Both the position numbers and the translations under genes were made by a program. From contig NZ_VKHR01000007.1 in the NCBI RefSeq assembly GCF_009663145.1, forward strand, positions 1-64,000: a stretch of DNA of 64,000 nucleotides, written 5' to 3'. Shown piece by piece: positions 1-64,000 of this stretch. The first letter of the stretch is position 1. Each line of letters opens with the position of its first letter. Source of the DNA: Shewanella sp. TC10 (GTDB lineage Bacteria; Pseudomonadota; Gammaproteobacteria; Enterobacterales; Shewanellaceae). The notes under the pieces were generated by a model. The model was not told the DNA's origin. It ran no database searches and saw only the letters and a program-made list of their open reading frames with translations.

Positions 1-2
1 AG

Positions 3-143
3 AAATTATTAGTGTGCGGCGTGCTATTTGCTTCAACAACGGCTATTGCCAGCCCGTCTGAAGGTTTTACTGATAACGTCGTTTCGCCAACGAGGCTCAT
101 CAGAAATGATGAGCCTTTCGTCTTGAATATGGTCGAGAGATAA
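3..143 (+). CDS. 5'-truncated secreted-protein reading frame (fragment)
   Basis: The window opens inside a frame that reads KLLVCGVLFASTTAIASPSE, which looks like the hydrophobic core and signal peptidase site (AIA-S) of an exported protein. It is missing its start codon. It runs to TAA at 141-143, giving only about 25 residues after the signal peptide. A strong terminator hairpin (93-116) lies inside the last third of the frame. That suggests either a very short secreted peptide or the remnant of a longer gene broken by rearrangement. I cannot tell which from this window, and no function can be assigned. Confidence 0.3.
   Translation, partial: KLLVCGVLFASTTAIASPSEGFTDNVVSPTRLIRNDEPFVLNMVER
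93..122 (+). terminator. Rho-independent terminator
   Basis: A perfect 10-bp stem AGGCTCATCA/TGATGAGCCT closes a GAAA loop and is followed by TTCGTCTT. The form resembles the E. coli rrnB T1 type. It would end transcripts entering from the left edge of the window. Confidence 0.75.
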
Positions 144-187
144 GGGCTTGAACCCTACATCGATGAACTACAAACCTATGCTGTTTT
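130..187 (-). pseudogene. Decayed 3' half of a tRNA-Ser
   Basis: On the minus strand this stretch matches the T-arm, variable arm and acceptor end of the intact tRNA-Ser at 247-337, including the run GGGTTCAAnnCCnTATCTC with scattered changes. The anticodon arm, D-arm and 5' acceptor strand are absent, and A+T-rich DNA replaces them. It lies directly beyond the intact gene's terminator, so it is best read as the remnant of a tandem tRNA duplication or of an integration event at a tRNA 3' end. Confidence 0.6.
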
Positions 188-208
188 ATTTATTAATATC
201 TAGATAGC

Positions 209-239
209 AAAAAGCCCGCTAATAAATTAGCGGGCTTTT
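209..239 (-). terminator. Terminator of the tRNA-Ser transcript
   Basis: AAAAGCCCGCTAA pairs with TTAGCGGGCTTTT around a short A/T loop. On the minus strand the hairpin runs into a T tract just after the tRNA-Ser gene. Confidence 0.75.
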
Positions 240-246
240 CTAAATA

Positions 247-337
247 TGGCGGAGAGATAGGGATTTGAACCCTAGATGGGCTACAAACCCATGCCGGTTT
301 TCAAGACCGGTGCATTCGACCACTCTGCCATCTCTCC
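247..337 (-). tRNA. tRNA-Ser (anticodon UGA)
   Basis: The minus strand gives a 91-nt class II tRNA. It has acceptor stem GGAGAGA pairing with TCTCTCC, anticodon loop CTTGAAA (anticodon TGA), a long variable arm (CATGGGTTTGTAGCCCATC), T-loop GGTTCAAATCC and an encoded CCA end. It reads UCA and probably other UCN serine codons. Confidence 0.96.
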
Positions 338-448
338 GAACGAGCGAAATAATAGCTATCTCCCTCGCTGGTGTAAAGTATAAATTGAAATAATTTGTTC
401 ATTTGGCTATTTGAGCAGCAACCTTGGCTTTAATGCCTAAAATTAACA

Positions 449-781
449 CTATTTATCCATTTTTACAGGGGTTAAGCCTTTTGCTCTATCTTCAACTGCA
501 TCATCTAATTCAAAGCCTGCTTGTTTCCAGGTTCCGGCTTCTTCTGGATTAAATTTCTCTTTTGACCAATCCGATGCTGACTCAACATCAAAACTTGCTT
601 TACTCCATTGCTGGGATTGCTCGGCATTAAAACCACTTTTACTCCATGTTTGAGCTTTGGCAGCATCAAACCCAATGGCTTTCCAATCTGCTATCTCTCT
701 TTCTGACATTCCTTTCCATGTCGGTGCTGATGCACAGCCATATAAAAGACAAGCAACCAATATGACGATTAACTTTTTCAT
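449..781 (-). CDS. Small lipoprotein with 13-residue W...F repeats
   Basis: Starting at MKKLIVILVACLLYGCASA (ATG at 781 behind GGGAGTA), the product is 110 residues. It has a lipoprotein signal peptide and lipobox LYGC, so it should be lipid-anchored in the envelope. The mature part has five near-tandem units with Trp every 13 residues, of the form W-x3-G/S/K-F-N/D-x6 (for example WSKSGFNAEQSQQ). The units look like short amphipathic helices. I do not recognise a named family and give no function. A frame upstream of this Met exists but would add residues before the signal peptide, so the internal start is preferred. Confidence 0.75.
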   Translation of the reverse strand: MKKLIVILVACLLYGCASAPTWKGMSEREIADWKAIGFDAAKAQTWSKSGFNAEQSQQWSKASFDVESASDWSKEKFNPEEAGTWKQAGFELDDAVEDRAKGLTPVKMDK

Positions 782-921
782 TAAATACTCCCTTATCTGT
801 AAGTACACGTTATTGATGAAAAAACCATCAAATTAAATATAGTTAGCGATATACACAGTTTCAAGGAAGTCACTGAAATTTTTGGCGCTAATTTTCCTGT
901 GCTAGTTCAATTTCAGGCAAT

Positions 922-946
922 AAAAAAGGCCACCTTAAGTGACCTT
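922..946 (-). terminator. Terminator downstream of rluB
   Basis: On the minus strand AAGGTCAC pairs with GTGGCCTT (one G-U) around TTAAG and is followed by TTTTATT. It sits 70 bp past the rluB stop. Confidence 0.7.
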
Positions 947-1016
947 AATTAAACGTAATACTGCATTCGTCAAATTGACTTTCCCAATGGGGTTTTCAAG
1001 TACATTAACGAGTGAT

Positions 1017-1889
1017 TTAAGTACGTTGACGAGTCGTTTTAGGACGCGCTACAGCTGTTTTATGTTTACGAACAGCGCGGCGAATTTTAGCGCCTTTAAC
1101 TTGAGCACGAGCAACACTGTGCTTATCGGTACCAAGCAATGTACGCGTTTCAGGCTCTAAACCAGCTAGCTGACGCAAGTAGTTAACTTGTTCCATATCA
1201 AGCTCAGTCCAACCACCACGAGGCAATGCTTTAGGTAACTCAACCATGCCGTAACGAACACGGATTAGACGGCTAACTTGTACTTCTTGCGACTCCCATA
1301 AACGACGAACCTCACGGTTACGTCCTTCTTTAAGTGTCACATGCCACCACTTGTTTAAGCCTTCGCCACCCGCAGGTTTGATACTATCAAAGTTAGCAGG
1401 GCCATCTTCAAGGGTCACACCTTTACGCAGACGTTGCACAGCAGATTCTGATACATCACCGAATGTACGAACCGCATATTCACGGTCAACTTCATTTGAT
1501 GGGTGCATTAAACGGTTAGCAAGCTCACCGTCTGATGTGAATAATAATAAACCTGAAGTATTAATATCCAAACGCCCAACAGCTACCCAACGTGAATCAC
1601 GTATCTTAGGTAAACGTTCGAAAACGGTGGTTCTTCCTTCAGGATCTTTACGACTACAAATCTCGCCTTCTGGCTTATGGTAAGCCAATACACGACAAAT
1701 AATGTCTTCTTCAGTTTTGATCACGATGGCACGACCATCGATGCGGATTTTAGCGTCTGCTTCAACGCGATCACCTAAACTGGCAATTTCTCCGTCTACA
1801 CTAATACGGCCTGCAGCAATCCATGCCTCCATCTCACGACGGGAGCCATGGCCTGCACGGGCCAAGACTTTCTGCAATTTTTCGCTCAT
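1017..1889 (-). CDS. rluB: 23S rRNA pseudouridine(2605) synthase RluB
   Basis: This 290-residue protein has an N-terminal S4 RNA-binding domain (about residues 3-60, [20 protein letters not shown]). It is followed by an RsuA-family catalytic domain with the signature [17 protein letters not shown] around residue 104, where Asp is the catalytic residue. A basic C-terminal tail ([20 protein letters not shown]) fits rRNA binding. Members isomerise uridine 2605 of 23S rRNA. The gene abuts scpB (stop and start adjacent), so scpA-scpB-rluB is probably one transcript, as in many gammaproteobacteria. RluE/RluF are less likely because of the length, the S4 domain and the scp context. Confidence 0.93.
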
Positions 1890-2477
1890 CTAGTTCGACT
1901 CTTCTGTTTGTTGTGGTGCCATTGAAACTTTCTCAAATAGCGCCTGCAATGACTCTTCATCCGTAAGCGAGGGTAAATCCGCTAACGCTTTCAAGCCAAA
2001 ATAGGATAAAAACTCTGTGGTAGTGGCATAGAGTGCTGGTCGCCCAGGAACTTCTTTATGGCCTACGGTTTTTACCCAATGTCTATCAGCTAAACTCTTT
2101 ATTATGTGGCTGCTGACGGCCACACCTCTTACATGTTCAATATCACCACGGGTTACTGGTTGCTGGTAAGCAATCACCGCTAAGGTTTCTAACGTCGCAC
2201 GTGAATATTTAGGGGATTTTTCTTGCCACAAAGGTTGTAAGAATTCACTTAACAACTCTTGGGTTTGAAAGCGATAACCACTAGCTACTTCAACTAGTTG
2301 TACCCCACGCTCTTGATAATCTTGTTGTAATTCGTCCAAGCAAGCTTTAATCCTTGCTCGAGACACATCAAATTTTACCAGTACTGTATCTTTTATCATT
2401 TTGATACTGAGTGGTTTTCCCATTACAAATAAACTGGCTTCGATTAACTGTTTTAATTGAATGTCATTTATTTGCAT
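1890..2477 (-). CDS. scpB: Segregation and condensation protein B
   Basis: ScpB is the winged-helix kleisin-associated subunit that works with ScpA and SMC in chromosome condensation. The protein (195 residues from MQINDIQLKQLIEASLF) contains the family stretch ALETLAVIAYQQPVTRGDIEHVRGV near residue 105, then a VPGRPALYATT segment. I chose the ATG at 2477 because AAAGGA lies at good distance; a further upstream start at 2504 would overlap the space after scpA. It is 3' to scpA and abuts rluB. Shewanella-type genomes usually carry MukBEF or SMC elsewhere; the partner cannot be seen here. Confidence 0.92.
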   Translation of the reverse strand: MQINDIQLKQLIEASLFVMGKPLSIKMIKDTVLVKFDVSRARIKACLDELQQDYQERGVQLVEVASGYRFQTQELLSEFLQPLWQEKSPKYSRATLETLAVIAYQQPVTRGDIEHVRGVAVSSHIIKSLADRHWVKTVGHKEVPGRPALYATTTEFLSYFGLKALADLPSLTDEESLQALFEKVSMAPQQTEESN

Positions 2478-2509
2478 GATGTCCTTTCTCGTATCGAGTG
2501 CCACGCACT

Positions 2510-3298
2510 TTAAAATGCTTTAACGTAAATTGGCGCTAACGGTTCATTTTGTACTAAGTCGACTAATAGTTCTTTGACGAGCTCCATCAAAGCTAAAAAG
2601 CTCACTACCACACCCGCTTTACCTTCACTGACATCAAATAAGTCGGTAAAAGGTATAAATTGCTCGGTCGATAGTTTTGCTAAAATCTGACTCATTCGCT
2701 CGCGGGTTGAAAGCAACTCACGTTTTACATGATGATGTTCGTTTGCATCAATTCGTTTTAATACCTCAGAAAACGCCTGAGCGATATCAACTAACGATAC
2801 TTCAGGAGGCATGATCACAGGCTTAATATTGGGCGCGGCTTTAGCTTGTGCTAAGTAAACATCCCGCTCCAAACGTGGCAAGCCATCTAAATCAGCTGCG
2901 GCCTGTTTGATCACTTCATAGGCTTTTAACTGGCGAATTAACACCACCCGAGGATCTTCTTCCTCTTCATCTGCAGTGACAATTTTAGGCAATAACAGAC
3001 GAGATTTAATTTCCGCAAGTGTTGCTGCCATCACTAAATAGTCGGCAGCCAGCTCAATTCGCGCTTCAGTTAAAATATCAATATAGACTAAATACTGAGT
3101 GGTAATTTTTTCAATCGGCAAGTCAACAACTTCCAGTTTTTGCTTGCGAATTAAATACAATAATAAATCTAATGGCCCTTCAAATGTCTCTAAAAACACT
3201 TCAAGCGCTTCAGGCGGAATAAACAAATCTGTCGGCATTGCATCGAGTGCTTCACCGCGAACAACCGCTAAAGGTAAACTTTTTTGTATACCCTGCAT
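2510..3298 (-). CDS. scpA: Segregation and condensation protein A (kleisin)
   Basis: The 262-residue product carries the ScpA N-terminal signature FEGPLDLLLYLIRKQKLEVVDLPI (around residues 39-62) and a C-terminal winged-helix-like segment (FTDLFDVSEGKAGVVVSFLALMELVK). It bridges SMC heads and recruits ScpB. The ATG at 3298 has AAGGAA upstream. The first 30 residues, before PPEALEVFLETFEGP, are variable, so a start at the internal Met 21 is possible. It is first in scpA-scpB-rluB. The 235 bp upstream must hold the promoter, but I see no clear operator there. Confidence 0.92.
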   Translation of the reverse strand: MQGIQKSLPLAVVRGEALDAMPTDLFIPPEALEVFLETFEGPLDLLLYLIRKQKLEVVDLPIEKITTQYLVYIDILTEARIELAADYLVMAATLAEIKSRLLLPKIVTADEEEEDPRVVLIRQLKAYEVIKQAAADLDGLPRLERDVYLAQAKAAPNIKPVIMPPEVSLVDIAQAFSEVLKRIDANEHHHVKRELLSTRERMSQILAKLSTEQFIPFTDLFDVSEGKAGVVVSFLALMELVKELLVDLVQNEPLAPIYVKAF

Positions 3299-3533
3299 TT
3301 GTTCATTCCTTAATTAAATGACTTAATATCAGATGGTTAAAACAGGCAATAACACCCTTAAAGTGTCAAACTGAATTACCTTTAACTCTGGCTATTACAT
3401 CAGAACTATAGCTAGAAATTACCAAACGCGCGATTATACGCACTATTGCATAGGGTTGAAACAACTATCCGTTAAACTTGCGAGTCAAAAATAGTCCTTA
3501 ATAACCTAGATGCAAGCATAAAGCCTGCAAAGC

Positions 3534-4154
3534 TTATTCAAATAAGCTGATATCGCCAGCACCTTCACGGACGATTTCAATATCGCCATCAGACATATCA
3601 ATCACAGTGGTTTGGTTTTCAGCTAAGTATCCACCATGGATAATGGCATCGACGCTGTGCTCTAAAATATCGCGAATATGTTCAGGATCAGACTCAGCAA
3701 ACTCTTCGTCTGGCATCACTAAACTAGTAGACATAATCGGTGCTTCTAATGCTTCTAGCAGTGCTAAAGCAATCAGGTTATCAGGGACACGAATACCAAT
3801 GGTTTTCTTTTTGTCACACTGTAATCTGCGCGGCACTTCCTTACTGGCTTTAAAGATAAAAGTGTAAGGCCCAGGCGTGCAGCTTTTTAGTAAACGATAC
3901 GCTTGGTTATCAACACGGGCAAAGTTTGCCAGTTCAGATAAGTCGCGACACATTAACGAGAAGTTATTATCGTTGTCGATTTTACGAATACGTACCATAC
4001 GAGTCATGGCATCTTTTTCGCCAATCATACAGCCTAGTGCGTAACCTGAGTCAGTTGGGTAAACAATTACCCCACCTTGTTTTAGTATGTTGACCGCTTG
4101 GCTAATTAATCTTGCTTGCGGGTTTTCATCATGTATATAGAAGAATTGGCTCAT
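3534..4154 (-). CDS. yciO: Sua5/YciO/YrdC-family protein (YciO)
   Basis: The ATG at 4154 gives MSQFFYIHDENPQARLI, 206 residues; upstream codons overlap rnm and are unlikely to be used. The YrdC-like fold is seen in GGVIVYPTDSGYALGC (about residues 24-39) and KRKTIGIRVPDN-like and SLVMPDEEFAESD segments. Relatives bind double-stranded RNA and nucleotides. True TsaC makes threonylcarbamoyl-AMP for tRNA t6A, but YciO's own role is less settled. The start overlaps the rnm stop as ATGA, so the two are translationally coupled. The same pair sits beside the trp leader in E. coli, supporting the YciO label over TsaC. Confidence 0.88.
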   Translation of the reverse strand: MSQFFYIHDENPQARLISQAVNILKQGGVIVYPTDSGYALGCMIGEKDAMTRMVRIRKIDNDNNFSLMCRDLSELANFARVDNQAYRLLKSCTPGPYTFIFKASKEVPRRLQCDKKKTIGIRVPDNLIALALLEALEAPIMSTSLVMPDEEFAESDPEHIRDILEHSVDAIIHGGYLAENQTTVIDMSDGDIEIVREGAGDISLFE

Positions 4155-5011
4155 GTGCGCTCCGTCCAAGATTCTGATTGCCAAACCCACTGTATGCCAG
4201 CAGGTTGGAATAAATTTTTACCTAACTCGATCCAATTACTTGGGAAGTGGAAATCACTGCCAATAGAACCCATTAAGCTATTCAAATGACTTAAAGCGAC
4301 CAAGTTAGCGCGATCATCAATGCTTTGTTGACCAAGTACGACTTCCATCGCATCGCCACCTGCTTCTTTGTACTCACGTACTAACCGCTTAAGCCACTTA
4401 GCCGACAATTTATAGCCACTTGGGTGCGCTAATACAGCCACACCACCTGTTTGATGAATAATGTCGATAGCGGTTGCCATGTCACTCCAATTATTGGGCA
4501 CATAACCGGTTTTTCCGCGTGCTAAATAGCGTTTAAACACACTAGGCATATCTTTAGCATAGCCGTTTTCAGCTAACCAACGCGCATAATGACCTCGGCT
4601 AATCGCCGCGCCATCAGCGTAATGTTTTGCACCTTCGTAAGCGCCTTCAATACCTGCTTTGGCTAAACGGTTACCAATTTCCAAAGCGCGCTCTTCACGT
4701 AGTTCACGTTGGCGGCTCAAAAAATCGAGTAACACAGGGTCTTGTTTATCCATGTTGAGACCAACAATATGGATATCAAAATTGTTCCAGCGAGTAGATA
4801 TTTCAACACCATCAATTAATTTTAATGGTGTTTCGTGTTGCTGATTGAATTGATGCGCTTCGGCAAGTCCTGCAACAGTATCGTGATCGGTTATTGCTAA
4901 CATTTGAACGCCCTTTTCAATGGCACGTTCAACAAGTTCAGAAGGAGTAAGTACGCCGTCAGATGCGGTCGTATGGCTATGAAGATCGGCCAATAGAGTG
5001 TCTGTTATCAT
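4151..5011 (-). CDS. rnm: PHP-domain 5'-3' exoribonuclease RNase AM
   Basis: This 286-residue PHP-family phosphoesterase (older names trpH, yciV) has the metal-binding motifs DLHSHTTASDG (residues 9-19), AITDHDTVAG (about 39-48), a central GHYARWL, and C-terminal IGSDFHFPS. In E. coli the enzyme trims 5' ends of 23S, 16S and 5S rRNA and degrades 3',5'-pAp and short oligonucleotides. It is transcribed away from the trp leader, with about 230 bp between the two starts. The DxH/DHD motifs are intact, so it should be active. Confidence 0.92.
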   Translation of the reverse strand: MITDTLLADLHSHTTASDGVLTPSELVERAIEKGVQMLAITDHDTVAGLAEAHQFNQQHETPLKLIDGVEISTRWNNFDIHIVGLNMDKQDPVLLDFLSRQRELREERALEIGNRLAKAGIEGAYEGAKHYADGAAISRGHYARWLAENGYAKDMPSVFKRYLARGKTGYVPNNWSDMATAIDIIHQTGGVAVLAHPSGYKLSAKWLKRLVREYKEAGGDAMEVVLGQQSIDDRANLVALSHLNSLMGSIGSDFHFPSNWIELGKNLFQPAGIQWVWQSESWTERT

Positions 5012-5242
5012 AACGTTATTGTACTTTAATCTTTGTTGAAAAGCTTAACCCTGTAGTGATTATTTGCTACATATTCAGCAAATTGATGACGCTTTAGCCG
5101 CCATGAACAAAAAAATGCCAAATTTGAGAAATATTCAATTGACTTTAAAGGCCAGCTAAGGTCTTCTATAAGGCATACGTTAGCCAAATGCATTTTGCTA
5201 ACCTTTTAGATATAAGACCTAAACTCAAGAGATTCGATTTAA

Positions 5243-5296
5243 ATGACAAACTTTAACGCTCTAAACATCAATTGGTGGTGGCACTTCCCAAATTAA
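5243..5296 (+). CDS. trpL: trp operon leader peptide
   Basis: A 17-codon frame encodes MTNFNALNINWWWHFPN. Three tandem TGG codons (positions 11-13) lie just before a set of alternative hairpins ending in a terminator, and trpE follows about 180 bp later. This is the classical design for tryptophan-responsive transcription attenuation: ribosome stalling at the Trp codons would free the antiterminator. The frame is far too short for normal gene finders, but its codon content and position leave little doubt. An AAGAG lies about 12 bases upstream as a modest ribosome binding site. Confidence 0.93.
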   Translation: MTNFNALNINWWWHFPN

Positions 5297-5380
5297 CGGG
5301 TGGTGTGAAGCGTTGTAGTTATTTAAATAACACAAGATTTTACTAGAAAGCCCGCAGAGATGTGGGCTTTCTTGCTATTT
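5271..5380 (+). promoter_or_regulatory. trp attenuator (alternative hairpins and terminator)
   Basis: The end of the leader frame (CACTTCCC, 5282-5289) can pair with GGGTGGTG (5298-5305) as a pause hairpin. CGGG in the second strand (about 5297-5300) can instead pair with CCCG (5351-5354) as antiterminator. The terminator itself is GAAAGCCCGCA (5346-5356) with TGTGGGCTTTC (5361-5371) and loop GAGA, followed by TTGCTATTT. The pairing was worked out by eye. Confidence 0.8.
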
Positions 5381-5476
5381 ACGGCTTGCACTCTTCGATA
5401 TAACAAATGCATACCGAACAAGAAATAGAGTACTAAGTATGAAAAATCAACATTTTAAAGAGGCGCAATACGTATT

Positions 5477-7027
5477 ATGAAACATCAGTTCGCCCATGTC
5501 ATAACGCAAAAACAATCATTAGCGTATCACGCTGATCCATTGAGCCTTTATCAGCATGTCACCGCTAATGCGCCACATACAATGTTGCTTGAATCTGCTG
5601 AGATAGAAAGTAAAGACCATTTAAAAAGCATCGTACTGACCCACGCGGCGATGATGGTGAGATGTGATGGTTACAAGCTGACTTTCTCAGCCCTCACTGA
5701 CAATGGTGCTAGCTTACTTTCACCCATTAGTGACTTCTTCAAATCAAGTGAGCAGCAACTGCAAGATAATGTATTAGTCATTAATCTTGCTAAAGCCAAG
5801 CAGCTACAAGATGAAGATGCGCGTTTAAAGTCCACATCACCGCTTGATGGTTTAAGAATGTTTGTACAACACATTCAAACTGATCAAAAAGATGCCTTCG
5901 AAGATTTGTTTTTAGGCGGTGTGCTAGCGTATGACTTAATTGATACTGTAGAACCATTACCAGAAGTGCCTAACGCTGATAATGATTGTCCTGATTACTT
6001 ATTTTACCTCGCTGAAACCTTGATTCTTGTTGACCACCAACAACAGCAAGCTGAAATCATTACCCATCAGTTTTCTACTGACGCACCGTTTGCAGAAACA
6101 CTGACTAAACGAGTCATAGATGTTAAACAGCAATGCCAAACATTAGCACCCGTTAAGCCTTTAGTTACTGTGGATGCTGACACTCAAGTTAACATCAGCG
6201 ACGAAACCTTTAAACAAACAGTGGTTGATTTAAAAGAGCACATTGTTGCAGGTGATATTTTCCAAGTTGTGCCCTCAAGAAGTTTTAGCCTGCCATGCCC
6301 GAATACCTTAGGGGCTTATCGAGCATTACGCCTAACGAACCCAAGTCCATACATGTTTTACTTTCGCGGCCCTGATTTCACCTTATTTGGCGCATCACCT
6401 GAAAGTGCACTTAAATATGATGCTGCAAGCAATCAAGTTGAAGTGTACCCCATTGCAGGCACACGTCAGCGCGGTAAAACAGCCGATGGCATGATTGATT
6501 TTGACTTAGACAGCCGCATTGAACTTGAATTACGTCTTGATAAGAAAGAGTTGTCAGAGCATTTAATGCTGGTTGATTTAGCCCGTAACGACATTGCCCG
6601 TATTAGCCAAAGCGGAAGCCGTAAAGTGGCCGAACTTTTAAAAGTTGACCGCTACTCACACGTGATGCATTTAGTCAGTCGCGTTACAGGCCAATTGCGT
6701 GAAGACTTAGATGCACTGCATGCATATCAAGCCTGCATGAATATGGGCACCTTAGTTGGCGCACCTAAAGTCCGTGCTTCACAATTAGTTCGTGAGGCCG
6801 AACAAGCACGTCGTGGCAGTTATGGCGGCGCCGTCGGTTACGTTAACGGTTTAGGTGATATGGATACTTGTATCGTTATTCGCTCAGCATTCGTTAAAAA
6901 TGATGTGGCCTTTATTCAAGCTGGCGCTGGGGTGGTGTTTGATTCAGACCCACAAGCTGAAGCCGACGAAACCCGTCAAAAAGCCCAAGCGGTAATTTCT
7001 GCCATCAAAATGGGAGGTGGATTGTAA
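5477..7027 (+). CDS. trpE: Anthranilate synthase component I
   Basis: TrpE converts chorismate to anthranilate using ammonia from TrpG. The 516-residue protein has the N-terminal LLES motif (residues about 37-40), which in relatives forms the tryptophan feedback site. It also has the chorismate-binding C-terminal half with IAGTRQRG, DLARNDIAR, and GGAVGYVNGLGDMDTCIVIRSA near the end. It follows the attenuator and its TAA overlaps the trpG ATG by one base, so translation is probably coupled. The length and motifs are normal. Pabb and isochorismate synthase are excluded by LLES and by the operon. Confidence 0.97.
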   Translation: MKHQFAHVITQKQSLAYHADPLSLYQHVTANAPHTMLLESAEIESKDHLKSIVLTHAAMMVRCDGYKLTFSALTDNGASLLSPISDFFKSSEQQLQDNVLVINLAKAKQLQDEDARLKSTSPLDGLRMFVQHIQTDQKDAFEDLFLGGVLAYDLIDTVEPLPEVPNADNDCPDYLFYLAETLILVDHQQQQAEIITHQFSTDAPFAETLTKRVIDVKQQCQTLAPVKPLVTVDADTQVNISDETFKQTVVDLKEHIVAGDIFQVVPSRSFSLPCPNTLGAYRALRLTNPSPYMFYFRGPDFTLFGASPESALKYDAASNQVEVYPIAGTRQRGKTADGMIDFDLDSRIELELRLDKKELSEHLMLVDLARNDIARISQSGSRKVAELLKVDRYSHVMHLVSRVTGQLREDLDALHAYQACMNMGTLVGAPKVRASQLVREAEQARRGSYGGAVGYVNGLGDMDTCIVIRSAFVKNDVAFIQAGAGVVFDSDPQAEADETRQKAQAVISAIKMGGGL

Positions 7028-7656
7028 TGACGACTTCTCAGAGCACCAATAACATGAAACTGTATTTACTCGATAACTTTGACTCATTCACCTATAACCT
7101 AGTGGATCAGTTCCGCAGCTTAGGTTTTGAAGTGCTGATTTACCGAAATGACGTTAGTGCTGACTACTTAGCTGAAAAGCTTATCGCGGAATCAGGTAAA
7201 GCGGCATTAGTCCTATCACCAGGTCCTGGTGCACCTCATGAAGCAGGTTGTATGATGGAGCTTATCGGTAAAGTGGCAGGCAAAGTACCTATGCTAGGGA
7301 TTTGTTTAGGTCATCAAGCCATGGTTGAGTATTACGGCGGTAAAGTCGAGCGCGCTCCTTTTGTGGTGCACGGTAAAGCCAGCCCTACTATTCATAATGG
7401 CGAAGGCGTATTTGCTAACTTGCCCTCTCCGCTTCCTGTAGCCCGTTATCACAGCTTGGTCGCCACTAAGGTGCCAGATTGTTTAGACGTGATTGCTACC
7501 ACTGAAGATATGCCAATGGCGGTAATTCATCCGCAAGATAAAGCGGTAGGATTCCAGTTCCATCCAGAATCCATTTTAACCACTTTAGGTAGCACGCTAT
7601 TAACCCAAACCCTGACTTACCTAACTCAATCTGAATCAAATAAAGGCGCATTATAA
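7027..7656 (+). CDS. trpG: Anthranilate synthase component II (glutamine amidotransferase)
   Basis: This 209-residue class I amidotransferase supplies ammonia to TrpE. The catalytic triad is visible: Cys in MLGICLGHQA (around residue 97), and His-Glu in QFHPESIL (around 179). The N terminus (KLYLLDNFDSFTYNLVDQ) is typical; the first nine residues before Met 10 may be an extension, and the internal ATG is a possible alternative start. Unlike in E. coli it is not fused to TrpD, the arrangement seen in Shewanella and Vibrio. Its stop overlaps the trpD start by one base. Confidence 0.96.
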   Translation: MTTSQSTNNMKLYLLDNFDSFTYNLVDQFRSLGFEVLIYRNDVSADYLAEKLIAESGKAALVLSPGPGAPHEAGCMMELIGKVAGKVPMLGICLGHQAMVEYYGGKVERAPFVVHGKASPTIHNGEGVFANLPSPLPVARYHSLVATKVPDCLDVIATTEDMPMAVIHPQDKAVGFQFHPESILTTLGSTLLTQTLTYLTQSESNKGAL

Positions 7657-8696
7657 TGTCTCAGCTTCAACCTCTATTAGACTCACTTTATCAAGGCAAT
7701 GCCTTAACGCGCAGCCAAAGCGCTGAGCTATTCACTGCTATTGTTGAAGGCGAAATGGACCCCGTTGCCATGGCCGGTATGTTAGTGGCGCTTAAAATGC
7801 GCGGCGAAACCATTGAAGAAATCACAGGTGCTGCTGATGCACTTCGTCAAGCAGCTAAACCTTTTCCGCGCAGTGCTCAATCATTAGCAACTGGCGTTGT
7901 AGATATTGTGGGTACAGGCGGCGATGGTCACAACACCATTAATATCTCAACGACTGCATCTTTTGTTGCAGCTGCTGCTGGTGCAAAAGTGGCAAAACAC
8001 GGCAACCGTGGCGTATCAAGTAAATCTGGCGCTTCAGATGTGTTATCTCATTGTGGTATCGGCCTGACAATGACTCCAGAAGCGGCCAGCCAATGCATTG
8101 AAGACTTTGGTTTATGTTTCTTATTTGCGCCGCATTATCACGCAGGTGTTCGCCACGCAGTACCTGTAAGGCAAGCACTTAAAACCCGCACCATTTTTAA
8201 TATCTTAGGCCCGCTGATTAACCCAGCAAAACCTGAAGCTATGCTACTGGGTGTATACTCTCCAAAGCTGATTGCCCCTATCGTTAATGTATTAAACGCA
8301 TTAGGTGTTAAACGCGCCATGGTGGTATACGGAAGCGGACTTGATGAAGTCGCCCTGCACGGCGAAACCCAAGTAGCTGAGCTTAACGATGGCAACATTC
8401 GCTTTTATAAATTAACCCCGCAAGAGTTAGGGGTAGAGCCTGCTGATATTTTAGCCCTTGAAGGCGGTGAGCCAAGTGATAACGCCCTTATCACTCAGGC
8501 TATTTTAAAAGGCGAAGGCAAGCCTGCCCATCGCGATGCTGTTGCCATTAACGCAGGTTGTGCGCTTTATGTCTGCGGGGTGTGTGACACAGTTCAGCAA
8601 GGCACCAAACTTGCGCTTGAAACCATCAACAGTGGTAAAGCTTTTGACGTGTTGACTAAATTGGCTGATGCAAGCCAACAAGAGGATGCAAAATAA
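7656..8696 (+). CDS. trpD: Anthranilate phosphoribosyltransferase
   Basis: TrpD transfers the phosphoribosyl group of PRPP to anthranilate. The 346-residue stand-alone enzyme has the PRPP-binding GTGGDGHNTINISTTASF motif (residues about 87-104), KHGNRGVSSKSGASDVL, and the NILGPLINPA segment near 180. These are all hallmarks of the family. It is tightly coupled to trpG upstream and trpCF downstream by one-base overlaps. The only odd note is the usual Shewanella-type separation from TrpG. Confidence 0.96.
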   Translation: MSQLQPLLDSLYQGNALTRSQSAELFTAIVEGEMDPVAMAGMLVALKMRGETIEEITGAADALRQAAKPFPRSAQSLATGVVDIVGTGGDGHNTINISTTASFVAAAAGAKVAKHGNRGVSSKSGASDVLSHCGIGLTMTPEAASQCIEDFGLCFLFAPHYHAGVRHAVPVRQALKTRTIFNILGPLINPAKPEAMLLGVYSPKLIAPIVNVLNALGVKRAMVVYGSGLDEVALHGETQVAELNDGNIRFYKLTPQELGVEPADILALEGGEPSDNALITQAILKGEGKPAHRDAVAINAGCALYVCGVCDTVQQGTKLALETINSGKAFDVLTKLADASQQEDAK

Positions 8697-10156
8697 TGGC
8701 AACTATCACCAATAATACAGCTAAAGAATCTAACGTATTAACCAAGATTGTTGATACCAAAGTTGCCCATATTGCCTCACTTAAATTGCGTTACCCAGAA
8801 GCCTGCTTGCAACCTAAAATATCTGACCGCAGTTTATTTGATGCCCTTAAAGCCCCTAATGCCGGTTACATTTTTGAATGTAAAAAAGCCAGTCCATCAA
8901 AAGGGCTTATTCGCCCAGTGTTTGATGTTGAAGCCATTGCTGATATTTACGGTAAATACGCATCGGGTATTTCGGTATTAACCGATGAGCAGTTCTTCCA
9001 AGGCGATATAGATTACATTCCATTAGTGCGTGCACGTGTTAATCAGCCAATCTTATGTAAAGACTTCTTTGTTGACCCATACCAAATCAAGCTGGCCGCT
9101 CACCAAGGCGCAGATGCCGTATTGTTAATGCTGTCGGTATTGGATGACGAACAATACAAATTACTGGCTACCGAAGCCGAGAAATACAATTTAGATGCGC
9201 TAACCGAAGTCAGTAACCAAGAAGAACTTGAACGCGCAATTGATCTTAACGCGCGCATTGTGGGTATTAACAACCGCAATCTACGTGACTTAAGTACTGA
9301 TTTAGCCACCACTGAAGCGCTAGCGCCGCAAATTCCAACTGACAGAGTCATTATCAGTGAATCTGGCATCTATAATAACCAACAGGTTAAGCGCTTAAAT
9401 CCGTTAGTGGACGGCTACCTCGTAGGCAGCTCTATCATGGCGCAAGAGGATATTGACCTTGCTTGTCGTCAGCTGATTTTTGGCAATAACAAAGTGTGCG
9501 GTTTAACCCGCCTTGAAGACATCAAAGCAGTGACTCAAGCTGGCGCAGTGTTCGGTGGATTAATCTTCCACCCTAAATCACCTCGTAACGTGAGTGTTGA
9601 GCAAGCTGCAGCATTAGTTGAGCAAAGTCGACAAGCACTAACCGAAACAGAAGCGAAAACGGGTTTGAACTTTGTTGGTGTATTCGTCAATAAGCCTAAC
9701 CCTGAAATTCTAGCGACAGTTAAGGCTGTTGGTTTAGCCGCAGTGCAGCTTCATGGCAGCGAAACCAGTGACGATATTAGTGAGCTAAAACAGTTACTGG
9801 CTGACGCTAAACTTGATTGCCAAATTTGGAAAGCGGTCAGCGTTGACAGCAGCACAAACTGTGTCGGTGATAAACCTCAAGGTTGCGATCGTTATTTATT
9901 CGACAGTAAAAACACAACAGGTTTTGGCGGCACAGGCGAGACATTTAACTGGCAAGCGTTACTCGAGACTTCTGCCATTACCAATGCAGAGCGAGAAAAC
10001 AGCATGCTTGCAGGTGGGTTAACACCTGAAAACGCATTTGATGCAAACCAACAAGGTTTTTACGGTTTAGATCTCAACTCAGGTGTTGAATCCGAACCAG
10101 GCATTAAAGATGCGCAAAAGATTGCCCAAGCATTTACAGCAATCAGAAAGAATTAA
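8696..10156 (+). CDS. trpCF: Fused indole-3-glycerol phosphate synthase / phosphoribosylanthranilate isomerase
   Basis: The 486-residue protein joins two (beta/alpha)8 enzymes for consecutive steps of Trp synthesis. The TrpC half (about residues 15-260) has FECKKASPSKGLIRP, LCKDFFVDPYQI and IISESGIYN. The TrpF half (about 264-486) has KVCGLTRLEDIKAV, GLIFHPKSPRNV, GVFVNK and the C-terminal GLDLNSGVESEPGIKD. The fusion is the same as in E. coli trpC. It ends with a perfect hairpin and a repeat-containing gap before trpB, unlike the overlapping genes upstream. Confidence 0.96.
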   Translation: MATITNNTAKESNVLTKIVDTKVAHIASLKLRYPEACLQPKISDRSLFDALKAPNAGYIFECKKASPSKGLIRPVFDVEAIADIYGKYASGISVLTDEQFFQGDIDYIPLVRARVNQPILCKDFFVDPYQIKLAAHQGADAVLLMLSVLDDEQYKLLATEAEKYNLDALTEVSNQEELERAIDLNARIVGINNRNLRDLSTDLATTEALAPQIPTDRVIISESGIYNNQQVKRLNPLVDGYLVGSSIMAQEDIDLACRQLIFGNNKVCGLTRLEDIKAVTQAGAVFGGLIFHPKSPRNVSVEQAAALVEQSRQALTETEAKTGLNFVGVFVNKPNPEILATVKAVGLAAVQLHGSETSDDISELKQLLADAKLDCQIWKAVSVDSSTNCVGDKPQGCDRYLFDSKNTTGFGGTGETFNWQALLETSAITNAERENSMLAGGLTPENAFDANQQGFYGLDLNSGVESEPGIKDAQKIAQAFTAIRKN

Positions 10157-10161
10157 TCACT

Positions 10162-10187
10162 TTGGTGCTCAATAATCTGAGCACCAA
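10162..10187 (+). other. Perfect stem-loop in the trpCF-trpB spacer
   Basis: TTGGTGCTC pairs with GAGCACCAA around AATAATCT, right after the trpCF stop. There is no U tract, so it is not a canonical terminator. It may protect or process the mRNA between the proximal and distal halves of the operon; that role is inference. Confidence 0.6.
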
Positions 10188-10206
10188 CAGTTAAACAATT
10201 GAATAA

Positions 10207-10248
10207 AGAACTCAATACAGAACTAAATACAGAACTAAATAAAGAATG
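10207..10248. repeat. 12-bp tandem repeat, 3 copies plus partial
   Basis: Units AGAACTCAATAC, AGAACTAAATAC and AGAACTAAATAA follow one another, with a partial AGAATG, in the gap between trpCF and trpB. Confidence 0.85.
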
Positions 10249-10298
10249 ACGAAGTAGCCAACATGGGTATTTCACAAATATTGATAAGGAAAGATCCA

Positions 10299-11504
10299 AT
10301 GACAAAGCTTAAGCTTGACCCTTATTTCGGCGAATACGGCGGTATGTACGTACCGCAAATCCTTGTGCCAGCACTAAAGCAACTAGAAACCGCGTTTGTA
10401 GAAGCTCAAGAAGATGAAGACTTTCAAAAAGAATTTACCGAGTTACTGAAAAACTATGCAGGTCGCCCTACCGCATTAACCTTAACCCGTAACTTAAGCC
10501 CTAACCCTATGGTTAAAATCTACCTTAAGCGTGAAGATTTACTCCATGGCGGCGCGCACAAAACTAACCAAGTACTTGGTCAGGCGCTATTAGCAAAACG
10601 TATGGGTAAAAAGGAAATTATTGCAGAAACAGGCGCCGGTCAACATGGCGTTGCAACCGCATTAGCCTGTGCGTTATTAGACCTTAAATGTAAGGTTTAC
10701 ATGGGCGCAAAAGATGTTGAGCGTCAATCACCAAACGTATTCAGAATGAAGCTAATGGGCGCAGAGGTTATCCCTGTGACATCAGGTTCAGCAACCCTTA
10801 AAGATGCTTGTAACGAAGCGATGCGTGACTGGTCAGCAAGTTACGACAAAGCACATTACTTACTTGGCACAGCAGCAGGGCCACATCCATTCCCAACGAT
10901 TGTACGTGAATTCCAGCGCATGATTGGTGAAGAAACCAAAAAGCAAATCCTTGAAAAAGAAGGTCGCTTGCCAGATGCTGTTATCGCCTGTGTAGGCGGT
11001 GGCTCAAACGCAATTGGTATGTTCGCTGACTTTATCGATGAAACTGACGTTGAGCTTATCGGCGTTGAACCCGCTGGTAAAGGCATTAATACCCCAATGC
11101 ACGGCGCACCGCTTAAACACGGTAAAACCGGTATTTTCTTTGGTATGAAAGCGCCACTAATGCAAGACAGTGACGGCCAAATTGAAGAGTCATATTCAGT
11201 ATCTGCAGGTCTTGATTTTCCATCTGTTGGCCCACAGCATGCTTACCTTAATGCAACAGGTCGCGCCCGTTACGAGTCAGCTACCGATGATGAAGCGCTA
11301 GAGTGTTTCCAGCTACTTGCGCGCACTGAAGGAATTATCCCAGCGCTTGAGTCAGCTCACGCGATTGCCTACGCGGTGCGTTTAGCGAAAGAAGCCACCA
11401 AGGAAACCATTTTAGTGGTTAACTTATCAGGCCGTGGCGATAAAGATATCTTCACGGTATCTGACATCTTAGAACAAAAAGCGTCAGCTGAAGCTACTAA
11501 ATAA
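10299..11504 (+). CDS. trpB: Tryptophan synthase beta chain
   Basis: TrpB condenses indole with serine using PLP. From the ATG at 10299 (AAGGAAAGATCCA upstream) the protein is 401 residues and begins [20 protein letters not shown]. The PLP lysine is in [12 protein letters not shown] (around residue 88), the phosphate-binding loop is [10 protein letters not shown], and [11 protein letters not shown] precedes it. A longer frame starts at 10263 but has no good ribosome site. The gap before this gene (142 bp, hairpin plus tandem repeats) is unusual in an otherwise overlapping operon. trpA follows after 9 bp. Confidence 0.96.
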
Positions 11505-11513
11505 GGACTTATC

Positions 11514-12323
11514 ATGACTAATCGTTATCAAGCAGCTTTTGACCAATTAGCGCAAAAACAACAAGGCGCATTTGTGCCGTTCGTGACCCTTGGCGACCCA
11601 ACGGTTGGGATCTCGTTAAAGATCATTAAAACCTTAGTGGATAATGGCGCTGATGCGTTAGAGCTAGGTTTCCCGTTTTCAGATCCCTTAGCTGACGGCC
11701 CAGTGATTCAAGGCGCTAACTTACGTGCGTTAGATTCAGGCACCACAGTTGCCGATTGTTTCTCGCTGCTTTCACAAATACGCGAGTTATACCCTGACAT
11801 GCCTATTGGCCTATTGCTGTATGCCAACTTAGTGTTCGCCAATGGCGTTGATGAGTTTTACGCAAAAGCCAAACAAGCGGGTGTGGATTCAGTATTAATT
11901 GCCGATGTGCCTGTTGAAGAGTCTGCCCCTTTTAGAGAAGCAGCCCATAAACATGGTGTGGCGCCTATTTTTATCGCGCCGCCAAATGCCGATACTGACA
12001 CCATCAAAATGGTCAGTGAACATGGCCAAGGTTATACCTACTTGTTATCTCGTGCGGGTGTAACTGGCACAGAGTCAAAAGCGGGTACCCCAATTGGTGA
12101 AGTGCTTGCCAAACTTGCAGAGTTTAATGCGCCACCTCCGCTATTAGGTTTTGGTATTGCTGAGCCTAAGCAAGTTAGCGAAGCCATTAACGCGGGTGCA
12201 GCAGGCGCTATTTCAGGCTCTGCAGTGGTTAAAATCATCGAACGTAACAAAGACGATGAAAAAGCCTTACTTAACGCACTAGCTGAGTTTACCCGTAACA
12301 TGAAAGCGGCGACTTATAAGTAA
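11514..12323 (+). CDS. trpA: Tryptophan synthase alpha chain
   Basis: TrpA cleaves indole-3-glycerol phosphate and channels indole to TrpB. The 269-residue TIM barrel carries [19 protein letters not shown] (around residues 47-65), which contains the catalytic Glu and Asp. It also has the loop [11 protein letters not shown] and a C-terminal [10 protein letters not shown] and [12 protein letters not shown] phosphate site. It is the last trp gene, with a terminator about 100 bp beyond. Confidence 0.96.
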
Positions 12324-12419
12324 CGACTGTTAAGTTCAAGTTTATAAACTGCAGGTCATAAATAAGCGAACAAAATAGCGGGTAAACTCCCTAAATATTA
12401 AGCTTGATTTAAGACTATC

Positions 12420-12450
12420 AATGCCACTCATTCGAGTGGCATTTTATTAT
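12420..12450 (+). terminator. Terminator after the trp operon
   Basis: AATGCCACTC pairs with GAGTGGCATT around ATTC and is followed by TTTATTAT. The rest of the 12324-12645 gap shows only a short frame that starts inside this hairpin, which I do not accept as a gene. Confidence 0.8.
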
Positions 12451-12645
12451 CGTCTATATGAATTTTTATTAACCGATATTGCGTGTAAAACCATTAAACA
12501 AGCCTCTACTGCCCTTCATATCAACCCTACAGCCATGCTAGACTCTGAGCCTATTATTTCCATCATGATTAATACCCAAGCCAAGCTCAATAAGGCAAGA
12601 ATGGCGATTAATCAGTAAATTGACTTATTTAGGCTGTCGCATCAT

Positions 12646-13191
12646 ATGAAACAATTGCTCGATTTTCTTCCATTGGTGATCTTTTTTGCCATATACAAGT
12701 TTTACGACATTTACACCGCAACTGGGGCATTAATTGCCGCCACTGCAGTGCAATTGATTGTCACTTACATTATGTACAAGCAAGTTGAGAAAATGCATCT
12801 CATCACCTTTGCGATGGTGACATTTTTCGGCACCTTAACCCTTATCTTCCATGACGATGCCTTTATTAAATGGAAAGTCACCATTGTTTATGCCTGTTTT
12901 GCTATCGCGCTGCTTGTAAGCCAACTAATTGGCAAGCCAATCCTAAAAAGCATGCTCGGCAAAGAGATGAAATGCCCTGACAAAATCTGGGCTAATGTCA
13001 CTTGGTATTGGGTCGCATTCTTTGTTGCTTGTGGCATTGGTAATATTTATATCGCCTTTAGCCTGCCGTTAGAAACCTGGGTAAACTTTAAAGTATTTGG
13101 TTTAACCGCTCTTACCTTAGTGAATACTGTTATTACCGTTATGTACCTGTATAAACATATGGAACATGATGAATCGGAACAAATAAAATAA
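12646..13191 (+). CDS. yciB: Inner-membrane septation-related protein YciB (IspZ family)
   Basis: The 181-residue protein has five to six membrane segments and the family signature at its N terminus ([27 protein letters not shown]). [31 protein letters not shown] and a C-terminal YLYKHM are also typical. E. coli YciB influences envelope integrity and septation and interacts with elongation and division proteins; the molecular activity is not settled. It is followed by yciI after 16 bp, the same neighbour as in other gammaproteobacteria. Confidence 0.94.
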
Positions 13192-13207
13192 TTCAAGGAA
13201 CCTATCT

Positions 13208-13507
13208 ATGTGGTACATGATTTCGTCACAAGATGTTGAAAACAGCTTAGAAAAGCGCATGAGTGCCCGCCCTGCTCACTTAGCAAGGTTAGAAGCTTTA
13301 GCCGCTGAAGGTCGCTTATTAGTTGCAGGTCCACACCCTGCTATTGATAACGAAAACCCAGCAGAAGCAGGGTTTACTGGTTCACTCGTGGTTGCCGAGT
13401 TTGAGTCATTAGTTGCCGCACAAGCATGGGCAGACCAAGACCCATATATCGAAGCTGGCGTATACGCCAGTGTGATTGTTAAGCCATTTAAGCGAGTACT
13501 TGTCTAA
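13208..13507 (+). CDS. yciI: YciI-family protein
   Basis: This 99-residue protein has a dimeric ferredoxin-like alpha/beta fold, with [28 protein letters not shown] at the start. The conserved [23 protein letters not shown] stretch at the end holds the Asp-Pro-Tyr/His pocket typical of YciI. Family members are suspected hydrolases or dehydrochlorinase relatives, but the substrate is unknown. AAGGAA precedes the ATG. Its stop overlaps the xthA start (TAATG), so the two are coupled. Confidence 0.92.
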
Positions 13508-14316
13508 TGAAAATTGTCTCATTTAACATCAATGGTATTCGTGCGCGCTTACATCAATTGCAAGCACTTATCGACAGCCACCAGCCTGACGTTATCGGCC
13601 TACAAGAAACTAAGGTACACGACGAAGCATTTCCAGTAGCAGACGTTGAAGCTATGGGTTATCACGTGCATTACCATGGCGGCAAGGCCCATTACGGTGT
13701 GGCTATGCTGTCAAAAGCTGAGCCAATCGAAATCATCAAAGGCTTTAAAGATGATGCCGAAGATGCACAGCGCCGAATGATCATGGGTAAATTCACCCAA
13801 GCAAACGGCCGCGTAATTACCGTGATGAATGGCTATTTCCCACAAGGTGAAAACATCAGCCATGAAACAAAATACCCAGCTAAGCGTAAGTTCTACCAAG
13901 ATCTAATGCTGCACCTTGCTGACAACCACACCCCAGATGAAGACATCGCCATTATTGGTGACATTAACATCTCGCCAGTGGATTTAGACATTGGCATTGG
14001 TGAAGTGAACGCCAAGCGCTGGCTTAAAACCGGTAAATGTAGCTTCCAACCTGAAGAGCGTGAATGGTTGCAGCGTTTAAAAGACTGGGGCTTAGTCGAT
14101 AGCTTCCGTGAATTGCACCCAGAGCGCACTGAACGTTACTCGTGGTTTGATTACCGCAGCAAAGGCTTTGTCGATAACCGCGGCCTGCGTATTGATGTGG
14201 TTATGGTCACTCAGTCATTATTACCACGCCTCACTGAATCAGATGTAGATTACGATTTACGTGGCATTGAAAAACCATCTGATCACGCGCCGATTTGGAG
14301 CTCATTCTCAGATTAG
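13507..14316 (+). CDS. xthA: Exonuclease III (AP endonuclease)
   Basis: XthA cuts DNA at abasic sites and removes nucleotides 3'-5'. The 269 residues match the E. coli length (268). Catalytic elements are intact: [26 protein letters not shown] (metal-binding Glu near residue 34), [25 protein letters not shown] (Asp/Asn near 151-153) and the C-terminal [10 protein letters not shown] (His near 259). It is coupled to yciI and followed by a strong terminator. Confidence 0.96.
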
Positions 14317-14361
14317 TTAAGAGTGACTAGTTGATAAGAAAGCAAATAAAACGGTAAACCC

Positions 14362-14396
14362 AAAGCCTAACGTTAACGCGTTAGGCTTTTTGTTTT
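14362..14396 (+). terminator. Terminator after xthA
   Basis: AAAGCCTAAC pairs with GTTAGGCTTT and leads into TTTGTTTT, 45 bp after the xthA stop. The stem is strong enough to act in both directions. Confidence 0.85.
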
Positions 14397-14501
14397 AAGA
14401 CGAAAAATAATACCTCTCAGGGTATATTTCACGCTCTTCACTTTCTTGTAAGGTTTATTAGCTACACTTAAACAAATCGTATTTATGCTACTATGTTTCA
14501 T

Positions 14502-14575
14502 TAGGAAGTGTTTTCAATAGAAAGTGTTTTCAATAGAAAGTGTTTTCATTAGACAGTGGTTACATTAGAAGATGG
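14502..14575. repeat. 16-bp tandem repeat, about 4.5 copies
   Basis: Units of the form TAGAAAGTGTTTTCAA (with TAGGAAGTGTTTTCAA, TAGAAAGTGTTTTCAT and TAGACAGTGGTTACAT) run head to tail upstream of the gene at 14632. No spacers separate them, so this is not a CRISPR. Confidence 0.9.
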
Positions 14576-14631
14576 CTATTTAAGTGATTTAGCTCTAAAT
14601 TGAGCCACAACTTTAGAAAGGACTTTATAAG

Positions 14632-15438
14632 TTGAAGCATATCAAATACCCAAAAGCCTCAAAAAGTAAGCATGTATTTGTTAGCTTTTTTATCTATGCG
14701 GCGCTTATATTTACAAGTCAGTCCATAATTGCTTCTGAAGAAAAAACCATCCACTTTACGACCAGTAATAGTATTGAACCTTACTTTTTTGTTGATAAGA
14801 AAAGCGGCCTGCAATATGACTTACTCGATGCAGCTTTAACAGCCAGCAGTTTGCAACTGGGAGAAATTACCTTTGCAACCAACCTCAGGGCTTTACGACT
14901 CGTCAAAACCAAAAAAATCGACTGTATTATCAACTCTCCTTCAAATAGCGACGGATTATTTTTAACTCAAAGCTTATTAGAGTATCAAAACAGTGTTTAT
15001 TTTCTTTCAAAAAACAAACTGAAAATAGATACTATTCAAGACCTTAAAAACTACTCTTTGATAGGGTTTCAAAATGCGAACCACTACTTAGGGCCAGAGT
15101 TTTCAGAGATATCAAAAACACATAAGCGTTATAATGAAATTGCGAGTCAAAAAAACCAAATATTGATGCTATTTAGCGAGCGTATTCAAGCTATTATTCT
15201 TGAACAACGGATTTTCGATTATTATCGCAACCAAATTGACAGCCGAATTAAATCACCTTATGAAGTCACCAAGGTCAAATTATTCGACCAAGCCCCTCGC
15301 TATATTGCGTGCCATGATCCCCATACCGCCATGCTAGTCAATGAGGCAATTTCGCAGTTAAAACAAACCAACTTATATCAAGATATCTTGCTTAAGGCTG
15401 AGCGGAGCTATAGCGGTGTTGCTGCGTTAACAAAGTAA
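14632..15438 (+). CDS. Periplasmic solute-binding-like protein (SBP_bac_3 fold)
   Basis: The start is TTG at 14632 with AAAGGA upstream; the 268-residue product opens with a basic n-region and a hydrophobic stretch ending near SIIASEE, a signal peptide. The mature part resembles family 3 extracellular binding proteins: IHFTTSNSIEPYFFVD...GLQYDLLDAALTASSLQLG, then RALRLVKTKKIDCIIN and a second lobe with LIGFQNANHYLG. It stands alone, without transporter genes. It may be one of the many stand-alone binding proteins of Shewanella, and the ligand is unknown. A 16-bp repeat array lies just upstream and a 12-bp array just downstream. Confidence 0.72.
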   Translation: MKHIKYPKASKSKHVFVSFFIYAALIFTSQSIIASEEKTIHFTTSNSIEPYFFVDKKSGLQYDLLDAALTASSLQLGEITFATNLRALRLVKTKKIDCIINSPSNSDGLFLTQSLLEYQNSVYFLSKNKLKIDTIQDLKNYSLIGFQNANHYLGPEFSEISKTHKRYNEIASQKNQILMLFSERIQAIILEQRIFDYYRNQIDSRIKSPYEVTKVKLFDQAPRYIACHDPHTAMLVNEAISQLKQTNLYQDILLKAERSYSGVAALTK

Positions 15439-15465
15439 CTCGCACATTTAAGGCTAATCACAACA

Positions 15466-15525
15466 ACACTAATAGCAACACTGGTAGTTACTCTGGTAGT
15501 TACACTGGTAATTGCACTGGTTGCA
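15466..15525. repeat. 12-bp tandem repeat, 5 copies
   Basis: ACACTAATAGCA, ACACTGGTAGTT, ACTCTGGTAGTT, ACACTGGTAATT and GCACTGGTTGCA are consecutive 12-bp units directly after the binding-protein gene. Confidence 0.88.
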
Positions 15526-15598
15526 ATTTATAGCCACATAGCCAATCACATGACACTCTGTAACATCCAAAAGCCGATGTTTTATATCAAGCTCCCAC

Positions 15599-16522
15599 CT
15601 ATTGAAAAGTCACCGTATTAGATTCAAAACCTATTTTAGTATTTAATGATTTTAACTGGTTAAGCCCGATAATCCCGACGACTTGGTGATTGAAGCTATC
15701 GTTAACAATGACCGAATCGAGATCAGTAACAATAAAGCGGTTTTCAAATAGCGAAGCCTTACCATTAGACACCACAATAGAATCACTCATGCTAATGGGG
15801 ATCTGTTTGCCATTAATATCTTGGCCATAAGCATTAGGAATAAGTTCAGAAGCAATAGATAAGTCGACAGCATTCTTACGGTTAATTATCGAATATTGTG
15901 AGCCAGTATCTAAAATGAGTCCCACTTCCTGCTCGTTAATATTAACCACAACGTAAGGTATGCCAAAACCTGACGAAAATAAGCTGAGGTTATTCTTGGT
16001 TTCATCAAGGGTATATTGGGCCAGCAATTGAGTTTGTAGCTCAGAAAATTGTAGCCCTTTAGCGATTAATTGCAGCAGGTCAAAACCCAGCAAGCCTAAA
16101 TACTTTCGATTAATACCCGACAAATTATGAGTGTTTATATTAACGCTAGAGAGTTCATATCCTGATACGGTAAAGCCTGATAGCTGTATTTTCTCACTGA
16201 CCATCATCGCTTGCTCAGACCCAAAGCCATAGCCTTTTTCAACATTCAAAGAAGTATAATCATCAATACTGGATAAATACCTGCGGTCTAAAACAGAGCT
16301 TGAAGAGCCTGTATCTATAATCATCCGACCTGACAAAGCTTGAATCATCACATCCAAATGCAATTGACCATCTTCCGACTCAACTAGTGTTAAGTTTTGT
16401 TGTATTTGAGTCGCCCAAACTGTGGCCGTGTAGAAAAACAAACTAAGCAAAATAGCGCTTATTTTTATTACAAAAGGAATTTTTACTACAGAAGAAATAT
16501 TTGTAATTGAAGAATAGCCCAT
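15599..16522 (-). CDS. Two-lobed retropepsin/pepsin-like aspartic protease homologue
   Basis: This 307-residue protein begins with an uncleaved anchor or signal segment (KIPFVIKISAILLSLFFYTA). It then has two aspartyl-protease motifs in one chain: GRMIIDTGSSSSVLDRRYL near residue 70 and VGLILDTGSQYSIINRKN near residue 203. Each is followed by a hydrophobic-Gly segment (YLGLLGFDLLQLIA; QVVGIIGLNQL). Bacterial retropepsin-like proteins usually carry one DTG per chain, so this looks like a pseudo-dimer acting in the periplasm. It is a single gene with its own AAAGGA site. Substrate and activity are not known. Confidence 0.72.
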   Translation of the reverse strand: MGYSSITNISSVVKIPFVIKISAILLSLFFYTATVWATQIQQNLTLVESEDGQLHLDVMIQALSGRMIIDTGSSSSVLDRRYLSSIDDYTSLNVEKGYGFGSEQAMMVSEKIQLSGFTVSGYELSSVNINTHNLSGINRKYLGLLGFDLLQLIAKGLQFSELQTQLLAQYTLDETKNNLSLFSSGFGIPYVVVNINEQEVGLILDTGSQYSIINRKNAVDLSIASELIPNAYGQDINGKQIPISMSDSIVVSNGKASLFENRFIVTDLDSVIVNDSFNHQVVGIIGLNQLKSLNTKIGFESNTVTFQ

Positions 16523-16670
16523 AGCTTAAAAGTCCTTTTCAGTATCATAAATCTATCATGAATCTATCATTGCCTAAGATGTCACTCAGGCGGGCTTTGA
16601 CGATAACACTTATAGGCTACTTATTCTAAATATCGATGGAATGATGTTTTATCTTGGTTATTTGGGCGCG

Positions 16671-16747
16671 TAAACAACGCCAATAAATAATCTACACGGT
16701 AAAAGAATCTCAATCCCTGAATGCGTTGATTTATATGCCTTGCTAGC
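16671..16747 (-). other. Possible degenerate attC site
   Basis: Downstream of the RidA-family gene, the minus strand reads GCTAGCAAGGCATATAAAT...ATTTATTGGCGTTGTTTACG. It resembles the ends of the neighbouring attC sites (GCTAACAAGGC; TGGCGTTAT), but AAC has become AGC and the right core is GTTGTTT. The inner parts can still pair. It would mark the distal end of the cassette array. Confidence 0.4.
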
Positions 16748-16753
16748 TGTACT

Positions 16754-17101
16754 TTAGCGGACTGCGGTAACGGTAATTTCAATTAACACTTCACCTTCAA
16801 GATCTACACCCAAGCAGGCTCTTTGCGGCCAATCTTGAGGGTTATCACCAAACCAATCACACCATACAGAGTCCATCGCCTGCTTAGAGTTCATATCTGC
16901 AATAAAGACTTGAGCAGATACTATTCGAGTTTTATCGCTACCAAGCTCAACTAGATTATCTTGAATTGTATCTAACGTTAATTGGGTTTGCCCTTTAATA
17001 TCTAAAGAGGTATCTGACGACGTAGCTACCGTCCATACTAGATCTTTGTATGCAGACGACTTATTACGTCCATTATAAATACCGCGCTTTCGTTCAATCA
17101 A
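16754..17101 (-). CDS. RidA/YjgF-family protein, probable cassette gene
   Basis: The 115-residue product has the Rid fold: LVWTVATSSDTSLDIKGQTQLTLDTIQDNL, then IVSAQVFIADMNSKQAMDSVW, then PQRACLGVDLEGEVLIEITVTAV. Its Arg occupies the place of the catalytic Arg 105 of RidA. Canonical RidA hydrolyses reactive enamines from PLP enzymes; other Rid subgroups differ. TTG at 17101 is the only start after an upstream in-frame stop. It begins 15 bp after an attC and ends next to a degenerate attC-like sequence, in the same direction as the other cassettes. I read it as the last cassette, although a flanking chromosomal gene is possible. Confidence 0.75.
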   Translation of the reverse strand: MIERKRGIYNGRNKSSAYKDLVWTVATSSDTSLDIKGQTQLTLDTIQDNLVELGSDKTRIVSAQVFIADMNSKQAMDSVWCDWFGDNPQDWPQRACLGVDLEGEVLIEITVTAVR

Positions 17102-17116
17102 TTGATTACCCTATAC

Positions 17117-17214
17117 TTATTACGCCTAATTAACAGGTAAAAAAATAGTTGATTAAAATAAGCGAGGAAGGAGAAAAACCAACTATTTTTTACTGCTGGA
17201 TTGGCTTGTTATAT
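17117..17214 (-). other. attC site (after the lipoprotein cassette)
   Basis: On the minus strand it starts ATATAACAAGCCAATCCAGCAG, and AAAAAATAGTTG and CAACTATTTTTT form the arms of a long imperfect palindrome. It ends AGGCGTAATAA. The right core has GTA instead of GTT, so this site may be impaired for recombination. Confidence 0.75.
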
Positions 17215-17225
17215 GCTTGATTAGC

Positions 17226-17528
17226 TTAATTAAAATCCAAAGATGTACACAACACCCAGCCAACTTTTTTATTTGGTAGCCTTATATTGCATGCCCAATA
17301 ATCTTTCCCGTAAGTATCCCTGATAACTGTTATATCGGAGCCCTTCATTAAGTTATCGATAGGCTCAGGAATTGGCCGGTTTAAAACACCTTGAAGTGCT
17401 GCTTCTTGCTCAGTTAGAAATACCAAAACATTATCATCGCTTACTACAGCCGCTCTGTCATTTGTGCAGCCAGACAAGTGCAAGAAAAAGAATATAGCTA
17501 ATACTTTATACATACACACAAGTCTCAT
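17226..17528 (-). CDS. Cassette gene: small lipoprotein with SH3-like segment
   Basis: From ATG at 17528 (or 17513) the product is about 96-100 residues. It has a lipoprotein signal peptide (YKVLAIFFFLHLSGC), then a short mature part. The end, GSDITVIRDTYGKDYWACNIRLP...GWVLCTSL, follows the pattern of bacterial SH3-like domains, with a Trp-Cys in mid-strand and a G-W-V before the last strand. The gene lies between two attC sites and begins immediately after the recombination core, the usual layout of a gene cassette. An upstream extension to 17546 would run into attC and is not accepted. Function unknown. Confidence 0.7.
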   Translation of the reverse strand: MRLVCMYKVLAIFFFLHLSGCTNDRAAVVSDDNVLVFLTEQEAALQGVLNRPIPEPIDNLMKGSDITVIRDTYGKDYWACNIRLPNKKVGWVLCTSLDFN

Positions 17529-17532
17529 AGGC

Positions 17533-17630
17533 ATATAACGCCTCAAACACCGGCTTGGTGAAGTTGGCGGCTTTTTTGGAACAAAAAGGGTGATAGCTTT
17601 TCCAAGTCCGCGTGCTTTGACTTGTTAACC
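17533..17630 (-). other. attC site (after the SMI1/KNR4 cassette)
   Basis: Minus strand: GGTTAACAAGTCAAAGCACGCGGACTTGG...GCCGCCAACTTCACC...TTTGAGGCGTTATAT. Outer arms (CAAAGC...GTTTG; CGCGGACTTGG...CCAAGCCGG) pair imperfectly, and the TAA stop of the gene lies inside the left core. Confidence 0.85.
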
Positions 17631-18047
17631 GTTGCTTGGCACCAAACCATTTAATAACCACTCTTCCAGTGAAGAAGCCAATTGATAAACTTCACCATCT
17701 GCTTCCCATTCTATAATTATTTTTCCTTCAGGATCTATTGCGATTGGGCTTCCAGAGCCGTCCCAGCCAATGATAAAGCACTTGCCAATAGTCCAACCGT
17801 TTTCAATAGCGCACTCTTCATCAAATTTAGTGTGAGTTGAATGCAATTCATCGATGGAATCGACCCATTCTGAACCTATGATTCCTCCTCCGCAGTTTAA
17901 GAGAAACCATTTATAGTCTTCTGGCATCGCTCGACATACGTCCTCGAAGTCTTCGATCTGCTCGTCACTTGCTGGAGGATAAGAAACACCCGGCTCTCTA
18001 GCTTTCCAGAGTTCGAGAATTTTTACCTTAGATTTTTCGTTGATCAT
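17625..18047 (-). CDS. Cassette gene: SMI1/KNR4 (SUKH) family protein
   Basis: The 140-residue protein matches the SUKH superfamily: YPPASDEQIEDFEDVCRAMPEDYKWFLLNCGGG near residues 22-52, the GWTIGKCFIIGWDGSGSPIAIDPEGKIIIEW core, then a C-terminal SLEEWLLN. Many SUKH proteins are immunity proteins to nuclease and other contact-dependent toxins, and they occur often in integron cassettes. No toxin gene is visible beside it, so an orphan immunity or anti-phage role is inference. It starts 9 bp after an attC core, and its stop lies in the next one. Confidence 0.85.
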   Translation of the reverse strand: MINEKSKVKILELWKAREPGVSYPPASDEQIEDFEDVCRAMPEDYKWFLLNCGGGIIGSEWVDSIDELHSTHTKFDEECAIENGWTIGKCFIIGWDGSGSPIAIDPEGKIIIEWEADGEVYQLASSLEEWLLNGLVPSNG

Positions 18048-18055
18048 AAATTCAC

Positions 18056-18175
18056 GGTTAACGCCGTTATAAAAGGCCGGAGTTGCGTTGGTGGTTTTGT
18101 GCTATTAAAGCACAAAACGAGCGACGCAACGGAGGTCCAGCCCGGGACGGGCGATTTTTGATAACTTTGTTATGC
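18056..18175 (-). other. attC site (after the band-7-like cassette)
   Basis: Minus strand begins GCATAACAAAGTTATC and ends TTATAACGGCGTTAACC. The inner arms CGTTGCGTCGCTCGTTTTGTGC and GCACAAAACCACCAACGCAAC form a long palindrome. At 120 bp it is the longest of the set. Confidence 0.85.
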
Positions 18176-18176
18176 A

Positions 18177-18647
18177 TTATTTGCCAGCTTTGCCCGCCTC
18201 CAAAATAGGTAGACCTGCTTCAGTTGGAATATAGATGCGCTCCCCATTACCATCCTGCAACCCCTTTATCCAAATGTATCGAAGATATTCTTCGTTGTTT
18301 TTTAGCGACTCACCAATAATTCGATTGGCTTCGGCGGCGGCTTTTGCTCGCTCGATATCTGCAGCACCTTCGGCTTTAGCACGAACTATTTTAGCCTTAC
18401 CTTCAGCTTCGGCTAGCGTAACTTTGGCCTTAGCTTGCATTAAAGCAGCCTGCTCTCTTGCTTTAGCTTCCTCTATTAAGATCTGCTTCGACCACTCTGC
18501 TTCTTTTAAAGCTGCGCGACCATTTAACTCTTGCTTATAGACGTTATATTTAGGCCACGCCCAAAGGGCAACGAATATCAACATTATAAAAGCGAAGAAT
18601 AAAAACACTACTGACCCTAAAGCTAAGGCTTGTTTATTTTGATACAC
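18177..18647 (-). CDS. Cassette gene: membrane protein with band-7-like Ala/Lys/Glu coiled coil
   Basis: GTG at 18647 follows AAGGAGAAATAG closely. The 156-residue product has one N-terminal membrane helix (residues about 8-32), then a long charged helix of Glu-Ala-Lys-Ala heptads (EAKAREQAALMQAKAKVTLAEAEGKAKIVRAKAEGAADIERAK). This is like the C-terminal part of prohibitin/HflC-type SPFH proteins but without an SPFH core domain. It ends with a small globular tail (ERIYIPTEAGLPIL). It is flanked by attC sites. Whether it caps or interferes with host SPFH assemblies is speculation. Confidence 0.72.
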   Translation of the reverse strand: MYQNKQALALGSVVFLFFAFIMLIFVALWAWPKYNVYKQELNGRAALKEAEWSKQILIEEAKAREQAALMQAKAKVTLAEAEGKAKIVRAKAEGAADIERAKAAAEANRIIGESLKNNEEYLRYIWIKGLQDGNGERIYIPTEAGLPILEAGKAGK

Positions 18648-18663
18648 CTATTTCTCCTTTGAT

Positions 18664-18763
18664 GCATAACGCCCCAATAAGGGGAAATTTATAGTTGGCT
18701 AAAATATTGAGCGAAGCGAAAAAAGCCAACTGTAAATTTTCCCGCTTGATTGGCTTGTTATAT
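18664..18763 (-). other. attC site (after the 18768-19058 cassette)
   Basis: Minus strand: ATATAACAAGCCAATCAAGCGGG...TTTCCCCTTATTGGGGCGTTATGC. The arms AAATTTACAGTTGGCT and AGCCAACTATAAATTT pair well. Both core sites (ATATAAC and GTTATGC) are intact. Confidence 0.9.
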
Positions 18764-18767
18764 GCTT

Positions 18768-19058
18768 TTACAGACGATCCATCTGGCTTCGCCAGTGACC
18801 GATTAAAGCCCACCAAATAACTTCAATATACTCTGGAGTTTCATGTTCAAATGCAACCTCAGGCCAAATATCGAGAAATGAGCCCATACCGCCACCTTTA
18901 AACATTTTTAGACGAGATAAAACTATTTTCTTATCGTCTCTCTCAAGCAACTCAGCAATTTCATTTAAACGAGAAACCCAACCGGGTGGACAATGATGTT
19001 CAGCGCAAAATTTTGCTAAAGCTTTAGTTGTTTGGATTTGACCTTTATCGCCGACCAC
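18768..19058 (-). CDS. Cassette gene: unknown 96-residue protein
   Basis: I chose the GTG at 19058 because AAGGAG lies 5 bases upstream, just after the attC core; the longer frame to 19139 would read through the recombination site. The protein (VVGDKGQIQTTKALAKFCAEHHCPP...) is acidic-helical, with two Cys near residues 17 and 22 and a Trp-rich C terminus (EVIWWALIGHWRSQMDRL). I recognise no family. Position between two attC sites and codon use unlike core genes fit a mobile cassette. Confidence 0.65.
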   Translation of the reverse strand: MVGDKGQIQTTKALAKFCAEHHCPPGWVSRLNEIAELLERDDKKIVLSRLKMFKGGGMGSFLDIWPEVAFEHETPEYIEVIWWALIGHWRSQMDRL

Positions 19059-19072
19059 GACTTCTCCTTGGC

Positions 19073-19174
19073 ATATAACGCCACAATAAGCGGCCAGATA
19101 ATGGTTGGTTAAACTTGTTGAGGAACGAAACACAACCAACCGTTAGAGGTCCGCTCTTAATTGCCTTGTTAGCA
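19073..19174 (-). other. attC site (after the first cassette)
   Basis: Minus strand: GCTAACAAGGCAATTAAGAGCGGACC...AACCAACC...GGCCGCTTATTGTGGCGTTATAT. Arms AACGGTTGGTTGTG and TTAACCAACCATTAT pair. The stop codon of the first cassette gene lies in the left core. Confidence 0.9.
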
Positions 19175-19495
19175 GTACTTTGCCATATGGCTGTCAAATT
19201 GCTCTGCTAGTTCTAAATACTCATCAACCCAGCCATTTTCTATTGCTATTTCTTGTAATGGTGCTGTTGGTAAGAACAAGTAATTGAGTTTACTTACATT
19301 TACTTTGCCCGAACTCTTTAGAAAGTGTAATTGCTTATTTATCAATTGTACGGTTTCTTCAACTTCCATATCTGACCATATAGAGTCTTCCGACTTTGCG
19401 AGGTACGATAAAACTTGTTCCAATATTTGAGTTAATGGAACCCTAGCATCTCGTCTAATTTTTCGTTTAAATATCAGATTCCAGAGAAAATTCAT
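19169..19495 (-). CDS. First cassette gene: unknown 108-residue protein
   Basis: The ATG at 19495 begins 8 bp after a GTTAGCA core on the minus strand, so this is the cassette nearest the presumed attI end. The protein (MNFLWNLIFKRKIRRDARVPL...) has a basic amphipathic N terminus. The body is acidic and helical (ILEQVLSYLAKSEDSIWSDMEVEETVQLINKQLHFL), and it ends AEQFDSHMAKYC. No family is recognised. Being first, it would be best placed for expression from an upstream cassette promoter, if one exists. Confidence 0.65.
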   Translation of the reverse strand: MNFLWNLIFKRKIRRDARVPLTQILEQVLSYLAKSEDSIWSDMEVEETVQLINKQLHFLKSSGKVNVSKLNYLFLPTAPLQEIAIENGWVDEYLELAEQFDSHMAKYC

Positions 19496-19502
19496 CTTGT
19501 AC

Positions 19503-19887
19503 TGCTAACAGCTTATTAGCGAGAATTCCGATAAACACCCGTAGGCTACTTACCAAAACTCAATCACTTTCCAGCTTAATTTATTAATAATTTTAATAAC
19601 TTAACAGCCATCAAAATTTAAATCAATCGACTAAATAGTGGATAAACCGAGAATTAAGATAACCGAGAGTTATTTGGGGTCGTTATGTAAATATCCATAT
19701 TAAAAAAGTTATTTATTTTCATAAACTTAAGGCGTAATGGTAATAGAAGGTGAGCATTTTCTTGTTTACATAGCGAGAAGCAAAGTTTGCATTTATGTGA
19801 TAAAGGTATGCATTTGATAATATGGTGAAAAGCAGTAGATTCTGACAATATCTAGGTAACTTAAATTACCAAGTTCGTTGCTCATTT
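19503..19887 (-). other. Cassette-array upstream end: GTTAGCA core, no integrase found
   Basis: The minus strand shows GCTGTTAGCAGTAC at 19499-19512, a recombination-type core, but no matching left core of an attC close by; it could be an attI end. An integron integrase would be expected on the plus strand here, divergent from the cassettes. All plus-strand frames are short and broken. A partial direct repeat, CGAGAATTnnGATAA, occurs near 19520 and 19648. A candidate promoter (TTGATG ... ATTATT) faces the cassettes around 19590-19620. Confidence 0.4.
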
Positions 19888-19943
19888 CCACCTATATACT
19901 CCTACCTATTCATTCCCACCTATTTATTTCCATCTATTCATTT
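19888..19943. repeat. 14-bp tandem repeat, 4 copies
   Basis: CCACCTATATACTC, CTACCTATTCATTC, CCACCTATTTATTT and CCATCTATTCATTT follow one another between the cassette array and the oxidoreductase operon. Confidence 0.88.
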
Positions 19944-19945
19944 CA

Positions 19946-19981
19946 AGAAAAATGCCCAAGCTATAACCTAGCTTGAGCATT
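19946..19981 (-). terminator. Terminator of the xdhC-iorB operon
   Basis: On the minus strand AATGCTCAAGCT pairs with AGCTTGGGCATT (one wobble) around AGGTTAT, then TTTTTC follows. It lies 23 bp after the large-subunit stop. Confidence 0.82.
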
Positions 19982-20003
19982 GTTTTCACTTTAAATGTCA
20001 GAA

Positions 20004-22265
20004 CTAGATTTTCAGCACTTTACTCAGTGGTAAATCGCGATAACGTTTACCTGAGGCTGCAAATATGGCATTAGTTAAACTCGGTGCCACGGGTGGCACG
20101 CCGGGTTCACCCACTCCTGCAGGTTTTGCATCTGACTCGACAATAATGGTTTCGATTTCAGGTGACTGGCCGATGCGTAGCAGTGGATAGTTATGGAAAT
20201 TAGATTGCTCGACTTTACCGTCTTTATAACTAATTTCGCCCATCATCGCCAAACTTAAGCCGAATATGATGGCGCCTTCGGTTTGCGAATGTACCCTATC
20301 AGGGTTGACCACAGTGCCTGCGTCAATCGCCGCAATGCTTTTTAATACAGTCAACTTATCGCCGTCCATTTCAACTAATGTTGCTACTGCAACATAGCTA
20401 ACAAAGCTGCGATGTACTGCAAAGCCCCAACCTTGATTGGCTTGGATTTTAGGCTGTTTTTCCATGGCCTTTTCAACTGCATCAATCACGCTTAAATAGC
20501 GGCCGATATCAATAGGGAAATCCTCTAAGGTTTCACCATAGTTACCGTATTTCACCACTTGATTTTCAAGCTTTTCATGTCGCGGCTTACCTAGCAGCTC
20601 ACGCCACATGCTAATACAGGGTTTACCTGCATTTACTGCAAGTTCATCGACAAAGCTGCCGACACCAAAGCCATGCTGAATATTACACACTGAGCGCATC
20701 CAACCAATACGAGAATGAGCAGTGGCTTTAACAGACTCCAACTGAATTTGGCTTAAGTTAAACGGCATATCAGAAAAGCCAAGGTCTAACTCCCCTGCTG
20801 ATGGCATATCAACGCCTTCGGCAAAAGTTGAGCTTATTGATGGAAAACCACTGCGGGCAAGTAACGCCGTAGGCGCTTTATTGCCATCTAATTTAGCTTG
20901 GTAATGCTGCGCACTAATAGCATGGTAGTAACCGTTTTGAATTTCATCTTCACGGCTCCATAGCAGTTTGACTGGTTTAGCGATTTTTTGTGATAGCCAC
21001 GCCGCCTCGGCGCTAAAGTCAGGTTTTGACTTGCGACCAAAACCACCGCCTAGCAAGGTGACATTCACTTTCACTTGCTCATCTTTTAAGCCTAAAACCC
21101 CAGCAACATTTTTCTGAGTGCTTTGCGGTGTTTGAGTTGATGCCCAAATCTCGCAGCCGTCTTTAGTCACTGATGCAGCTGCCGCTGGCGGCTCCATCAT
21201 GGCATGGGTCAAATACGGCACAGTATAAACTGCTGATAAACTATTATCGTCACTCCAATCACTGACTGATTCACCTAATTGACGAATAACCGTTCCTGAC
21301 TCACCGACGCGTTTAACAAGCGCTGCTAAATCGGTATCCGAGTCATATTGACTGTTTGCAGAGTCTGTCCAGGTGATTTTTAATGCTTTACGGCCTTGCA
21401 GCGCACTCCAGCTATTAGTTGCTATAACCGCAACCCCACCAAGGGGCTGAAATAACGGCGCACCTTTTGATATAGGAATTTGAATTACATCCAATACCCC
21501 TGCCACTTTGCGAGCAGCGCTATCATCTAAAGTCGCTACATCACTGCCCAATACTGGCGGTCGAGTAATTGAGGCGTGTACCATACCTGCTACTTTTACA
21601 TCAAAACCATATTCAGCTTTGCCGTTAAGCATATCGTCCATATCTACGATGGTGGGCGATTTTCCGATATGAGTAAATTTCGACGCTGGCTTTAACACCA
21701 CACTATCAAGTGCTGGTGTTGTAAGTGCTGAGGCTGCAATGGCAAGCTCGCCAAATGACAGGCTTTTACCATTAGTTTTATGATGAATCTTACCTGCTTT
21801 GGCATACACATCTGCTGGCGTCACTTGCCACTGGTTAGCGGCTGCTTGCTCTAGCATGCTCCTTGCAGTAGCGCCCATTTGACGCATTTTTTGATAATGC
21901 TTACGGATACTGCGGCTACCATCGGTGTTTTGACTGCCATATTGCTCGTCAGCCAAACCTTGAACCACAACGATTTGATCCCATTCAGCTTCTAGCTCAT
22001 CGGCTAAGACTTGTGGCACACCTGTTCTAATGCCTTGACCCATTTCAGAGCGGTGACAGGTTAAATACACCTTATTGTCTTCACCAATCGCGATAAAGAT
22101 GTTCAGCTGCGCTTGCTTACCTTGAGCAATAGCCCCTTCTTGAGCAATAGCCATAGGACTCCACGCTAAGCCTGATGCGCCAAGTGCTAAGCCTCCGCCC
22201 ACTGCGCCAAACAGTTTTAGCACGTTACGGCGGCTAATGTTTTCAACTGCGGTAAATGTGGTCAT
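20004..22265 (-). CDS. iorB: Isoquinoline 1-oxidoreductase-type molybdopterin large subunit
   Basis: The 753-residue protein starts with a twin-arginine leader (ISRRNVLKLFGAVGGGLALGASGLA), so the folded enzyme is exported. It belongs to the xanthine dehydrogenase superfamily, IorB/CoxL-like branch. Visible are RSEMGQGIRTGVPQVLADELEA, the cofactor-loop region LLGGGFGRK, GFGVGSFVDELA and a C-terminal GVGEPGVPPVAPSLTNAIFAASGKR, where Glu is the expected catalytic base. It pairs with the 2Fe-2S subunit just upstream (2-bp gap). The substrate of these periplasmic hydroxylases (N-heterocycles or aldehydes) cannot be read from sequence. Confidence 0.9.
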   Translation of the reverse strand: MTTFTAVENISRRNVLKLFGAVGGGLALGASGLAWSPMAIAQEGAIAQGKQAQLNIFIAIGEDNKVYLTCHRSEMGQGIRTGVPQVLADELEAEWDQIVVVQGLADEQYGSQNTDGSRSIRKHYQKMRQMGATARSMLEQAAANQWQVTPADVYAKAGKIHHKTNGKSLSFGELAIAASALTTPALDSVVLKPASKFTHIGKSPTIVDMDDMLNGKAEYGFDVKVAGMVHASITRPPVLGSDVATLDDSAARKVAGVLDVIQIPISKGAPLFQPLGGVAVIATNSWSALQGRKALKITWTDSANSQYDSDTDLAALVKRVGESGTVIRQLGESVSDWSDDNSLSAVYTVPYLTHAMMEPPAAAASVTKDGCEIWASTQTPQSTQKNVAGVLGLKDEQVKVNVTLLGGGFGRKSKPDFSAEAAWLSQKIAKPVKLLWSREDEIQNGYYHAISAQHYQAKLDGNKAPTALLARSGFPSISSTFAEGVDMPSAGELDLGFSDMPFNLSQIQLESVKATAHSRIGWMRSVCNIQHGFGVGSFVDELAVNAGKPCISMWRELLGKPRHEKLENQVVKYGNYGETLEDFPIDIGRYLSVIDAVEKAMEKQPKIQANQGWGFAVHRSFVSYVAVATLVEMDGDKLTVLKSIAAIDAGTVVNPDRVHSQTEGAIIFGLSLAMMGEISYKDGKVEQSNFHNYPLLRIGQSPEIETIIVESDAKPAGVGEPGVPPVAPSLTNAIFAASGKRYRDLPLSKVLKI

Positions 22266-22267
22266 GG

Positions 22268-22738
22268 TTATGCCTCCACTTTACTGCTTTCAGCAGCGGT
22301 ATTGATTGCAGCTTTAATGCGAGGATAGGTGCCGCAGCGGCAAATATTACCCGACATGGCATCATCAATTTGCGCTTCAGACGGTTTGGATGTGGTGTTA
22401 AGTAACGCAGCCGCGGACATAAGTTGCCCTGCTTGGCAGTAGCCGCATTGCGGTACGTTATGTTTATCCCACGCGGCTTTTAACTTATCGGCTTCAAGCC
22501 CTTCAATTGTCGTTACTGACTTACCCGCAGCTTGTTTTATGCTGGTTAAGCAGCCGCGAACTGGCGCACCATCAATGTGGACAGTACATGCGCCGCAAAG
22601 GCCTGCACCGCAACCATATTTGGTGCCTGTTAAGCCTAAAATGTCTCGCAGCGCCCATAAAATTGGCATATTTGGATCTGCATCTAAGGTGAAGCTTTTA
22701 CCGTTCACTTCAAGTGTTTGCGTTTGTTGCGTCATCAC
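22268..22738 (-). CDS. iorA: (2Fe-2S)-binding small subunit of the molybdenum hydroxylase
   Basis: This 156-residue electron-transfer subunit has both iron-sulfur sites of the family. The plant-type cluster is in [25 protein letters not shown] (about residues 41-65) and the second in [12 protein letters not shown] and [15 protein letters not shown] (about 97-142). It has no leader of its own and should ride with IorB through the Tat route. It sits between the MobA-like maturation gene and iorB with gaps of 0-2 bp. Confidence 0.93.
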
Positions 22739-23395
22739 TTACTCCTTGTTGGCCAACCACCAGCTAAGATCGGCTTGGGTATCAATATCAATGGCGGCTT
22801 GCTCTAACGGAAGTACAGCCAAGGTTTGATTAGTTAAATGTTGTTTTAATAGTTTTTTAGCCCCAGCATCACCTTCGAGCTGCTGAAGGGCATCAAAGTC
22901 TTCAGCTACAAATATCGCAGGTACACCTGGGTTTTGTTGATAATAAGCCGCTGTGGTTTGGCCAAAAAGACAAAACACACGGTATAGGCTTAAATAATGT
23001 AAATGGGAAACAGCCACTTGATCTGCAAGGCTTAACAGCAGAGCGTCGGCTTTTTCGGCTTGGGCATATTTTGCCGCCATGGCAACCGAACTGGCGATGC
23101 CCGTTTGCCAGTCTTTATTGATGAGTATCGGTGTATTCATTGGCACTAATGGCGATAACACATCGATATGACCGCCTAGGATAACGCAAGGTTTACCAAT
23201 ATCTATTTGCTCAGCCGCTTGGGTTAATTCCAATAGGCTGTGAGTCAGTAAACTGTAGGTTAAAGCGTGTGGATCTGGGTCATTCACTTCTGGGCCTGAT
23301 ACTGTGGCAGCAAGCTTTGCACCATCAAATCGTGTGCTTTGACCGGCAGCCAACATCACGCTGACCACTTTAGGGGACTTAGATAAAAACGTCAC
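22739..23395 (-). CDS. MobA-like NTP transferase (molybdenum cofactor cytidylyltransferase type)
   Basis: The 218-residue protein carries the nucleotidyltransferase signature VMLAAGQSTRFDGAKL (residues about 14-29), then LLSLADQVAVS and NPGVPAIFVAEDFDALQQLEGDAGAK. This is the layout of MocA/MobA-like enzymes that make the dinucleotide form of the molybdenum cofactor. Its place between XdhC and the IorAB structural genes indicates a role in cofactor loading of that enzyme. Stop and start codons adjoin on both sides, so one transcript is expected. Confidence 0.88.
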   Translation of the reverse strand: MTFLSKSPKVVSVMLAAGQSTRFDGAKLAATVSGPEVNDPDPHALTYSLLTHSLLELTQAAEQIDIGKPCVILGGHIDVLSPLVPMNTPILINKDWQTGIASSVAMAAKYAQAEKADALLLSLADQVAVSHLHYLSLYRVFCLFGQTTAAYYQQNPGVPAIFVAEDFDALQQLEGDAGAKKLLKQHLTNQTLAVLPLEQAAIDIDTQADLSWWLANKE

Positions 23396-24465
23396 TAGGA
23401 CATCACCTTATCTAAACGACTCAATTCTGCCTGCTTACTAATGCGGTGGTGTAACACGCCATGGCACTGAGATAAAATGCTCAACGCAACTGAACTTGGA
23501 AGCTCACCGCCCAGTGCAAGCCCTGCTGGTGCCGAAAAGAAACCACTGAAATCTTGCTCTGTTAACTGAGCTAAGCCAAACACTTTATCCCGTCTATGCC
23601 CCGGACCTAACAGTGCAATGTAATCAATATTGGTAGGCTGCAGCGCTTTAAGGGCGTCGCTGTCGAGATCTAAGTTGTGGTTCATTACCACAGCAGCATC
23701 GAGGTGAGTAAGCTCTTGTGTTTTTAATTGAGTAAGCGGTGTTTTATTGATTTTTGCCGCAGGAAAGTCATAGCTGCGGGCATAGGCGGAGCGACTATCG
23801 AATACGGTAATTTTCCAATCAAGCTCGGCAGCTATTGCCGCTAACGGCTGAGCATCTAACCCGCCACCAAATATCCCAAGATGATAAGGCGCTCTCACAG
23901 GGACAGATAAATAATCTTGCCCATCTAATGTTACCTGCTTAGCTCTCTGTTTAGTGACCTGTTTAGTGACCTGCTGATTTTTTGAGGAGGATTCGAAACT
24001 GTTATGTTTAGCTGCATTGGATGCAATGAATTTACCCGACATTTCGCCTGCATGGCTGCCATTTTCATTAAGCGAGAGTTGATAACAGCCTTGATATCCA
24101 CGAGTGAGCTGTTGGTGTAATTCTGGTAAACCAAGATAGTGATTGTCTGCAAGTAATGGCACCATCATGATATTAACCAAACCACCGCAACCTAGCTGAT
24201 AGCTGGTATCGTTTTCGTCGGTGGCGTCATAGGTTAACTGTAATACCTGCTGAGATTGAATAGCTTGCTGGGCGTGCCTGCGTAAATCGGCTTCAAGGCA
24301 GCCGCCACTGAGCATACCTAATGTTTTCCCGAGCGGGTCAAACAGCATGATTGCGCCGGGTTTACGGTACGAAGAACCTTCAACAGAGGTGATCACCGCC
24401 AGTGCCCATTCCAGTTGTGGTTTTTCAGCCCAAATATCTAATAACGATAATAAATGATGCGCCAT
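23395..24465 (-). CDS. xdhC: XdhC/CoxI-family molybdenum hydroxylase maturation factor
   Basis: XdhC-type proteins bind the sulfurated molybdenum cofactor and deliver it to the apoenzyme. The product (356 residues from the ATG at 24465, with AAGGA upstream) has the N-terminal XdhC domain (AVITSVEGSSYRKPGAIMLF, GMLSGGCLEADLRRHA, YQLGCGGLVNIMM). It also has a C-terminal Rossmann-like half (HLGIFGGGLDAQPLAAIAAELDW, ALLGPGHRRDKV, PAGLALGGELPSSVALSIL). Between them is a low-complexity run, KNQQVTKQVTKQRAKQVTL, encoded by 12-bp DNA repeats. A second start 18 bp upstream is weaker. Confidence 0.9.
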   Translation of the reverse strand: MAHHLLSLLDIWAEKPQLEWALAVITSVEGSSYRKPGAIMLFDPLGKTLGMLSGGCLEADLRRHAQQAIQSQQVLQLTYDATDENDTSYQLGCGGLVNIMMVPLLADNHYLGLPELHQQLTRGYQGCYQLSLNENGSHAGEMSGKFIASNAAKHNSFESSSKNQQVTKQVTKQRAKQVTLDGQDYLSVPVRAPYHLGIFGGGLDAQPLAAIAAELDWKITVFDSRSAYARSYDFPAAKINKTPLTQLKTQELTHLDAAVVMNHNLDLDSDALKALQPTNIDYIALLGPGHRRDKVFGLAQLTEQDFSGFFSAPAGLALGGELPSSVALSILSQCHGVLHHRISKQAELSRLDKVMS

Positions 24466-24644
24466 ATATCCTTGCCTACTCAATCAATCCTTAATTAACT
24501 CATCAATTATTATTGAACCGAGTCAACGCTAACACACTTGCCGCACAATCTTGTGCCTGCTTATAAGCTAACAAAGGTGGTAAATAATGCAAAGATTAGT
24601 GAAAACTAAATGAAGTTGTCGAGTAGAGAATACAGGCTTAACAT

Positions 24645-24668
24645 CCAGCGAGCCTAGGTACTCGCTGG
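24645..24668 (-). other. Stem-loop between ycbL and xdhC
   Basis: CCAGCGAG pairs with CTCGCTGG around CCTAGGTA, about 55 bp past the MBL-hydrolase stop. There is only a weak T run, so termination here is uncertain. Confidence 0.45.
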
Positions 24669-24724
24669 TTTATGTCACATCATTGTTTGAGTTTAAAATT
24701 GTAACGGATTATTGATTTGGCGGC

Positions 24725-25369
24725 TTAGGCTAATAGTTGGTCGGCCACAAAAGGATTATGCTGACGCTCTTCTTCAAAGGTCGACATTGGGCCATGACCC
24801 GGAATGAAGTTAACTTTTTCACCTAATGGCCACAGCTTTTGCGTAATAGAGTTAATCAGCTGCTTATGATCTGATTGCGGGAAATCAGTACGGCCAATTG
24901 AGCTTCTAAACAATACGTCCCCAACCCATGCTAGGTGCGACTCTGGCGAGTGAAACACGATATGTCCAGGAGTGTGACCAGGACAATGCAGTACTGACAA
25001 GGTTTGTTCGCCAATGGTCACTACATCGCCTTCATTGAGATATTGAGTCGGCTCAAATGAATCAATATGAGGAAAACCGAAGTTTTGGCTTTGTTTAGCT
25101 AAACCATCTAACCAAAATTTATCAGCGATATGAGGACCAATAATTGGAATATCTAATTGGTTGGCTAACATTTTTGCCCCACCAACATGGTCGATATGGC
25201 CGTGAGTTAATAAGATTTTATCTAAGGTTAACCCTAACTTGCTCACTTCAGTGACAATGCGGTCAATGTCTCCACCGGGATCAACGACTGCTGCTAGTTT
25301 GGTTTTTTCACACCAAATCACACTACAATTTTGTTGGAACGGGGTGACGGGAATGATTTGGTATTTCAT
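24725..25369 (-). CDS. MBL-fold metallohydrolase (YcbL / glyoxalase II-like)
   Basis: The 214-residue protein shows the full metal set of the glyoxalase II-like beta-lactamase fold: LLTHGHIDHVGGAKML (around residues 52-67), HCPGHTPGHIVF (about 129), VGDVLFRSSIGRTDFPQSD and a final FIPGHGPMSTF. Its length and N terminus (MKYQIIPVTPFQQNCSVIWCE) match the E. coli YcbL type, which is probably a type II glyoxalase-like thioesterase. It stands alone. Confidence 0.88.
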   Translation of the reverse strand: MKYQIIPVTPFQQNCSVIWCEKTKLAAVVDPGGDIDRIVTEVSKLGLTLDKILLTHGHIDHVGGAKMLANQLDIPIIGPHIADKFWLDGLAKQSQNFGFPHIDSFEPTQYLNEGDVVTIGEQTLSVLHCPGHTPGHIVFHSPESHLAWVGDVLFRSSIGRTDFPQSDHKQLINSITQKLWPLGEKVNFIPGHGPMSTFEEERQHNPFVADQLLA

Positions 25370-25745
25370 TTCTTATTTCCTCACAGTAGCAGGTGTTTGC
25401 TTTAAGCTTATTATGCTTCAAGTGGCGTAAAAAAGTTTGATCTATCTTTTAAATACTCATAAAAAATTTAGATTAACGCGAACCTATCACGCTGACTTGA
25501 GATGTAAGCAGTTAAATCAATGAAAAAATATAAGGAAAAACAATACTATTCCTTGATTGAAATGCCATGTAACTACCGCAAAAAAATATGCTAATACTCG
25601 TTTAATCAAGGCGTTGTAAACTTTAACGAACATTAATTAGCTTTCGCTAACAAAACTTACTTAAACCAGCTTAAGTTTTCATTGTGATTGATAGTTAAGG
25701 TTTCTACAATACTACCTTTCTCTAGACTCTATTCACAGGTACGGC

Positions 25746-27044
25746 ATGCAAATGGACAGCATTCTTTCAGGTATTGTTTCAAAGAAACATTTTTTCTCGG
25801 TTCCGCTCGACTATCAGCAACCTGAAGGAGAAAAAATTACTGTTTTTGCCCGTGAAATAGCCAGCACAGAAAACCAGAACAAAGACTTACCTTATTTAGT
25901 TTATTTTCAAGGTGGCCCTGGATTTGGCGCCGTCAGACCTGTTGAAAATAGCGGTTGGATAAAACGCGCATTACAAGAGTATCGGGTTATTTTACTCGAC
26001 CAGCGTGGCACCGGTCTTTCGAGTCTCATCAATCACGCAACCCTTGAGCATTTATCTGTCGATGAACAAGTGGATTATGTCAGCCAATTTCGCGCTGATA
26101 ATATCATTCGGGATGCTGAGTTCATTCGCCTTAAACTGACCAACAATACTCAGTGGAGCATTTTAGGCCAAAGCTTTGGTGGCTTCTGTGTACTGCGTTA
26201 CCTGTCAGCGGCTCCAGATTCAATCAAAGAAGCTTTTATTACAGGTGGAATACCTTCGTTAACTCGTCGTGCTGACGATGTTTATAAAGCAACTTATCAA
26301 CGTGTGCAGAAGAAAAACAATGATTTCTATCGCCGCTTCAAAGATGCTGAACAATTAACGACTGAGCTTGCTGAGTTCCTAGATAACAATCAAGTCATGC
26401 TAGCCACTGGCGAGCAGTTAACGGTTGAGATGTTGCAACTACTTGGGGTTAATATCGGCATGGAGCAAGGCCCTGAAGCCGTATATTACTTGTTAGAACA
26501 AGCGCTTATTGAAACCGCTTCTGGCAAACAAATTAATCCGCTGTTCTTACACCAGTTTAGTCAGTTTTTAGACTACAACACCAATCCCATTTTTGCCTTA
26601 ATGCACGAGTCGATTTATTGCCAGCAGTTTCATCAGCAAGGCGCTAATTGGGCAGCACATCGCGTTAGAGAGCAATACCCGCAGTTTAATTATCAACAGG
26701 GCAAGCGCCTGTTATTTACTGGCGAAATGATTTACCCATGGATGTTTGAACAATTCAATCAGCTTAAACCACTTAAAGCCTTAGCAGATGCGGTTGCTCA
26801 AAAATCAGATTGGAGCAACTTGTACGATGTGGACGTATTAATGCAAAACTCGGTACCGGTTACTGCCGCGATTTACAGCGAAGATATGTATGTTGATATG
26901 AATTACAGCTTAGAAACAACAGCTTTAGTTGGTAACCTAAATTATTGGGTAACTTCAGAGTATGAGCATAACGGTATTCGAATTGATGGCGAGCATATAT
27001 TAGACAAATTAATCGCTTTAAGCCGTCAAAAAGCACTTAGATAA
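25746..27044 (+). CDS. S33-family prolyl aminopeptidase / alpha-beta hydrolase
   Basis: This 432-residue alpha/beta hydrolase has an oxyanion-hole motif YFQGGPGFGAVRP (about residues 57-69), VILLDQRGTGLSSLI (about 86-100) and the nucleophile elbow LGQSFGGFCVLRYL (Ser near 141). Those three in this order are typical of proline iminopeptidases of MEROPS family S33. The C-terminal SEYEHNGIRIDGEHIL supplies a likely His. There is no signal peptide, so it is cytoplasmic. The preceding 375 bp are A+T-rich and include an imperfect inverted repeat CCTTGATT...AATCAAGG (25551-25611). Confidence 0.85.
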   Translation: MQMDSILSGIVSKKHFFSVPLDYQQPEGEKITVFAREIASTENQNKDLPYLVYFQGGPGFGAVRPVENSGWIKRALQEYRVILLDQRGTGLSSLINHATLEHLSVDEQVDYVSQFRADNIIRDAEFIRLKLTNNTQWSILGQSFGGFCVLRYLSAAPDSIKEAFITGGIPSLTRRADDVYKATYQRVQKKNNDFYRRFKDAEQLTTELAEFLDNNQVMLATGEQLTVEMLQLLGVNIGMEQGPEAVYYLLEQALIETASGKQINPLFLHQFSQFLDYNTNPIFALMHESIYCQQFHQQGANWAAHRVREQYPQFNYQQGKRLLFTGEMIYPWMFEQFNQLKPLKALADAVAQKSDWSNLYDVDVLMQNSVPVTAAIYSEDMYVDMNYSLETTALVGNLNYWVTSEYEHNGIRIDGEHILDKLIALSRQKALR

Positions 27045-27187
27045 CATAATAATAATTTAAATAGGCGTTTTTGTTACAAAACTGGCGTGAGATCACAATG
27101 TAAAAGGCTAGATTAATTTTCAGTTAAGCCTACTCGGTCATAATCTAGCCTGTTCCGCCCTTTATGTTGTGAACTAGTGAATTTTAT

Positions 27188-27222
27188 ATGAGTAATTCTT
27201 TATTGGGTTACTCATTTTTTTT
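27188..27222 (+). terminator. Rho-independent terminator in the 27045-27454 gap
   Basis: ATGAGTAA pairs with TTACTCAT, followed by eight T. It lies 145 bp after the S33 gene. That distance and the inverted repeat GGCTAGATTA...TAATCTAGCC (about 27106-27150) leave open that a small RNA ends here. Confidence 0.75.
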
Positions 27223-27231
27223 ATCTAAAAT

Positions 27232-27272
27232 TCTACTAAGTTCAACTGTCTATTAAGTTCAACAGTCTATAG
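27232..27272. repeat. 17-bp tandem repeat, 2 copies plus partial
   Basis: TCTACTAAGTTCAACTG and TCTATTAAGTTCAACAG are followed by a partial TCTATAG. Confidence 0.75.
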
Positions 27273-27340
27273 ATACTTAAGCTCTGCTTACTCAATAACA
27301 CCTTTAACCAACACTCTTTTTGAAACAACCTCTGTTAAAC

Positions 27341-27384
27341 ACTATCTTATTTAAACTATCTTATTGAAAACTATCTTATTTAGA
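27341..27384. repeat. About 15-bp tandem repeat, 3 copies
   Basis: ACTATCTTATTTAA, ACTATCTTATTGAAA and ACTATCTTATTTAG occur in a row in the same intergenic gap as the preceding array. The sequence is unrelated to that array. Confidence 0.8.
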
Positions 27385-27454
27385 ATATTACCATTCTCAG
27401 CAGGTAAACTTGAGGGAGCATAGATATCTAATACTCCCCGCAAGCAAAATTGCC

Positions 27455-27949
27455 TTAAGCTGTTGCTGCAGTTTCTTCATCACTTGGTTTATCACGCAAA
27501 GAAAAGTAAATCTTAGAGACGATAAATTCTGCGATTAATATCCCAAACACTAGCGCAAAGAATGCCACTAGACCGTCAAATGGGCCCGTAAAGGTAATAC
27601 TGTCGCCGAAGGCTAAGTTAATGGCTTCAAGCATGATAATCTTGGAGAAGAATAAAATCGCCCAAGTACTTAGCGCACGATAAACCTTTGGCGCTGTACC
27701 AGGTTTGCTTTTAAAGTAGTCAGCAAGCTTATGTTCGAACGCAATGGTCAGTTTGAGTAAAAGTTGCAGTAAAATCGCCACTAATAAACTTATCGAGAAG
27801 GATGACACTGTAATGTGTTGCCAAAACTCAGCAAGTAAATTCAGCACAGTTAAATCAACTAGAACGGCTAAGGTATAACCTACAAAATAGCGTTGTGGGC
27901 TATTAAAGCCATGCAATGGTGTGGCAAGAGTAGTTTGTTCTTCTGACAT
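27455..27949 (-). CDS. Four-helix inner-membrane protein, unknown
   Basis: The 164-residue product has four predicted membrane helices (around residues 25-43, 49-70, 92-113 and 124-146). Short charged ends flank them, with a basic loop FEHKLADYFKSKPGTAPKVYR between the second and third. I do not recognise a family. It is a single gene on the minus strand, 130 bp upstream of the HlyD-type gene's stop, with its own promoter region. No partner gene suggests a function. Confidence 0.72.
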   Translation of the reverse strand: MSEEQTTLATPLHGFNSPQRYFVGYTLAVLVDLTVLNLLAEFWQHITVSSFSISLLVAILLQLLLKLTIAFEHKLADYFKSKPGTAPKVYRALSTWAILFFSKIIMLEAINLAFGDSITFTGPFDGLVAFFALVFGILIAEFIVSKIYFSLRDKPSDEETAATA

Positions 27950-28083
27950 GGTAAGCCCCTAATTTATCTGTGTTTATAATCGAATTATCTACCAAACTAT
28001 AGTAACGACTTATTAACAAGAATCAAACATAATAAGCCGTTACAGGGACATTTAATTCAGCAGCAAGTCACCTTTATTGTTTA

Positions 28084-29070
28084 TTAAAAAGCACCGAAAT
28101 AGCTCTTCATTGCTTTAAGTCTTAACGTTGCTGCACCTAGCATGTCGATAGGTCCTAATAACGAAAATGGTTTCTCTGTCGATATCCAAGCTGAACCACG
28201 AGCGCCAATTGGGATTTCAATTCCTTCAGGGTCACTAAACTCAATCAACACAGTGCGACCAATATTTTTTGAGTTATTGATAAGCTGCTCTGCAACTCCC
28301 CTTTCTTGACTACCATGACTGCCTCTTGCCTCACCAGTCGCTAGCGATACTGAATGCACTCGTCCTCTAAAAATGTGTCCAGGATATGCGTCAACATAAA
28401 ACTCAGCAAATTGCCCTTGTTTCACTCTATTCCATAATTGATCCGGAATACGCATCTCTAATATTTTAGTTTCGGTATTCCATAATTGAATGTTACCAAT
28501 TCTCGAACCCGCTGCAGTATCGATGCGGGTAACAGCGCCATCAAATGGAGCGCGGATCTCTAATCGGCTTGCTTCAAATTCTGCTTGTTGCTTTTGGGCA
28601 ATTAAAGATTCCTTATCAAAATTCAATGCGTTTAAACTTGATTGGTATCGGTCAATATCACGCTTTGCTACCACATTTTTCACCTGAGTTAAGCGAGCTA
28701 AATCTTGCTCAGTTTGGCTAATATCAGCCTCTAGGCTGTTAATCTCAGCTTCAATTTGGCGCACGCTATTTGTTTCTTCATTATTCACTAAGGTATATAG
28801 CAACTGACCTTTCTCAACTTTTTGGTTGTGATCAACATAGTACTTATCAATCGACTCAGTGATTGGGCTTAACACCGCAGTTTGCGCTCTCACTACCGAT
28901 GAATCAGTTAAATCGACTGGTGAGTAAAAACGATGGGCGAAAAACACCGCTAAGTTAATCAGCACGCCGACCACAACCATTGAAATGTAATTAGCCGTTG
29001 TGCGTTTGACTAGGCCGGTTTTTAACAAAATCCAGCAAATCAAAATGTATGGGTAAAGTAGCTCTTTCAT
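28084..29070 (-). CDS. HlyD-family periplasmic adaptor (YiaV/YibH-like)
   Basis: The 328-residue membrane fusion protein has an N-terminal membrane helix (about residues 24-46) and the first half of a lipoyl-like domain (LSPITESIDKYYVDHNQKVEKGQLLYTL). A coiled-coil hairpin (RQIEAEINSLEADISQTEQDLARL...) comes next, then the second lipoyl half (LEIRAPFDGAVTRIDTAAGSRIG) and a beta-barrel domain. No ABC or MFS exporter lies beside it. Instead it overlaps by one base with a small membrane protein gene, which is the yiaW-yiaV / yibI-yibH arrangement. The exported substrate is unknown. Confidence 0.85.
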   Translation of the reverse strand: MKELLYPYILICWILLKTGLVKRTTANYISMVVVGVLINLAVFFAHRFYSPVDLTDSSVVRAQTAVLSPITESIDKYYVDHNQKVEKGQLLYTLVNNEETNSVRQIEAEINSLEADISQTEQDLARLTQVKNVVAKRDIDRYQSSLNALNFDKESLIAQKQQAEFEASRLEIRAPFDGAVTRIDTAAGSRIGNIQLWNTETKILEMRIPDQLWNRVKQGQFAEFYVDAYPGHIFRGRVHSVSLATGEARGSHGSQERGVAEQLINNSKNIGRTVLIEFSDPEGIEIPIGARGSAWISTEKPFSLLGPIDMLGAATLRLKAMKSYFGAF

Positions 29071-29537
29071 TATGCTTGTCTCCCTTTAATCACTGCAGAA
29101 ATTTTCTTCCAGTCGGTTACAACAATTAAGATGGCGGCTATCCATAACTCGTTATAGAAAAAGCCAATAGTACATAACCAAAACACTAACTTGGCCTGCC
29201 CTGTATGTTCCGCGTGTTTTTTGGGGAGAGAGTGCAATTTCCAATACCCCCAAATAGCCAAGCAAATCGTCACAATCAGCATCATGGTCAATGCCCCAAT
29301 AAAGATTTCTGTATCGAGCAACTTGCCTTTTAATGCTGATGTCGTTGTCCAGTAATCAGCTGGAATGTCTTGGTGGTGAACAGTAAACCCACTGGCTAAC
29401 AGCACTGAACCTATTACTATGCCAACCAAGGTCATCAAAATAATGAACTTGGTTTTATGACGAGAGAGAAAGCTGCTTTTGGGTTCGTTTTTGATTTCTA
29501 AATCTGTCATAACCTGCCTCATTTGATGTTGTTTCAT
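29070..29537 (-). CDS. Small inner-membrane protein paired with HlyD adaptor (YiaW/DUF3302-like)
   Basis: The 155-residue protein has three or more hydrophobic segments (about residues 30-52, 78-98 and 116-140). Its second half, WKLHSLPKKHAEHTGQAKLVFWL...NELWIAAILIVVTDW, has the size and layout of the DUF3302 proteins (YiaW, YibI) that precede HlyD adaptors. That family call rests mainly on the coupled gene order, since the sequence match was judged by eye. The N-terminal 60 residues, with a membrane helix and a periplasmic loop, are an addition. A start at the internal Met (residue 10) is possible. Confidence 0.6.
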   Translation of the reverse strand: MKQHQMRQVMTDLEIKNEPKSSFLSRHKTKFIILMTLVGIVIGSVLLASGFTVHHQDIPADYWTTTSALKGKLLDTEIFIGALTMMLIVTICLAIWGYWKLHSLPKKHAEHTGQAKLVFWLCTIGFFYNELWIAAILIVVTDWKKISAVIKGRQA

Positions 29538-29736
29538 CTGGTAATGGCAGAAATTATAGGGATGAAAGGATGATAAAAGTTATCTTTTTACGCCACAATG
29601 TTATCGGCAAAGATATGGAGATATTTTAAGGTTGCGGCAGATTTTCTTGTGGCTAAATTTCTTGTGGGTAAGAAATGCAAGAGACGCGATAGTCAGATAT
29701 GAATGAGGTTTACATCAGCTGAATTAGCCCACAAAA

Positions 29737-29766
29737 AGCGCAATAGATTTACTATTGCGCTAAATA
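29737..29766 (-). terminator. Terminator after the SPFH gene
   Basis: AGCGCAATAG and CTATTGCGCT pair perfectly around ATTTA; on the minus strand TTTTTG follows. It is 42 bp past the stop of the SPFH-domain gene. Confidence 0.82.
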
Positions 29767-29802
29767 ATGCACTTGATTAAGTCGCTTGCGACAGACTAGA
29801 AG

Positions 29803-30690
29803 CTAGTTGCCTTTAGTTGAATTAGTTTCGCGAATATCCATTATTGGCATCACGCCTTCGCCCATCATGGTAGTTGGCAACTTACCATCCCACGCTTGTG
29901 CTTCGGTAAGTGTCACAATTAACGGGTTGTTTTTAAGTGCCTTAGCTTTTGCTTCAATCGCTTGAGCTTCAGCCTTACCTCTTAACAGAATCGACTGCGC
30001 TTCTGCTTCAGCAATTTTTAATATCCCTTTTGCCTTAGCGTCTGCCGTGTTTACTGCACGTAAAGCTTCTAGACGCTGCCTTTCAAGCTTATGCTCTTCT
30101 GCCGCAGCTAAGTTCTTCTCAGTTTGTTTAATTTCAATAGAGTTAATGTACTTTTGCGGCAAGATAATATTTTCAATTTGAATGTTATCTACAACCACAG
30201 GGAAGCTTGCCATCTCTTCAGACAATCGACGTTCAATACCTTGAATCGCACTGGCTCTGTCTTGGATTAATTGCTCTGCTTCAAACTGTGGGATGGTATC
30301 TTTAGTCGCTGAGCGAAAACGAGGGTCTAAAATACGTTGCTCAAATTGACTTAAGCCGCCGTAGCTTTTAAACAAATCTAATGCCGCTTCTTTATTCACT
30401 GTCCAGTTAACTGACACTTCAATAGTCACTGGCATTTGCTCTTTGGTGCTTGAAGCCATTTTCTCTGCATTCTTACGGGTTCTGACTTCAATCACTTCTA
30501 CTGTTTCAATAAAAGGAATTTTGAAATGTAGACCTGGGTTTTGTTGATCTTTGGCTTCGCCAAAACGTTTAACGACACCAACATGACCTTCAATAACGAT
30601 GTAGTAAGAGTTAAATACGGCGACAATTAATAGCAGTAAAGGTATCGCCTTAAATAGCGATGATGGGCTGATAACATCCTTGATATTCAT
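29803..30690 (-). CDS. SPFH/band-7 (prohibitin/HflC-like) membrane protein
   Basis: The ATG at 30690 (AGGAAG upstream) gives 295 residues, beginning MNIKDVISPSSLFKAIPLLLL with one membrane helix. The SPFH domain follows (YYIVIEGHVGVVKRFGEAKDQQNPGLHFKIPFIETVEVIEVRT, about residues 28-70). Next come a helical arm rich in Ala-Glu-Lys (LEALRAVNTADAKAKGILKIAEAEAQ) and a C-terminal NPLIVTLTEAQAWDGKLPTTMM segment typical of prohibitin-like members. Such proteins assemble into membrane microdomains and modulate FtsH or related proteases. No NfeD partner is adjacent. Confidence 0.88.
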   Translation of the reverse strand: MNIKDVISPSSLFKAIPLLLLIVAVFNSYYIVIEGHVGVVKRFGEAKDQQNPGLHFKIPFIETVEVIEVRTRKNAEKMASSTKEQMPVTIEVSVNWTVNKEAALDLFKSYGGLSQFEQRILDPRFRSATKDTIPQFEAEQLIQDRASAIQGIERRLSEEMASFPVVVDNIQIENIILPQKYINSIEIKQTEKNLAAAEEHKLERQRLEALRAVNTADAKAKGILKIAEAEAQSILLRGKAEAQAIEAKAKALKNNPLIVTLTEAQAWDGKLPTTMMGEGVMPIMDIRETNSTKGN

Positions 30691-30809
30691 AAACTTCCTA
30701 ATGATTTGCTTACTTAAATAAACTAAAGGCGCTAGATTACCTAAATCAAACAAAATCGCAACATGAAATCATAAGGACGAATTTATATTTACTTACTCAA
30801 GGGAGTGGT

Positions 30810-32855
30810 TCAACTGCTGGCCTTTTTGGTGGTTCTTCTAGGTGTGCTTTTTGAGCCAGAGGTAGTTTTACGTTTATAGCCACCAGTTTTAGCACCTGTT
30901 CGAGAGCCTGTTTTAGCGCCGCCGCGACGCTTTTTATAACCCGGCCCACTAACACCAGATAAGGCATTGGGTAATTGATTAGCCGCTTGAGTTATCAGTT
31001 CATTCAATTGAGTGATTAATGGCGACATAAACGCGTCATAACGCATCTGTTTTTGACTAATAGCATCCAAACTACTTTCCCATAAAGCCGTCATGTCTGG
31101 AGTAGTTGCCGATTCTGGCAGCGAATGCACCAATCCAACCCCAACTTGAGTCGCAATAATAGATTTACCTTGGCGCGCTAAATAGCCGCGTTTAAACAGT
31201 AACTCAATAATGCCAGCTCGGGTTGCTTCAGTGCCAAGCCCATCGGTATCTTTAAGGATTTTTTTCACTTCGCTATTGGTCACAAAGCGATTAATCCCTG
31301 TCATCGCACCGAGTAATGTTGCATCGGTAAAGTGCTTGGGAGGCTGAGTATTTTTCTCGAGCAACTGACCACGATCACAGTGTAATTGCTGGCCTTTTTT
31401 CAGTGGCGGTAAAGTGACTAGCTCATCTTCATCATTATTCGAACTTGAGCTATTTGCTGAGCCATTAGCAGAACTATTAGCAGAAGCAAACAGCTGCTTC
31501 CAACCGAGTGATGTTTCCTGTTTCGCCTTAGTGGTAAATACTCCACCAGCAATAGTCACTTCAACTTGAGTTTCATCAAAAAGGTAAGCCGAATAAAACT
31601 GGGCTAAATACTGTCTCGCAATATGAGAATACAGCTTGGCCTCTTTTGATGAGAGGTTAGCTAAATTAGTGATTTTTTCAGTGGGGATAATCGCATGGTG
31701 AGCATCAACCTTTTTATCATCCCACGCTTTAGATTTAAGCTTGGGATTAGGCGCATCTGCTTTTTGAGTTAATGAAGCATCATTTTTTGTAATTGCATTA
31801 ATGACTTGCTGGGCTAAACCGTGTTGTTCAACAGGCAAATAACGGCTGTCTGAACGGGGATAAGTAATTAACTTATGACGCTCATATAAGCTCTGGCAAA
31901 TATCTAATACTTCTTTTGCGCTCATGCCAAACCGTTTGGCTGCATCTATTTGTAATGACGATAAACTATATGGCAGCGGTGGGTTTTGGCGTTTACTTTT
32001 CGATTCAAGTTTAGTGACCTCGGCAGGTTGGTTGCTAATACGACCAACAACATTTTCAGCTAAACCTTTTGCGAGCACCCGCCCTTCATCGTCCATATAT
32101 GGCTGACAAGCTTCACTAGGCTTCCATTTAGCGGTAAAAGCTTGTTGAGCTTGTGATGGCTCTTGAGTCAATAAGTGAGCTAGCACTTCATAGAAAGGTT
32201 TACTGACAAAGTTAGCTATTTCTTCATCTCTTCTAACCACCAGCCCAAGAACCGGCGTTTGCACTCGACCAACAGACAATACTCCTTGATAACCGACTTT
32301 TTTACCTTGAATGGTATAGGCTCTGGTCATATTCATACCATAAAGCCAATCAGCACGGCTGCGAGCTAATGCAGATGTCGAAAGCGGCACAAACTCTTTA
32401 TTGCTGCGCATTTGTCCTAATGCTCGTTTTACTGCGCTAGGGTTTAAATCGCTAATCAGCAATCGTTGGGTTTGGGCAAGTTTGTCGGCTTTAACACCCG
32501 CATGTGCAATCACTTCATCAACCAGTAGTTGCCCTTCCCGATCTGGATCGCCCGCATTCACTAGACTTGAAGCTTGTTTGATGAGTTTTTTTAACGTGGA
32601 TAACTGCGAGCGAGTTTTTGATTTAGGCTTAAGCTTCCAACTGTCAGGCACAATCGGTAAATGTGCCAATTGCCAGGACTTGTAAGCTGGATCGTAGGCG
32701 TCAGGTTCGGCTTGCTCAAGTAAATGACCGACACACCAAGAAACATAGTTGCCATTAGCATCCATGATATAACCATCGCCTTTTTTATGGGGTTTTGGTA
32801 ATACATCGGCAATAGCGCGACCTAAGCTGGGTTTCTCGGCAATATACAGGATCAT
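30810..32855 (-). CDS. topB: DNA topoisomerase III
   Basis: TopB is a type IA topoisomerase that decatenates single-stranded and replication intermediates with RecQ. The 681-residue protein has the TOPRIM elements YIAEKPSLGRAIA (residues 4-16) and GDPDREGQLLVDE (about 102-114). The active-site Tyr is in LITYPRSDSRYLP (about 335), and GLGTEATRAGIIE comes later. The C terminus is Lys/Arg/Gly-rich. An Asn/Ser/Gly low-complexity insert (ANSSANGSANSSSSNN) near residue 465 is encoded by 12-bp repeats. A LexA-type box lies 62 bp upstream of the start, so SOS control is likely. Confidence 0.95.
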   Translation of the reverse strand: MILYIAEKPSLGRAIADVLPKPHKKGDGYIMDANGNYVSWCVGHLLEQAEPDAYDPAYKSWQLAHLPIVPDSWKLKPKSKTRSQLSTLKKLIKQASSLVNAGDPDREGQLLVDEVIAHAGVKADKLAQTQRLLISDLNPSAVKRALGQMRSNKEFVPLSTSALARSRADWLYGMNMTRAYTIQGKKVGYQGVLSVGRVQTPVLGLVVRRDEEIANFVSKPFYEVLAHLLTQEPSQAQQAFTAKWKPSEACQPYMDDEGRVLAKGLAENVVGRISNQPAEVTKLESKSKRQNPPLPYSLSSLQIDAAKRFGMSAKEVLDICQSLYERHKLITYPRSDSRYLPVEQHGLAQQVINAITKNDASLTQKADAPNPKLKSKAWDDKKVDAHHAIIPTEKITNLANLSSKEAKLYSHIARQYLAQFYSAYLFDETQVEVTIAGGVFTTKAKQETSLGWKQLFASANSSANGSANSSSSNNDEDELVTLPPLKKGQQLHCDRGQLLEKNTQPPKHFTDATLLGAMTGINRFVTNSEVKKILKDTDGLGTEATRAGIIELLFKRGYLARQGKSIIATQVGVGLVHSLPESATTPDMTALWESSLDAISQKQMRYDAFMSPLITQLNELITQAANQLPNALSGVSGPGYKKRRGGAKTGSRTGAKTGGYKRKTTSGSKSTPRRTTKKASS

Positions 32856-32916
32856 TCAATTCAAACCGTCTAAATCAGTCAAGCCTTTTAGTGCAGGCTT
32901 TTTAATATCATCCTGA

Positions 32917-32936
32917 CACTGTATATAATTACAGTA
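32917..32936. promoter_or_regulatory. LexA (SOS) box upstream of topB
   Basis: CACTGTATATAATTACAGTA holds the CTGT-N8-ACAG palindrome and is close to the E. coli consensus TACTGTATATATATACAGTA. The nearest gene start facing it is topB (32855); the nearest plus-strand gene is 350 bp away. The rest of 32856-33286 is A+T-rich and includes a short stem AAGCCT...AGGCTT at 32881-32900 in the topB leader. Confidence 0.8.
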
Positions 32937-33210
32937 AAAAATTACAGTAATTAATAAAAGTTTTTTAACTTTAGCGATAAATAATTTTGTTTGGTAATCG
33001 ATGGCAAGAAATGACGTCTGCACGACAAAATATTACGTTCAAGCAAGCTAACGAGCTAAAACAGGCAAGTTTTGAGCTATTTCTTGTAGTTAATTTTCAT
33101 AACCGAAAAACAAAGAATATAAAATAGCCCCTATTGCCATACAATTGACTTTTTAAGACATCAAAAACAAACGTTTCATCTGAGTTCGCATCATTAAAGC
33201 TGAAATAAAG

Positions 33211-33224
33211 TTGATCTAGATCAT
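33211..33224 (+). promoter_or_regulatory. FNR/EtrA-type box
   Basis: TTGATCTAGATCAT matches the FNR consensus TTGAT-N4-ATCAA except for the last position. Its centre is 69 bp before the ATG at 33287. A class II position (-41.5) would put transcription start near 33259, with a -10-like TAGGTT at 33247-33252. Confidence 0.65.
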
Positions 33225-33286
33225 CATTGTCAACTAATTCATGGGATAGGTTTAGTTATCGCAAATTTTGAGCTCAGGAGCCCGTT

Positions 33287-33469
33287 ATGGAATTGAAACA
33301 ATGTGAGAAGTGTTACACAGACGTCTGCGTAAACGGGAAATGGTTTCATCATGATCATTTGACCACAAGTGCTTATATGTTAAATGGTGGCTCACCAGAA
33401 ATGGTTGAACTTGCTAAAATGCCAACCACTGAAACTGAGTTAGTCGATATGCTGACCAGCACTTTCTGA
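33287..33469 (+). CDS. Small 60-residue Cys/His protein behind an FNR-type box
   Basis: The ATG follows CAGGAGCCCGTT closely, a good ribosome site. The protein begins MELKQCEKCYTDVCVNGKWFHH, with three Cys (6, 9, 14) and a run of His (21-22, 24) that could bind a metal. The C-terminal half is acidic (MVELAKMPTTETELVDMLTSTF). I do not recognise the family. The FNR/EtrA box upstream and a terminator downstream mark it as a self-standing unit, so expression under low oxygen is inferred. The Cys-His pattern suits a small zinc or iron protein, but nothing more can be said. Confidence 0.78.
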   Translation: MELKQCEKCYTDVCVNGKWFHHDHLTTSAYMLNGGSPEMVELAKMPTTETELVDMLTSTF

Positions 33470-33528
33470 TTAAGCTTGATTGAGTTTATTCAGCCTAAAA
33501 GTGGCAACAAAGCGCTATGAGCTTTGAT

Positions 33529-33557
33529 AAAAAAGCAGTTTTAAAGCTGCTTTTTTT
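33529..33557 (+). terminator. Terminator after the 60-residue protein gene
   Basis: AAAAGCAG pairs with CTGCTTTT around TTTTAAAG and leads into TTTTTATG, about 60 bp past the stop. Confidence 0.75.
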
Positions 33558-33625
33558 ATGCCCGCTATTTAAGCCCGCTACCAGAGTATTTTGTGGCTTT
33601 GACACTGGGTTCTAATAGACAACGT

Positions 33626-33670
33626 ACTTATAGGCAAAGAACTTATAAGCAAAGTACTTATAAGCAAAGT
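33626..33670. repeat. 15-bp tandem repeat, 3 copies
   Basis: ACTTATAGGCAAAGA, ACTTATAAGCAAAGT and ACTTATAAGCAAAGT are followed by a partial ACTGATGACTA. Confidence 0.9.
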
Positions 33671-33745
33671 ACTGATGACTATATTGAAAAGAGCTCAGTG
33701 CTATCGGGCTTTCGATTAATCACTTACCTTGTACTTACTCAGCAG

Positions 33746-34078
33746 CTAATCAGCATTTTCTGCTAGCTGCTTAGCTTTCATCGTACGAACCATTAAAATA
33801 ACGATAGCGGTGAATGCAGGGCTCAATATCATCAGTGCAGTTTTGGTTGACCATACCATAAGCAGTACATCGAGATCGTTATGAGATGTGTAACCATCAA
33901 CAGGGAAATAGAAAATCAACAACCACAATGGTATTGAGCTTATGGCAATATGAAGTATGTACTTGCTGTTAACCTCTCGCTGTTTAGCTTTTTTATTGCA
34001 CAGATGAATAACACCAATGGTGATAGCGGAAAAAACCACTGTCACACCCCATAAAATAAAAGCAATCACCATTCCCAT
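33746..34078 (-). CDS. Three-helix membrane protein, unknown
   Basis: The 110-residue product has membrane helices at about residues 3-24, 43-60 and 74-98. A short periplasmic or cytoplasmic loop with YFPVDGYTSHNDLD separates the last two, and the tail (RTMKAKQLAENAD) is charged. The ATG at 34078 and another Met at position 3 are both possible starts. No recognised family, no operon partner. It could be a small conserved hypothetical of the genus. Confidence 0.62.
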   Translation of the reverse strand: MGMVIAFILWGVTVVFSAITIGVIHLCNKKAKQREVNSKYILHIAISSIPLWLLIFYFPVDGYTSHNDLDVLLMVWSTKTALMILSPAFTAIVILMVRTMKAKQLAENAD

Positions 34079-34150
34079 TTATTACCTCTACAAACCAATA
34101 ATTAAACTTAACAATTGCATTAAATACGGCTTTTAATACTAGTTATCGCT

Positions 34151-34564
34151 TTATTTAGCAGGCCTATTCAACTGCAGTAAATCCCATTTATTGCCGTATA
34201 AATCTTGAAACACCACGACAGTGCCATATTCTTCAACCCTAGGCTCCTCATTGAATACCACTTCATTGGCCTGCATTAACTTATAGTCACGCCAAAAATC
34301 GTTAGTTTGAAGAAACAAAAACACCCGACCTCCAGTTTGATTACCCACCGATTGTTTTTGAGTGTCATTACTGGCTTGGGCTAATAGCAATTTGGTGCCA
34401 TTACCATTTGGCGGTGAAACTAACACCCAACGTTTTCCATCGCCTAAATCGGTATCTTCGACCAAGGTAAACTGTAGTTTTTGAGTGTAGAAGGCAATAG
34501 CGTCATCATAATCGTCAACGACTAATGCAATCATTCCGATTTGCTGTTGAGTGGCAGTCGACAT
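34151..34564 (-). CDS. VOC (glyoxalase/bleomycin-resistance fold) family protein
   Basis: This 137-residue protein has two beta-alpha-beta-beta-beta modules: IGMIALVVDDYDDAIAFYTQKLQFTLVEDTDLGDGKRWVLVSPP (residues 9-52), and FLFLQTNDFWRDYKLMQANEVVF...YGTVVVFQDLYGNKWDLLQL. The second ends in the FQDLYGNKWDL motif common in metal-binding VOC proteins. Related proteins are annotated only as dioxygenase or glyoxalase superfamily, so the substrate is open. It is a single gene. Confidence 0.82.
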   Translation of the reverse strand: MSTATQQQIGMIALVVDDYDDAIAFYTQKLQFTLVEDTDLGDGKRWVLVSPPNGNGTKLLLAQASNDTQKQSVGNQTGGRVFLFLQTNDFWRDYKLMQANEVVFNEEPRVEEYGTVVVFQDLYGNKWDLLQLNRPAK

Positions 34565-34698
34565 GCAATGTCCTTTTAATTGAATGTGTAATTAGCACTG
34601 AGATTGTAAGGCTTTAATTTGAAAAAAATCTTATTTATTTTATTGATATTAAACAAGTTAAACTAGAAAAGACATGCTTAAATTGAGCGAGAAGTAAA

Positions 34699-34730
34699 AA
34701 ATAAGCCACTCATAAATGAGTGGCTTATTT
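34699..34730 (-). terminator. Bidirectional-type terminator after the signal peptidase gene
   Basis: AAATAAGCCACTCAT and ATGAGTGGCTTATTT form a long perfect stem around AA, with A and T runs on both sides. Confidence 0.82.
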
Positions 34731-34772
34731 TGAATTAATTGATCGGCAAAGAGTAAAGTGCTTTAGCCACTT

Positions 34773-35525
34773 TTAGCCACTGACGAGGGAATGGAAAAAC
34801 CTATCTTGTCTTGGTAAATAGTAATTATCATAATTAAAAGACATCACAACACTTTTTGTGCGTCCAATGATTTCATTGCGAGGGACAAATCCTATAACTC
34901 GTGAATCAGCGCTGTTATCCCGGTTATCACCTAGTACGAGATAATAACCGGACGGCACAGTGACCTCGTTAAAGCTGGAGCGTTTTGAGCCCAATGTATT
35001 GACTCTTATTGAATGCTCTACGCCGAGTAAATCTTCGATTTTATCCTGTGAATTAAGGCTGCTTGATAATTGGCTACTTGATGATTGGCTGCTTGATAAT
35101 TGGCTAACTGGCTCACCATCGAGTTCAAGTTTTTGAGATACTTTACCTGTTAGTGCTACATCCTCCTGATAGCTAATGCTTTGATGATTAATCACCAGTT
35201 GATTATTGTTTAGCGCAACGGTGTCACCAGGTACTCCAACCACACGTTTTACCAATCTATTTCCTGCAGCTTCAGAGTCAAAAATAATAATGTCGCCGCG
35301 AGCTGGATCGCCTGTTTTATATAATGAAACATGAGTAAAAGGAATGCGAACATCATAAGCCATTTTGTTTGCAAGAATTCTGTCACCGATTAATATGCTT
35401 GGTTTCATTGAGCCTGTAGGAACGGTATACCAATCAGCGACTGCACTTCTGAATACGCTCATTAGCGCAATAAAAATGAGCAGTGATTTATATTCTTTTA
35501 GAAATTTTGCGAGTTTGTTTATCAT
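34773..35525 (-). CDS. Signal peptidase I (second, non-lep-locus type) with repeat insert
   Basis: From the second ATG (35525, six bases after AAGGG) the protein has 250 residues. An N-terminal membrane helix is followed by the S26 boxes: PTGSMKPSILIGDRI with the catalytic Ser (about residue 41), NRLVKRVVGVPGDTV with the catalytic Lys (about 92), and GDNRDNSADSRVIGFVP near the end. Between the Lys box and the last box is a Ser-Gln-Leu run (SQLSSSQSSSSQLSSS) encoded by three 15-bp DNA repeats (35058-35102). Such inserts are not typical of LepB. It is not next to lepA or rnc, so it is likely an extra signal peptidase. Confidence 0.88.
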   Translation of the reverse strand: MINKLAKFLKEYKSLLIFIALMSVFRSAVADWYTVPTGSMKPSILIGDRILANKMAYDVRIPFTHVSLYKTGDPARGDIIIFDSEAAGNRLVKRVVGVPGDTVALNNNQLVINHQSISYQEDVALTGKVSQKLELDGEPVSQLSSSQSSSSQLSSSLNSQDKIEDLLGVEHSIRVNTLGSKRSSFNEVTVPSGYYLVLGDNRDNSADSRVIGFVPRNEIIGRTKSVVMSFNYDNYYLPRQDRFFHSLVSG

Positions 35526-35787
35526 CATAATCCCTTATGTTTAGTGGTGCGCTTAGTGTTAGGGTTAAGCTTACAACTTTACGCTTGCTGTCTGATTCAA
35601 AGTATCGAGTATTTGATTGAAGCAATTTAAAGGCCACTATTATTTACCCATAAATTCAGAGGTTTAAAATTTTTATAGGGTAACTAAAATGAGTAATATC
35701 ACCATATTTTAGTCTTTTAACCTAAACAAGTGGTATGTCGTTATATGAAAATGAGCTAAACAAACCGCTAGCTAAGGAAATGTGGCA

Positions 35788-35814
35788 TTAAAAAGGAAGC
35801 CGAAGCTTCCTTTT
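35788..35814 (-). terminator. Terminator after the dienelactone hydrolase gene
   Basis: AAAAGGAAGC pairs with GCTTCCTTTT around CGAA, 26 bp past the stop. On the minus strand it runs into T residues. Confidence 0.82.
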
Positions 35815-35840
35815 AAAGTGACATCATCAATGAAGGGGCG

Positions 35841-36743
35841 TTAACTCAATTTCTCAGTAAAGAAGCTAATGGTACGCTCCCATGCAAGTTTGGCGTTGGC
35901 TTCGTCATAGCGGCCAGTCGAGTCGTTATGAAAACCATGTTTAGCACCTTTATACATATGCATTTGATAAGGTACGTTATAACGCTTTAAATCAGCTTCG
36001 TAATCAGGCCATGATTTATTAACCCTTTCGTCTTCTTCGCCGAGTTGTACCATCAATGATGCTTTAATATTTTCTCGAAGTTCTTTTTTAGCGGGTGTTC
36101 CATAAAAAGGGACACCTGCGCTAAGCAAGTCAGATTCGACTGCTGCAAGATAATTGACAATATAGCCGCCAAAACAAAAACCTACAGCGCCTAGCTTACC
36201 ATTACTGTTTTCATGGGATTTTAAAAACTTGGCCGCAGCAATAAAGTCCTGCTGAATTTTATCGCGGTCCATTGAGCGTTGCATCGCCCGCCCTTCGTCA
36301 TCATTACCAGGATAGCCACCAAGTGGATATAGCGCATCTGGCGCGAATGCAATAAATCCAGCTTTAGCAAGACGGCGAGCGACATCTTTAACATAAGGAT
36401 TTAAGCCACGATTTTCGTGAATAACTAATACAACTGGCAAAGGGGCAACTTTGTCTTCAGCTTGACTCACGGGAACCACCAAGTAGCCTTGGCCTTTGCC
36501 ATACCCCTGTGGTGAGTCAAATGTCTCATAGGTGGCTTTGATATCTGCATCATTAAATGATACTTGCTCTGCTAGTGCGTAATTGGGGAGTAATGCAGAA
36601 GTCAGTACACTCATGGAGTAACCTACAGCGACTAAGGTACCCAGTTTCTTCATGAAGGTTCGACGGTCCATGCCACCGTGGGCATATTCATCGTACCAAT
36701 CAAATGCTTCTTGCGGGATATCATTTCTTTGTGGCTGAGACAT
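35841..36743 (-). CDS. Tat-exported dienelactone hydrolase-family protein
   Basis: The ATG at 36743 follows GGAGGAAAGACA and gives 300 residues. A twin-arginine signal (MDRRTFMKKLGTLVAVGYSMSVLTSALL) lies about 24 residues in, so the folded enzyme is exported. The alpha/beta hydrolase has VVLVIHENRGLNPYVKDVARRLA, FAPDALYP, and the nucleophile Cys in GAVGFCFGGYIVNYL (about residue 199). A Glu/Asp loop (LGEEDERVN) and the His in YKGAKHGFHND complete it. This is the dienelactone hydrolase pattern (Cys-Asp-His). E. coli YghX is a related Tat protein. Substrate unknown. Confidence 0.9.
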   Translation of the reverse strand: MSQPQRNDIPQEAFDWYDEYAHGGMDRRTFMKKLGTLVAVGYSMSVLTSALLPNYALAEQVSFNDADIKATYETFDSPQGYGKGQGYLVVPVSQAEDKVAPLPVVLVIHENRGLNPYVKDVARRLAKAGFIAFAPDALYPLGGYPGNDDEGRAMQRSMDRDKIQQDFIAAAKFLKSHENSNGKLGAVGFCFGGYIVNYLAAVESDLLSAGVPFYGTPAKKELRENIKASLMVQLGEEDERVNKSWPDYEADLKRYNVPYQMHMYKGAKHGFHNDSTGRYDEANAKLAWERTISFFTEKLS

Positions 36744-36877
36744 TGTCTTTCCTCCATTTTGAATCATTTAAGATTGAGTTTCTTTGACTAACCTAGGGGA
36801 GGAAAAGCACAATGTAAATAGTTTGTCGTACAAATAGTAAATGACTGATTTACTTGAGAAGCTATTTTATATCTTTT

Positions 36878-37126
36878 TCAATATCGTATATCTTTCTCAA
36901 TACCGTATATATCTTCATCAATGGTCTCGATACGTGCTTCGAATATTGCTCGTGCATCATGTAAGCCACGGTTATAAAAGTGCGCACCAATATTACTGGC
37001 AAAGAAATCCAATAAAAATTCGGCATCGAACTGACCTAAATCTTGGTCTAGCTCATCTTCAAAATAGGTTTGAATTTTTTGCACCATCAGTTCGCGCTGT
37101 TCTGCAGTAAACTCAATTTTAGACAT
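36878..37126 (-). CDS. DUF2164-family protein
   Basis: This 82-residue protein matches the DUF2164 pattern: IEFTAEQRELMVQKIQTYFEDELDQDLGQFDAEFLLDFFASNIGAHFYNRGLHDARAIFE covers nearly the whole chain. It is acidic, helical and without a signal peptide. The function of the family is unknown. It is a single gene, with its stop 34 bp into an A+T-rich gap and the MITE-like element 65 bp upstream of its start. Confidence 0.85.
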   Translation of the reverse strand: MSKIEFTAEQRELMVQKIQTYFEDELDQDLGQFDAEFLLDFFASNIGAHFYNRGLHDARAIFEARIETIDEDIYGIEKDIRY

Positions 37127-37190
37127 CTGCTTGGCTCTCCGTACACATCTTAATTATCTGCGTAAATTAACAAATTAAACCGCTTAGCCC

Positions 37191-37457
37191 TAGGGCCTGT
37201 TGATCTTTGCTGGTTAAATTTTGTTCGAAGTAAAAGCGTTTTAATCGAGGCGGATGAGTTGATGCCTAGTCATCTAAGCAAAATTCATCCAACAAAGAGT
37301 AAAACGCTTTTAGTCGAACCCTTCGGGCAGCGTTTGTTGGTCATTTTTACTGCGTTATCGACTTTTTATGTAGAATAACTACACCACAAAGTCTCTGCCT
37401 TGTATAAATGGCCAACAATTCGCTGTAAAAACAACCTTGAAAGATCAACAGGCCCTA
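37191..37457. mobile_element. MITE-like element with perfect 18-bp terminal inverted repeats
   Basis: The ends are TAGGGCCTGTTGATCTTT and its exact reverse complement at 37440-37457. Inside, TTCGAAGTAAAAGCGTTTTA (37230s) and TAAAACGCTTTTAGTCGAA (37300s) form a second inverted pair, with GGATGAG...ATTCATCC nested within. There is no believable gene in its 267 bp. It sits between the DUF2164 gene and purF. A non-autonomous transposon or a mobile hairpin repeat explains the structure. Confidence 0.8.
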
Positions 37458-37499
37458 ATCATTTACAATCAAGGCTATGTTGTTTTTACATTATCCAAA

Positions 37500-37528
37500 A
37501 ACAAAAAAGCCAGCTTTCGCTGGCTTTT
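37500..37528 (-). terminator. Terminator after purF
   Basis: AAAAGCCAGC and GCTGGCTTTT pair around TTTC, 20 bp past the purF stop, with an A run on the plus strand that is a T run in the purF transcript. Confidence 0.88.
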
Positions 37529-37547
37529 AACAAACAGTCACTACAAA

Positions 37548-39059
37548 TTAAGGATGACAGACATTATGCATTTCTAAGTTAGTGCCGATGTCTTTGCTAT
37601 TCGCCTTCGCGTCATCATTACGTAACTGCGTTAAGTGGTCTAAGTAAGCTTGGTCAACATCGTTTGTGATGTATTGGCCATCGAATACTGATGTTTCAAA
37701 ACGCTTAATTTCAGGGTTTTCCATGCCTACTGCATCAACCAAATCTGTTAAGTCTTGGAAGATAATACCGTCAGCACCGATGATTTTTGCAATCTCATCT
37801 GCATCACGGCCATGAGCAATCAGCTCATTAGTTGTTGGCATATCGATACCGTAAACGTTAGGGAAACGAATCTCAGGTGCTGCTGAAGCAAAGTAAACTT
37901 TCTTTGCGCCTGCTTCACGTGCCATTTCGATGATCTGCTCAGACGTGGTACCACGAACGATTGAGTCATCGACTAACAATACGTTTTTACCTTTAAACTC
38001 AGTATTAATGGCATTCAGCTTACGACGTACTGACTTCTTACGCTCTTGCTGACCCGGCATAATGAACGTACGGCCAATGTAACGGTTTTTAACGAAACCT
38101 TGGCGGTAAGGAAGGTCCATACAACGCGCAATTTCTAATGCGATATCACATGATGTTTCAGGAATTGGGATAACCACATCAATATCATGATCTTCCCATT
38201 CTTTTTGAATTTTAGCGCCTAGTTTTGCGCCCATGTTTACGCGGCTGCCATAAACTGAAATTTTGTCCATCGCTGAATCTGGACGTGCAAAATATACAAA
38301 TTCAAAAATACATGGTGCATAGCTTGGTTCAATCGCACATTGGCGAGTAAATAGCTGACCATCTAATGAGATGTAAATCGCTTCACCCGGCGCGACATCA
38401 CGCATCACTTCGAAACCTACAGCATCAAGAGCAACACTTTCTGATGCAACCATGTACTCAGTACCTGTTGGTGTTTCATGCTTACCAAGTACTAATGGGC
38501 GGATACCGAATGGGTCGCGAAATGCCACTAAACCTTGGCCGATGATCATAGCAGCTACTGCGTAAGCGCCACGAGTTTGGGCGTGTACTTTAGCGACTGC
38601 ATCAAACACTTCATCAGCACTTAACGTTAAGCTGCGAGTTTCTTGAAGTTCATCAGCTAACAAGTTAAGTAACACTTCAGAATCTGAGGTGGTATTAACA
38701 TGACGGCGCTTTTTCACTAGGCTTTCTGCAAGCTCAACCGTGTTGGTTAAGTTACCGTTATGCGCTAATGAAATACCGAATGGTGAGTTAACATAAAATG
38801 GCTGCGCTTCAGAAGCGCTTGAACTACCTGCTGTTGGGTAACGCACGTGTCCAATACCTGCTTTACCTTGCAGGCGCTGCATATGTTTAACTTCGAAAAC
38901 GTCTTTAACTAGTCCATTTGCCTTACGTAAACGAAACGCGTTCTTGTCAACAGTCACAATACCTGCTGCATCTTGACCACGGTGCTGAAGCACGGTCAAT
39001 GCGTCATAAATGGTTTGATTAACCGATGACTGACCAACTATTCCGACGATACCACACAT
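37548..39059 (-). CDS. purF: Amidophosphoribosyltransferase
   Basis: PurF makes phosphoribosylamine from PRPP and glutamine, the first step of purine synthesis. The 503-residue protein begins [10 protein letters not shown] with the Cys nucleophile at position 2, so no propeptide is present. The N-terminal Ntn hydrolase domain has [20 protein letters not shown] and [10 protein letters not shown]. The phosphoribosyltransferase domain has the PRPP loop [17 protein letters not shown] (about residues 360-376). It is downstream of cvpA by 33 bp and probably shares its transcript, as in E. coli. Confidence 0.96.
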
Positions 39060-39092
39060 GGGTAAGCTTCCTCATTGTAAGATGTTTTATAT

Positions 39093-39581
39093 TTATATTT
39101 TGGGTACAAAGCTGGATGTGTTTTCCAAGTAGTCAAAAAACCACTGAATAACAATTCCAAATTGGGGTACAAGTTCTGACTCTTTCCACCAGTCTTGACT
39201 TGGCGAACCGGTAAAAGCATCCAGAAAAAATAAGATAGCGCTGACAATTAATGCCCCGCGCAAAGCACCAAAGCACAAGCCTAAGACTCGGTCGGTGCCT
39301 GACAAACCGGTTTTTGAAACCAGTTGGCCTAATAAGTAATTAACTAGGGCGCCTAAAATAAGCGTAGAAATAAATAACACGGCTATGGCTACACCATTGC
39401 GTGTCATTTCGTCGTTCATTTGCGTTAAATGAACGGCTAAATCTTGATAAAATTGGCTGGCAATAAAGAAGGCGGCAAACCAAACCACTAAAGACATGGC
39501 TTCTTTGGCAAATCCGCGGATCAAACTGATGACAGTTGATAAGCCGATGACGATGAGAATAGCGTAATCAATCCAAACCAT
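39093..39581 (-). CDS. cvpA: Colicin V production-type membrane protein CvpA
   Basis: The 162-residue protein has four membrane segments and the CvpA family stretch DYAILIVIGLSTVISLIRGFAKEAMSLVVWFAAFFIAS (residues 4-41), followed by LSGTDRVLGLCFGALRGALIV. In E. coli it is needed for colicin V secretion and for bile resistance; here it is upstream of purF in the conserved order. The biochemical role is not known. Confidence 0.93.
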   Translation of the reverse strand: MVWIDYAILIVIGLSTVISLIRGFAKEAMSLVVWFAAFFIASQFYQDLAVHLTQMNDEMTRNGVAIAVLFISTLILGALVNYLLGQLVSKTGLSGTDRVLGLCFGALRGALIVSAILFFLDAFTGSPSQDWWKESELVPQFGIVIQWFFDYLENTSSFVPKI

Positions 39582-39696
39582 TGAGATGGGGATCCGGTAT
39601 AGATGTTAAGACGGCGCGATTCTAACAGAGACAGAAAACTTTCTCACCAACTGCTAGATAAATTGACTTTGCGCTGTGCCAAACAATAGTGAATAG

Positions 39697-40365
39697 TTAG
39701 TTTTCTAGGGGATTGTATTGAACAATCTTACCTTGAAGACCATTAAGTTTTTTGATTTTTGCCTGATATGTTTTGAGCTTGTCAGCCGAAAGCTCTGGAC
39801 CTACAAACACCTTAGTTAATGAGCCATCAATAGGTTTTACTGGCAAGGTATAAGCAGTGAATCCATTTTGTCTGAGCTTTTTAACTAACTCTTCAACATT
39901 TTTGGCATTATTAAAACCACCAAGCTGCAAGGTGTAACCTGCTTTAATAGGTTCAACTTTTTTAACTGCTGGAGTCGTTTTAGCAACTTGTTTTGGGCTA
40001 GTTTCTTTAGCTTGGGTTTCTTTAGCTTGGGTTTCTTTGGCTTTAGTTGCATTATTTCCAGATTTGTTTCCAGAATTGTTTTTTACAGAGTCTGCTTCTT
40101 TTTTAGCAGTCTCCTTATTGGAAGCTTGTTCTGAACTACCTAAATCTTGGGTTTGAGCGATTTCTTCAACTTCAAAGGTTTCAGGTGTATACCCTTCACC
40201 AATAACATCGCTTGTTTGCTCATTGATAACAGGTCGCAGAGGGATCTCAGTAAACTCTTCGATTTCTCGTTGTTTTTTGCCATCCAGCAAGTCAGGCAAA
40301 AAAATCACCCCAAGTGCCACGATAACGACTGTTCCTACTAATCTATTTTGAAATTGAGCAGACAA
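39697..40365 (-). CDS. dedD: SPOR-domain protein DedD
   Basis: The 222-residue protein has one N-terminal membrane helix (RLVGTVVIVALGVIFLPDLLDG). A long Lys/Glu/Thr/Ser linker contains the in-frame repeat TQAKE-TQAKE-TQAKE, encoded by 15-bp DNA repeats near 40002-40045. The C-terminal SPOR domain (AGYTLQLGGFNNAKNVEELVKKLRQNGFTAYTL...) binds denuded septal peptidoglycan. DedD helps constriction in E. coli. It lies 4 bp after folC, so the two are co-transcribed. Confidence 0.9.
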   Translation of the reverse strand: MSAQFQNRLVGTVVIVALGVIFLPDLLDGKKQREIEEFTEIPLRPVINEQTSDVIGEGYTPETFEVEEIAQTQDLGSSEQASNKETAKKEADSVKNNSGNKSGNNATKAKETQAKETQAKETSPKQVAKTTPAVKKVEPIKAGYTLQLGGFNNAKNVEELVKKLRQNGFTAYTLPVKPIDGSLTKVFVGPELSADKLKTYQAKIKKLNGLQGKIVQYNPLEN

Positions 40366-40369
40366 TTGT

Positions 40370-41689
40370 TTATTCCCTTTCTAAAATTTTGCTAAAGCCA
40401 GCCACAGTGTAAAATGAGCCAAAAACAATTACCACATCATCCGCGTTTATATTTGCGTTAATGCCCTGCCAAGCTTGCTCGATTGAATCAAACTGTGATG
40501 ACATCGCTTTGTTGGCGCCACTTTTAGCTAACTGACTCGCTAATGATTCTGCATCTAAACCGCGCTCAACATCTAAACCAGTAAAATACCATTCATCCAC
40601 GGTGTCAGTCAGCTGTGCTAGCACTGCAGAGGCATCTTTATCTTTTAACATGCCGCACAAAGCAACAATGCGAGCAGGTTTATATTGCTGTAATTGCGAT
40701 GCTAAATATTTTGCTGCGTGGGGATTATGAGCAACATCAACGAGTACAACGGGCTTATCAAGCACTTGCTCCAATCGACCAGAAAGGCTCGCCGTCGCAA
40801 TTCCTTTGGTAATGTGTTCAGCGCTAATAGATGGCCATGTTTGCTCTATCACTGCGATTGCTGTGGCTGCATTGGCAAGTGGTAACTTAGGTAAAACTAA
40901 TTTGTTAAACACGGTATCACGGCCGTTAAATTGCCATGTATCGCCATTAAGATGGTAGCTAAAGTCTTGGTTAACTTGATAAACATTAGCATTAATTTCA
41001 GCAGCATATTCAAGGACAGTTGTTGGTAAATCAGGCTCGCCAATGACGGCTAGGCGATTAGCTCTAAATATTCCTGCTTTCTCACGCCCAACAAGCTCTC
41101 GAGTATCACCTAGGTATTCTTGATGGTCGATATCAATCGAGGTAATGACTGTGACATCTGCATCAATGATATTGGTGGCATCTAAACGGCCACCTAAGCC
41201 GACTTCAAGTAAAATAACATCTGGCTTTTGTTGCTTAAAAATATATAAACCAGCAAGGGTGGCGTACTCAAAAAAGCTTAAGGATATTTCTGCAAGACCA
41301 CTTTGTGTTCTTGCATCTTCAATTGCTTGAAATGCTGAGATGAGTTGTTGGTCAGAGACATCTTGATGATTTAGACGAACTCGCTCATTAAAGTGCTCTA
41401 AATGAGGTGAGCTGTATACTCCAACCGTTTTACCTGCTTGCAGTAATACCGATTCAATCATGGCACAAGTGGTGCCTTTACCATTTGTGCCTGCAACGGT
41501 GACAACCGTTGAGTCTGGGTTTAATAACGCTAAACGTTTTGCGACTTCTGTGACACGAGTTAAGCCCATTTCTATCTCAGTAGGATGAATAGAAAGTAAA
41601 TAATCCAGCCACTGTAACAAGCTCGCATTACTGTCTGGAGCTACGATAGCCTGACTATTATTATTGGCGCTGTCGCTTACTGAACTCAT
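40370..41689 (-). CDS. folC: Dihydrofolate synthase / folylpolyglutamate synthase
   Basis: FolC adds glutamate to dihydropteroate and to folates. The 439-residue ligase has the P-loop TVVTVAGTNGKGTTCAMIESVL (about residues 58-79), then SPHLEHFNERVRLN, EVGLGGRLDATNII and ITSIDIDHQEYLG. All are family signatures. It is followed closely by dedD. In most gammaproteobacteria accD lies just upstream; here truA is only 56 bp away and accD is absent from this place. Confidence 0.95.
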   Translation of the reverse strand: MSSVSDSANNNSQAIVAPDSNASLLQWLDYLLSIHPTEIEMGLTRVTEVAKRLALLNPDSTVVTVAGTNGKGTTCAMIESVLLQAGKTVGVYSSPHLEHFNERVRLNHQDVSDQQLISAFQAIEDARTQSGLAEISLSFFEYATLAGLYIFKQQKPDVILLEVGLGGRLDATNIIDADVTVITSIDIDHQEYLGDTRELVGREKAGIFRANRLAVIGEPDLPTTVLEYAAEINANVYQVNQDFSYHLNGDTWQFNGRDTVFNKLVLPKLPLANAATAIAVIEQTWPSISAEHITKGIATASLSGRLEQVLDKPVVLVDVAHNPHAAKYLASQLQQYKPARIVALCGMLKDKDASAVLAQLTDTVDEWYFTGLDVERGLDAESLASQLAKSGANKAMSSQFDSIEQAWQGINANINADDVVIVFGSFYTVAGFSKILERE

Positions 41690-41745
41690 GTTTTTCCTTA
41701 ACTCAACAAGTCATATTCTACTTTAGCCTTAATCACTCGGCTAAA

Positions 41746-42531
41746 TTAATCCAACATAAACAATGGACCCATTGGCGGTTTGGGTAGCTCATAATGCTCA
41801 GGGTAAGTCACATCGACTAAATAAAGGCCATTAGGCTTTGAAGTTGGCGCCGCATACTTGCGATCTTTTAATGCTAGCAGCTCATTAACCCATTCAACTT
41901 TTTGGTTTGATTGACCAATTTCAATCAAGGTGCCAACAATGTTACGCACCATATGATGTAAAAAAGCATTGGCTTTAATATCAATCATAATGAATCGCCC
42001 TTGACGAGTAACATTAATGAATTCAATGGTTCTCACTGGACTGTGGGCTTGGCATTGTAATGCTCTGAAACTGGTAAAATCGTGTTCACCGACAAACAAC
42101 TGGGCTCCTTGATGCATTAATTGATGATCAAGGTCGTAATGATAATGACTTAAACCATTGCGCAGAATGCCAGGTCTAAACTCACTGTTATCGATGATAT
42201 AACGGTATCGGCGTGCTGTAGCAGAGAACCGCGCATGGAAAGTATCATCCACTTCTTTAGCCCAGCGAATTGCAATATCGTCAGGTAACTTAGCATTAAC
42301 GCCTAAAGTCCATGCTGACATTTGCCGTGTAGATTGAGTATCAAAATGCACGACTTGCCCTGTGCCATGAACGCCTGAGTCGGTTCTACCGGCACAAATT
42401 ATCTCAATTGGTTCATTGGCTATTGATGATAAAGCCGCTTCGATTCTGGCTTGCACAGAAACAACTTCTTTCTGTCGTTGCCAACCAAAGTACTGACTAC
42501 CATCATATTCGACACCTAACGCCACACGCAT
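41746..42531 (-). CDS. truA: tRNA pseudouridine(38-40) synthase
   Basis: TruA modifies positions 38-40 of the anticodon arm. The ATG at 42531, with GAGG upstream, gives [20 protein letters not shown], 261 residues. The catalytic Asp is in [20 protein letters not shown] (around residue 52), and [16 protein letters not shown] and [17 protein letters not shown] are also present. The frame extends five codons upstream to a TTG, which I reject because it has no ribosome site. It is between fimV/hubP and folC. Confidence 0.95.
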
Positions 42532-42571
42532 TGAAATAACCCTCAAATTTAAAGAGCGCGCATTTTAGCAC

Positions 42572-42603
42572 AAAAAAAACGGCGCATGCATGCTGCGCCG
42601 TTT
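42572..42603 (-). terminator. Terminator after fimV/hubP
   Basis: AAACGGCGCA and TGCGCCGTTT pair around TGCATGC. On the minus strand eight T follow, 45 bp past the fimV stop. Confidence 0.9.
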
Positions 42604-42646
42604 CCTCATTTTTACTGCTTAGTTAACACACTATATTCGCTGTTTA

Positions 42647-45600
42647 TTAGCTCATATCTTTGAGCAATTTGCCTGCTTCTGTTTGCTGGCGTTCATTACC
42701 GTCAATTTGAACTTCTTTTAAAATCGCTTTAGCTGCGTCTTCATCTTCAATTTCAATGTAGGCACGGGCTAAGTCTAATTTGGCGTTAACTGAATTCTCT
42801 TCATCATCAACATCAATCATTTCAGCGTTACCAATGAGAGAATTTACCTCACCCATATCAACATCGACATCTTTATATTGATCGCTTATCTCAACATCTT
42901 CATCGGCATCATTAAGTAACTTGTCGATATCAATAAAGCCATTTTCTTGCTCAAAGGTATTCAGCATGTCATCTGAAGGCTCACTAGATAGCGTTTTTTC
43001 AGGACTAAGGTTTTGAGTCTGTTCTGGCGCAAGCTCTGGAGTAAGTTCAGCACTTGGTTGCACATCACTTTTATCAGCGCCTTTGGCTTCTTGAGCATCT
43101 AAAGCCGCTAGGGCTTCATCAACAGTTAAATTATCGTCAACCAATTGATAACTATCATCATCGGTATCAAGTTCTTCAACTTGTTCTGAAGCCGGATGAT
43201 TTGACGCTTGTTGGAATAAATCGGCTTCCCAATCTAAGCTCTGAGATCCGCTTTTCTTAGATTTTAAATCATCAAAAAAGCCTGACTCTTTAGCCACTAG
43301 ATCAGTGTCTGGTTGTTCTTCGACATTAAGCTCGTTTTCAGCAGTGCTTAATTCAGGCTCGTTATCAGTTACAGAAAGCTCTGATAACATGGCATCAAAG
43401 TCTTGTTCAGAAATCGACTCTTGTTCAGAAGCAGTCTCTTGTACAGAACTAATTTCTTGTTCAGAAACAGTCTCTTGCTCTGAACTAGCATCATCATTTG
43501 AGAATAATGGCACTTCTTCGTCTGCAATTTTATCAACATCAAAATCAGCTAGAAGTGCATCTAACTCGTCAATATCTGAATCTTGTTCGTTATGACTTTG
43601 CTGCGATAGCTCATCTTCATGCTCTGCTGCCAAAAGTTCAGCAACAAGTGGGTCTTCATTGGTGTCTGTTGATGCTGGTAAGTCATCTTGAATATTTAAT
43701 GCAGACTCATCACCAGGAGCAAATTTTAGCTCAGTGCTGTTATCGTTAGCCTCAATTTCTTCTTGAACGTCTGATGAATCAATAGCAGTTTCTTGCTGAT
43801 TGTTTACATCTAAATCAGCTAATAACTCATCAAAATCTGGCTCAGCTTTATCTAATTCTGCCTCTGCTTCAGCCTCTTCTACAATGTCATTCTCTGGAGA
43901 GGATTGAGGTTCAGTAGCTTCAATATCTGCAATAATGTCACTAATTTCTTGGCTTGGCTCTGATGTAGAATCTAAACCTACTTCTAAGTCTGAATCTGAG
44001 CTCAGCTCATTTGTAGCATCTAAATCAGTTGAACTTTGCTCAAACTCATCTTGTTCAGCTTCTTGCGTCGTCTCAGACTCTAGCTCTGATATCAGAGAAT
44101 CAATATCGTCATTGTCAGATGCTATAGAAAGTTCTGATTCAATTTCTTCAAGCTCAGCATTCAAGACTTGCTCAACATCAAGACCTTCATTTGAAAGAGG
44201 AGCAAACTCTTTTTCAGGGTCCACCTCAGCAACCAGCTCATCAATATTAGCGGTTTCATCAAGGCTAAGTGATACGTCATCTTCTAACTCAGCTGCAATT
44301 TCTGCAGTAAAGTCATGCTCTTCTTCAGCGGGAGCATCAATAGAAGCTAATAACGCATCTAAATCATCTTCAGCGACAACTTCTGTTTGCTCTGATGGCT
44401 CTTGATTGAGTTCTTGATTGAGTTCTTGATCTTGGCTTGACTCTACCTTTGACTCGACCTCTGATTCAGTTGATGTCTCAGCTGGCAAATCAAAATCAGC
44501 TAATAAACTATCAATATCATCCTGAGGTTCTGTTACTTTGACTTCAGGTTCTGCTTCAGATGGTCCAGAATTGGCATTATCAGGAGTATCAAAACCAGCT
44601 AATAGGTTGTCGATATCATCTTGTTCTTGTGTATCAGGCTCACTCTCGGCTGCATCAGCACTTGATTCTGGCTCATCAAAGCCTGCCAATAAATTATCGA
44701 TGTCATCCTGTGGGTCAGACTCACTCTCGGCTGTATCAGCACTTGGTTCTGGCTCATCAAAGCCTGCCAATAAGTTATCGATATCATCTTGTGGGTCAGA
44801 CTCACTCTCGGCTGTATCAGCGCTTGATTCTGACTCATCAAAGCCTGCTAACAGGTTATCTAAATCATCTTCATCAGCGACACTATCATTACTGGTGACT
44901 TCCTCGGCTGCCTCAGAGTTATCTGATTCAATTGGCGTATCTAAGCCTTCTAGCAGACTATCAAGATCATCTTCATCAGCTTCTAGAGGTTGAAGGTCTT
45001 CCTCTTGTTCTTCCATCGCTTCAGCCCAAAGATCATCTAATGATGTTCCTTCAGCTTCTTCTGCGCTATCAGCATCTTCAGTGATATACATGTCAGCGTC
45101 AGAAGAATCATCAAGACTTAGCTCCTCTGTGGCAGCTGTTTCTAACTCCATCAAATCATCTATGTTTTCTGATGCTGCTTCGTCTTCATCTAAATGTATG
45201 GCTAAGTTTTCAACATCATCAACTTCTGCTTCTGGCTGAGTCAGTGGCTGGGCAATTTCTTCGGCGGTTTCTGCCTCACTAGCTTCGGCGGCTTTACTCT
45301 TACGACGCATTAGCCAAAATATAAGTAAGAAAATAATGATTAGTGGCAGCGCTGCAACTACTGCTAACACCAGCATATTGTCTGAAATTGAGCGCCAGAA
45401 ATCAGTAGGTTCTTCCACAACTTCAGGCTGGTTATTTTGCTCAACTAACTGTTGGTGCGCTGTTTCTAACCCTTGGTATTTTTCTGTCAGTAACTGAAAG
45501 TCTTCTTGCATTGCAGAAAGCTGCAAGGTGAGTTCTTGAATCTTGGCTTTTAATGCGGCGTTATCAGCGTCTTTAACCATCAACATATCTTCTGAACGGG

Positions 45601-46243
45601 CTAATTCATCTGTCAGAGATAATGCTTTGGATTGAGCTTCTTCTAATTTAACCGTTAATTCATCTATCTGAGGTTTGCTTTGCTCTGCAGCTTGTTTAGC
45701 AAGCTCTTCGGCCGTGGGTTGTTTGGGGTCAGCGACAATCTGCAACGGTTTCTGCGCTGAAGGCTGATTATTAGCACTAGGAATAGCAGGGCTTGTGGCA
45801 CTAATGTTTGTGGCGCTAATGTTTGTGGCGCTAGGCTTATTTGCATTAGGCAGACGTTTGTCGTTATTTTCTGCTCGGGTTTTCGCTTCACTACGACTAA
45901 TTTGAACCATAACATCTGCAGAAGGTATTAATAACGTCATGCCACGTTCTAAGGAATTGTAATTATCACTACTAAAGGCATGAGGGTTGGCATCAAATAA
46001 CGCTGCCATAACTTGATAAACAGAGATGTCTTGATTAGGTCTAACTTTCTGAGCAATGCTCCAAAAGGTATCAGCAGATGTTGTAGGACCGTATTGACGA
46101 GTTGCAGCTGAACTCACTTCACCATTTGGGCCTGTAATTCTGAGCGTTTCTGCATGGGCAGGCTCGATAAAATGAGAAGCAGAAACAACGGCCATTGCAC
46201 AGGCCATAATGCCAACAAAATAAGAAGTACGAAAAATCATCAA
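42647..46243 (-). CDS. fimV: FimV/HubP-type polar landmark protein
   Basis: This is a 1198-residue very acidic protein. It has a signal sequence (MMIFRTSYFVGIMACAMAVVSASHFI...A) and a periplasmic LysM-like domain (about 48-110). A coiled coil follows (PQIDELTVKLEEAQSKALSLTDELAR..., about 185-270), then one membrane helix (LVLAVVAALPLIIIFLLIFWLMRR, about 290-313). The long cytoplasmic Asp/Glu/Ser region has DDIDNLLAGFDEPE-type repeats (44600-44900 in DNA). The C-terminal TPR-like FimV module is NAKLDLARAYIEIEDEDAAKAILKEV. Vibrio/Shewanella HubP proteins of this build anchor ParA, chemotaxis and flagellar proteins at the pole. The truA-fimV-asd neighbourhood agrees. Confidence 0.93.
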   Translation of the reverse strand: MMIFRTSYFVGIMACAMAVVSASHFIEPAHAETLRITGPNGEVSSAATRQYGPTTSADTFWSIAQKVRPNQDISVYQVMAALFDANPHAFSSDNYNSLERGMTLLIPSADVMVQISRSEAKTRAENNDKRLPNANKPSATNISATNISATSPAIPSANNQPSAQKPLQIVADPKQPTAEELAKQAAEQSKPQIDELTVKLEEAQSKALSLTDELARSEDMLMVKDADNAALKAKIQELTLQLSAMQEDFQLLTEKYQGLETAHQQLVEQNNQPEVVEEPTDFWRSISDNMLVLAVVAALPLIIIFLLIFWLMRRKSKAAEASEAETAEEIAQPLTQPEAEVDDVENLAIHLDEDEAASENIDDLMELETAATEELSLDDSSDADMYITEDADSAEEAEGTSLDDLWAEAMEEQEEDLQPLEADEDDLDSLLEGLDTPIESDNSEAAEEVTSNDSVADEDDLDNLLAGFDESESSADTAESESDPQDDIDNLLAGFDEPEPSADTAESESDPQDDIDNLLAGFDEPESSADAAESEPDTQEQDDIDNLLAGFDTPDNANSGPSEAEPEVKVTEPQDDIDSLLADFDLPAETSTESEVESKVESSQDQELNQELNQEPSEQTEVVAEDDLDALLASIDAPAEEEHDFTAEIAAELEDDVSLSLDETANIDELVAEVDPEKEFAPLSNEGLDVEQVLNAELEEIESELSIASDNDDIDSLISELESETTQEAEQDEFEQSSTDLDATNELSSDSDLEVGLDSTSEPSQEISDIIADIEATEPQSSPENDIVEEAEAEAELDKAEPDFDELLADLDVNNQQETAIDSSDVQEEIEANDNSTELKFAPGDESALNIQDDLPASTDTNEDPLVAELLAAEHEDELSQQSHNEQDSDIDELDALLADFDVDKIADEEVPLFSNDDASSEQETVSEQEISSVQETASEQESISEQDFDAMLSELSVTDNEPELSTAENELNVEEQPDTDLVAKESGFFDDLKSKKSGSQSLDWEADLFQQASNHPASEQVEELDTDDDSYQLVDDNLTVDEALAALDAQEAKGADKSDVQPSAELTPELAPEQTQNLSPEKTLSSEPSDDMLNTFEQENGFIDIDKLLNDADEDVEISDQYKDVDVDMGEVNSLIGNAEMIDVDDEENSVNAKLDLARAYIEIEDEDAAKAILKEVQIDGNERQQTEAGKLLKDMS

Positions 46244-46360
46244 TCTTTCCCTTTGAGCGCGATCGAGTTGTCTTCATGACAACTGGCTTTAGGTCATTTA
46301 TTTTTATTAATTAAGACTATAAACCAGATTTAGTCACCCTGCTACTGCTGACAGCGGTAA

Positions 46361-46392
46361 AACGAAAAAAGCCTGCAGGCTGCAGGCTTTTT
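46361..46392 (-). terminator. Terminator after asd
   Basis: AAAAAGCCTGCA and TGCAGGCTTTTT form a 12-bp perfect stem around GGC, with T residues following on the minus strand. It separates asd from fimV. Confidence 0.9.
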
Positions 46393-46419
46393 AGTCTAAA
46401 TAACTCAATTCATAGTAGA

Positions 46420-47436
46420 TTAATAGTAATCTCTAATAAGAACTTCAGCTATTTGAACACTGTTTAAAGCAGCACCTTTACGGATGTTATCGGCCGTAAC
46501 CCATAAATTTATACCGTAATCGTGAGAAATATCTTTTCTTACTCGACCAACAAACACAGGGTCTGTACCCGCTGAGTCTGTCACCACTGTTGGGTAGTCC
46601 TCATCGCTTTCGAATAACACAACACCTTCAGCATCACGTAACACTGCTTTCACTTCTTCCGCTTCAACAGGTTGACGAGTTTCTAAATGTACTGCTTCTG
46701 AATGACCGTAGAATACAGGAACGCGAACAGCTGTTGGGTTAACCACAATATCGTGATCGCCAAAAATCTTTTGTGTTTCCCACACCATTTTCATTTCTTC
46801 TTTGGTGTAGCCGTTTTCCATAAACACATCGATTTGCGGTAAAACGTTAAACGCGATTTGTTTTGGATAAACTTTATTTTCAGCAGGTAAGCCTTGGAGT
46901 AACTTTGATGTTTGACCAGCAAGCTCATCAATGGCTTGCTTACCAGAACCCGATACAGACTGGTATGTGGCAACGTTAATACGTGAAATACCAAATGCAT
47001 CATAAATTGGTTTTAGTGCCACTAACATTTGAATCGTTGAACAGTTAGGGTTAGCAATAATATTGCGGTTACGGAAGTCAGCAATTGCTTGCGGGTTAAC
47101 TTCAGGTACAACAAGTGGAACATCAATGTCATAACGGAAGTGCGAGGTGTTATCAATCACAACACAACCATTTTCTGCCGCTATTGGAGCCCACTTAGCA
47201 GATACATCACCACCAGCAGAGAAAAAGCCGATTTGAGCTTTGCTCCAATCGAACGTGTCCACATCAAGAATTTCAACTTGTTTTCCATTAAAGCTAACGG
47301 TATCGCCAGCACTGCGGCTGCTTGCTAATGGGTATAAGTTCGCGACTGGGAATTTTCGCTCTTCGAGGATCTCAATCATAGTTTGACCCACTGCGCCCGA
47401 CGCACCTAAAACAACAACATTAAATTCTTGTGACAT
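46420..47436 (-). CDS. asd: Aspartate-semialdehyde dehydrogenase
   Basis: The enzyme makes aspartate semialdehyde for Lys, Thr, Met and diaminopimelate. The 338-residue protein has the NADP-binding start VVVLGASGAVGQTMIEILEERKFP and the nucleophile Cys in ANPNCSTIQMLVALKPI (around residue 132). It also has SVSGSGKQAIDELAGQ and VRVPVFYGHSEAVHLET with a catalytic His. It belongs to the Gram-positive-like Asd subgroup common in Vibrio and Shewanella, and also resembles E. coli Usg, but the intact active site favours Asd. It begins 2 bp after the pdxB stop, so the two share a transcript. Confidence 0.92.
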   Translation of the reverse strand: MSQEFNVVVLGASGAVGQTMIEILEERKFPVANLYPLASSRSAGDTVSFNGKQVEILDVDTFDWSKAQIGFFSAGGDVSAKWAPIAAENGCVVIDNTSHFRYDIDVPLVVPEVNPQAIADFRNRNIIANPNCSTIQMLVALKPIYDAFGISRINVATYQSVSGSGKQAIDELAGQTSKLLQGLPAENKVYPKQIAFNVLPQIDVFMENGYTKEEMKMVWETQKIFGDHDIVVNPTAVRVPVFYGHSEAVHLETRQPVEAEEVKAVLRDAEGVVLFESDEDYPTVVTDSAGTDPVFVGRVRKDISHDYGINLWVTADNIRKGAALNSVQIAEVLIRDYY

Positions 47437-47438
47437 AA

Positions 47439-48581
47439 TTAACGCTCGACTCCTGAAAAACCTAATTTAAACATCCAATCTACCTCAGATTGCCCCGTGT
47501 TGACTAGCGACAATGCACTAAATTCACGTCTATGAGTGTGATTTTTTCTCATATGGTCAAACCCATGGTTATTAAGGAAGCTATTTCTAAACAAATAGTC
47601 ATCATCACTGAGGTTGTAGACTAATCTAGCAATATTGAGTAACTGAACTTCTGTAAGTTCACCATCAATATTTAGTTGGGTAATGTTGAAAGCCGGTAGC
47701 AAGTCAGAGACATTTTTATCAACTTCAACCTCTAAAATATCGCATAGCTTTTGGAACAACATATGCGTTCCACGCGCTTTACCTTCTAGGCTGTAACCTG
47801 CAATATGTGGCGTTGCAAATTCAACCAAGGGCACTAGCTCAGGCATTGGGTTAGGCTCCCCTTCCCAAACATCTAGCACTAACTTTACATCATCTCTTTG
47901 TTGCTTCACTTTTATCAAAGCACGATTATCTATTACTTCGCCGCGACAGCAATTTAGCAACCAAGTATTGGGTTTAAGTTGGTTTAGTTTGGCTTCATCA
48001 AACATGTACCAAGTTTTATCTTCACCAGTTCGCGTAATCGGCACATGTAAGCTGATAATATCGGCTTGCTCAATAATGGTATCAAGGGAGACAAACTCTC
48101 GAGCAGCATTGGTTATATCACCTTGTTTAGCCAATACTGGATCGCACAATAGCACCTTCATACCGTAAGCTTTTAGGCAATATTCAAGTGCTGAGCCGGT
48201 ATTGCCAGCACCCACAATGCCAACCACTTTGTTTTGTAATGGCTGCTTAAATCGTTTAGCTAACTCAAGCATTGCAATAAAAGCAAATTCACCCACTGCG
48301 GTTGCGTTACAACCAGGCGCATTAGTAAAAGGAATATTTTGCTGCTGTAAATATTCCAAGTCGATATGATCAGTACCTATAGTGGCACTGCCAACAAATT
48401 TAAGTTTGTTCGCTTGTGCTAATAACGCTTGATTCACCTTGGTCACTGAACGCACTAATAAAACGTCAACATCAATTAACTGCTCAGGGGTTAACTGGCG
48501 GCCATTCACTCGGGTGATTTCACCTAATTCGCCGAATAACGCTTCGACATAAGGCATATTCTCATCAGCAACAATCTTCAT
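47439..48581 (-). CDS. pdxB: Erythronate-4-phosphate dehydrogenase
   Basis: PdxB oxidises 4-phosphoerythronate in pyridoxal phosphate synthesis. The 380-residue D-2-hydroxyacid dehydrogenase begins [21 protein letters not shown]. It has the NAD-binding [25 protein letters not shown] (about residues 118-142), [16 protein letters not shown] and [20 protein letters not shown] with the active His. The C-terminal PdxB dimerisation domain (about 290-380) sets it apart from serA-like enzymes. It is upstream of asd and downstream of the fabB terminator. Confidence 0.95.
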
Positions 48582-48720
48582 ACTTTGGGGTTACCATCAT
48601 AAAACGACACAATTAGCTTATTCTATCAAGTAATGAGAAACAGTCGTTACCTACAAAAACGAAATAATGAATTCTTTTTTGCCTGACAGCTTGTTTAGTC
48701 GCGAATCAGTTCATTTAAAA

Positions 48721-48755
48721 ACAAAAAAGCCTTCAACGTTTCCGTTAAAGGCTTT
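48721..48755 (-). terminator. Terminator after fabB
   Basis: AAAGCCTTCAACG and CGTTAAAGGCTTT pair (one mismatch) around TTTC, about 85 bp past the fabB stop, with a T run on the minus strand. Confidence 0.85.
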
Positions 48756-48841
48756 AATCAAGTTTAGCTTTATAAACTGTCATTCTAAAACGATGTTCAA
48801 AAAGACTGTGATAAAAGCTAACTCATCATAGTCATAAATAA

Positions 48842-50053
48842 CTATTTAAATTTGCGCATCACTAATGTTGCGTTAGTGCCACCAAATCCAAAGCTGTTAC
48901 TCATTACAGTAGTTAGTTCAGCATCACGATACTCAGTCACTAATGGAATGCCAGCCGCTTTTTCATCTGGGGTATCAATATTGATACTTGGAGCGATGAA
49001 GCTATTTTCCATCATCACTAAGCTGTAAATAGCTTCATGAACACCAGCAGCGCCTAGAGCATGACCTGTCATTGACTTAGTTGAAGCCACTGGCGGGATA
49101 TTGTCTTGGAATACTTCATGTAACGCTTCAAGTTCACGAACATCACCTACAGGTGTTGATGTACCATGAGTGTTGACATAATCAATGGGTGTATCTACAT
49201 CAGCAAGTGCCATTTGCATACAACGCACAGCACCTTCTCCTGATGGAGCAACCATATCGTAACCGTCAGAAGATGCACCATAACCGACAATTTCGGCATA
49301 AATCTTAGCACCACGTGCTAATGCATGTTCTAACTCTTCAACAACAACGATTCCGCCGCCGCCAGAGATAACAAAGCCGTCACGATCAGCATCATATGTA
49401 CGAGAAGCCTTTTCAGGTGTTTCATTGTACTTAGTTGATAGTGCGCCCATTGCATCGAAGCCCATGGTGAGGGTCCAATCTAACTCTTCAGCACCACCAG
49501 CAAATACCATATCTTGCTTACCCATTTGGATAAGTTCAGCCGCATGGCCAATACAGTGAGCAGAAGTTGCACAAGCTGAACTAATTGAATAGTTCATGCC
49601 TTTAATTTTGAATGGCGTAGCTAAACATGCACTTGCCGTGCTGGCCATGATGCGAGGTACAATGTATGGACCTACACGTTTAACGCCTTTGTCACGTAGC
49701 TTATCAGCTGCTTCAACTTGGTTTTTAGAAGATGCACCACCTGTGCCTACAACTAAACCCACACGATGGTGAGAATATTGTTCTTCAGTTAAGTTTGCAT
49801 CGCTGATAGCTTCTTGCATAGCAATGTATGCATAAGCTGCAGCATCGCCCATAAAACGTAGCGCTTTACGATCAATGTGATCTGCTGGGTTTAATTTAAT
49901 CTCGCCCCACACATGGCTGCGTAATTTCATTTCTTCGAATTGGTCAGAATGGGTAATACCACTACGTCCAGCTTTGAGTGAATCTGTCACTTCTTGCTTG
50001 TTATTACCGATGCTTGAAACAACACCTAAACCTGTTATTACGACTCTTTTCAT
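48842..50053 (-). CDS. fabB: Beta-ketoacyl-ACP synthase I
   Basis: FabB elongates acyl-ACP and is needed for unsaturated fatty acids. The 403-residue enzyme has the Cys-His-His triad: nucleophile in [18 protein letters not shown] (around residue 163), [13 protein letters not shown] (about 298) and [18 protein letters not shown] (about 333). The C-terminal [13 protein letters not shown] is typical. It is divergent from mnmC, as in E. coli. The 136-bp gap holds GTACGTGTCAGTAC and a TGGTC half-site, which might serve FabR/FadR-type control; I regard both as weak. Confidence 0.95.
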
Positions 50054-50189
50054 TTTTTGCTATCCATTTTGTACGTGTCAGTACCTAATTTTGCTGCCGC
50101 AATGATATCCGCTTTAGACGAATAAAGTGGTCAGCTTTCAACAAACATAGGTAAAATAATCTCAATAGAACCAATTTTGAGTATGAGCT

Positions 50190-52388
50190 TTGACCAATTT
50201 AACCACTGACTTCCCTATAGTTACCCGAGATTGTGCAACAATATCGACTAATTTTCCAAGTAGTTACTGTCAAAACCCTGATTATGCAGCAAGCATAAGG
50301 CATTATTATGAAACTGTCTTGTTAGATACGCCAAACTCTCATAAAACCTTATGTATTGGTCAAATCGGTTTTGGGATTGGCATGGAAATCATGCTGCTAT
50401 GGCAATTATCTGAACGATTCAATCAATCGATTCATTTAAGTGTATTTGATGCTCATAGTTTAAATGCTTTGGAGCTGTTCCAGTTAATTGAACATGCTAA
50501 CAGTGAAATAAATACCCCGTCACATCCTTGGTATGCGCTTTCTCAACAACTAAAAACATCTTGCATTGCCAATATTGCTGGCTGTCAAAGACTTAGTTTC
50601 AACCAAGGTCAATTCATCATTGATATTCACTTTGGTGATATTCTCAAAAATGTCCAAGGTGTGCCTTTTAGCCAGCCATCTCTAATCAGCTTTTGGCATT
50701 GCTTACCTCATACGACCTGTCCTCAGTATTTAGATCAACACCTAACAGAAAAACTCTGTTGGCAGATGGGCAGAATTAGCCAAGATAATGCTACAATTTA
50801 TGCTTTTAGTGAACTTGAGAAGCCCACAAAGCTATCGCACCTTGCCAAGCTTACTGGGTTCAAACTCACATCTACCCAGCAAGTTGAAGGTGTTTTAACT
50901 ACCAGGCCAACTGATTTAAATCGGGCTCTCGATGACATTGCACTGTGTGAACGTAAAGCGCTACGCCAAACGTTATTAAGCGAATATGCCTATTGTTTGC
51001 CTAATACTGAATTTAAAACCGATGTGTGTGAAGATGCGAATAATCGTGCACATAATAATCATGAACGCGAGAGCTCAGTTGCAGTTATTGGTGGTGGTAT
51101 TGCAGCAGCTCATCTTGCTTTATCACTTGCAGAGAAAGGCAAAAGTGTCACTATTTATTGTAAAGATGAGCACCTTGCCGATGGCGCTTCAGGTAATAAA
51201 CAAGGGGCGATATACCCTTTATTGACCCCTGATAACAACTTGATGAGTCAATATTTTCAGCAAGCATTTTTATACAGTCGCCGCCGTTTACAAGAGCTCA
51301 CCGATGCTGGTCATCAAATTAGTCATCAGCTTTGTGGTGTTCTTCAAACTGGCTTTGATGAGCGCAGTGATGCCAGATTAAATAAAATCATTAACGGTCA
51401 ACATTGGCCAAGCGAAGTCGCTTATGCTGTCAAACCTAATGAAGCGAATGCATTAGCCAATATTCAGATTGATAAACCCGCATTTTTCTATCCATTAGCT
51501 GGCTGGATCTGCCCCCATGAATTCGCCAAAGCCGCCATTAAACAAGCCCAAGCCATTGCTGCTAGCAAAGGCGTTGAGGTTATCGTAAAGCTTAATCATC
51601 AAGTATGTAAGCTAACTCAACTTGAAATTACCCAAGCTGAACCAACTAACAAACAAACAAGTTCCACTTGGCAGTTAACTACCCGTGTGCAAAGTGAATT
51701 AACCAAGCAGCAGTTTACTCATCAAACAGTGGTGGTCGCTTCTGGCGCGCAATTAACTGAATTTGCGCAAACTAGCTCGCTGCAAGTGACGGGCTTTCGT
51801 GGTCAAGTCAGTCATATTCCATCAAAAGGAAAGTTGGCTGATTTGAATACTGTCATTTGCGCTCACGGTTACCTGACACCAGAAAATCAGCAACATCACT
51901 GTGTTGGCGCAAGTTATGTCAAATCACCAGACAGTCTTGAGTATTGTCCCAATGAACAACTTGAGAACGCTCAAAAGATGCATCACAGCTTCCCCGATAG
52001 AGATTGGGTAAATGATGTTGATATATCTGATGCAAACGCAAGAGTTGGTGTACGCATGGTGACTCGAGATCACTGCCCTATGATGGGATTAGCGCCAAAC
52101 ATTAACGCTATTTTTGAGCAGTACAATACTGAGCCATTAGGCGAACACCAATTGACAGTAGCCAGCAGAAAATTTTGGCGCCGCAGAACTGCCCCATCAT
52201 ACCAAGGCTTATATGTGTTGGGCGGTCTAGGCTCTAGAGGGTTAAGCTCAGGCCCTTTGGCTGCTGAAGCTCTGGCCTCAATATTATGCGAGCAAACCCC
52301 ACCCATAAGTTACGACATGTTTGCAATGTTAAACCCTAACCGTATGTGGCTAAGGAAATTACTCAAAGGTAAATCGTTGATGGTTTAA
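50190..52388 (+). CDS. mnmC: MnmC: tRNA mnm5s2U modification enzyme, oxidase domain intact, methyltransferase domain degenerate
   Basis: The 732-residue protein starts at TTG (an in-frame stop lies two codons upstream and no early ATG exists). The C-terminal FAD-dependent oxidase (about 295-720) is well kept: AVIGGGIAAAHLALSLAEKGKSV, LADGASGNKQGAIYPLL and LGGLGSRGLSSGPLAAEAL. It would remove the carboxymethyl group of cmnm5U34. The N-terminal methyltransferase domain keeps IGQIGFGIGMEIMLLWQL and DIHFGDIL. The expected FDDVYFS start and the WFLDGFAPAKNP-type catalytic segment are replaced (LISFWHCLPHTTCPQYL). Its methylation step may be lost. Confidence 0.88.
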   Translation: MTNLTTDFPIVTRDCATISTNFPSSYCQNPDYAASIRHYYETVLLDTPNSHKTLCIGQIGFGIGMEIMLLWQLSERFNQSIHLSVFDAHSLNALELFQLIEHANSEINTPSHPWYALSQQLKTSCIANIAGCQRLSFNQGQFIIDIHFGDILKNVQGVPFSQPSLISFWHCLPHTTCPQYLDQHLTEKLCWQMGRISQDNATIYAFSELEKPTKLSHLAKLTGFKLTSTQQVEGVLTTRPTDLNRALDDIALCERKALRQTLLSEYAYCLPNTEFKTDVCEDANNRAHNNHERESSVAVIGGGIAAAHLALSLAEKGKSVTIYCKDEHLADGASGNKQGAIYPLLTPDNNLMSQYFQQAFLYSRRRLQELTDAGHQISHQLCGVLQTGFDERSDARLNKIINGQHWPSEVAYAVKPNEANALANIQIDKPAFFYPLAGWICPHEFAKAAIKQAQAIAASKGVEVIVKLNHQVCKLTQLEITQAEPTNKQTSSTWQLTTRVQSELTKQQFTHQTVVVASGAQLTEFAQTSSLQVTGFRGQVSHIPSKGKLADLNTVICAHGYLTPENQQHHCVGASYVKSPDSLEYCPNEQLENAQKMHHSFPDRDWVNDVDISDANARVGVRMVTRDHCPMMGLAPNINAIFEQYNTEPLGEHQLTVASRKFWRRRTAPSYQGLYVLGGLGSRGLSSGPLAAEALASILCEQTPPISYDMFAMLNPNRMWLRKLLKGKSLMV

Positions 52389-52472
52389 TTTCGAGTTTGA
52401 TTAAGGTGTTTAGTCAGTAAACGATAAAGATTCATTTAACATCAATATTCTAAACTTGTTATAGGAAGTGTT

Positions 52473-52928
52473 ATGAACCAAAGGATCCACCAAGCTTATT
52501 TAGGCGAGTTGTACGGCATCGCTTTTTTTACTCTTCTAATGAATGTTGAGGAAGATAAGCCGCGTCAATCATTGTGGCGAAAACTAGTTGAAGTAGAAAC
52601 GTTAACAGGAGAACACTTATTATCGCACCTGTTAAAACAATCTGAACGCTTTAGTTACCCTGTCGAACAAATGACCCAGAAAGGTAATCATGATGCGCAA
52701 AAGTGGATGAAGCTTGAATGGCATGAATTACTACAAACGTTAGTGAAATGGGTTGAACCTTATGAAGTCGAATATCGTCAATGGGCAAATGATTGTACTG
52801 AAAACCAAGTCATATTTGATTTAATCGCTGACCACGAAACAGCGATATATCAATGCTTACAAGCTGAATTAGCACAAAAAAATGGCCAAGCATTGCTTGA
52901 CCAATTTTTAACTAAATATGAGAAATAA
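52473..52928 (+). CDS. Helical protein with ferritin-like look, unknown
   Basis: The 151-residue protein (ATG behind ATAGGAAGTG) is all-helical. Evenly spaced acidic and His residues lie in four helices: GELYGIAFFTLLMNVEE, LVEVETLTGEHLLSHLL, LEWHELLQTLVKWVEPYEVEY and IADHETAIYQCLQAEL. This resembles a ferritin/rubrerythrin-like four-helix bundle, but that is a by-eye call and metal binding is unproven. It is between mnmC and the minus-strand trmH-type gene and stands alone. Confidence 0.7.
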   Translation: MNQRIHQAYLGELYGIAFFTLLMNVEEDKPRQSLWRKLVEVETLTGEHLLSHLLKQSERFSYPVEQMTQKGNHDAQKWMKLEWHELLQTLVKWVEPYEVEYRQWANDCTENQVIFDLIADHETAIYQCLQAELAQKNGQALLDQFLTKYEK

Positions 52929-52936
52929 ATAATCGG

Positions 52937-53482
52937 TTATTTAAGCCAAGTTTTTACTTTGGTACGATTATTATTGTCTCGACTTTCACGGATTAATTCG
53001 TCATCAGCCGCTATTTGAGTACTTTTTGATAAACGGTCATATAACAATACATTGACTGAGGCCGCTAAATTCATACATCCCACCGTTGGCACATAAACCA
53101 CCTCGTCTGCAGCATCAATAATTTGCTGCGGAATGGTGCCGTCTTCTGGACCAAAGATATAAAACGCATCTGCAGGATGTTCAAATAACGGCAACGGCGT
53201 TGCACCAACAACTAAGTCGACACAAACAATTTTAGCGCCTTCAGGCACCTGCTCAAGCAGTGATTCAACCCGTGTTAGCGGAATCGTTTTAGCTGCATTT
53301 TTAGTATCAACATCGTATTGCGCCTCACCAGAACGTGCCGCTAACTCGTATCGATTACCCGTATAAAAAACAGATTGTGCTTGATAGCAACCTGCGGCGC
53401 GCATGATACCGCCAACATTCACTGGCGTTTTAGGATTAACCAGCCCGATTGAAGCTGTTGATATGTTTTTTTGTTCAGTCAT
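52937..53482 (-). CDS. SpoU/TrmH-family RNA 2'-O-methyltransferase
   Basis: From ATG at 53482 the protein has 181 residues and no N-terminal RNA-binding domain. The SPOUT knot motifs are present: SIGLVNPKTPVNVGGIMRAAGCY near the start, FYIFGPEDGTIPQQII (motif 2, about residues 107-122) and VPTVGCMNLAASVNVLLYDRL (motif 3, about 130-150). It therefore binds S-adenosylmethionine and methylates a ribose in an RNA. The target (tRNA or rRNA) is not evident. An upstream extension would overlap yfcL and is not needed. Confidence 0.88.
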   Translation of the reverse strand: MTEQKNISTASIGLVNPKTPVNVGGIMRAAGCYQAQSVFYTGNRYELAARSGEAQYDVDTKNAAKTIPLTRVESLLEQVPEGAKIVCVDLVVGATPLPLFEHPADAFYIFGPEDGTIPQQIIDAADEVVYVPTVGCMNLAASVNVLLYDRLSKSTQIAADDELIRESRDNNNRTKVKTWLK

Positions 53483-53502
53483 GCCAATTCGCTTACTAAT
53501 GC

Positions 53503-53778
53503 TTATTTTATATCGCTGATGATTTGACGTAATTGTTGCCAAGCCGATTGTACTAAAGCAAAGTCAGCAGATTCTAATTCATCATTAGCGAGCGCCAAAC
53601 AATCAACCATTTTGTCATCTAAAGCATCAAGACCACTTAGCTGCTCTTGTTCAAGCTGAGAAAAAACCACGGCAATATGACCTTGTAAGTAGCCACTTGC
53701 AAAAAGCGCGTCATCATCACCGTTGGCAACGGTATGCTCAATCCACCCTTCTAACGCTGCATCATACTTCTCTAACAT
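53503..53778 (-). CDS. yfcL: YfcL-family protein
   Basis: This 91-residue acidic protein matches E. coli YfcL in length and in the core DDDALFASGYLQGHIAVVFSQLE (E. coli has a very similar DDELFASGYLRGHL). In E. coli yfcL lies beside mnmC, and here it is two genes away, so synteny agrees. The function is unknown. It begins 4 bp after the NAD-kinase-like gene's stop, suggesting a shared transcript. Confidence 0.88.
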   Translation of the reverse strand: MLEKYDAALEGWIEHTVANGDDDALFASGYLQGHIAVVFSQLEQEQLSGLDALDDKMVDCLALANDELESADFALVQSAWQQLRQIISDIK

Positions 53779-53781
53779 GGT

Positions 53782-54984
53782 TTAACTCTCCGATAAATCT
53801 GGGTTGGCAACTTGGTACATCACGTAATCGTGGTATCCAGTGGTAATTTTATAATAACCAGTAAGCACACTATCTAATTCAGGGTCGCCACTATCCACAA
53901 TTAATGGCCTGCCTTCAAGTGCTTTTAGTTTTGTTTTTGTCGCTAGGATAATAATATTATCTTTTCCGACTCTTTTAATCAGCTCAGGCGATAGCTGCTG
54001 ATTACCACGGCCAAGGATATGTCCCTGCCCGCCTATTAACGTAATCACTAATTTTGTAGGCTTGTCTGCAGTTAATGTTAACAACTGATTTGCAGTCACA
54101 TCTGCAGCAATCACCTCTTGGTGTTGAATCACATCAACACCGAGTAAAGTATTATCTAGGTGTAATTCTTCCATAACAGCAGCAACAGTTGAACCACTGC
54201 CGATGATATATAACTCATCTTCCATTTGATTGATGACATCCGCTGCAATGTCAGCCAAAACTAATTCATCGACTTCTTTACCGCCCATTTTAACCGCTTG
54301 AATATAACGCGGCTCAGCAGGAACTAACATTTCACCAAAACGTTTTGCTTTAACCTTTCCTTGCCTGAACGCTTGCTCATCAATGTCCATGACATCTGCA
54401 GTCATTAAGCTCACTAACTCTCGTTTGAGCAGCATGCTAACGACAACGCCAGCAGCATGAGGCGTTATTGCATAGACTCCTGAATGAATTTTTACACCCG
54501 CTGGCACGCCCAGTACTGGCAACTGGGTAGGTAATGAGTCATCAACTACTGCGTAAATATCGCGGGCAGTGCCATCGCCACCAGCGAACAATAATAAATC
54601 TAAAGATTCATTCATGAGCGCTTTCGCAGTCGTTCGAGTATCTTGAGCTGTGGATGATTGAGCTGCAATCTTTGAATCTGCTGAATCTGTGGAATCTAAA
54701 GTATGCTGACTAGCGTTGTTCTCTTGATAAGAGTGAACACAGGTTGCGCTGAACCCCATCTCAACGGCGAGGGTTTGCCCCATGTCACCAGATGCAGTAA
54801 TGATATCTATTTGATCTTTAAACGGCTCTATCACAGCTAAAGCTTGCTGCATTCTTAAACCAGCTTTTGGCTCTGCGCCCTTTTCTATGGCTATTTGAGC
54901 CACATTGTCAGAGCCTTTGAGCCCTACACTGCCGCCTAATCCGGCTAGCGGATTAATGATCAAACCTAATCGAAAACGCTTCAC
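53782..54984 (-). CDS. ATP-NAD kinase-family protein (non-NadK branch)
   Basis: The protein is about 400 residues, longer than canonical NadK (about 290). It has the N-terminal LGLIINPLAGLGGSVGLKGSD, the nucleotide-binding LLLFAGGDGTARDIYAVVDD (about residues 131-150), VLGVPAGVKIHSGVYAITP and a C-terminal half with VITLIGGQGHILGRGNQQLSPEL. The GGDGT motif marks the diacylglycerol/NAD kinase superfamily. The AcoX-like branch with PAGVKxHSG is uncharacterised. GTG at 54984 has GAGG at good distance; TTG at 54993 is the alternative. A variable insert (DSTDSADSKIAAQSS) lies near residue 105. Confidence 0.8.
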   Translation of the reverse strand: MKRFRLGLIINPLAGLGGSVGLKGSDNVAQIAIEKGAEPKAGLRMQQALAVIEPFKDQIDIITASGDMGQTLAVEMGFSATCVHSYQENNASQHTLDSTDSADSKIAAQSSTAQDTRTTAKALMNESLDLLLFAGGDGTARDIYAVVDDSLPTQLPVLGVPAGVKIHSGVYAITPHAAGVVVSMLLKRELVSLMTADVMDIDEQAFRQGKVKAKRFGEMLVPAEPRYIQAVKMGGKEVDELVLADIAADVINQMEDELYIIGSGSTVAAVMEELHLDNTLLGVDVIQHQEVIAADVTANQLLTLTADKPTKLVITLIGGQGHILGRGNQQLSPELIKRVGKDNIIILATKTKLKALEGRPLIVDSGDPELDSVLTGYYKITTGYHDYVMYQVANPDLSES

Positions 54985-55040
54985 TGCTATCAATCCTCTA
55001 TTTGTCTATTCTGACGTAAAAACCACTATTAAAACTAATA

Positions 55041-56213
55041 TTAACCATTACTTATACCAAGAGCCTTTGGCTCCTTTATCGCTACTGCAGCTAATAATGA
55101 TAATAAGGCACACAAGGAGGCAAATAACCAAGTCAGACTAGACCCTGAGCCATCACCCCAGATTATTCCGCTTATCCATATTCCAATCGCGCCACCTAAA
55201 CCAAAGCTTAAACTGGCATATAAAGCTTGGCCTTTGCTGCGATGCGCAATATCAAAATTACGATGAATAAAATGTATCGATGCTGCATGTGTGAGACCAA
55301 ATGTGAATGCATGCAATGCCTGACTAACTGATAAAAGTAGAATATTATCTACCCCATAAGCTAATAGCACCCATCTTAATACTGTGAAGGCTATGCTGAC
55401 TATCAGTAACAATTTTACACCGAAGCGCCCTAATAGTTTCGGCGCTAGCATAAACATTAAAATTTCAACAACCACGCCAAATGCCACAAATAAACCTGCG
55501 ACCCCTTCCGAGTAACCAGCTTGTTTTAGGTATAAAACAAAGAAGCCATAAAAAGGGCCAACACTCATTTGCAATAATATCGCTGAGATTAAAAACCAAA
55601 TAATAGGCGATGTTAAGGTTAAAGGGGGCCTAGCGTTAGCCTCACCGAGCGAGGCTCTATTATTAGGTAATGCCAATGCGCATAAAAACATGCCAATAAA
55701 CAGCACCATGCCAATGGAGGGAACAATTTCGGCTCCGTACTCACTAATAGCAAAACCTGCTGCAATCACTAAACAGATATAGCCAACACTGCCCCAGCTT
55801 CTTATCGCGCCGTAACGATGCGACTCATCCCCTAAACTCTCGAGCGTTATGACTTCAAGCTGAGCAAGAATCGCATTCCAGAAAAAGGTATAAACCATCA
55901 AACTTAACGCAAGGTACGTTAAGCTTCCGTCAAAGAAAAAACTGATATAGGTTATCGCAGCTGCAGCTGAGCCAAACTTAACCAGTTCAGAACGCATACC
56001 CGTTCTGTCAGCAACCATGGCCCAGACATTGGGAGCAATAATGCGGGTTCCCATGAGTATTGCCATAAGAAAGCCAATTTCTTGCGCGTTAAAACCTCGG
56101 TTATCAAAAAAGACACCGAGATATGGAACCATTAAACCAAGAATTGAAAAAAAGAAAAAGTAACAAGCGCTGAGCCAACGAACGTTGGGCTCAGCAGATG
56201 ACGCATTAGGCAT
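55041..56213 (-). CDS. MFS transporter, PPP/HcaT-like
   Basis: The 390-residue protein has about 12 membrane helices and a short N-terminal tail. The stretch YFFFFSILGLMVPYLGVFFDNRGFNAQEIGFLMAILMGTRIIAPNVWAMVADRTG is typical of the 3-phenylpropionate permease (HcaT)/PPP branch of the major facilitator superfamily. The substrate is not evident. Its ATG adjoins the aroC stop, so it is translated from the aroC transcript. In E. coli the matching position after aroC holds mepA and yfcA, so this gene is a local replacement. Confidence 0.85.
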   Translation of the reverse strand: MPNASSAEPNVRWLSACYFFFFSILGLMVPYLGVFFDNRGFNAQEIGFLMAILMGTRIIAPNVWAMVADRTGMRSELVKFGSAAAAITYISFFFDGSLTYLALSLMVYTFFWNAILAQLEVITLESLGDESHRYGAIRSWGSVGYICLVIAAGFAISEYGAEIVPSIGMVLFIGMFLCALALPNNRASLGEANARPPLTLTSPIIWFLISAILLQMSVGPFYGFFVLYLKQAGYSEGVAGLFVAFGVVVEILMFMLAPKLLGRFGVKLLLIVSIAFTVLRWVLLAYGVDNILLLSVSQALHAFTFGLTHAASIHFIHRNFDIAHRSKGQALYASLSFGLGGAIGIWISGIIWGDGSGSSLTWLFASLCALLSLLAAVAIKEPKALGISNG

Positions 56214-57308
56214 TTATTTCATACCGATAACAGGGGTTTGGGAAACCACATCCTGATTTTGGGCGCGATGACGAAGCAAGTGATCCATTAGAACTATCGC
56301 TAACATCGCTTCAGCAATGGGTACCGCTCGAATGCCAACACAAGGGTCATGACGACCTTTAGTCACAACATCAGCAGTAGTGCCTTGTGCTGTCATGCTT
56401 TGTCCTGGAACTGAAATACTTGATGTTGGTTTTAGCGCAATATGAGCAACGATTGGTTGACCAGAAGAAATGCCACCTAAAACGCCGCCAGCATGATTTG
56501 ACTCAAAGCCAGCTGGAGACATTAAATCACGCCCTTCAGAGCCTTTTTGAGTCACAACACCGAATCCATCGCCGATTTCAACACCTTTAACGGCATTGAT
56601 CCCCATTAAGGCATGTGCAATATCGGCATCAAGTCGGTCAAATACTGGTTCACCTAATCCAACAGGAACCCCTGTAGCTGCAACAGTAATTTTAGCACCA
56701 ACAGAGTCGCCCGATTTTTTTAAATCACGCATGTACTCATCAAGTTGCTCTAATTTAGAGGCGTCAGGAAAGAAGAAAGCATTTTGTTCGACTTCATTTA
56801 AGTCAACCGATTCGGCGCAGATAGGCCCCAACTGAGACATGTAACCATTAATTTCGATTCCATGAACTTGCTTTAGGTATTTTTTAGCAACCGCGCCAGC
56901 TGCTACTCGCATCGCAGTTTCACGGGCAGATGAACGGCCACCACCACGGTAATCACGTAGACCATACTTTTGCTGATAGGTGTAATCAGCGTGGCCTGGG
57001 CGGAATAAGTCTTTGATGTTTGAATAATCTTGACTGCGCTGATCGGTGTTTTCAATTAATAAACCAATGGATGTTCCCGTTGTTTTATCTTCGAAAACAC
57101 CCGATAGGATCCGCACCTCATCAGGCTCACGACGTGCTGTCGTGTAACGAGATGTGCCAGGGCGGCGGCGGTCTAAATCGTGTTGCATGTCTTCAACTGT
57201 CAGTTCAAGACCTGGTGGGCAACCATCAATAATACAACCTAATGCAACACCGTGACTTTCACCGAAAGTCGTTACGACAAAATTCTGACCTATGCTATTT
57301 CCCGACAT
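56214..57308 (-). CDS. aroC: Chorismate synthase
   Basis: AroC makes chorismate, the precursor used by TrpE elsewhere in this window. The 364-residue FMN-dependent enzyme has the signatures [20 protein letters not shown] (residues 14-33), [37 protein letters not shown] (about 103-139) and [17 protein letters not shown] near the end. It follows prmB and is followed directly by the MFS gene, keeping the prmB-aroC order of E. coli. Confidence 0.96.
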
Positions 57309-57350
57309 GCTATCTCATTACCTCAAGGTGATATATTTTTCTAATCGTTA

Positions 57351-58295
57351 TTATTCACTATCTTTATAGATGGCGAAAAGTGATTCATTTTCAACTAGCT
57401 GATCATAAGTAAGAACAAACACACCGTCTCCGCCATGTTCAAACTCTACCCAAGTGAAAGGAACATCAGGGAACTGCTCGTTTAGATGCACCATAGAGTT
57501 GCCCACTTCAACAACTAACAAGCCATCTGGAGTCAAGTAATCAGCTGCATTTGCAAGAATACGCTTGGTTAAATCTAAACCGTCGCGCCCTGAAGCTAAA
57601 CCTATGGCTGGTTCGTGATGATATTCATCAGGCATATCGCCAATATCTTCTTCATCTACGTAAGGCGGGTTAGATACGATCAAATCGTAATGCGGACCTT
57701 TTTCAATAGCAGAGAAAATATCGGATTGAATTGGGAAAACGCGATCCAGTACATTCAAAGACTCGATATTGATTTGCGCCACTTCTAAAGCATCTTCGCT
57801 AATATCTAAAGCATCAACTTCCGCATCTTCAAACGCATAAGCACATGCAATAGCAATACAACCACTGCCGGTACATAAATCCATGACACGAGTAACAGGT
57901 TTGTTATACAACCATGGGCTGAAACCATTATTAATCATTTCAGCAATAGGTGAGCGTGGCACGAGCACACGTTCATCTACATAAAACTCTAAATCTGCAA
58001 ATCGAGCTTTATTGGTCAAATAAGGAACCGGTAAACGTTCACGTACGCGACGGATAATCAGTTCAACGATTTTATGTTTTTCACTACTGGTCAAATTTGA
58101 GTTAACTACCTGTTGACCGATTTCTTCAGGAAGATGTAAAGCATGGAAAACCAAAGAAATAGCTTCATCCCAAGCGTTATCAGTGCCGTGCCCATAATAA
58201 ATGTTAGCATCGTTAAAACGGCTTACAGCCCAACGCAACATATCGCCAACGGTTCTTAATTCGGTGACAGCTTCATCTACAAAGATTTTATCCAA
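57351..58295 (-). CDS. prmB: 50S ribosomal protein L3 N5-glutamine methyltransferase
   Basis: PrmB methylates a glutamine of ribosomal protein L3. The 314-residue class I methyltransferase has [34 protein letters not shown] (about residues 138-171) and the NPPY motif in [24 protein letters not shown] (about 206). The N-terminal helical domain and the [17 protein letters not shown] segment separate it from PrmC, as does its place upstream of aroC. Confidence 0.94.
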
Positions 58296-58375
58296 AACAT
58301 AACTCCTGAAAAATTGTTCCTGACCATTGTAACTGAAGTCTATTAAGATGACCTAGAATTCAATACAATAGCGCC

Positions 58376-58903
58376 ATGAATAAAGAAAATAATCCTGACT
58401 TTGCGTTGTTTTCAGAGCAATTTGGCGGCGTAAAACCACTAAATCAAGATAAACACCACTTTAAGCAGTCGGTCAAATCTAAACAACAAGTCGAAGTAAA
58501 AGAACAGCAGGTTTATGCTGATAGCTATTTTTCGGATAATTATCAGCCAATTTTACCTGTTGAAGGTCCAATGCGCTGGTTAAACGAAGGCGTAGAAAAA
58601 ATTGAATTGAAACGATTACGTCGTGGAGATTATCAGCCTGATTTATTACTTGATTTACATGGCATGCGCCAAGCTGAAGCTAAACTTGAGTTAGCCGCTT
58701 TACTGCAGGCATGTGTTAAGCAACATATCCTTTGCTGTTGTGTAATGCATGGCTATGGTTCTGGAATATTAAAGCAACAATTACCAATGTGGCTTGCTCA
58801 ACACCCTAAGGTTAAAGCATTCCATCAAGCCACTAAAGAATGGGGCGCAGATGCGGCATTATTAATACTCATTGATATTGGCGAACATGCTCACCGCAGG
58901 TAA
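58376..58903 (+). CDS. smrB: Smr-domain endonuclease SmrB
   Basis: SmrB cleaves mRNA at collided ribosomes in E. coli. The 175-residue protein has an unstructured charged N terminus (with VKPLNQDKH) and a C-terminal Smr domain. That domain carries LLLDLHGMRQAEAKLELAALLQAC (about residues 95-118), the HGYGSGILKQQLPMWLAQHP loop and KEWGADAALLILIDI. The DLHG and HGxGxG motifs are intact. It is divergent from prmB across 80 bp, the same pairing as in E. coli. Confidence 0.94.
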   Translation: MNKENNPDFALFSEQFGGVKPLNQDKHHFKQSVKSKQQVEVKEQQVYADSYFSDNYQPILPVEGPMRWLNEGVEKIELKRLRRGDYQPDLLLDLHGMRQAEAKLELAALLQACVKQHILCCCVMHGYGSGILKQQLPMWLAQHPKVKAFHQATKEWGADAALLILIDIGEHAHRR

Positions 58904-58904
58904 T

Positions 58905-58955
58905 TAATTTTAGTAGAAAGTCTCAGCGATCAATTTTAGTAAAAAGTCTCATGTG
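58905..58955. repeat. 26-bp tandem duplication
   Basis: AATTTTAGTAGAAAGTCTCA recurs 26 bp later as AATTTTAGTAAAAAGTCTCA, just after the smrB stop. Confidence 0.75.
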
Positions 58956-59066
58956 AGTGCTTAGTTGTTTCAACATCTAAGCACTAACCTATCTAATAAA
59001 CTTACGTACTAAATAAACTTACCAACAAATAAAGTTAGTGTTGTCGTAAAAAGTGCTAAGTCGGAT

Positions 59067-59558
59067 TTACGCACTCATTTGAGCTGGTGTTTGCATCAAG
59101 TCAAAGTGCCCACCGTGTTCATTTCGCTCAATGGATGCAATTGCTGATGTCGCAAAAATAGGCGGCTCCATTCCTGCAACTAACTCACTGACCATATAAC
59201 CAAGGATTGGCATGTGAGCTATGACTAACACTTTACGTGCTGCATAATGTTCGGCATATGCCAAAATGGCATCAACTGCAATTTGTGGACTTCCAGAGGG
59301 CGTAATATCATCTAATACTAGCCATTTATTAGGTTCTGGCAGGTGTTTAGCCACTTCTTGCCACGTTTGTTGTGCTCTTAAATAAGGGCTCACAATCACT
59401 AAGTCGACACTACTGACCTTTTCTGTCAGCCAGTTCGCCATTGCGTTAGACTGAGTGCGCCCTAATTGCGATAGCATTCTTTCTCTATCAGATGGTGCAT
59501 CAAAGCCCGCTTCACCATGTCGCATCAAAAATAGCTGCATACTTCTATTGCTGCTCAT
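59067..59558 (-). CDS. sixA: Phosphohistidine phosphatase SixA
   Basis: SixA removes phosphate from histidine phosphotransfer proteins (ArcB and the nitrogen PTS protein NPr in E. coli). The 163-residue protein has the histidine phosphatase start QLFLMRHGEAGFDAPSDRERMLSQLG, SPYLRAQQTWQEV and the second His in VLVIAHMPILGYMVSELV. The ATG at 59540 would match E. coli SixA's length better than 59558; both are possible. Confidence 0.92.
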   Translation of the reverse strand: MSSNRSMQLFLMRHGEAGFDAPSDRERMLSQLGRTQSNAMANWLTEKVSSVDLVIVSPYLRAQQTWQEVAKHLPEPNKWLVLDDITPSGSPQIAVDAILAYAEHYAARKVLVIAHMPILGYMVSELVAGMEPPIFATSAIASIERNEHGGHFDLMQTPAQMSA

Positions 59559-59733
59559 TATCGCTACTCATTTATTATTGTGTTTGTTTTCCAATTGTAG
59601 CCTTAAATATCCCATCTACAAAGTAACAATGAAGTAAAATTAATTAGTCTTTAGTCGATATTTTCATTAGATATTTGCTAAAAGTCGCCAACGAGATCAA
59701 TATATAACAAGCCTTCCTATCTGGAGCATTATC

Positions 59734-62547
59734 TTGACCATAAAACCAGACACAGCACTAAACACACAAAATAGTATTGTTACCAGCCCAAATGACCATC
59801 GCCAATACCGACATATTGTGCTTGATAATGCATTACGGGTCTTACTCGTTGAAGATAAAACAGCGACTCAGGCGGCTGCGTCAATGACTGTGTCAGTTGG
59901 CCATTTCGATGATCCTATATCTCGACCTGGGATGGCACACTTTTTAGAACACATGCTGTTTTTAGGCACAAAAAAGTTTCCTGACTCGGGTGAATATCAC
60001 CAATTCATCAATCAGCATGGTGGCTCAAACAATGCTTGGACAGGTACTGAACAAACTAACTTTTTTTACAGTATCGATGCAGAACATTTCGAAGAGTCTT
60101 TAGACAGATTTAGCCAATTTTTTATCGCGCCAAAGTTCGATTTAGAACTGGTTGATAGAGAAAGACATGCTATTGATTCGGAATATAGTTTAAAACTCAA
60201 AGATGATATTAGACGGGTATATCAAGTCCAGAAAGTGTCTGTTAACCCTGCCCACCCTTTCAGTAAGTTTTCAGTCGGGAACTTACAAACTCTTGCAGGT
60301 GATGAAGCGGATATTAGGCAAGAATTACTTGATTTTTATCAGTCAAAATATAGCGCAAATATCATGACGCTGTGTTTAGTATCACCGCTTTCATTGTATG
60401 AACAAGCTAAGTTAGCTCAGCACTTTTTTAGTGAAGTCCAAAATAGAAAGGCACAGGCAAGTTACCCTGACACGCCCTACCTTGATGAACGTGCGAAACT
60501 AAAGCACATTAATATTTCGCCAGTAAAAGACCAAAAACGATTAAATATTAGTTTTGCTCTTCCATCTATTGAGCCTTTCTATCAACGTAAACCGCTCACT
60601 TTTATTAGTCATTTATTAGGTAATGAAAGCCCTGGCAGTTTGCTGTCATACTTAAAAGAACAAGGCTATGCGAATAACCTGTCTGCCGGTGGTGGCGTTA
60701 ACGGCTATAACTTTAAAGACTACAGTATTAGTATTCAGTTAACTGAAAAAGGCCTGCAACAACTCGATGCCATTATCGAATGTACATTCGAATACATTCA
60801 GTTGATCCGTGACTCAGGTATTGAATCTTGGCGTTATGATGAGCGTTCAAGCTTATTAACCACAGCATTTAAATTTCAAGAACAAATCAAAATTCTCGAT
60901 TTAGCCAGCCACCTCAGTATTAATATGCAGCACTATAAAGTTGAAGACATAGTGTTTGGTGATTATCGAATGGACGGCTTAGATGCTAAAGAGGCATTAA
61001 GCTTATTAAGCTTGTTATCTCCTAATAATATGCGTACCCAGCTTGTTTCAAGAGAAGTCAGTACTAACCAGCAAGCGAAGTGGTATTTTACACCTTACTC
61101 AATAGAAGCAATCCCAGCAGATAAAATTGACCATTGGTTACAAGCGAAACCGAGAAAGGAATTAGCTCTTCCCGCTAAGAACCCTTTTATTGTCAACGAT
61201 CCTCAATCTCGCATAGAGCCGAGTAAAAGCGATGTACCAGTTGTGGTTGCTGAAGATGAAGGTTACCGCATTTGGCACCGTAAAGATGATGAGTTTAATG
61301 TCCCGAAAGGTCATATATATCTCTCACTGGACTCTGAAAATGCAAGTCCAACGCCGAAACATGCAGCATTAACCCGTTTATATGTCGAAATGCTTTTAGA
61401 CTACTTAACTGAGTCAACTTACCAAGCTGAAGTGGCAGGGCTTAATTACAATATTTATCCCCATCAAGGTGGGATCACTCTGCACTTAACTGGCTTTACC
61501 GGTAACCAAGAAACCTTGCTTGCCTTGGTGATAGAAAAAGCGCGAGAAAGAAACTTTACCCAAGAACGTTTTAAGCTTATTAAAAAGCAATTACTCAGAA
61601 GTTGGACAAACGTCGCTCAAGCAAAGCCTATCGCACAATTATTTACTAGCCTGACTGTGACACTTCAAAAACGTTCCTATGAGCCAGCCAAAATGGCAGA
61701 AATGCTAGAAGACGTCACGTTAGACGAGCTTCATAACCACGTAAGCGCCTTTTATGAGAAAATATATGTAGAAGGCTTGGTCTATGGCGATTGGCTTGTC
61801 AGTGAAGCTCAGCAACTTGCCAAGCGATTAGAATTGGTATTATCACTTGTGACTAAACCAAGTGCTGAGTCCAGTCGGGAATTGATCAACCTCACTGGCA
61901 GAGGCACCTTAATGCGTGAGCTATCTGTAGAACATCAAGACAGTGCAATCATTGTTTATTATCAATCAAATCAAACAACAGCTCATACTGTAGGCCTATT
62001 TAGTTTGCTAAACCACACAATGTCGTCTACTTTTTTTCATGAGCTAAGGACAGAAAAACAGCTTGGTTATATGGTCGGAACGGGATATCTGCCACTCAAT
62101 CGCCACCCAGGGATGATATTCTACATACAATCACCAACCACCGAACCTCGCAAGTTGCTCGAAGCCATTGATGAGTTCATTGCAGACTTTAATTATGCCG
62201 TCATGCAAATCACTAAAGAACAATGGGAAGCGACAAAACTTGGCTTAATAAATCAAATTTTAGAAAAAGACGCCAACCTTAAGAGCAGAAGCCAACGCTA
62301 TTGGGTTTGCCTCGGCAACCGAGATTATGATTTCAAACAACGTGAAAGAGTCGTTGAAGAAATCAAACAATTTACTCGTGCCGACCTTATTAAGTTTATT
62401 GTCAGCAATATGCGCAGTAAACACAGTGACCGATTAGTGATGTTTAATGCAGGAGAGCAGCATAATCAATTAGAACCAATGCCTACTGCCCATGTCATAA
62501 CGGACTTAAAAGGATTTAAACAAAATGCGGATAAATTTGAGTTTTAA
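59734..62547 (+). CDS. Pitrilysin/insulinase-family (M16A) metalloprotease
   Basis: This 937-residue protein is of the protease III (PtrA)/insulin-degrading enzyme type. The zinc motif HFLEHMLFLG (His-x2-Glu-His near residues 70-74) is followed about 75 residues later by ERHAIDSEYSLKL, which supplies the third ligand Glu. Next come SPGSLLSYLKEQGYANNLSAGG, and in the second half FFHELRTEKQLGYMVGTGYLPL with the conserved RTxxQLGY. No signal peptide is seen, unlike PtrA, so it may be cytosolic. TTG at 59734 with TGGAG upstream is the only plausible start. Confidence 0.9.
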   Translation: MTIKPDTALNTQNSIVTSPNDHRQYRHIVLDNALRVLLVEDKTATQAAASMTVSVGHFDDPISRPGMAHFLEHMLFLGTKKFPDSGEYHQFINQHGGSNNAWTGTEQTNFFYSIDAEHFEESLDRFSQFFIAPKFDLELVDRERHAIDSEYSLKLKDDIRRVYQVQKVSVNPAHPFSKFSVGNLQTLAGDEADIRQELLDFYQSKYSANIMTLCLVSPLSLYEQAKLAQHFFSEVQNRKAQASYPDTPYLDERAKLKHINISPVKDQKRLNISFALPSIEPFYQRKPLTFISHLLGNESPGSLLSYLKEQGYANNLSAGGGVNGYNFKDYSISIQLTEKGLQQLDAIIECTFEYIQLIRDSGIESWRYDERSSLLTTAFKFQEQIKILDLASHLSINMQHYKVEDIVFGDYRMDGLDAKEALSLLSLLSPNNMRTQLVSREVSTNQQAKWYFTPYSIEAIPADKIDHWLQAKPRKELALPAKNPFIVNDPQSRIEPSKSDVPVVVAEDEGYRIWHRKDDEFNVPKGHIYLSLDSENASPTPKHAALTRLYVEMLLDYLTESTYQAEVAGLNYNIYPHQGGITLHLTGFTGNQETLLALVIEKARERNFTQERFKLIKKQLLRSWTNVAQAKPIAQLFTSLTVTLQKRSYEPAKMAEMLEDVTLDELHNHVSAFYEKIYVEGLVYGDWLVSEAQQLAKRLELVLSLVTKPSAESSRELINLTGRGTLMRELSVEHQDSAIIVYYQSNQTTAHTVGLFSLLNHTMSSTFFHELRTEKQLGYMVGTGYLPLNRHPGMIFYIQSPTTEPRKLLEAIDEFIADFNYAVMQITKEQWEATKLGLINQILEKDANLKSRSQRYWVCLGNRDYDFKQRERVVEEIKQFTRADLIKFIVSNMRSKHSDRLVMFNAGEQHNQLEPMPTAHVITDLKGFKQNADKFEF

Positions 62548-62821
62548 GAAAAGCTTGATGACGTTTAAAAACATTTACAGATTTTATAAAACTATCATCA
62601 ACAACTATTTTTACAGTGTAAAAAACTAGTATTTGCGACAATTGAAGATGATAGAGTTCATTTTTTAATCATTGCAAGCCTTTGTTTGTATAAAATTAAT
62701 ACAGGTAATTGAAATATATTTTTTTTATTCTTACCAATTTTTGACAAAGTATTAACTTTCTGAAAAAGTGGAGTATTACCTTGAATAATTCTAGATTACA
62801 GAAGATAAAAGTATACTTTTT

Positions 62822-64000
62822 ATGCAGATGATAAGTCGGTTCTTGATTTGTACATTTCTCCTAGCCCATGCTTTAACGGGTCTCGCTTTTGCTGATTCTG
62901 GTACTAATTATGATCTCACTCTTAATACCGAAATTTATAATACCGAAGATGGCTTATCACAAGTAACAGTTACTAGCATAGTTGAAGACAAAGACGGGTT
63001 TGTCTGGTTAGGAACTGTAAACGGTTTAAATCGCTTTGACGGAACAAATTTTAAACACTTTTTTGCTGAAGATGGCCGCTCAAACTTACCAAGCTCTTTC
63101 ATTAAAACTTTAATTGTAGACAACCAAAACAGGATAATTGTTGGTACTGATTTAGGTTTAGCAATATACGATGATGAATCCGAATCATTTACAAAAATAG
63201 AAATTGATAATAAACCTCTGTCAGAAGCCATTTGGTCAATAGCACCTCTATCTAAAGGAATAGCTATAGGTTTAAATAATAAAATTTTAATATTAAGCGA
63301 TAACCTAACTAGAGTATTATGGGAGTTTAACAGTGAGGTTTTACAAGAGGTTAAAAAGGTCATTGAAGTAGGTAACAGCCTCTTTATTCGAAATTATAAT
63401 GGTATTGTTTTTAAGTTAGAAGATAATAAGCTATCAACGGTTGCTTACAAATCCAATGACATTGGAATTATTTCAAATAAATTATTTATATCTACTAATG
63501 ATGGCTTGTACAGTATAAAAAATAACAACAAAGAAAAAGTATCAGATATTGTTATGACCTACCTTGAACCATCAAGAAACGGTGATGAGTTAACTTCAAT
63601 AATAGACTCCGATATTGTAAGGATAGATAGTAATAACAGAATAAAGAAAATAGGGTTTATCGAACAAGATGCATCAAGAAAACGCCCTTATATAAAAGAA
63701 ACTAAATCTGCCATTTTTATAACCGATGTCAATTTAGGTGTCATTAAAATAGATAGAAATCGAAATCTTATAAAAAACTCAAAATTTATTAAAGAAAACA
63801 TTTGGGCTATTACACAAACAGATGAAAACATATTTTTAGCAACAGACTCTTTGGATGTAAGAGTTTTAGACAAATCTCTAAAGTATTTATATTCAGTAAC
63901 GATTGAAAACGCATCAGGCCCAAAATCGATAAAAGTTTTAAACAACCAACTCTATACAGGGAATATTACAGGTTTAACTAAAACAGACCTTTCGACTTTA
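62822..64000 (+). CDS. Secreted two-component-regulator beta-propeller sensor (3' end outside window)
   Basis: An open frame of 393 codons runs from ATG at 62822 to the window edge with no stop. It starts with a signal peptide (MISRFLICTFLLAHALTGLAFA). Propeller repeats then follow: NTEDGLSQVTVTSIVEDKDGFVWLGTVNGLNRFDG (about residues 40-74), LIVDNQNRIIVGTDLGLAIYDD and KLFISTNDGLYSIKNN. This is the Reg_prop type that in relatives precedes a Y_Y_Y domain, a membrane helix and a GGDEF or histidine-kinase output; that part lies outside the window. The gene is clearly more A+T-rich than its neighbours. Confidence 0.85.
   Translation, partial: MQMISRFLICTFLLAHALTGLAFADSGTNYDLTLNTEIYNTEDGLSQVTVTSIVEDKDGFVWLGTVNGLNRFDGTNFKHFFAEDGRSNLPSSFIKTLIVDNQNRIIVGTDLGLAIYDDESESFTKIEIDNKPLSEAIWSIAPLSKGIAIGLNNKILILSDNLTRVLWEFNSEVLQEVKKVIEVGNSLFIRNYNGIVFKLEDNKLSTVAYKSNDIGIISNKLFISTNDGLYSIKNNNKEKVSDIVMTYLEPSRNGDELTSIIDSDIVRIDSNNRIKKIGFIEQDASRKRPYIKETKSAIFITDVNLGVIKIDRNRNLIKNSKFIKENIWAITQTDENIFLATDSLDVRVLDKSLKYLYSVTIENASGPKSIKVLNNQLYTGNITGLTKTDLSTL

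What the first reader, a model, noticed from the sequence alone, without database searches (positions are those of the whole stretch)
16671..19509. Integrase-less integron cassette array (CALIN) of five to six gene cassettes
Directly visible: short minus-strand genes alternate with 98-120 bp imperfect palindromes. The palindromes begin ATAACAAGCC, TAACAAGGC or similar and end GGCGTTATATGC or GGGGCGTTATGC. Gene stops fall in or next to the left core, and starts lie 8-15 bp after the right core. That is the gene-cassette/attC architecture. No integrase frame is found up to the oxidoreductase operon. Either the integrase is elsewhere and delivered these cassettes in trans, or it decayed.
Basis: partly seen in the sequence, partly recalled or inferred. 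Interest (0 to 1): 0.82.

Follow-up and report, generated by a model that had tools for sequence, protein, structure and literature searches.

The report
Integron cassette array with solo attI
A row of swappable bacterial gene cassettes sits here without the enzyme that moves them but behind its own docking site, and this genome carries about a dozen such docking sites scattered around, which suggests a spread-out version of the integron, the system bacteria use to collect new genes.

Summary
The array is real: five minus-strand attC sites (17116-19174) bound five cassettes; the model finds nothing else in 64 kb but a mirror hit. The left-most "core" (16671) is no attC by model or fold, so the sixth gene (RidA) is unsettled. 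No intI lies nearby; the only integron integrase gene found in the genome, on another contig, is broken.

The array starts exactly at an attI-type site (19509-19798), homologous to the intI-attI region of complete Shewanella integrons and present 8 times in this genome, each copy heading a cassette array without intI. With other attI types, 12 of 15 integrase-less attC loci here, and 28 of 37 over six genomes, begin at such a "solo attI".

Cassettes differ at orthologous loci. One cassette recurs at 99% in another array; another sits at the crossover of two different solo-attI types in two species. Best reading: dispersed attI platforms filled in trans. The enzyme involved is inferred. Shewanella CALINs are published; I found no report of solo-attI heads.

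The parts
19509..19798 (-). solo attI platform (P-type), without intI; crossover G|TT between 19508 and 19509; this copy has no exact LexA box
   Evidence: homologous to other copies and to the intI-attI stretch of intact integrons (81% over 296 bp to the G104 copy that keeps an intI remnant, which is itself 70% alike over 346 bp to the G020 intI-linked region); no CTGTN8ACAG in this copy
19079..19508 (-). cassette 1: unknown protein of 108 aa (ORF 19169-19495) and its attC
   Evidence: ORF, no Pfam hit, bounded by the attI and attC crossovers
19072..19174 (-). attC of cassette 1
   Evidence: 80.6 bits, fold z -2.5
18670..19078 (-). cassette 2: weak DUF6966-like protein, below the Pfam cut-off (listed ORF 18768-19139; the real start probably lies inside the cassette)
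18663..18763 (-). attC of cassette 2
   Evidence: 103.6 bits, fold z -4.4
18062..18669 (-). cassette 3: membrane-anchored coiled-coil protein of 156 aa (ORF 18177-18647), no Pfam hit
   Evidence: the description is read from the sequence
18055..18175 (-). attC of cassette 3 (weak model score, strong hairpin)
   Evidence: 24.8 bits, E 0.0015, fold z -5.5
17539..18061 (-). cassette 4: SUKH-1 (SMI1/KNR4) family protein (ORF 17625-18047); the same cassette lies in the C51 array of this genome
   Evidence: Pfam PF09346 E 2.5e-13; 99.1% over 530 bp, window 17536-18065
17532..17630 (-). attC of cassette 4
   Evidence: 60.2 bits, fold z -3.7
17123..17538 (-). cassette 5: small lipoprotein-like protein (ORF 17226-17546 as listed)
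   Evidence: no Pfam hit; lipoprotein character read from the sequence
17116..17214 (-). attC of cassette 5, with degenerate R'
   Evidence: 54.4 bits, fold z -1.4
16754..17101 (-). RidA-family gene: terminal cassette with lost attC, or resident gene
   Evidence: PF01042 E 1.1e-14; shared with S. electrodiphila at this locus, not found at the G104 locus; no attC after it

Best explanation
A five-cassette integron array whose head is a solo attI: an attI platform that has lost its integrase gene. The genome carries at least 12 array-heading platforms of this sort (8 of the P-type seen here, 3 like the attI of its resident chromosomal integron, 1 of a third type), each with its own cassettes. 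Cassettes are inserted at and removed from these platforms by an integron integrase encoded elsewhere, which acts in trans on attI and on folded attC hairpins, so that one integrase can serve many sites. Shown: attC sites, attI homology that ends at the crossover, copy number, cassette sharing between arrays, cassette turnover at orthologous loci, and one cassette sitting at the exact crossover of two different solo-attI types in two species. Inferred: which integrase does it, that it acts from another locus, and that the platforms are kept by selection. In this strain the only integron integrase gene found is broken, so the arrays are probably static now.
For: attC. Eight P-type copies in the genome, each heading an array with at least one attC. 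Homology to the intI-attI region of intact integrons and a 35-residue intI remnant beside one G104 copy. 28 of 37 integrase-less loci in six genomes start at a solo attI; 0 of 44 control tiles do. Cassette sharing with boundaries at the crossovers: window 17536-18065 with the C51 array at 99.1%; the same first cassette, 98.6% over 559 bp starting 9 bp before and ending at the next crossover, behind an S-type solo attI in G049 and a P-type solo attI in G025. Turnover at two loci with shared head and shared far flank. Footprint of conserved blocks in 13 intI-less copies; 9 of these 13 share one intI-less junction.
Against: No recombination was observed. The only intI found in G000 is broken and no P-type intI was found in G000, G028 or G104, so the enzyme is unknown. 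9 of 37 loci show no attI. Several S-type solo attI have no attC within 1.5 kb (L165, L167, L173, L175). The window copy has no exact LexA box and two of the four AATTCTCG repeats. The sigma-70 scan found no more promoter-like sites in 16500-20000 than shuffles give, and none in the conserved 190 bp. How platforms spread is unexplained. Block conservation could partly reflect gene conversion.
Confidence: 0.66

Rival explanations
1. Relic explanation: these are old complete integrons that were copied around and lost intI; the arrays are dead remnants and the attI is only a leftover.
For: A 35-residue intI remnant beside one G104 copy. The intI of G000 is itself broken. Some S-type copies have no attC nearby.
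Against: Nine of 13 P-type copies share one intI-less junction, so they multiplied or diverged after intI was lost. The attI blocks are 0.84-1.00 identical while the spacer between them is 0.64-0.67. First cassettes changed after G000 and S. electrodiphila split, and one cassette of this array is 99% identical in another array.
Confidence: 0.2
2. Off-target insertion: an integrase placed cassettes at chance attG-type sites, and no attI is involved.
For: Proposed for CALINs in general (PMC8618304, passages). It could hold for the 9 of 37 loci without a recognised attI.
Against: At 28 of 37 loci the DNA upstream of the crossover is homologous to attI regions, here over 290 bp.
Confidence: 0.05
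3. Spread by homologous recombination: repeats beside the platforms and the attC sites themselves shuffled the arrays without an integrase.
For: Nine of 13 P-type copies adjoin a high-copy interspersed repeat (62 matches in the genome). At the window locus the tail shared with S. electrodiphila begins near the 5' end of an attC and not at its crossover (17211).
Against: Two shared cassettes end within a few bp of the crossovers on both sides and have different neighbours. The window copy is not beside the repeat. It may explain how platforms spread, but hardly the cassette exchange.
Confidence: 0.08

Closest known systems
CALIN / SALIN (attC clusters or single attC lacking an integron integrase), reported for Shewanella in PMC9229058
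   Same: attC cassettes far from any intI; common in Shewanella (section 3.4 read)
   Different: In that section nothing is said of attI at these loci; here the array starts at an attI homologous to those of complete integrons
Complete chromosomal integron (intI-attI-cassettes), e.g. the intI-linked relatives in G020 and G103
   Same: the same attI region and the same kind of attC sites
   Different: no intI beside this array
attG insertion (integrase-mediated insertion at non-attI, non-attC sites; mentioned in passages of PMC12444791)
   Same: cassettes at places other than the resident attI
   Different: the target here has the full homology of an attI
Delta-attI-type cassettes of mobile integrons (PMC12901181)
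   Same: pieces of attI away from intI
   Different: those keep 14-18 nt of attI1 (one complete attI1 noted) in place of attC downstream of a gene (passages); here about 95-320 bp of attI region lie upstream of whole arrays
Class 1 integrons with truncated intI1 (recalled, no call)
   Same: attI and cassettes kept, integrase lost
   Different: those are single recent truncations by insertion sequences; here many dispersed copies share one intI-less junction

Membership tests
[quoted passage not shown]
   five attC on one strand
CALIN | no integron integrase gene nearby | tested here: met
   no TIGR02249 match on contig C118 in the whole-genome search
Complete integron | intI gene next to attI | tested here: not met
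   no intI on this contig
Complete integron | attI site at the head of the array | tested here: met
   homology ending at the crossover
Complete integron | attC hairpins that fold on the bottom strand | tested here: met
   four of five clearly, the fifth weakly
Complete integron | cassette promoter Pc near attI | tested here: inconclusive
   sigma-70 scan: no site in the conserved 190 bp, total not above shuffles
attG (off-target) insertion | target without attI homology | tested here: not met
   290 bp of attI-region homology
In-trans integron platform (proposed) | recombination at solo attI by an integrase encoded elsewhere | not testable with these tools
   indirect only: cassette sharing and turnover

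The most novel reading that the evidence does not exclude
A distributed integron: in a clade of Shewanella one integrase serves a dozen or more solo attI platforms scattered over the chromosome, kept by selection as landing and expression sites, so that most 'integrase-less' cassette clusters there are working outposts of an integron and not debris or random insertions.
Probability: 0.4. Interest if true: 0.82.

Novelty: new variant of a known kind. Interest (0 to 1): 0.64.

Why it matters
How integrase-less cassette clusters arise is open: off-target insertion, loss of intI and rearrangement have been proposed (PMC8618304, passages). IntegronFinder 2.0 does not detect attI outside class 1 integrons (PMC9024848, passages), so solo attI heads would go unseen. 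If most such clusters in a genus start at a solo attI, the number of integron insertion sites per genome rises from one to a dozen or more, several cassettes can hold the attI-near position at once, and the origin question can be tested by recombination assay and by strain comparison.

Tried and rejected
Left flank as a second, degenerate attI: the 19-bp similarity between 16605 and 19534 was tested by local alignment and is not significant (22 of 1000 shuffles and 14 of 377 window tiles score as high).

16671-16750 as a sixth attC: no model hit, fold z 0.02.

Platform as part of a larger repeat: the shared DNA from about -440 to -1030 belongs to a generic repeat with 62 matches in G000, most away from the platforms (40 of 65 candidates scored). 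Loci without the insert exist for C51 (G031) and for the G104 4331k array (G031 and G038), but their edges have diverged and give no clean unit.

Platform on plasmids, phages or IMG/VR contigs: no match (exact 20-base pattern). In 394 genomes of the order (two candidates scored per genome) the matches outside the genus were short: G202 has two exact 25-bp attI ends and G426 a diverged match in two pieces.

First hairpin scan: 6 false hits in 108 kb at its working threshold, and it missed some sites; the covariance model replaced it.

Literature: six searches. One search returned mostly unrelated papers because 'atti' begins other words. Of the papers opened, I saw passages of five and one whole section.

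Limits of the tally of 37: one search scored 150 of 1752 first-look candidates in G000; one search scored 150 per genome and its listing was cut, so weaker or unlisted loci are missing. The attC model was trained on sites downstream of platforms and may favour such arrays. G028 was left out of the tally (draft with many contig-end arrays); resident integrons with intI or its pieces (G000 C79, G104, G020, G023 4146k, G049 2804k and 3802k) were left out too. Long loci were counted once (G049 1488-1500k and G025 2008-2012k hold more than one S-type attI). The G104 2973k row and the G049 1499k row match references made from their own copies; both also resemble intI-linked references. Controls: 0 of 44 tile-strands with the first reference set and 0 of 44 with the enlarged set. 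In 13 further loci tested on both strands with the enlarged set at E up to 0.01 there was one weak 32-bp match (E 0.009, L009) and the known A-type copy in L112.
Full report
WHAT IS THERE. On the minus strand, between a molybdopterin oxidoreductase gene (20004-22265) and an aspartyl-protease-like gene (15599-16522), six short ORFs alternate with hairpin sites. A covariance model built from 21 Shewanella sites, three of them from this window, finds five attC sites in the window, all in this array and on the minus strand; the only other match up to E 1 is the mirror of one of them. Folds of the bottom strand agree for four and weakly for the fifth.

THE HEAD OF THE ARRAY. The DNA right of the first cassette matches seven other places in the same genome and several in close relatives. 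Aligned, the copies of G000, G028 and G104 share a sequence that ends at TAATAAGCTG (TAATACGCTG in the two G104 copies) just before TT; beyond that point they are unrelated, except that two G028 copies share their next 330 bp with each other. The shared DNA is homologous to the stretch between intI and the first cassette of complete integrons: in G020, G103 and G074 it lies directly beside an intI over the family cut-off with a LexA box, and in G049 beside an altered intI with an insertion in between. One G104 copy still carries a 35-residue remnant of that intI (77% identity, E 8e-12); no copy searched in G000 or G028 gave an intI match. So the head is an attI region that lost its integrase gene: a solo attI. 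Matches to the 188-base consensus occur in 32 of 129 genomes of the genus, many of them partial.

HOW MANY. The attC model finds 44 sites in this genome in 16 loci: the resident integron on C79 (7 sites) and 15 integrase-less loci (37 sites). All 8 P-type solo attI head an array (26 sites). Testing the other loci against attI regions of resident integrons gives S-type solo attI (like C79) at C2, C87 and C23 and an A-type at C16; C99, C56 and C97 show none. That makes 12 of 15 loci and 32 of 37 sites. In five closed genomes the score is G104 5 of 6, G023 3 of 6, G049 2 of 4, G025 4 of 4 and G020 0 of 2; with S-type solo copies added as references G049 becomes 3 of 4 and G020 1 of 2, total 28 of 37. 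Control tiles of the window gave no hit (0 of 44 with either reference set). The attI-to-first-attC distance is 291 to 1535 bp with one exception of 2396, and 464 and 751 bp for the two added. A genome-wide search with the S-type attI finds further copies, and four of the twelve fetched (L165, L167, L173, L175) have no attC within 1.5 kb.

SIGNS OF RECOMBINATION. The SUKH cassette of this array recurs at 99.1% over 530 bp in the C51 array, ending within 4 bp of both crossovers, with other neighbours. Two stretches of the resident integron's array recur in the two C39 arrays at 96% (567 bp) and 93% (495 bp). In two other species the same first cassette, 98.6% over 559 bp, starts at the crossover of an S-type solo attI (G049) and of a P-type solo attI (G025) and ends at the next crossover, with unrelated DNA before and after: two attI types received one cassette at the exact point. 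At the window locus S. electrodiphila has the same attI head (96%) and the same tail from 17211 on (95%) but different cassettes; the tail begins near the 5' end of attC 17116-17214 and not at its crossover. At C39a both the attI side and the far flank match while the cassettes do not. In G104 the protease flank is shared, no RidA match lies at the locus, and the cassettes differ. In S. olleyana a deletion removed the array and part of the protease gene.

SIGNS OF CONSTRAINT. Among 13 intI-less P-type copies (8 of G000, 5 of G028), mean pairwise identity is 1.00 over the last 20 bp, 0.84-0.98 from -180 to -20, only 0.64-0.67 from -240 to -180, 0.83-0.92 from -280 to -240, 0.77 around the LexA box (-320 to -300), and 0.40 just after the crossover. 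An exact LexA box is present in 4 of the 8 G000 copies and 4 of the 5 G028 copies, not in the window copy. Nine of the 13 share one junction 10-13 bp (counted by eye) beyond the LexA box position with a generic repeat, so intI was lost before these copies diverged. Conserved blocks beside a diverged spacer look like selection on a working site; gene conversion is not excluded. S-type copies in five genomes are conserved for about 95 bp up to the crossover and not beyond.

WHO ACTS. The only integron integrase gene found here is on C79, in two frames, with an out-of-frame deletion of about 83 bp relative to G122. G028 has two intIs over the family cut-off and G104 one, with 43-53% identity to the P-type integrase. 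The attI of the G028 C13 and G104 integrons share AATAAGCTG|TTA with the solo attI of G000 and G028; that of the second G028 intI does not show it. I therefore propose action in trans by an integrase of another type, or by a P-type integrase since lost. This is inference.

KNOWN OR NEW. CALINs and single attC are published for Shewanella (PMC9229058, section 3.4 read). Proposed origins are off-target insertion, intI loss or rearrangement (PMC8618304, passages). IntegronFinder 2.0 does not detect attI outside class 1 (PMC9024848, passages). In Xanthomonas CALINs sit at seven distinct loci (PMC12444791, passages). I saw no report of solo attI heads in the searches, which cover open-licence papers only. 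I rate it a new variant of a known kind.

Noticed in passing
L039:1980-2560 and 62 matches over G000: A high-copy interspersed repeat of Shewanella; copies often carry CCAAAGCTTGTTAGC at an edge, and nine of 13 P-type platforms adjoin it. Its nature is unknown.
   Followed up: partly
L040 (G000 C39), far end of the array (cassette-orientation positions about 5850-5950 of the reverse complement): An 8-bp tandem repeat TAACGCTG, over ten copies, abuts the flank after the array; G028 has about one unit at the same place.
   Followed up: no
window 19882-19937: Three copies of an imperfect 14-bp tandem unit (TCATTTCCACCTAT-like) right of the platform.
   Followed up: no
window 18177-18647 and 29803-30753: By eye, the cassette 3 protein has an alanine-rich coiled coil that resembles the C-terminal part of the prohibitin-like protein encoded at 29803-30753.
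   Followed up: no
P-type attI, e.g. L039: Up to four AATTCTCG repeats (-251, -164, -148, -19) and a TCGTTATGTAAA / TTTACATAACGA inverted repeat in the attI region; candidate integrase-binding repeats (the inverted repeat was seen by eye).
   Followed up: partly
L096 (G122 C76): The S-type intI of G122 has its N-terminal part replaced by unrelated sequence that includes a short attC-like hairpin (seen by eye).
   Followed up: no
G202 C94:84607 and C63:116170: In another family of the order, two exact 25-bp copies of the P-type attI end at different places; solo attI may exist outside Shewanella.
   Followed up: no
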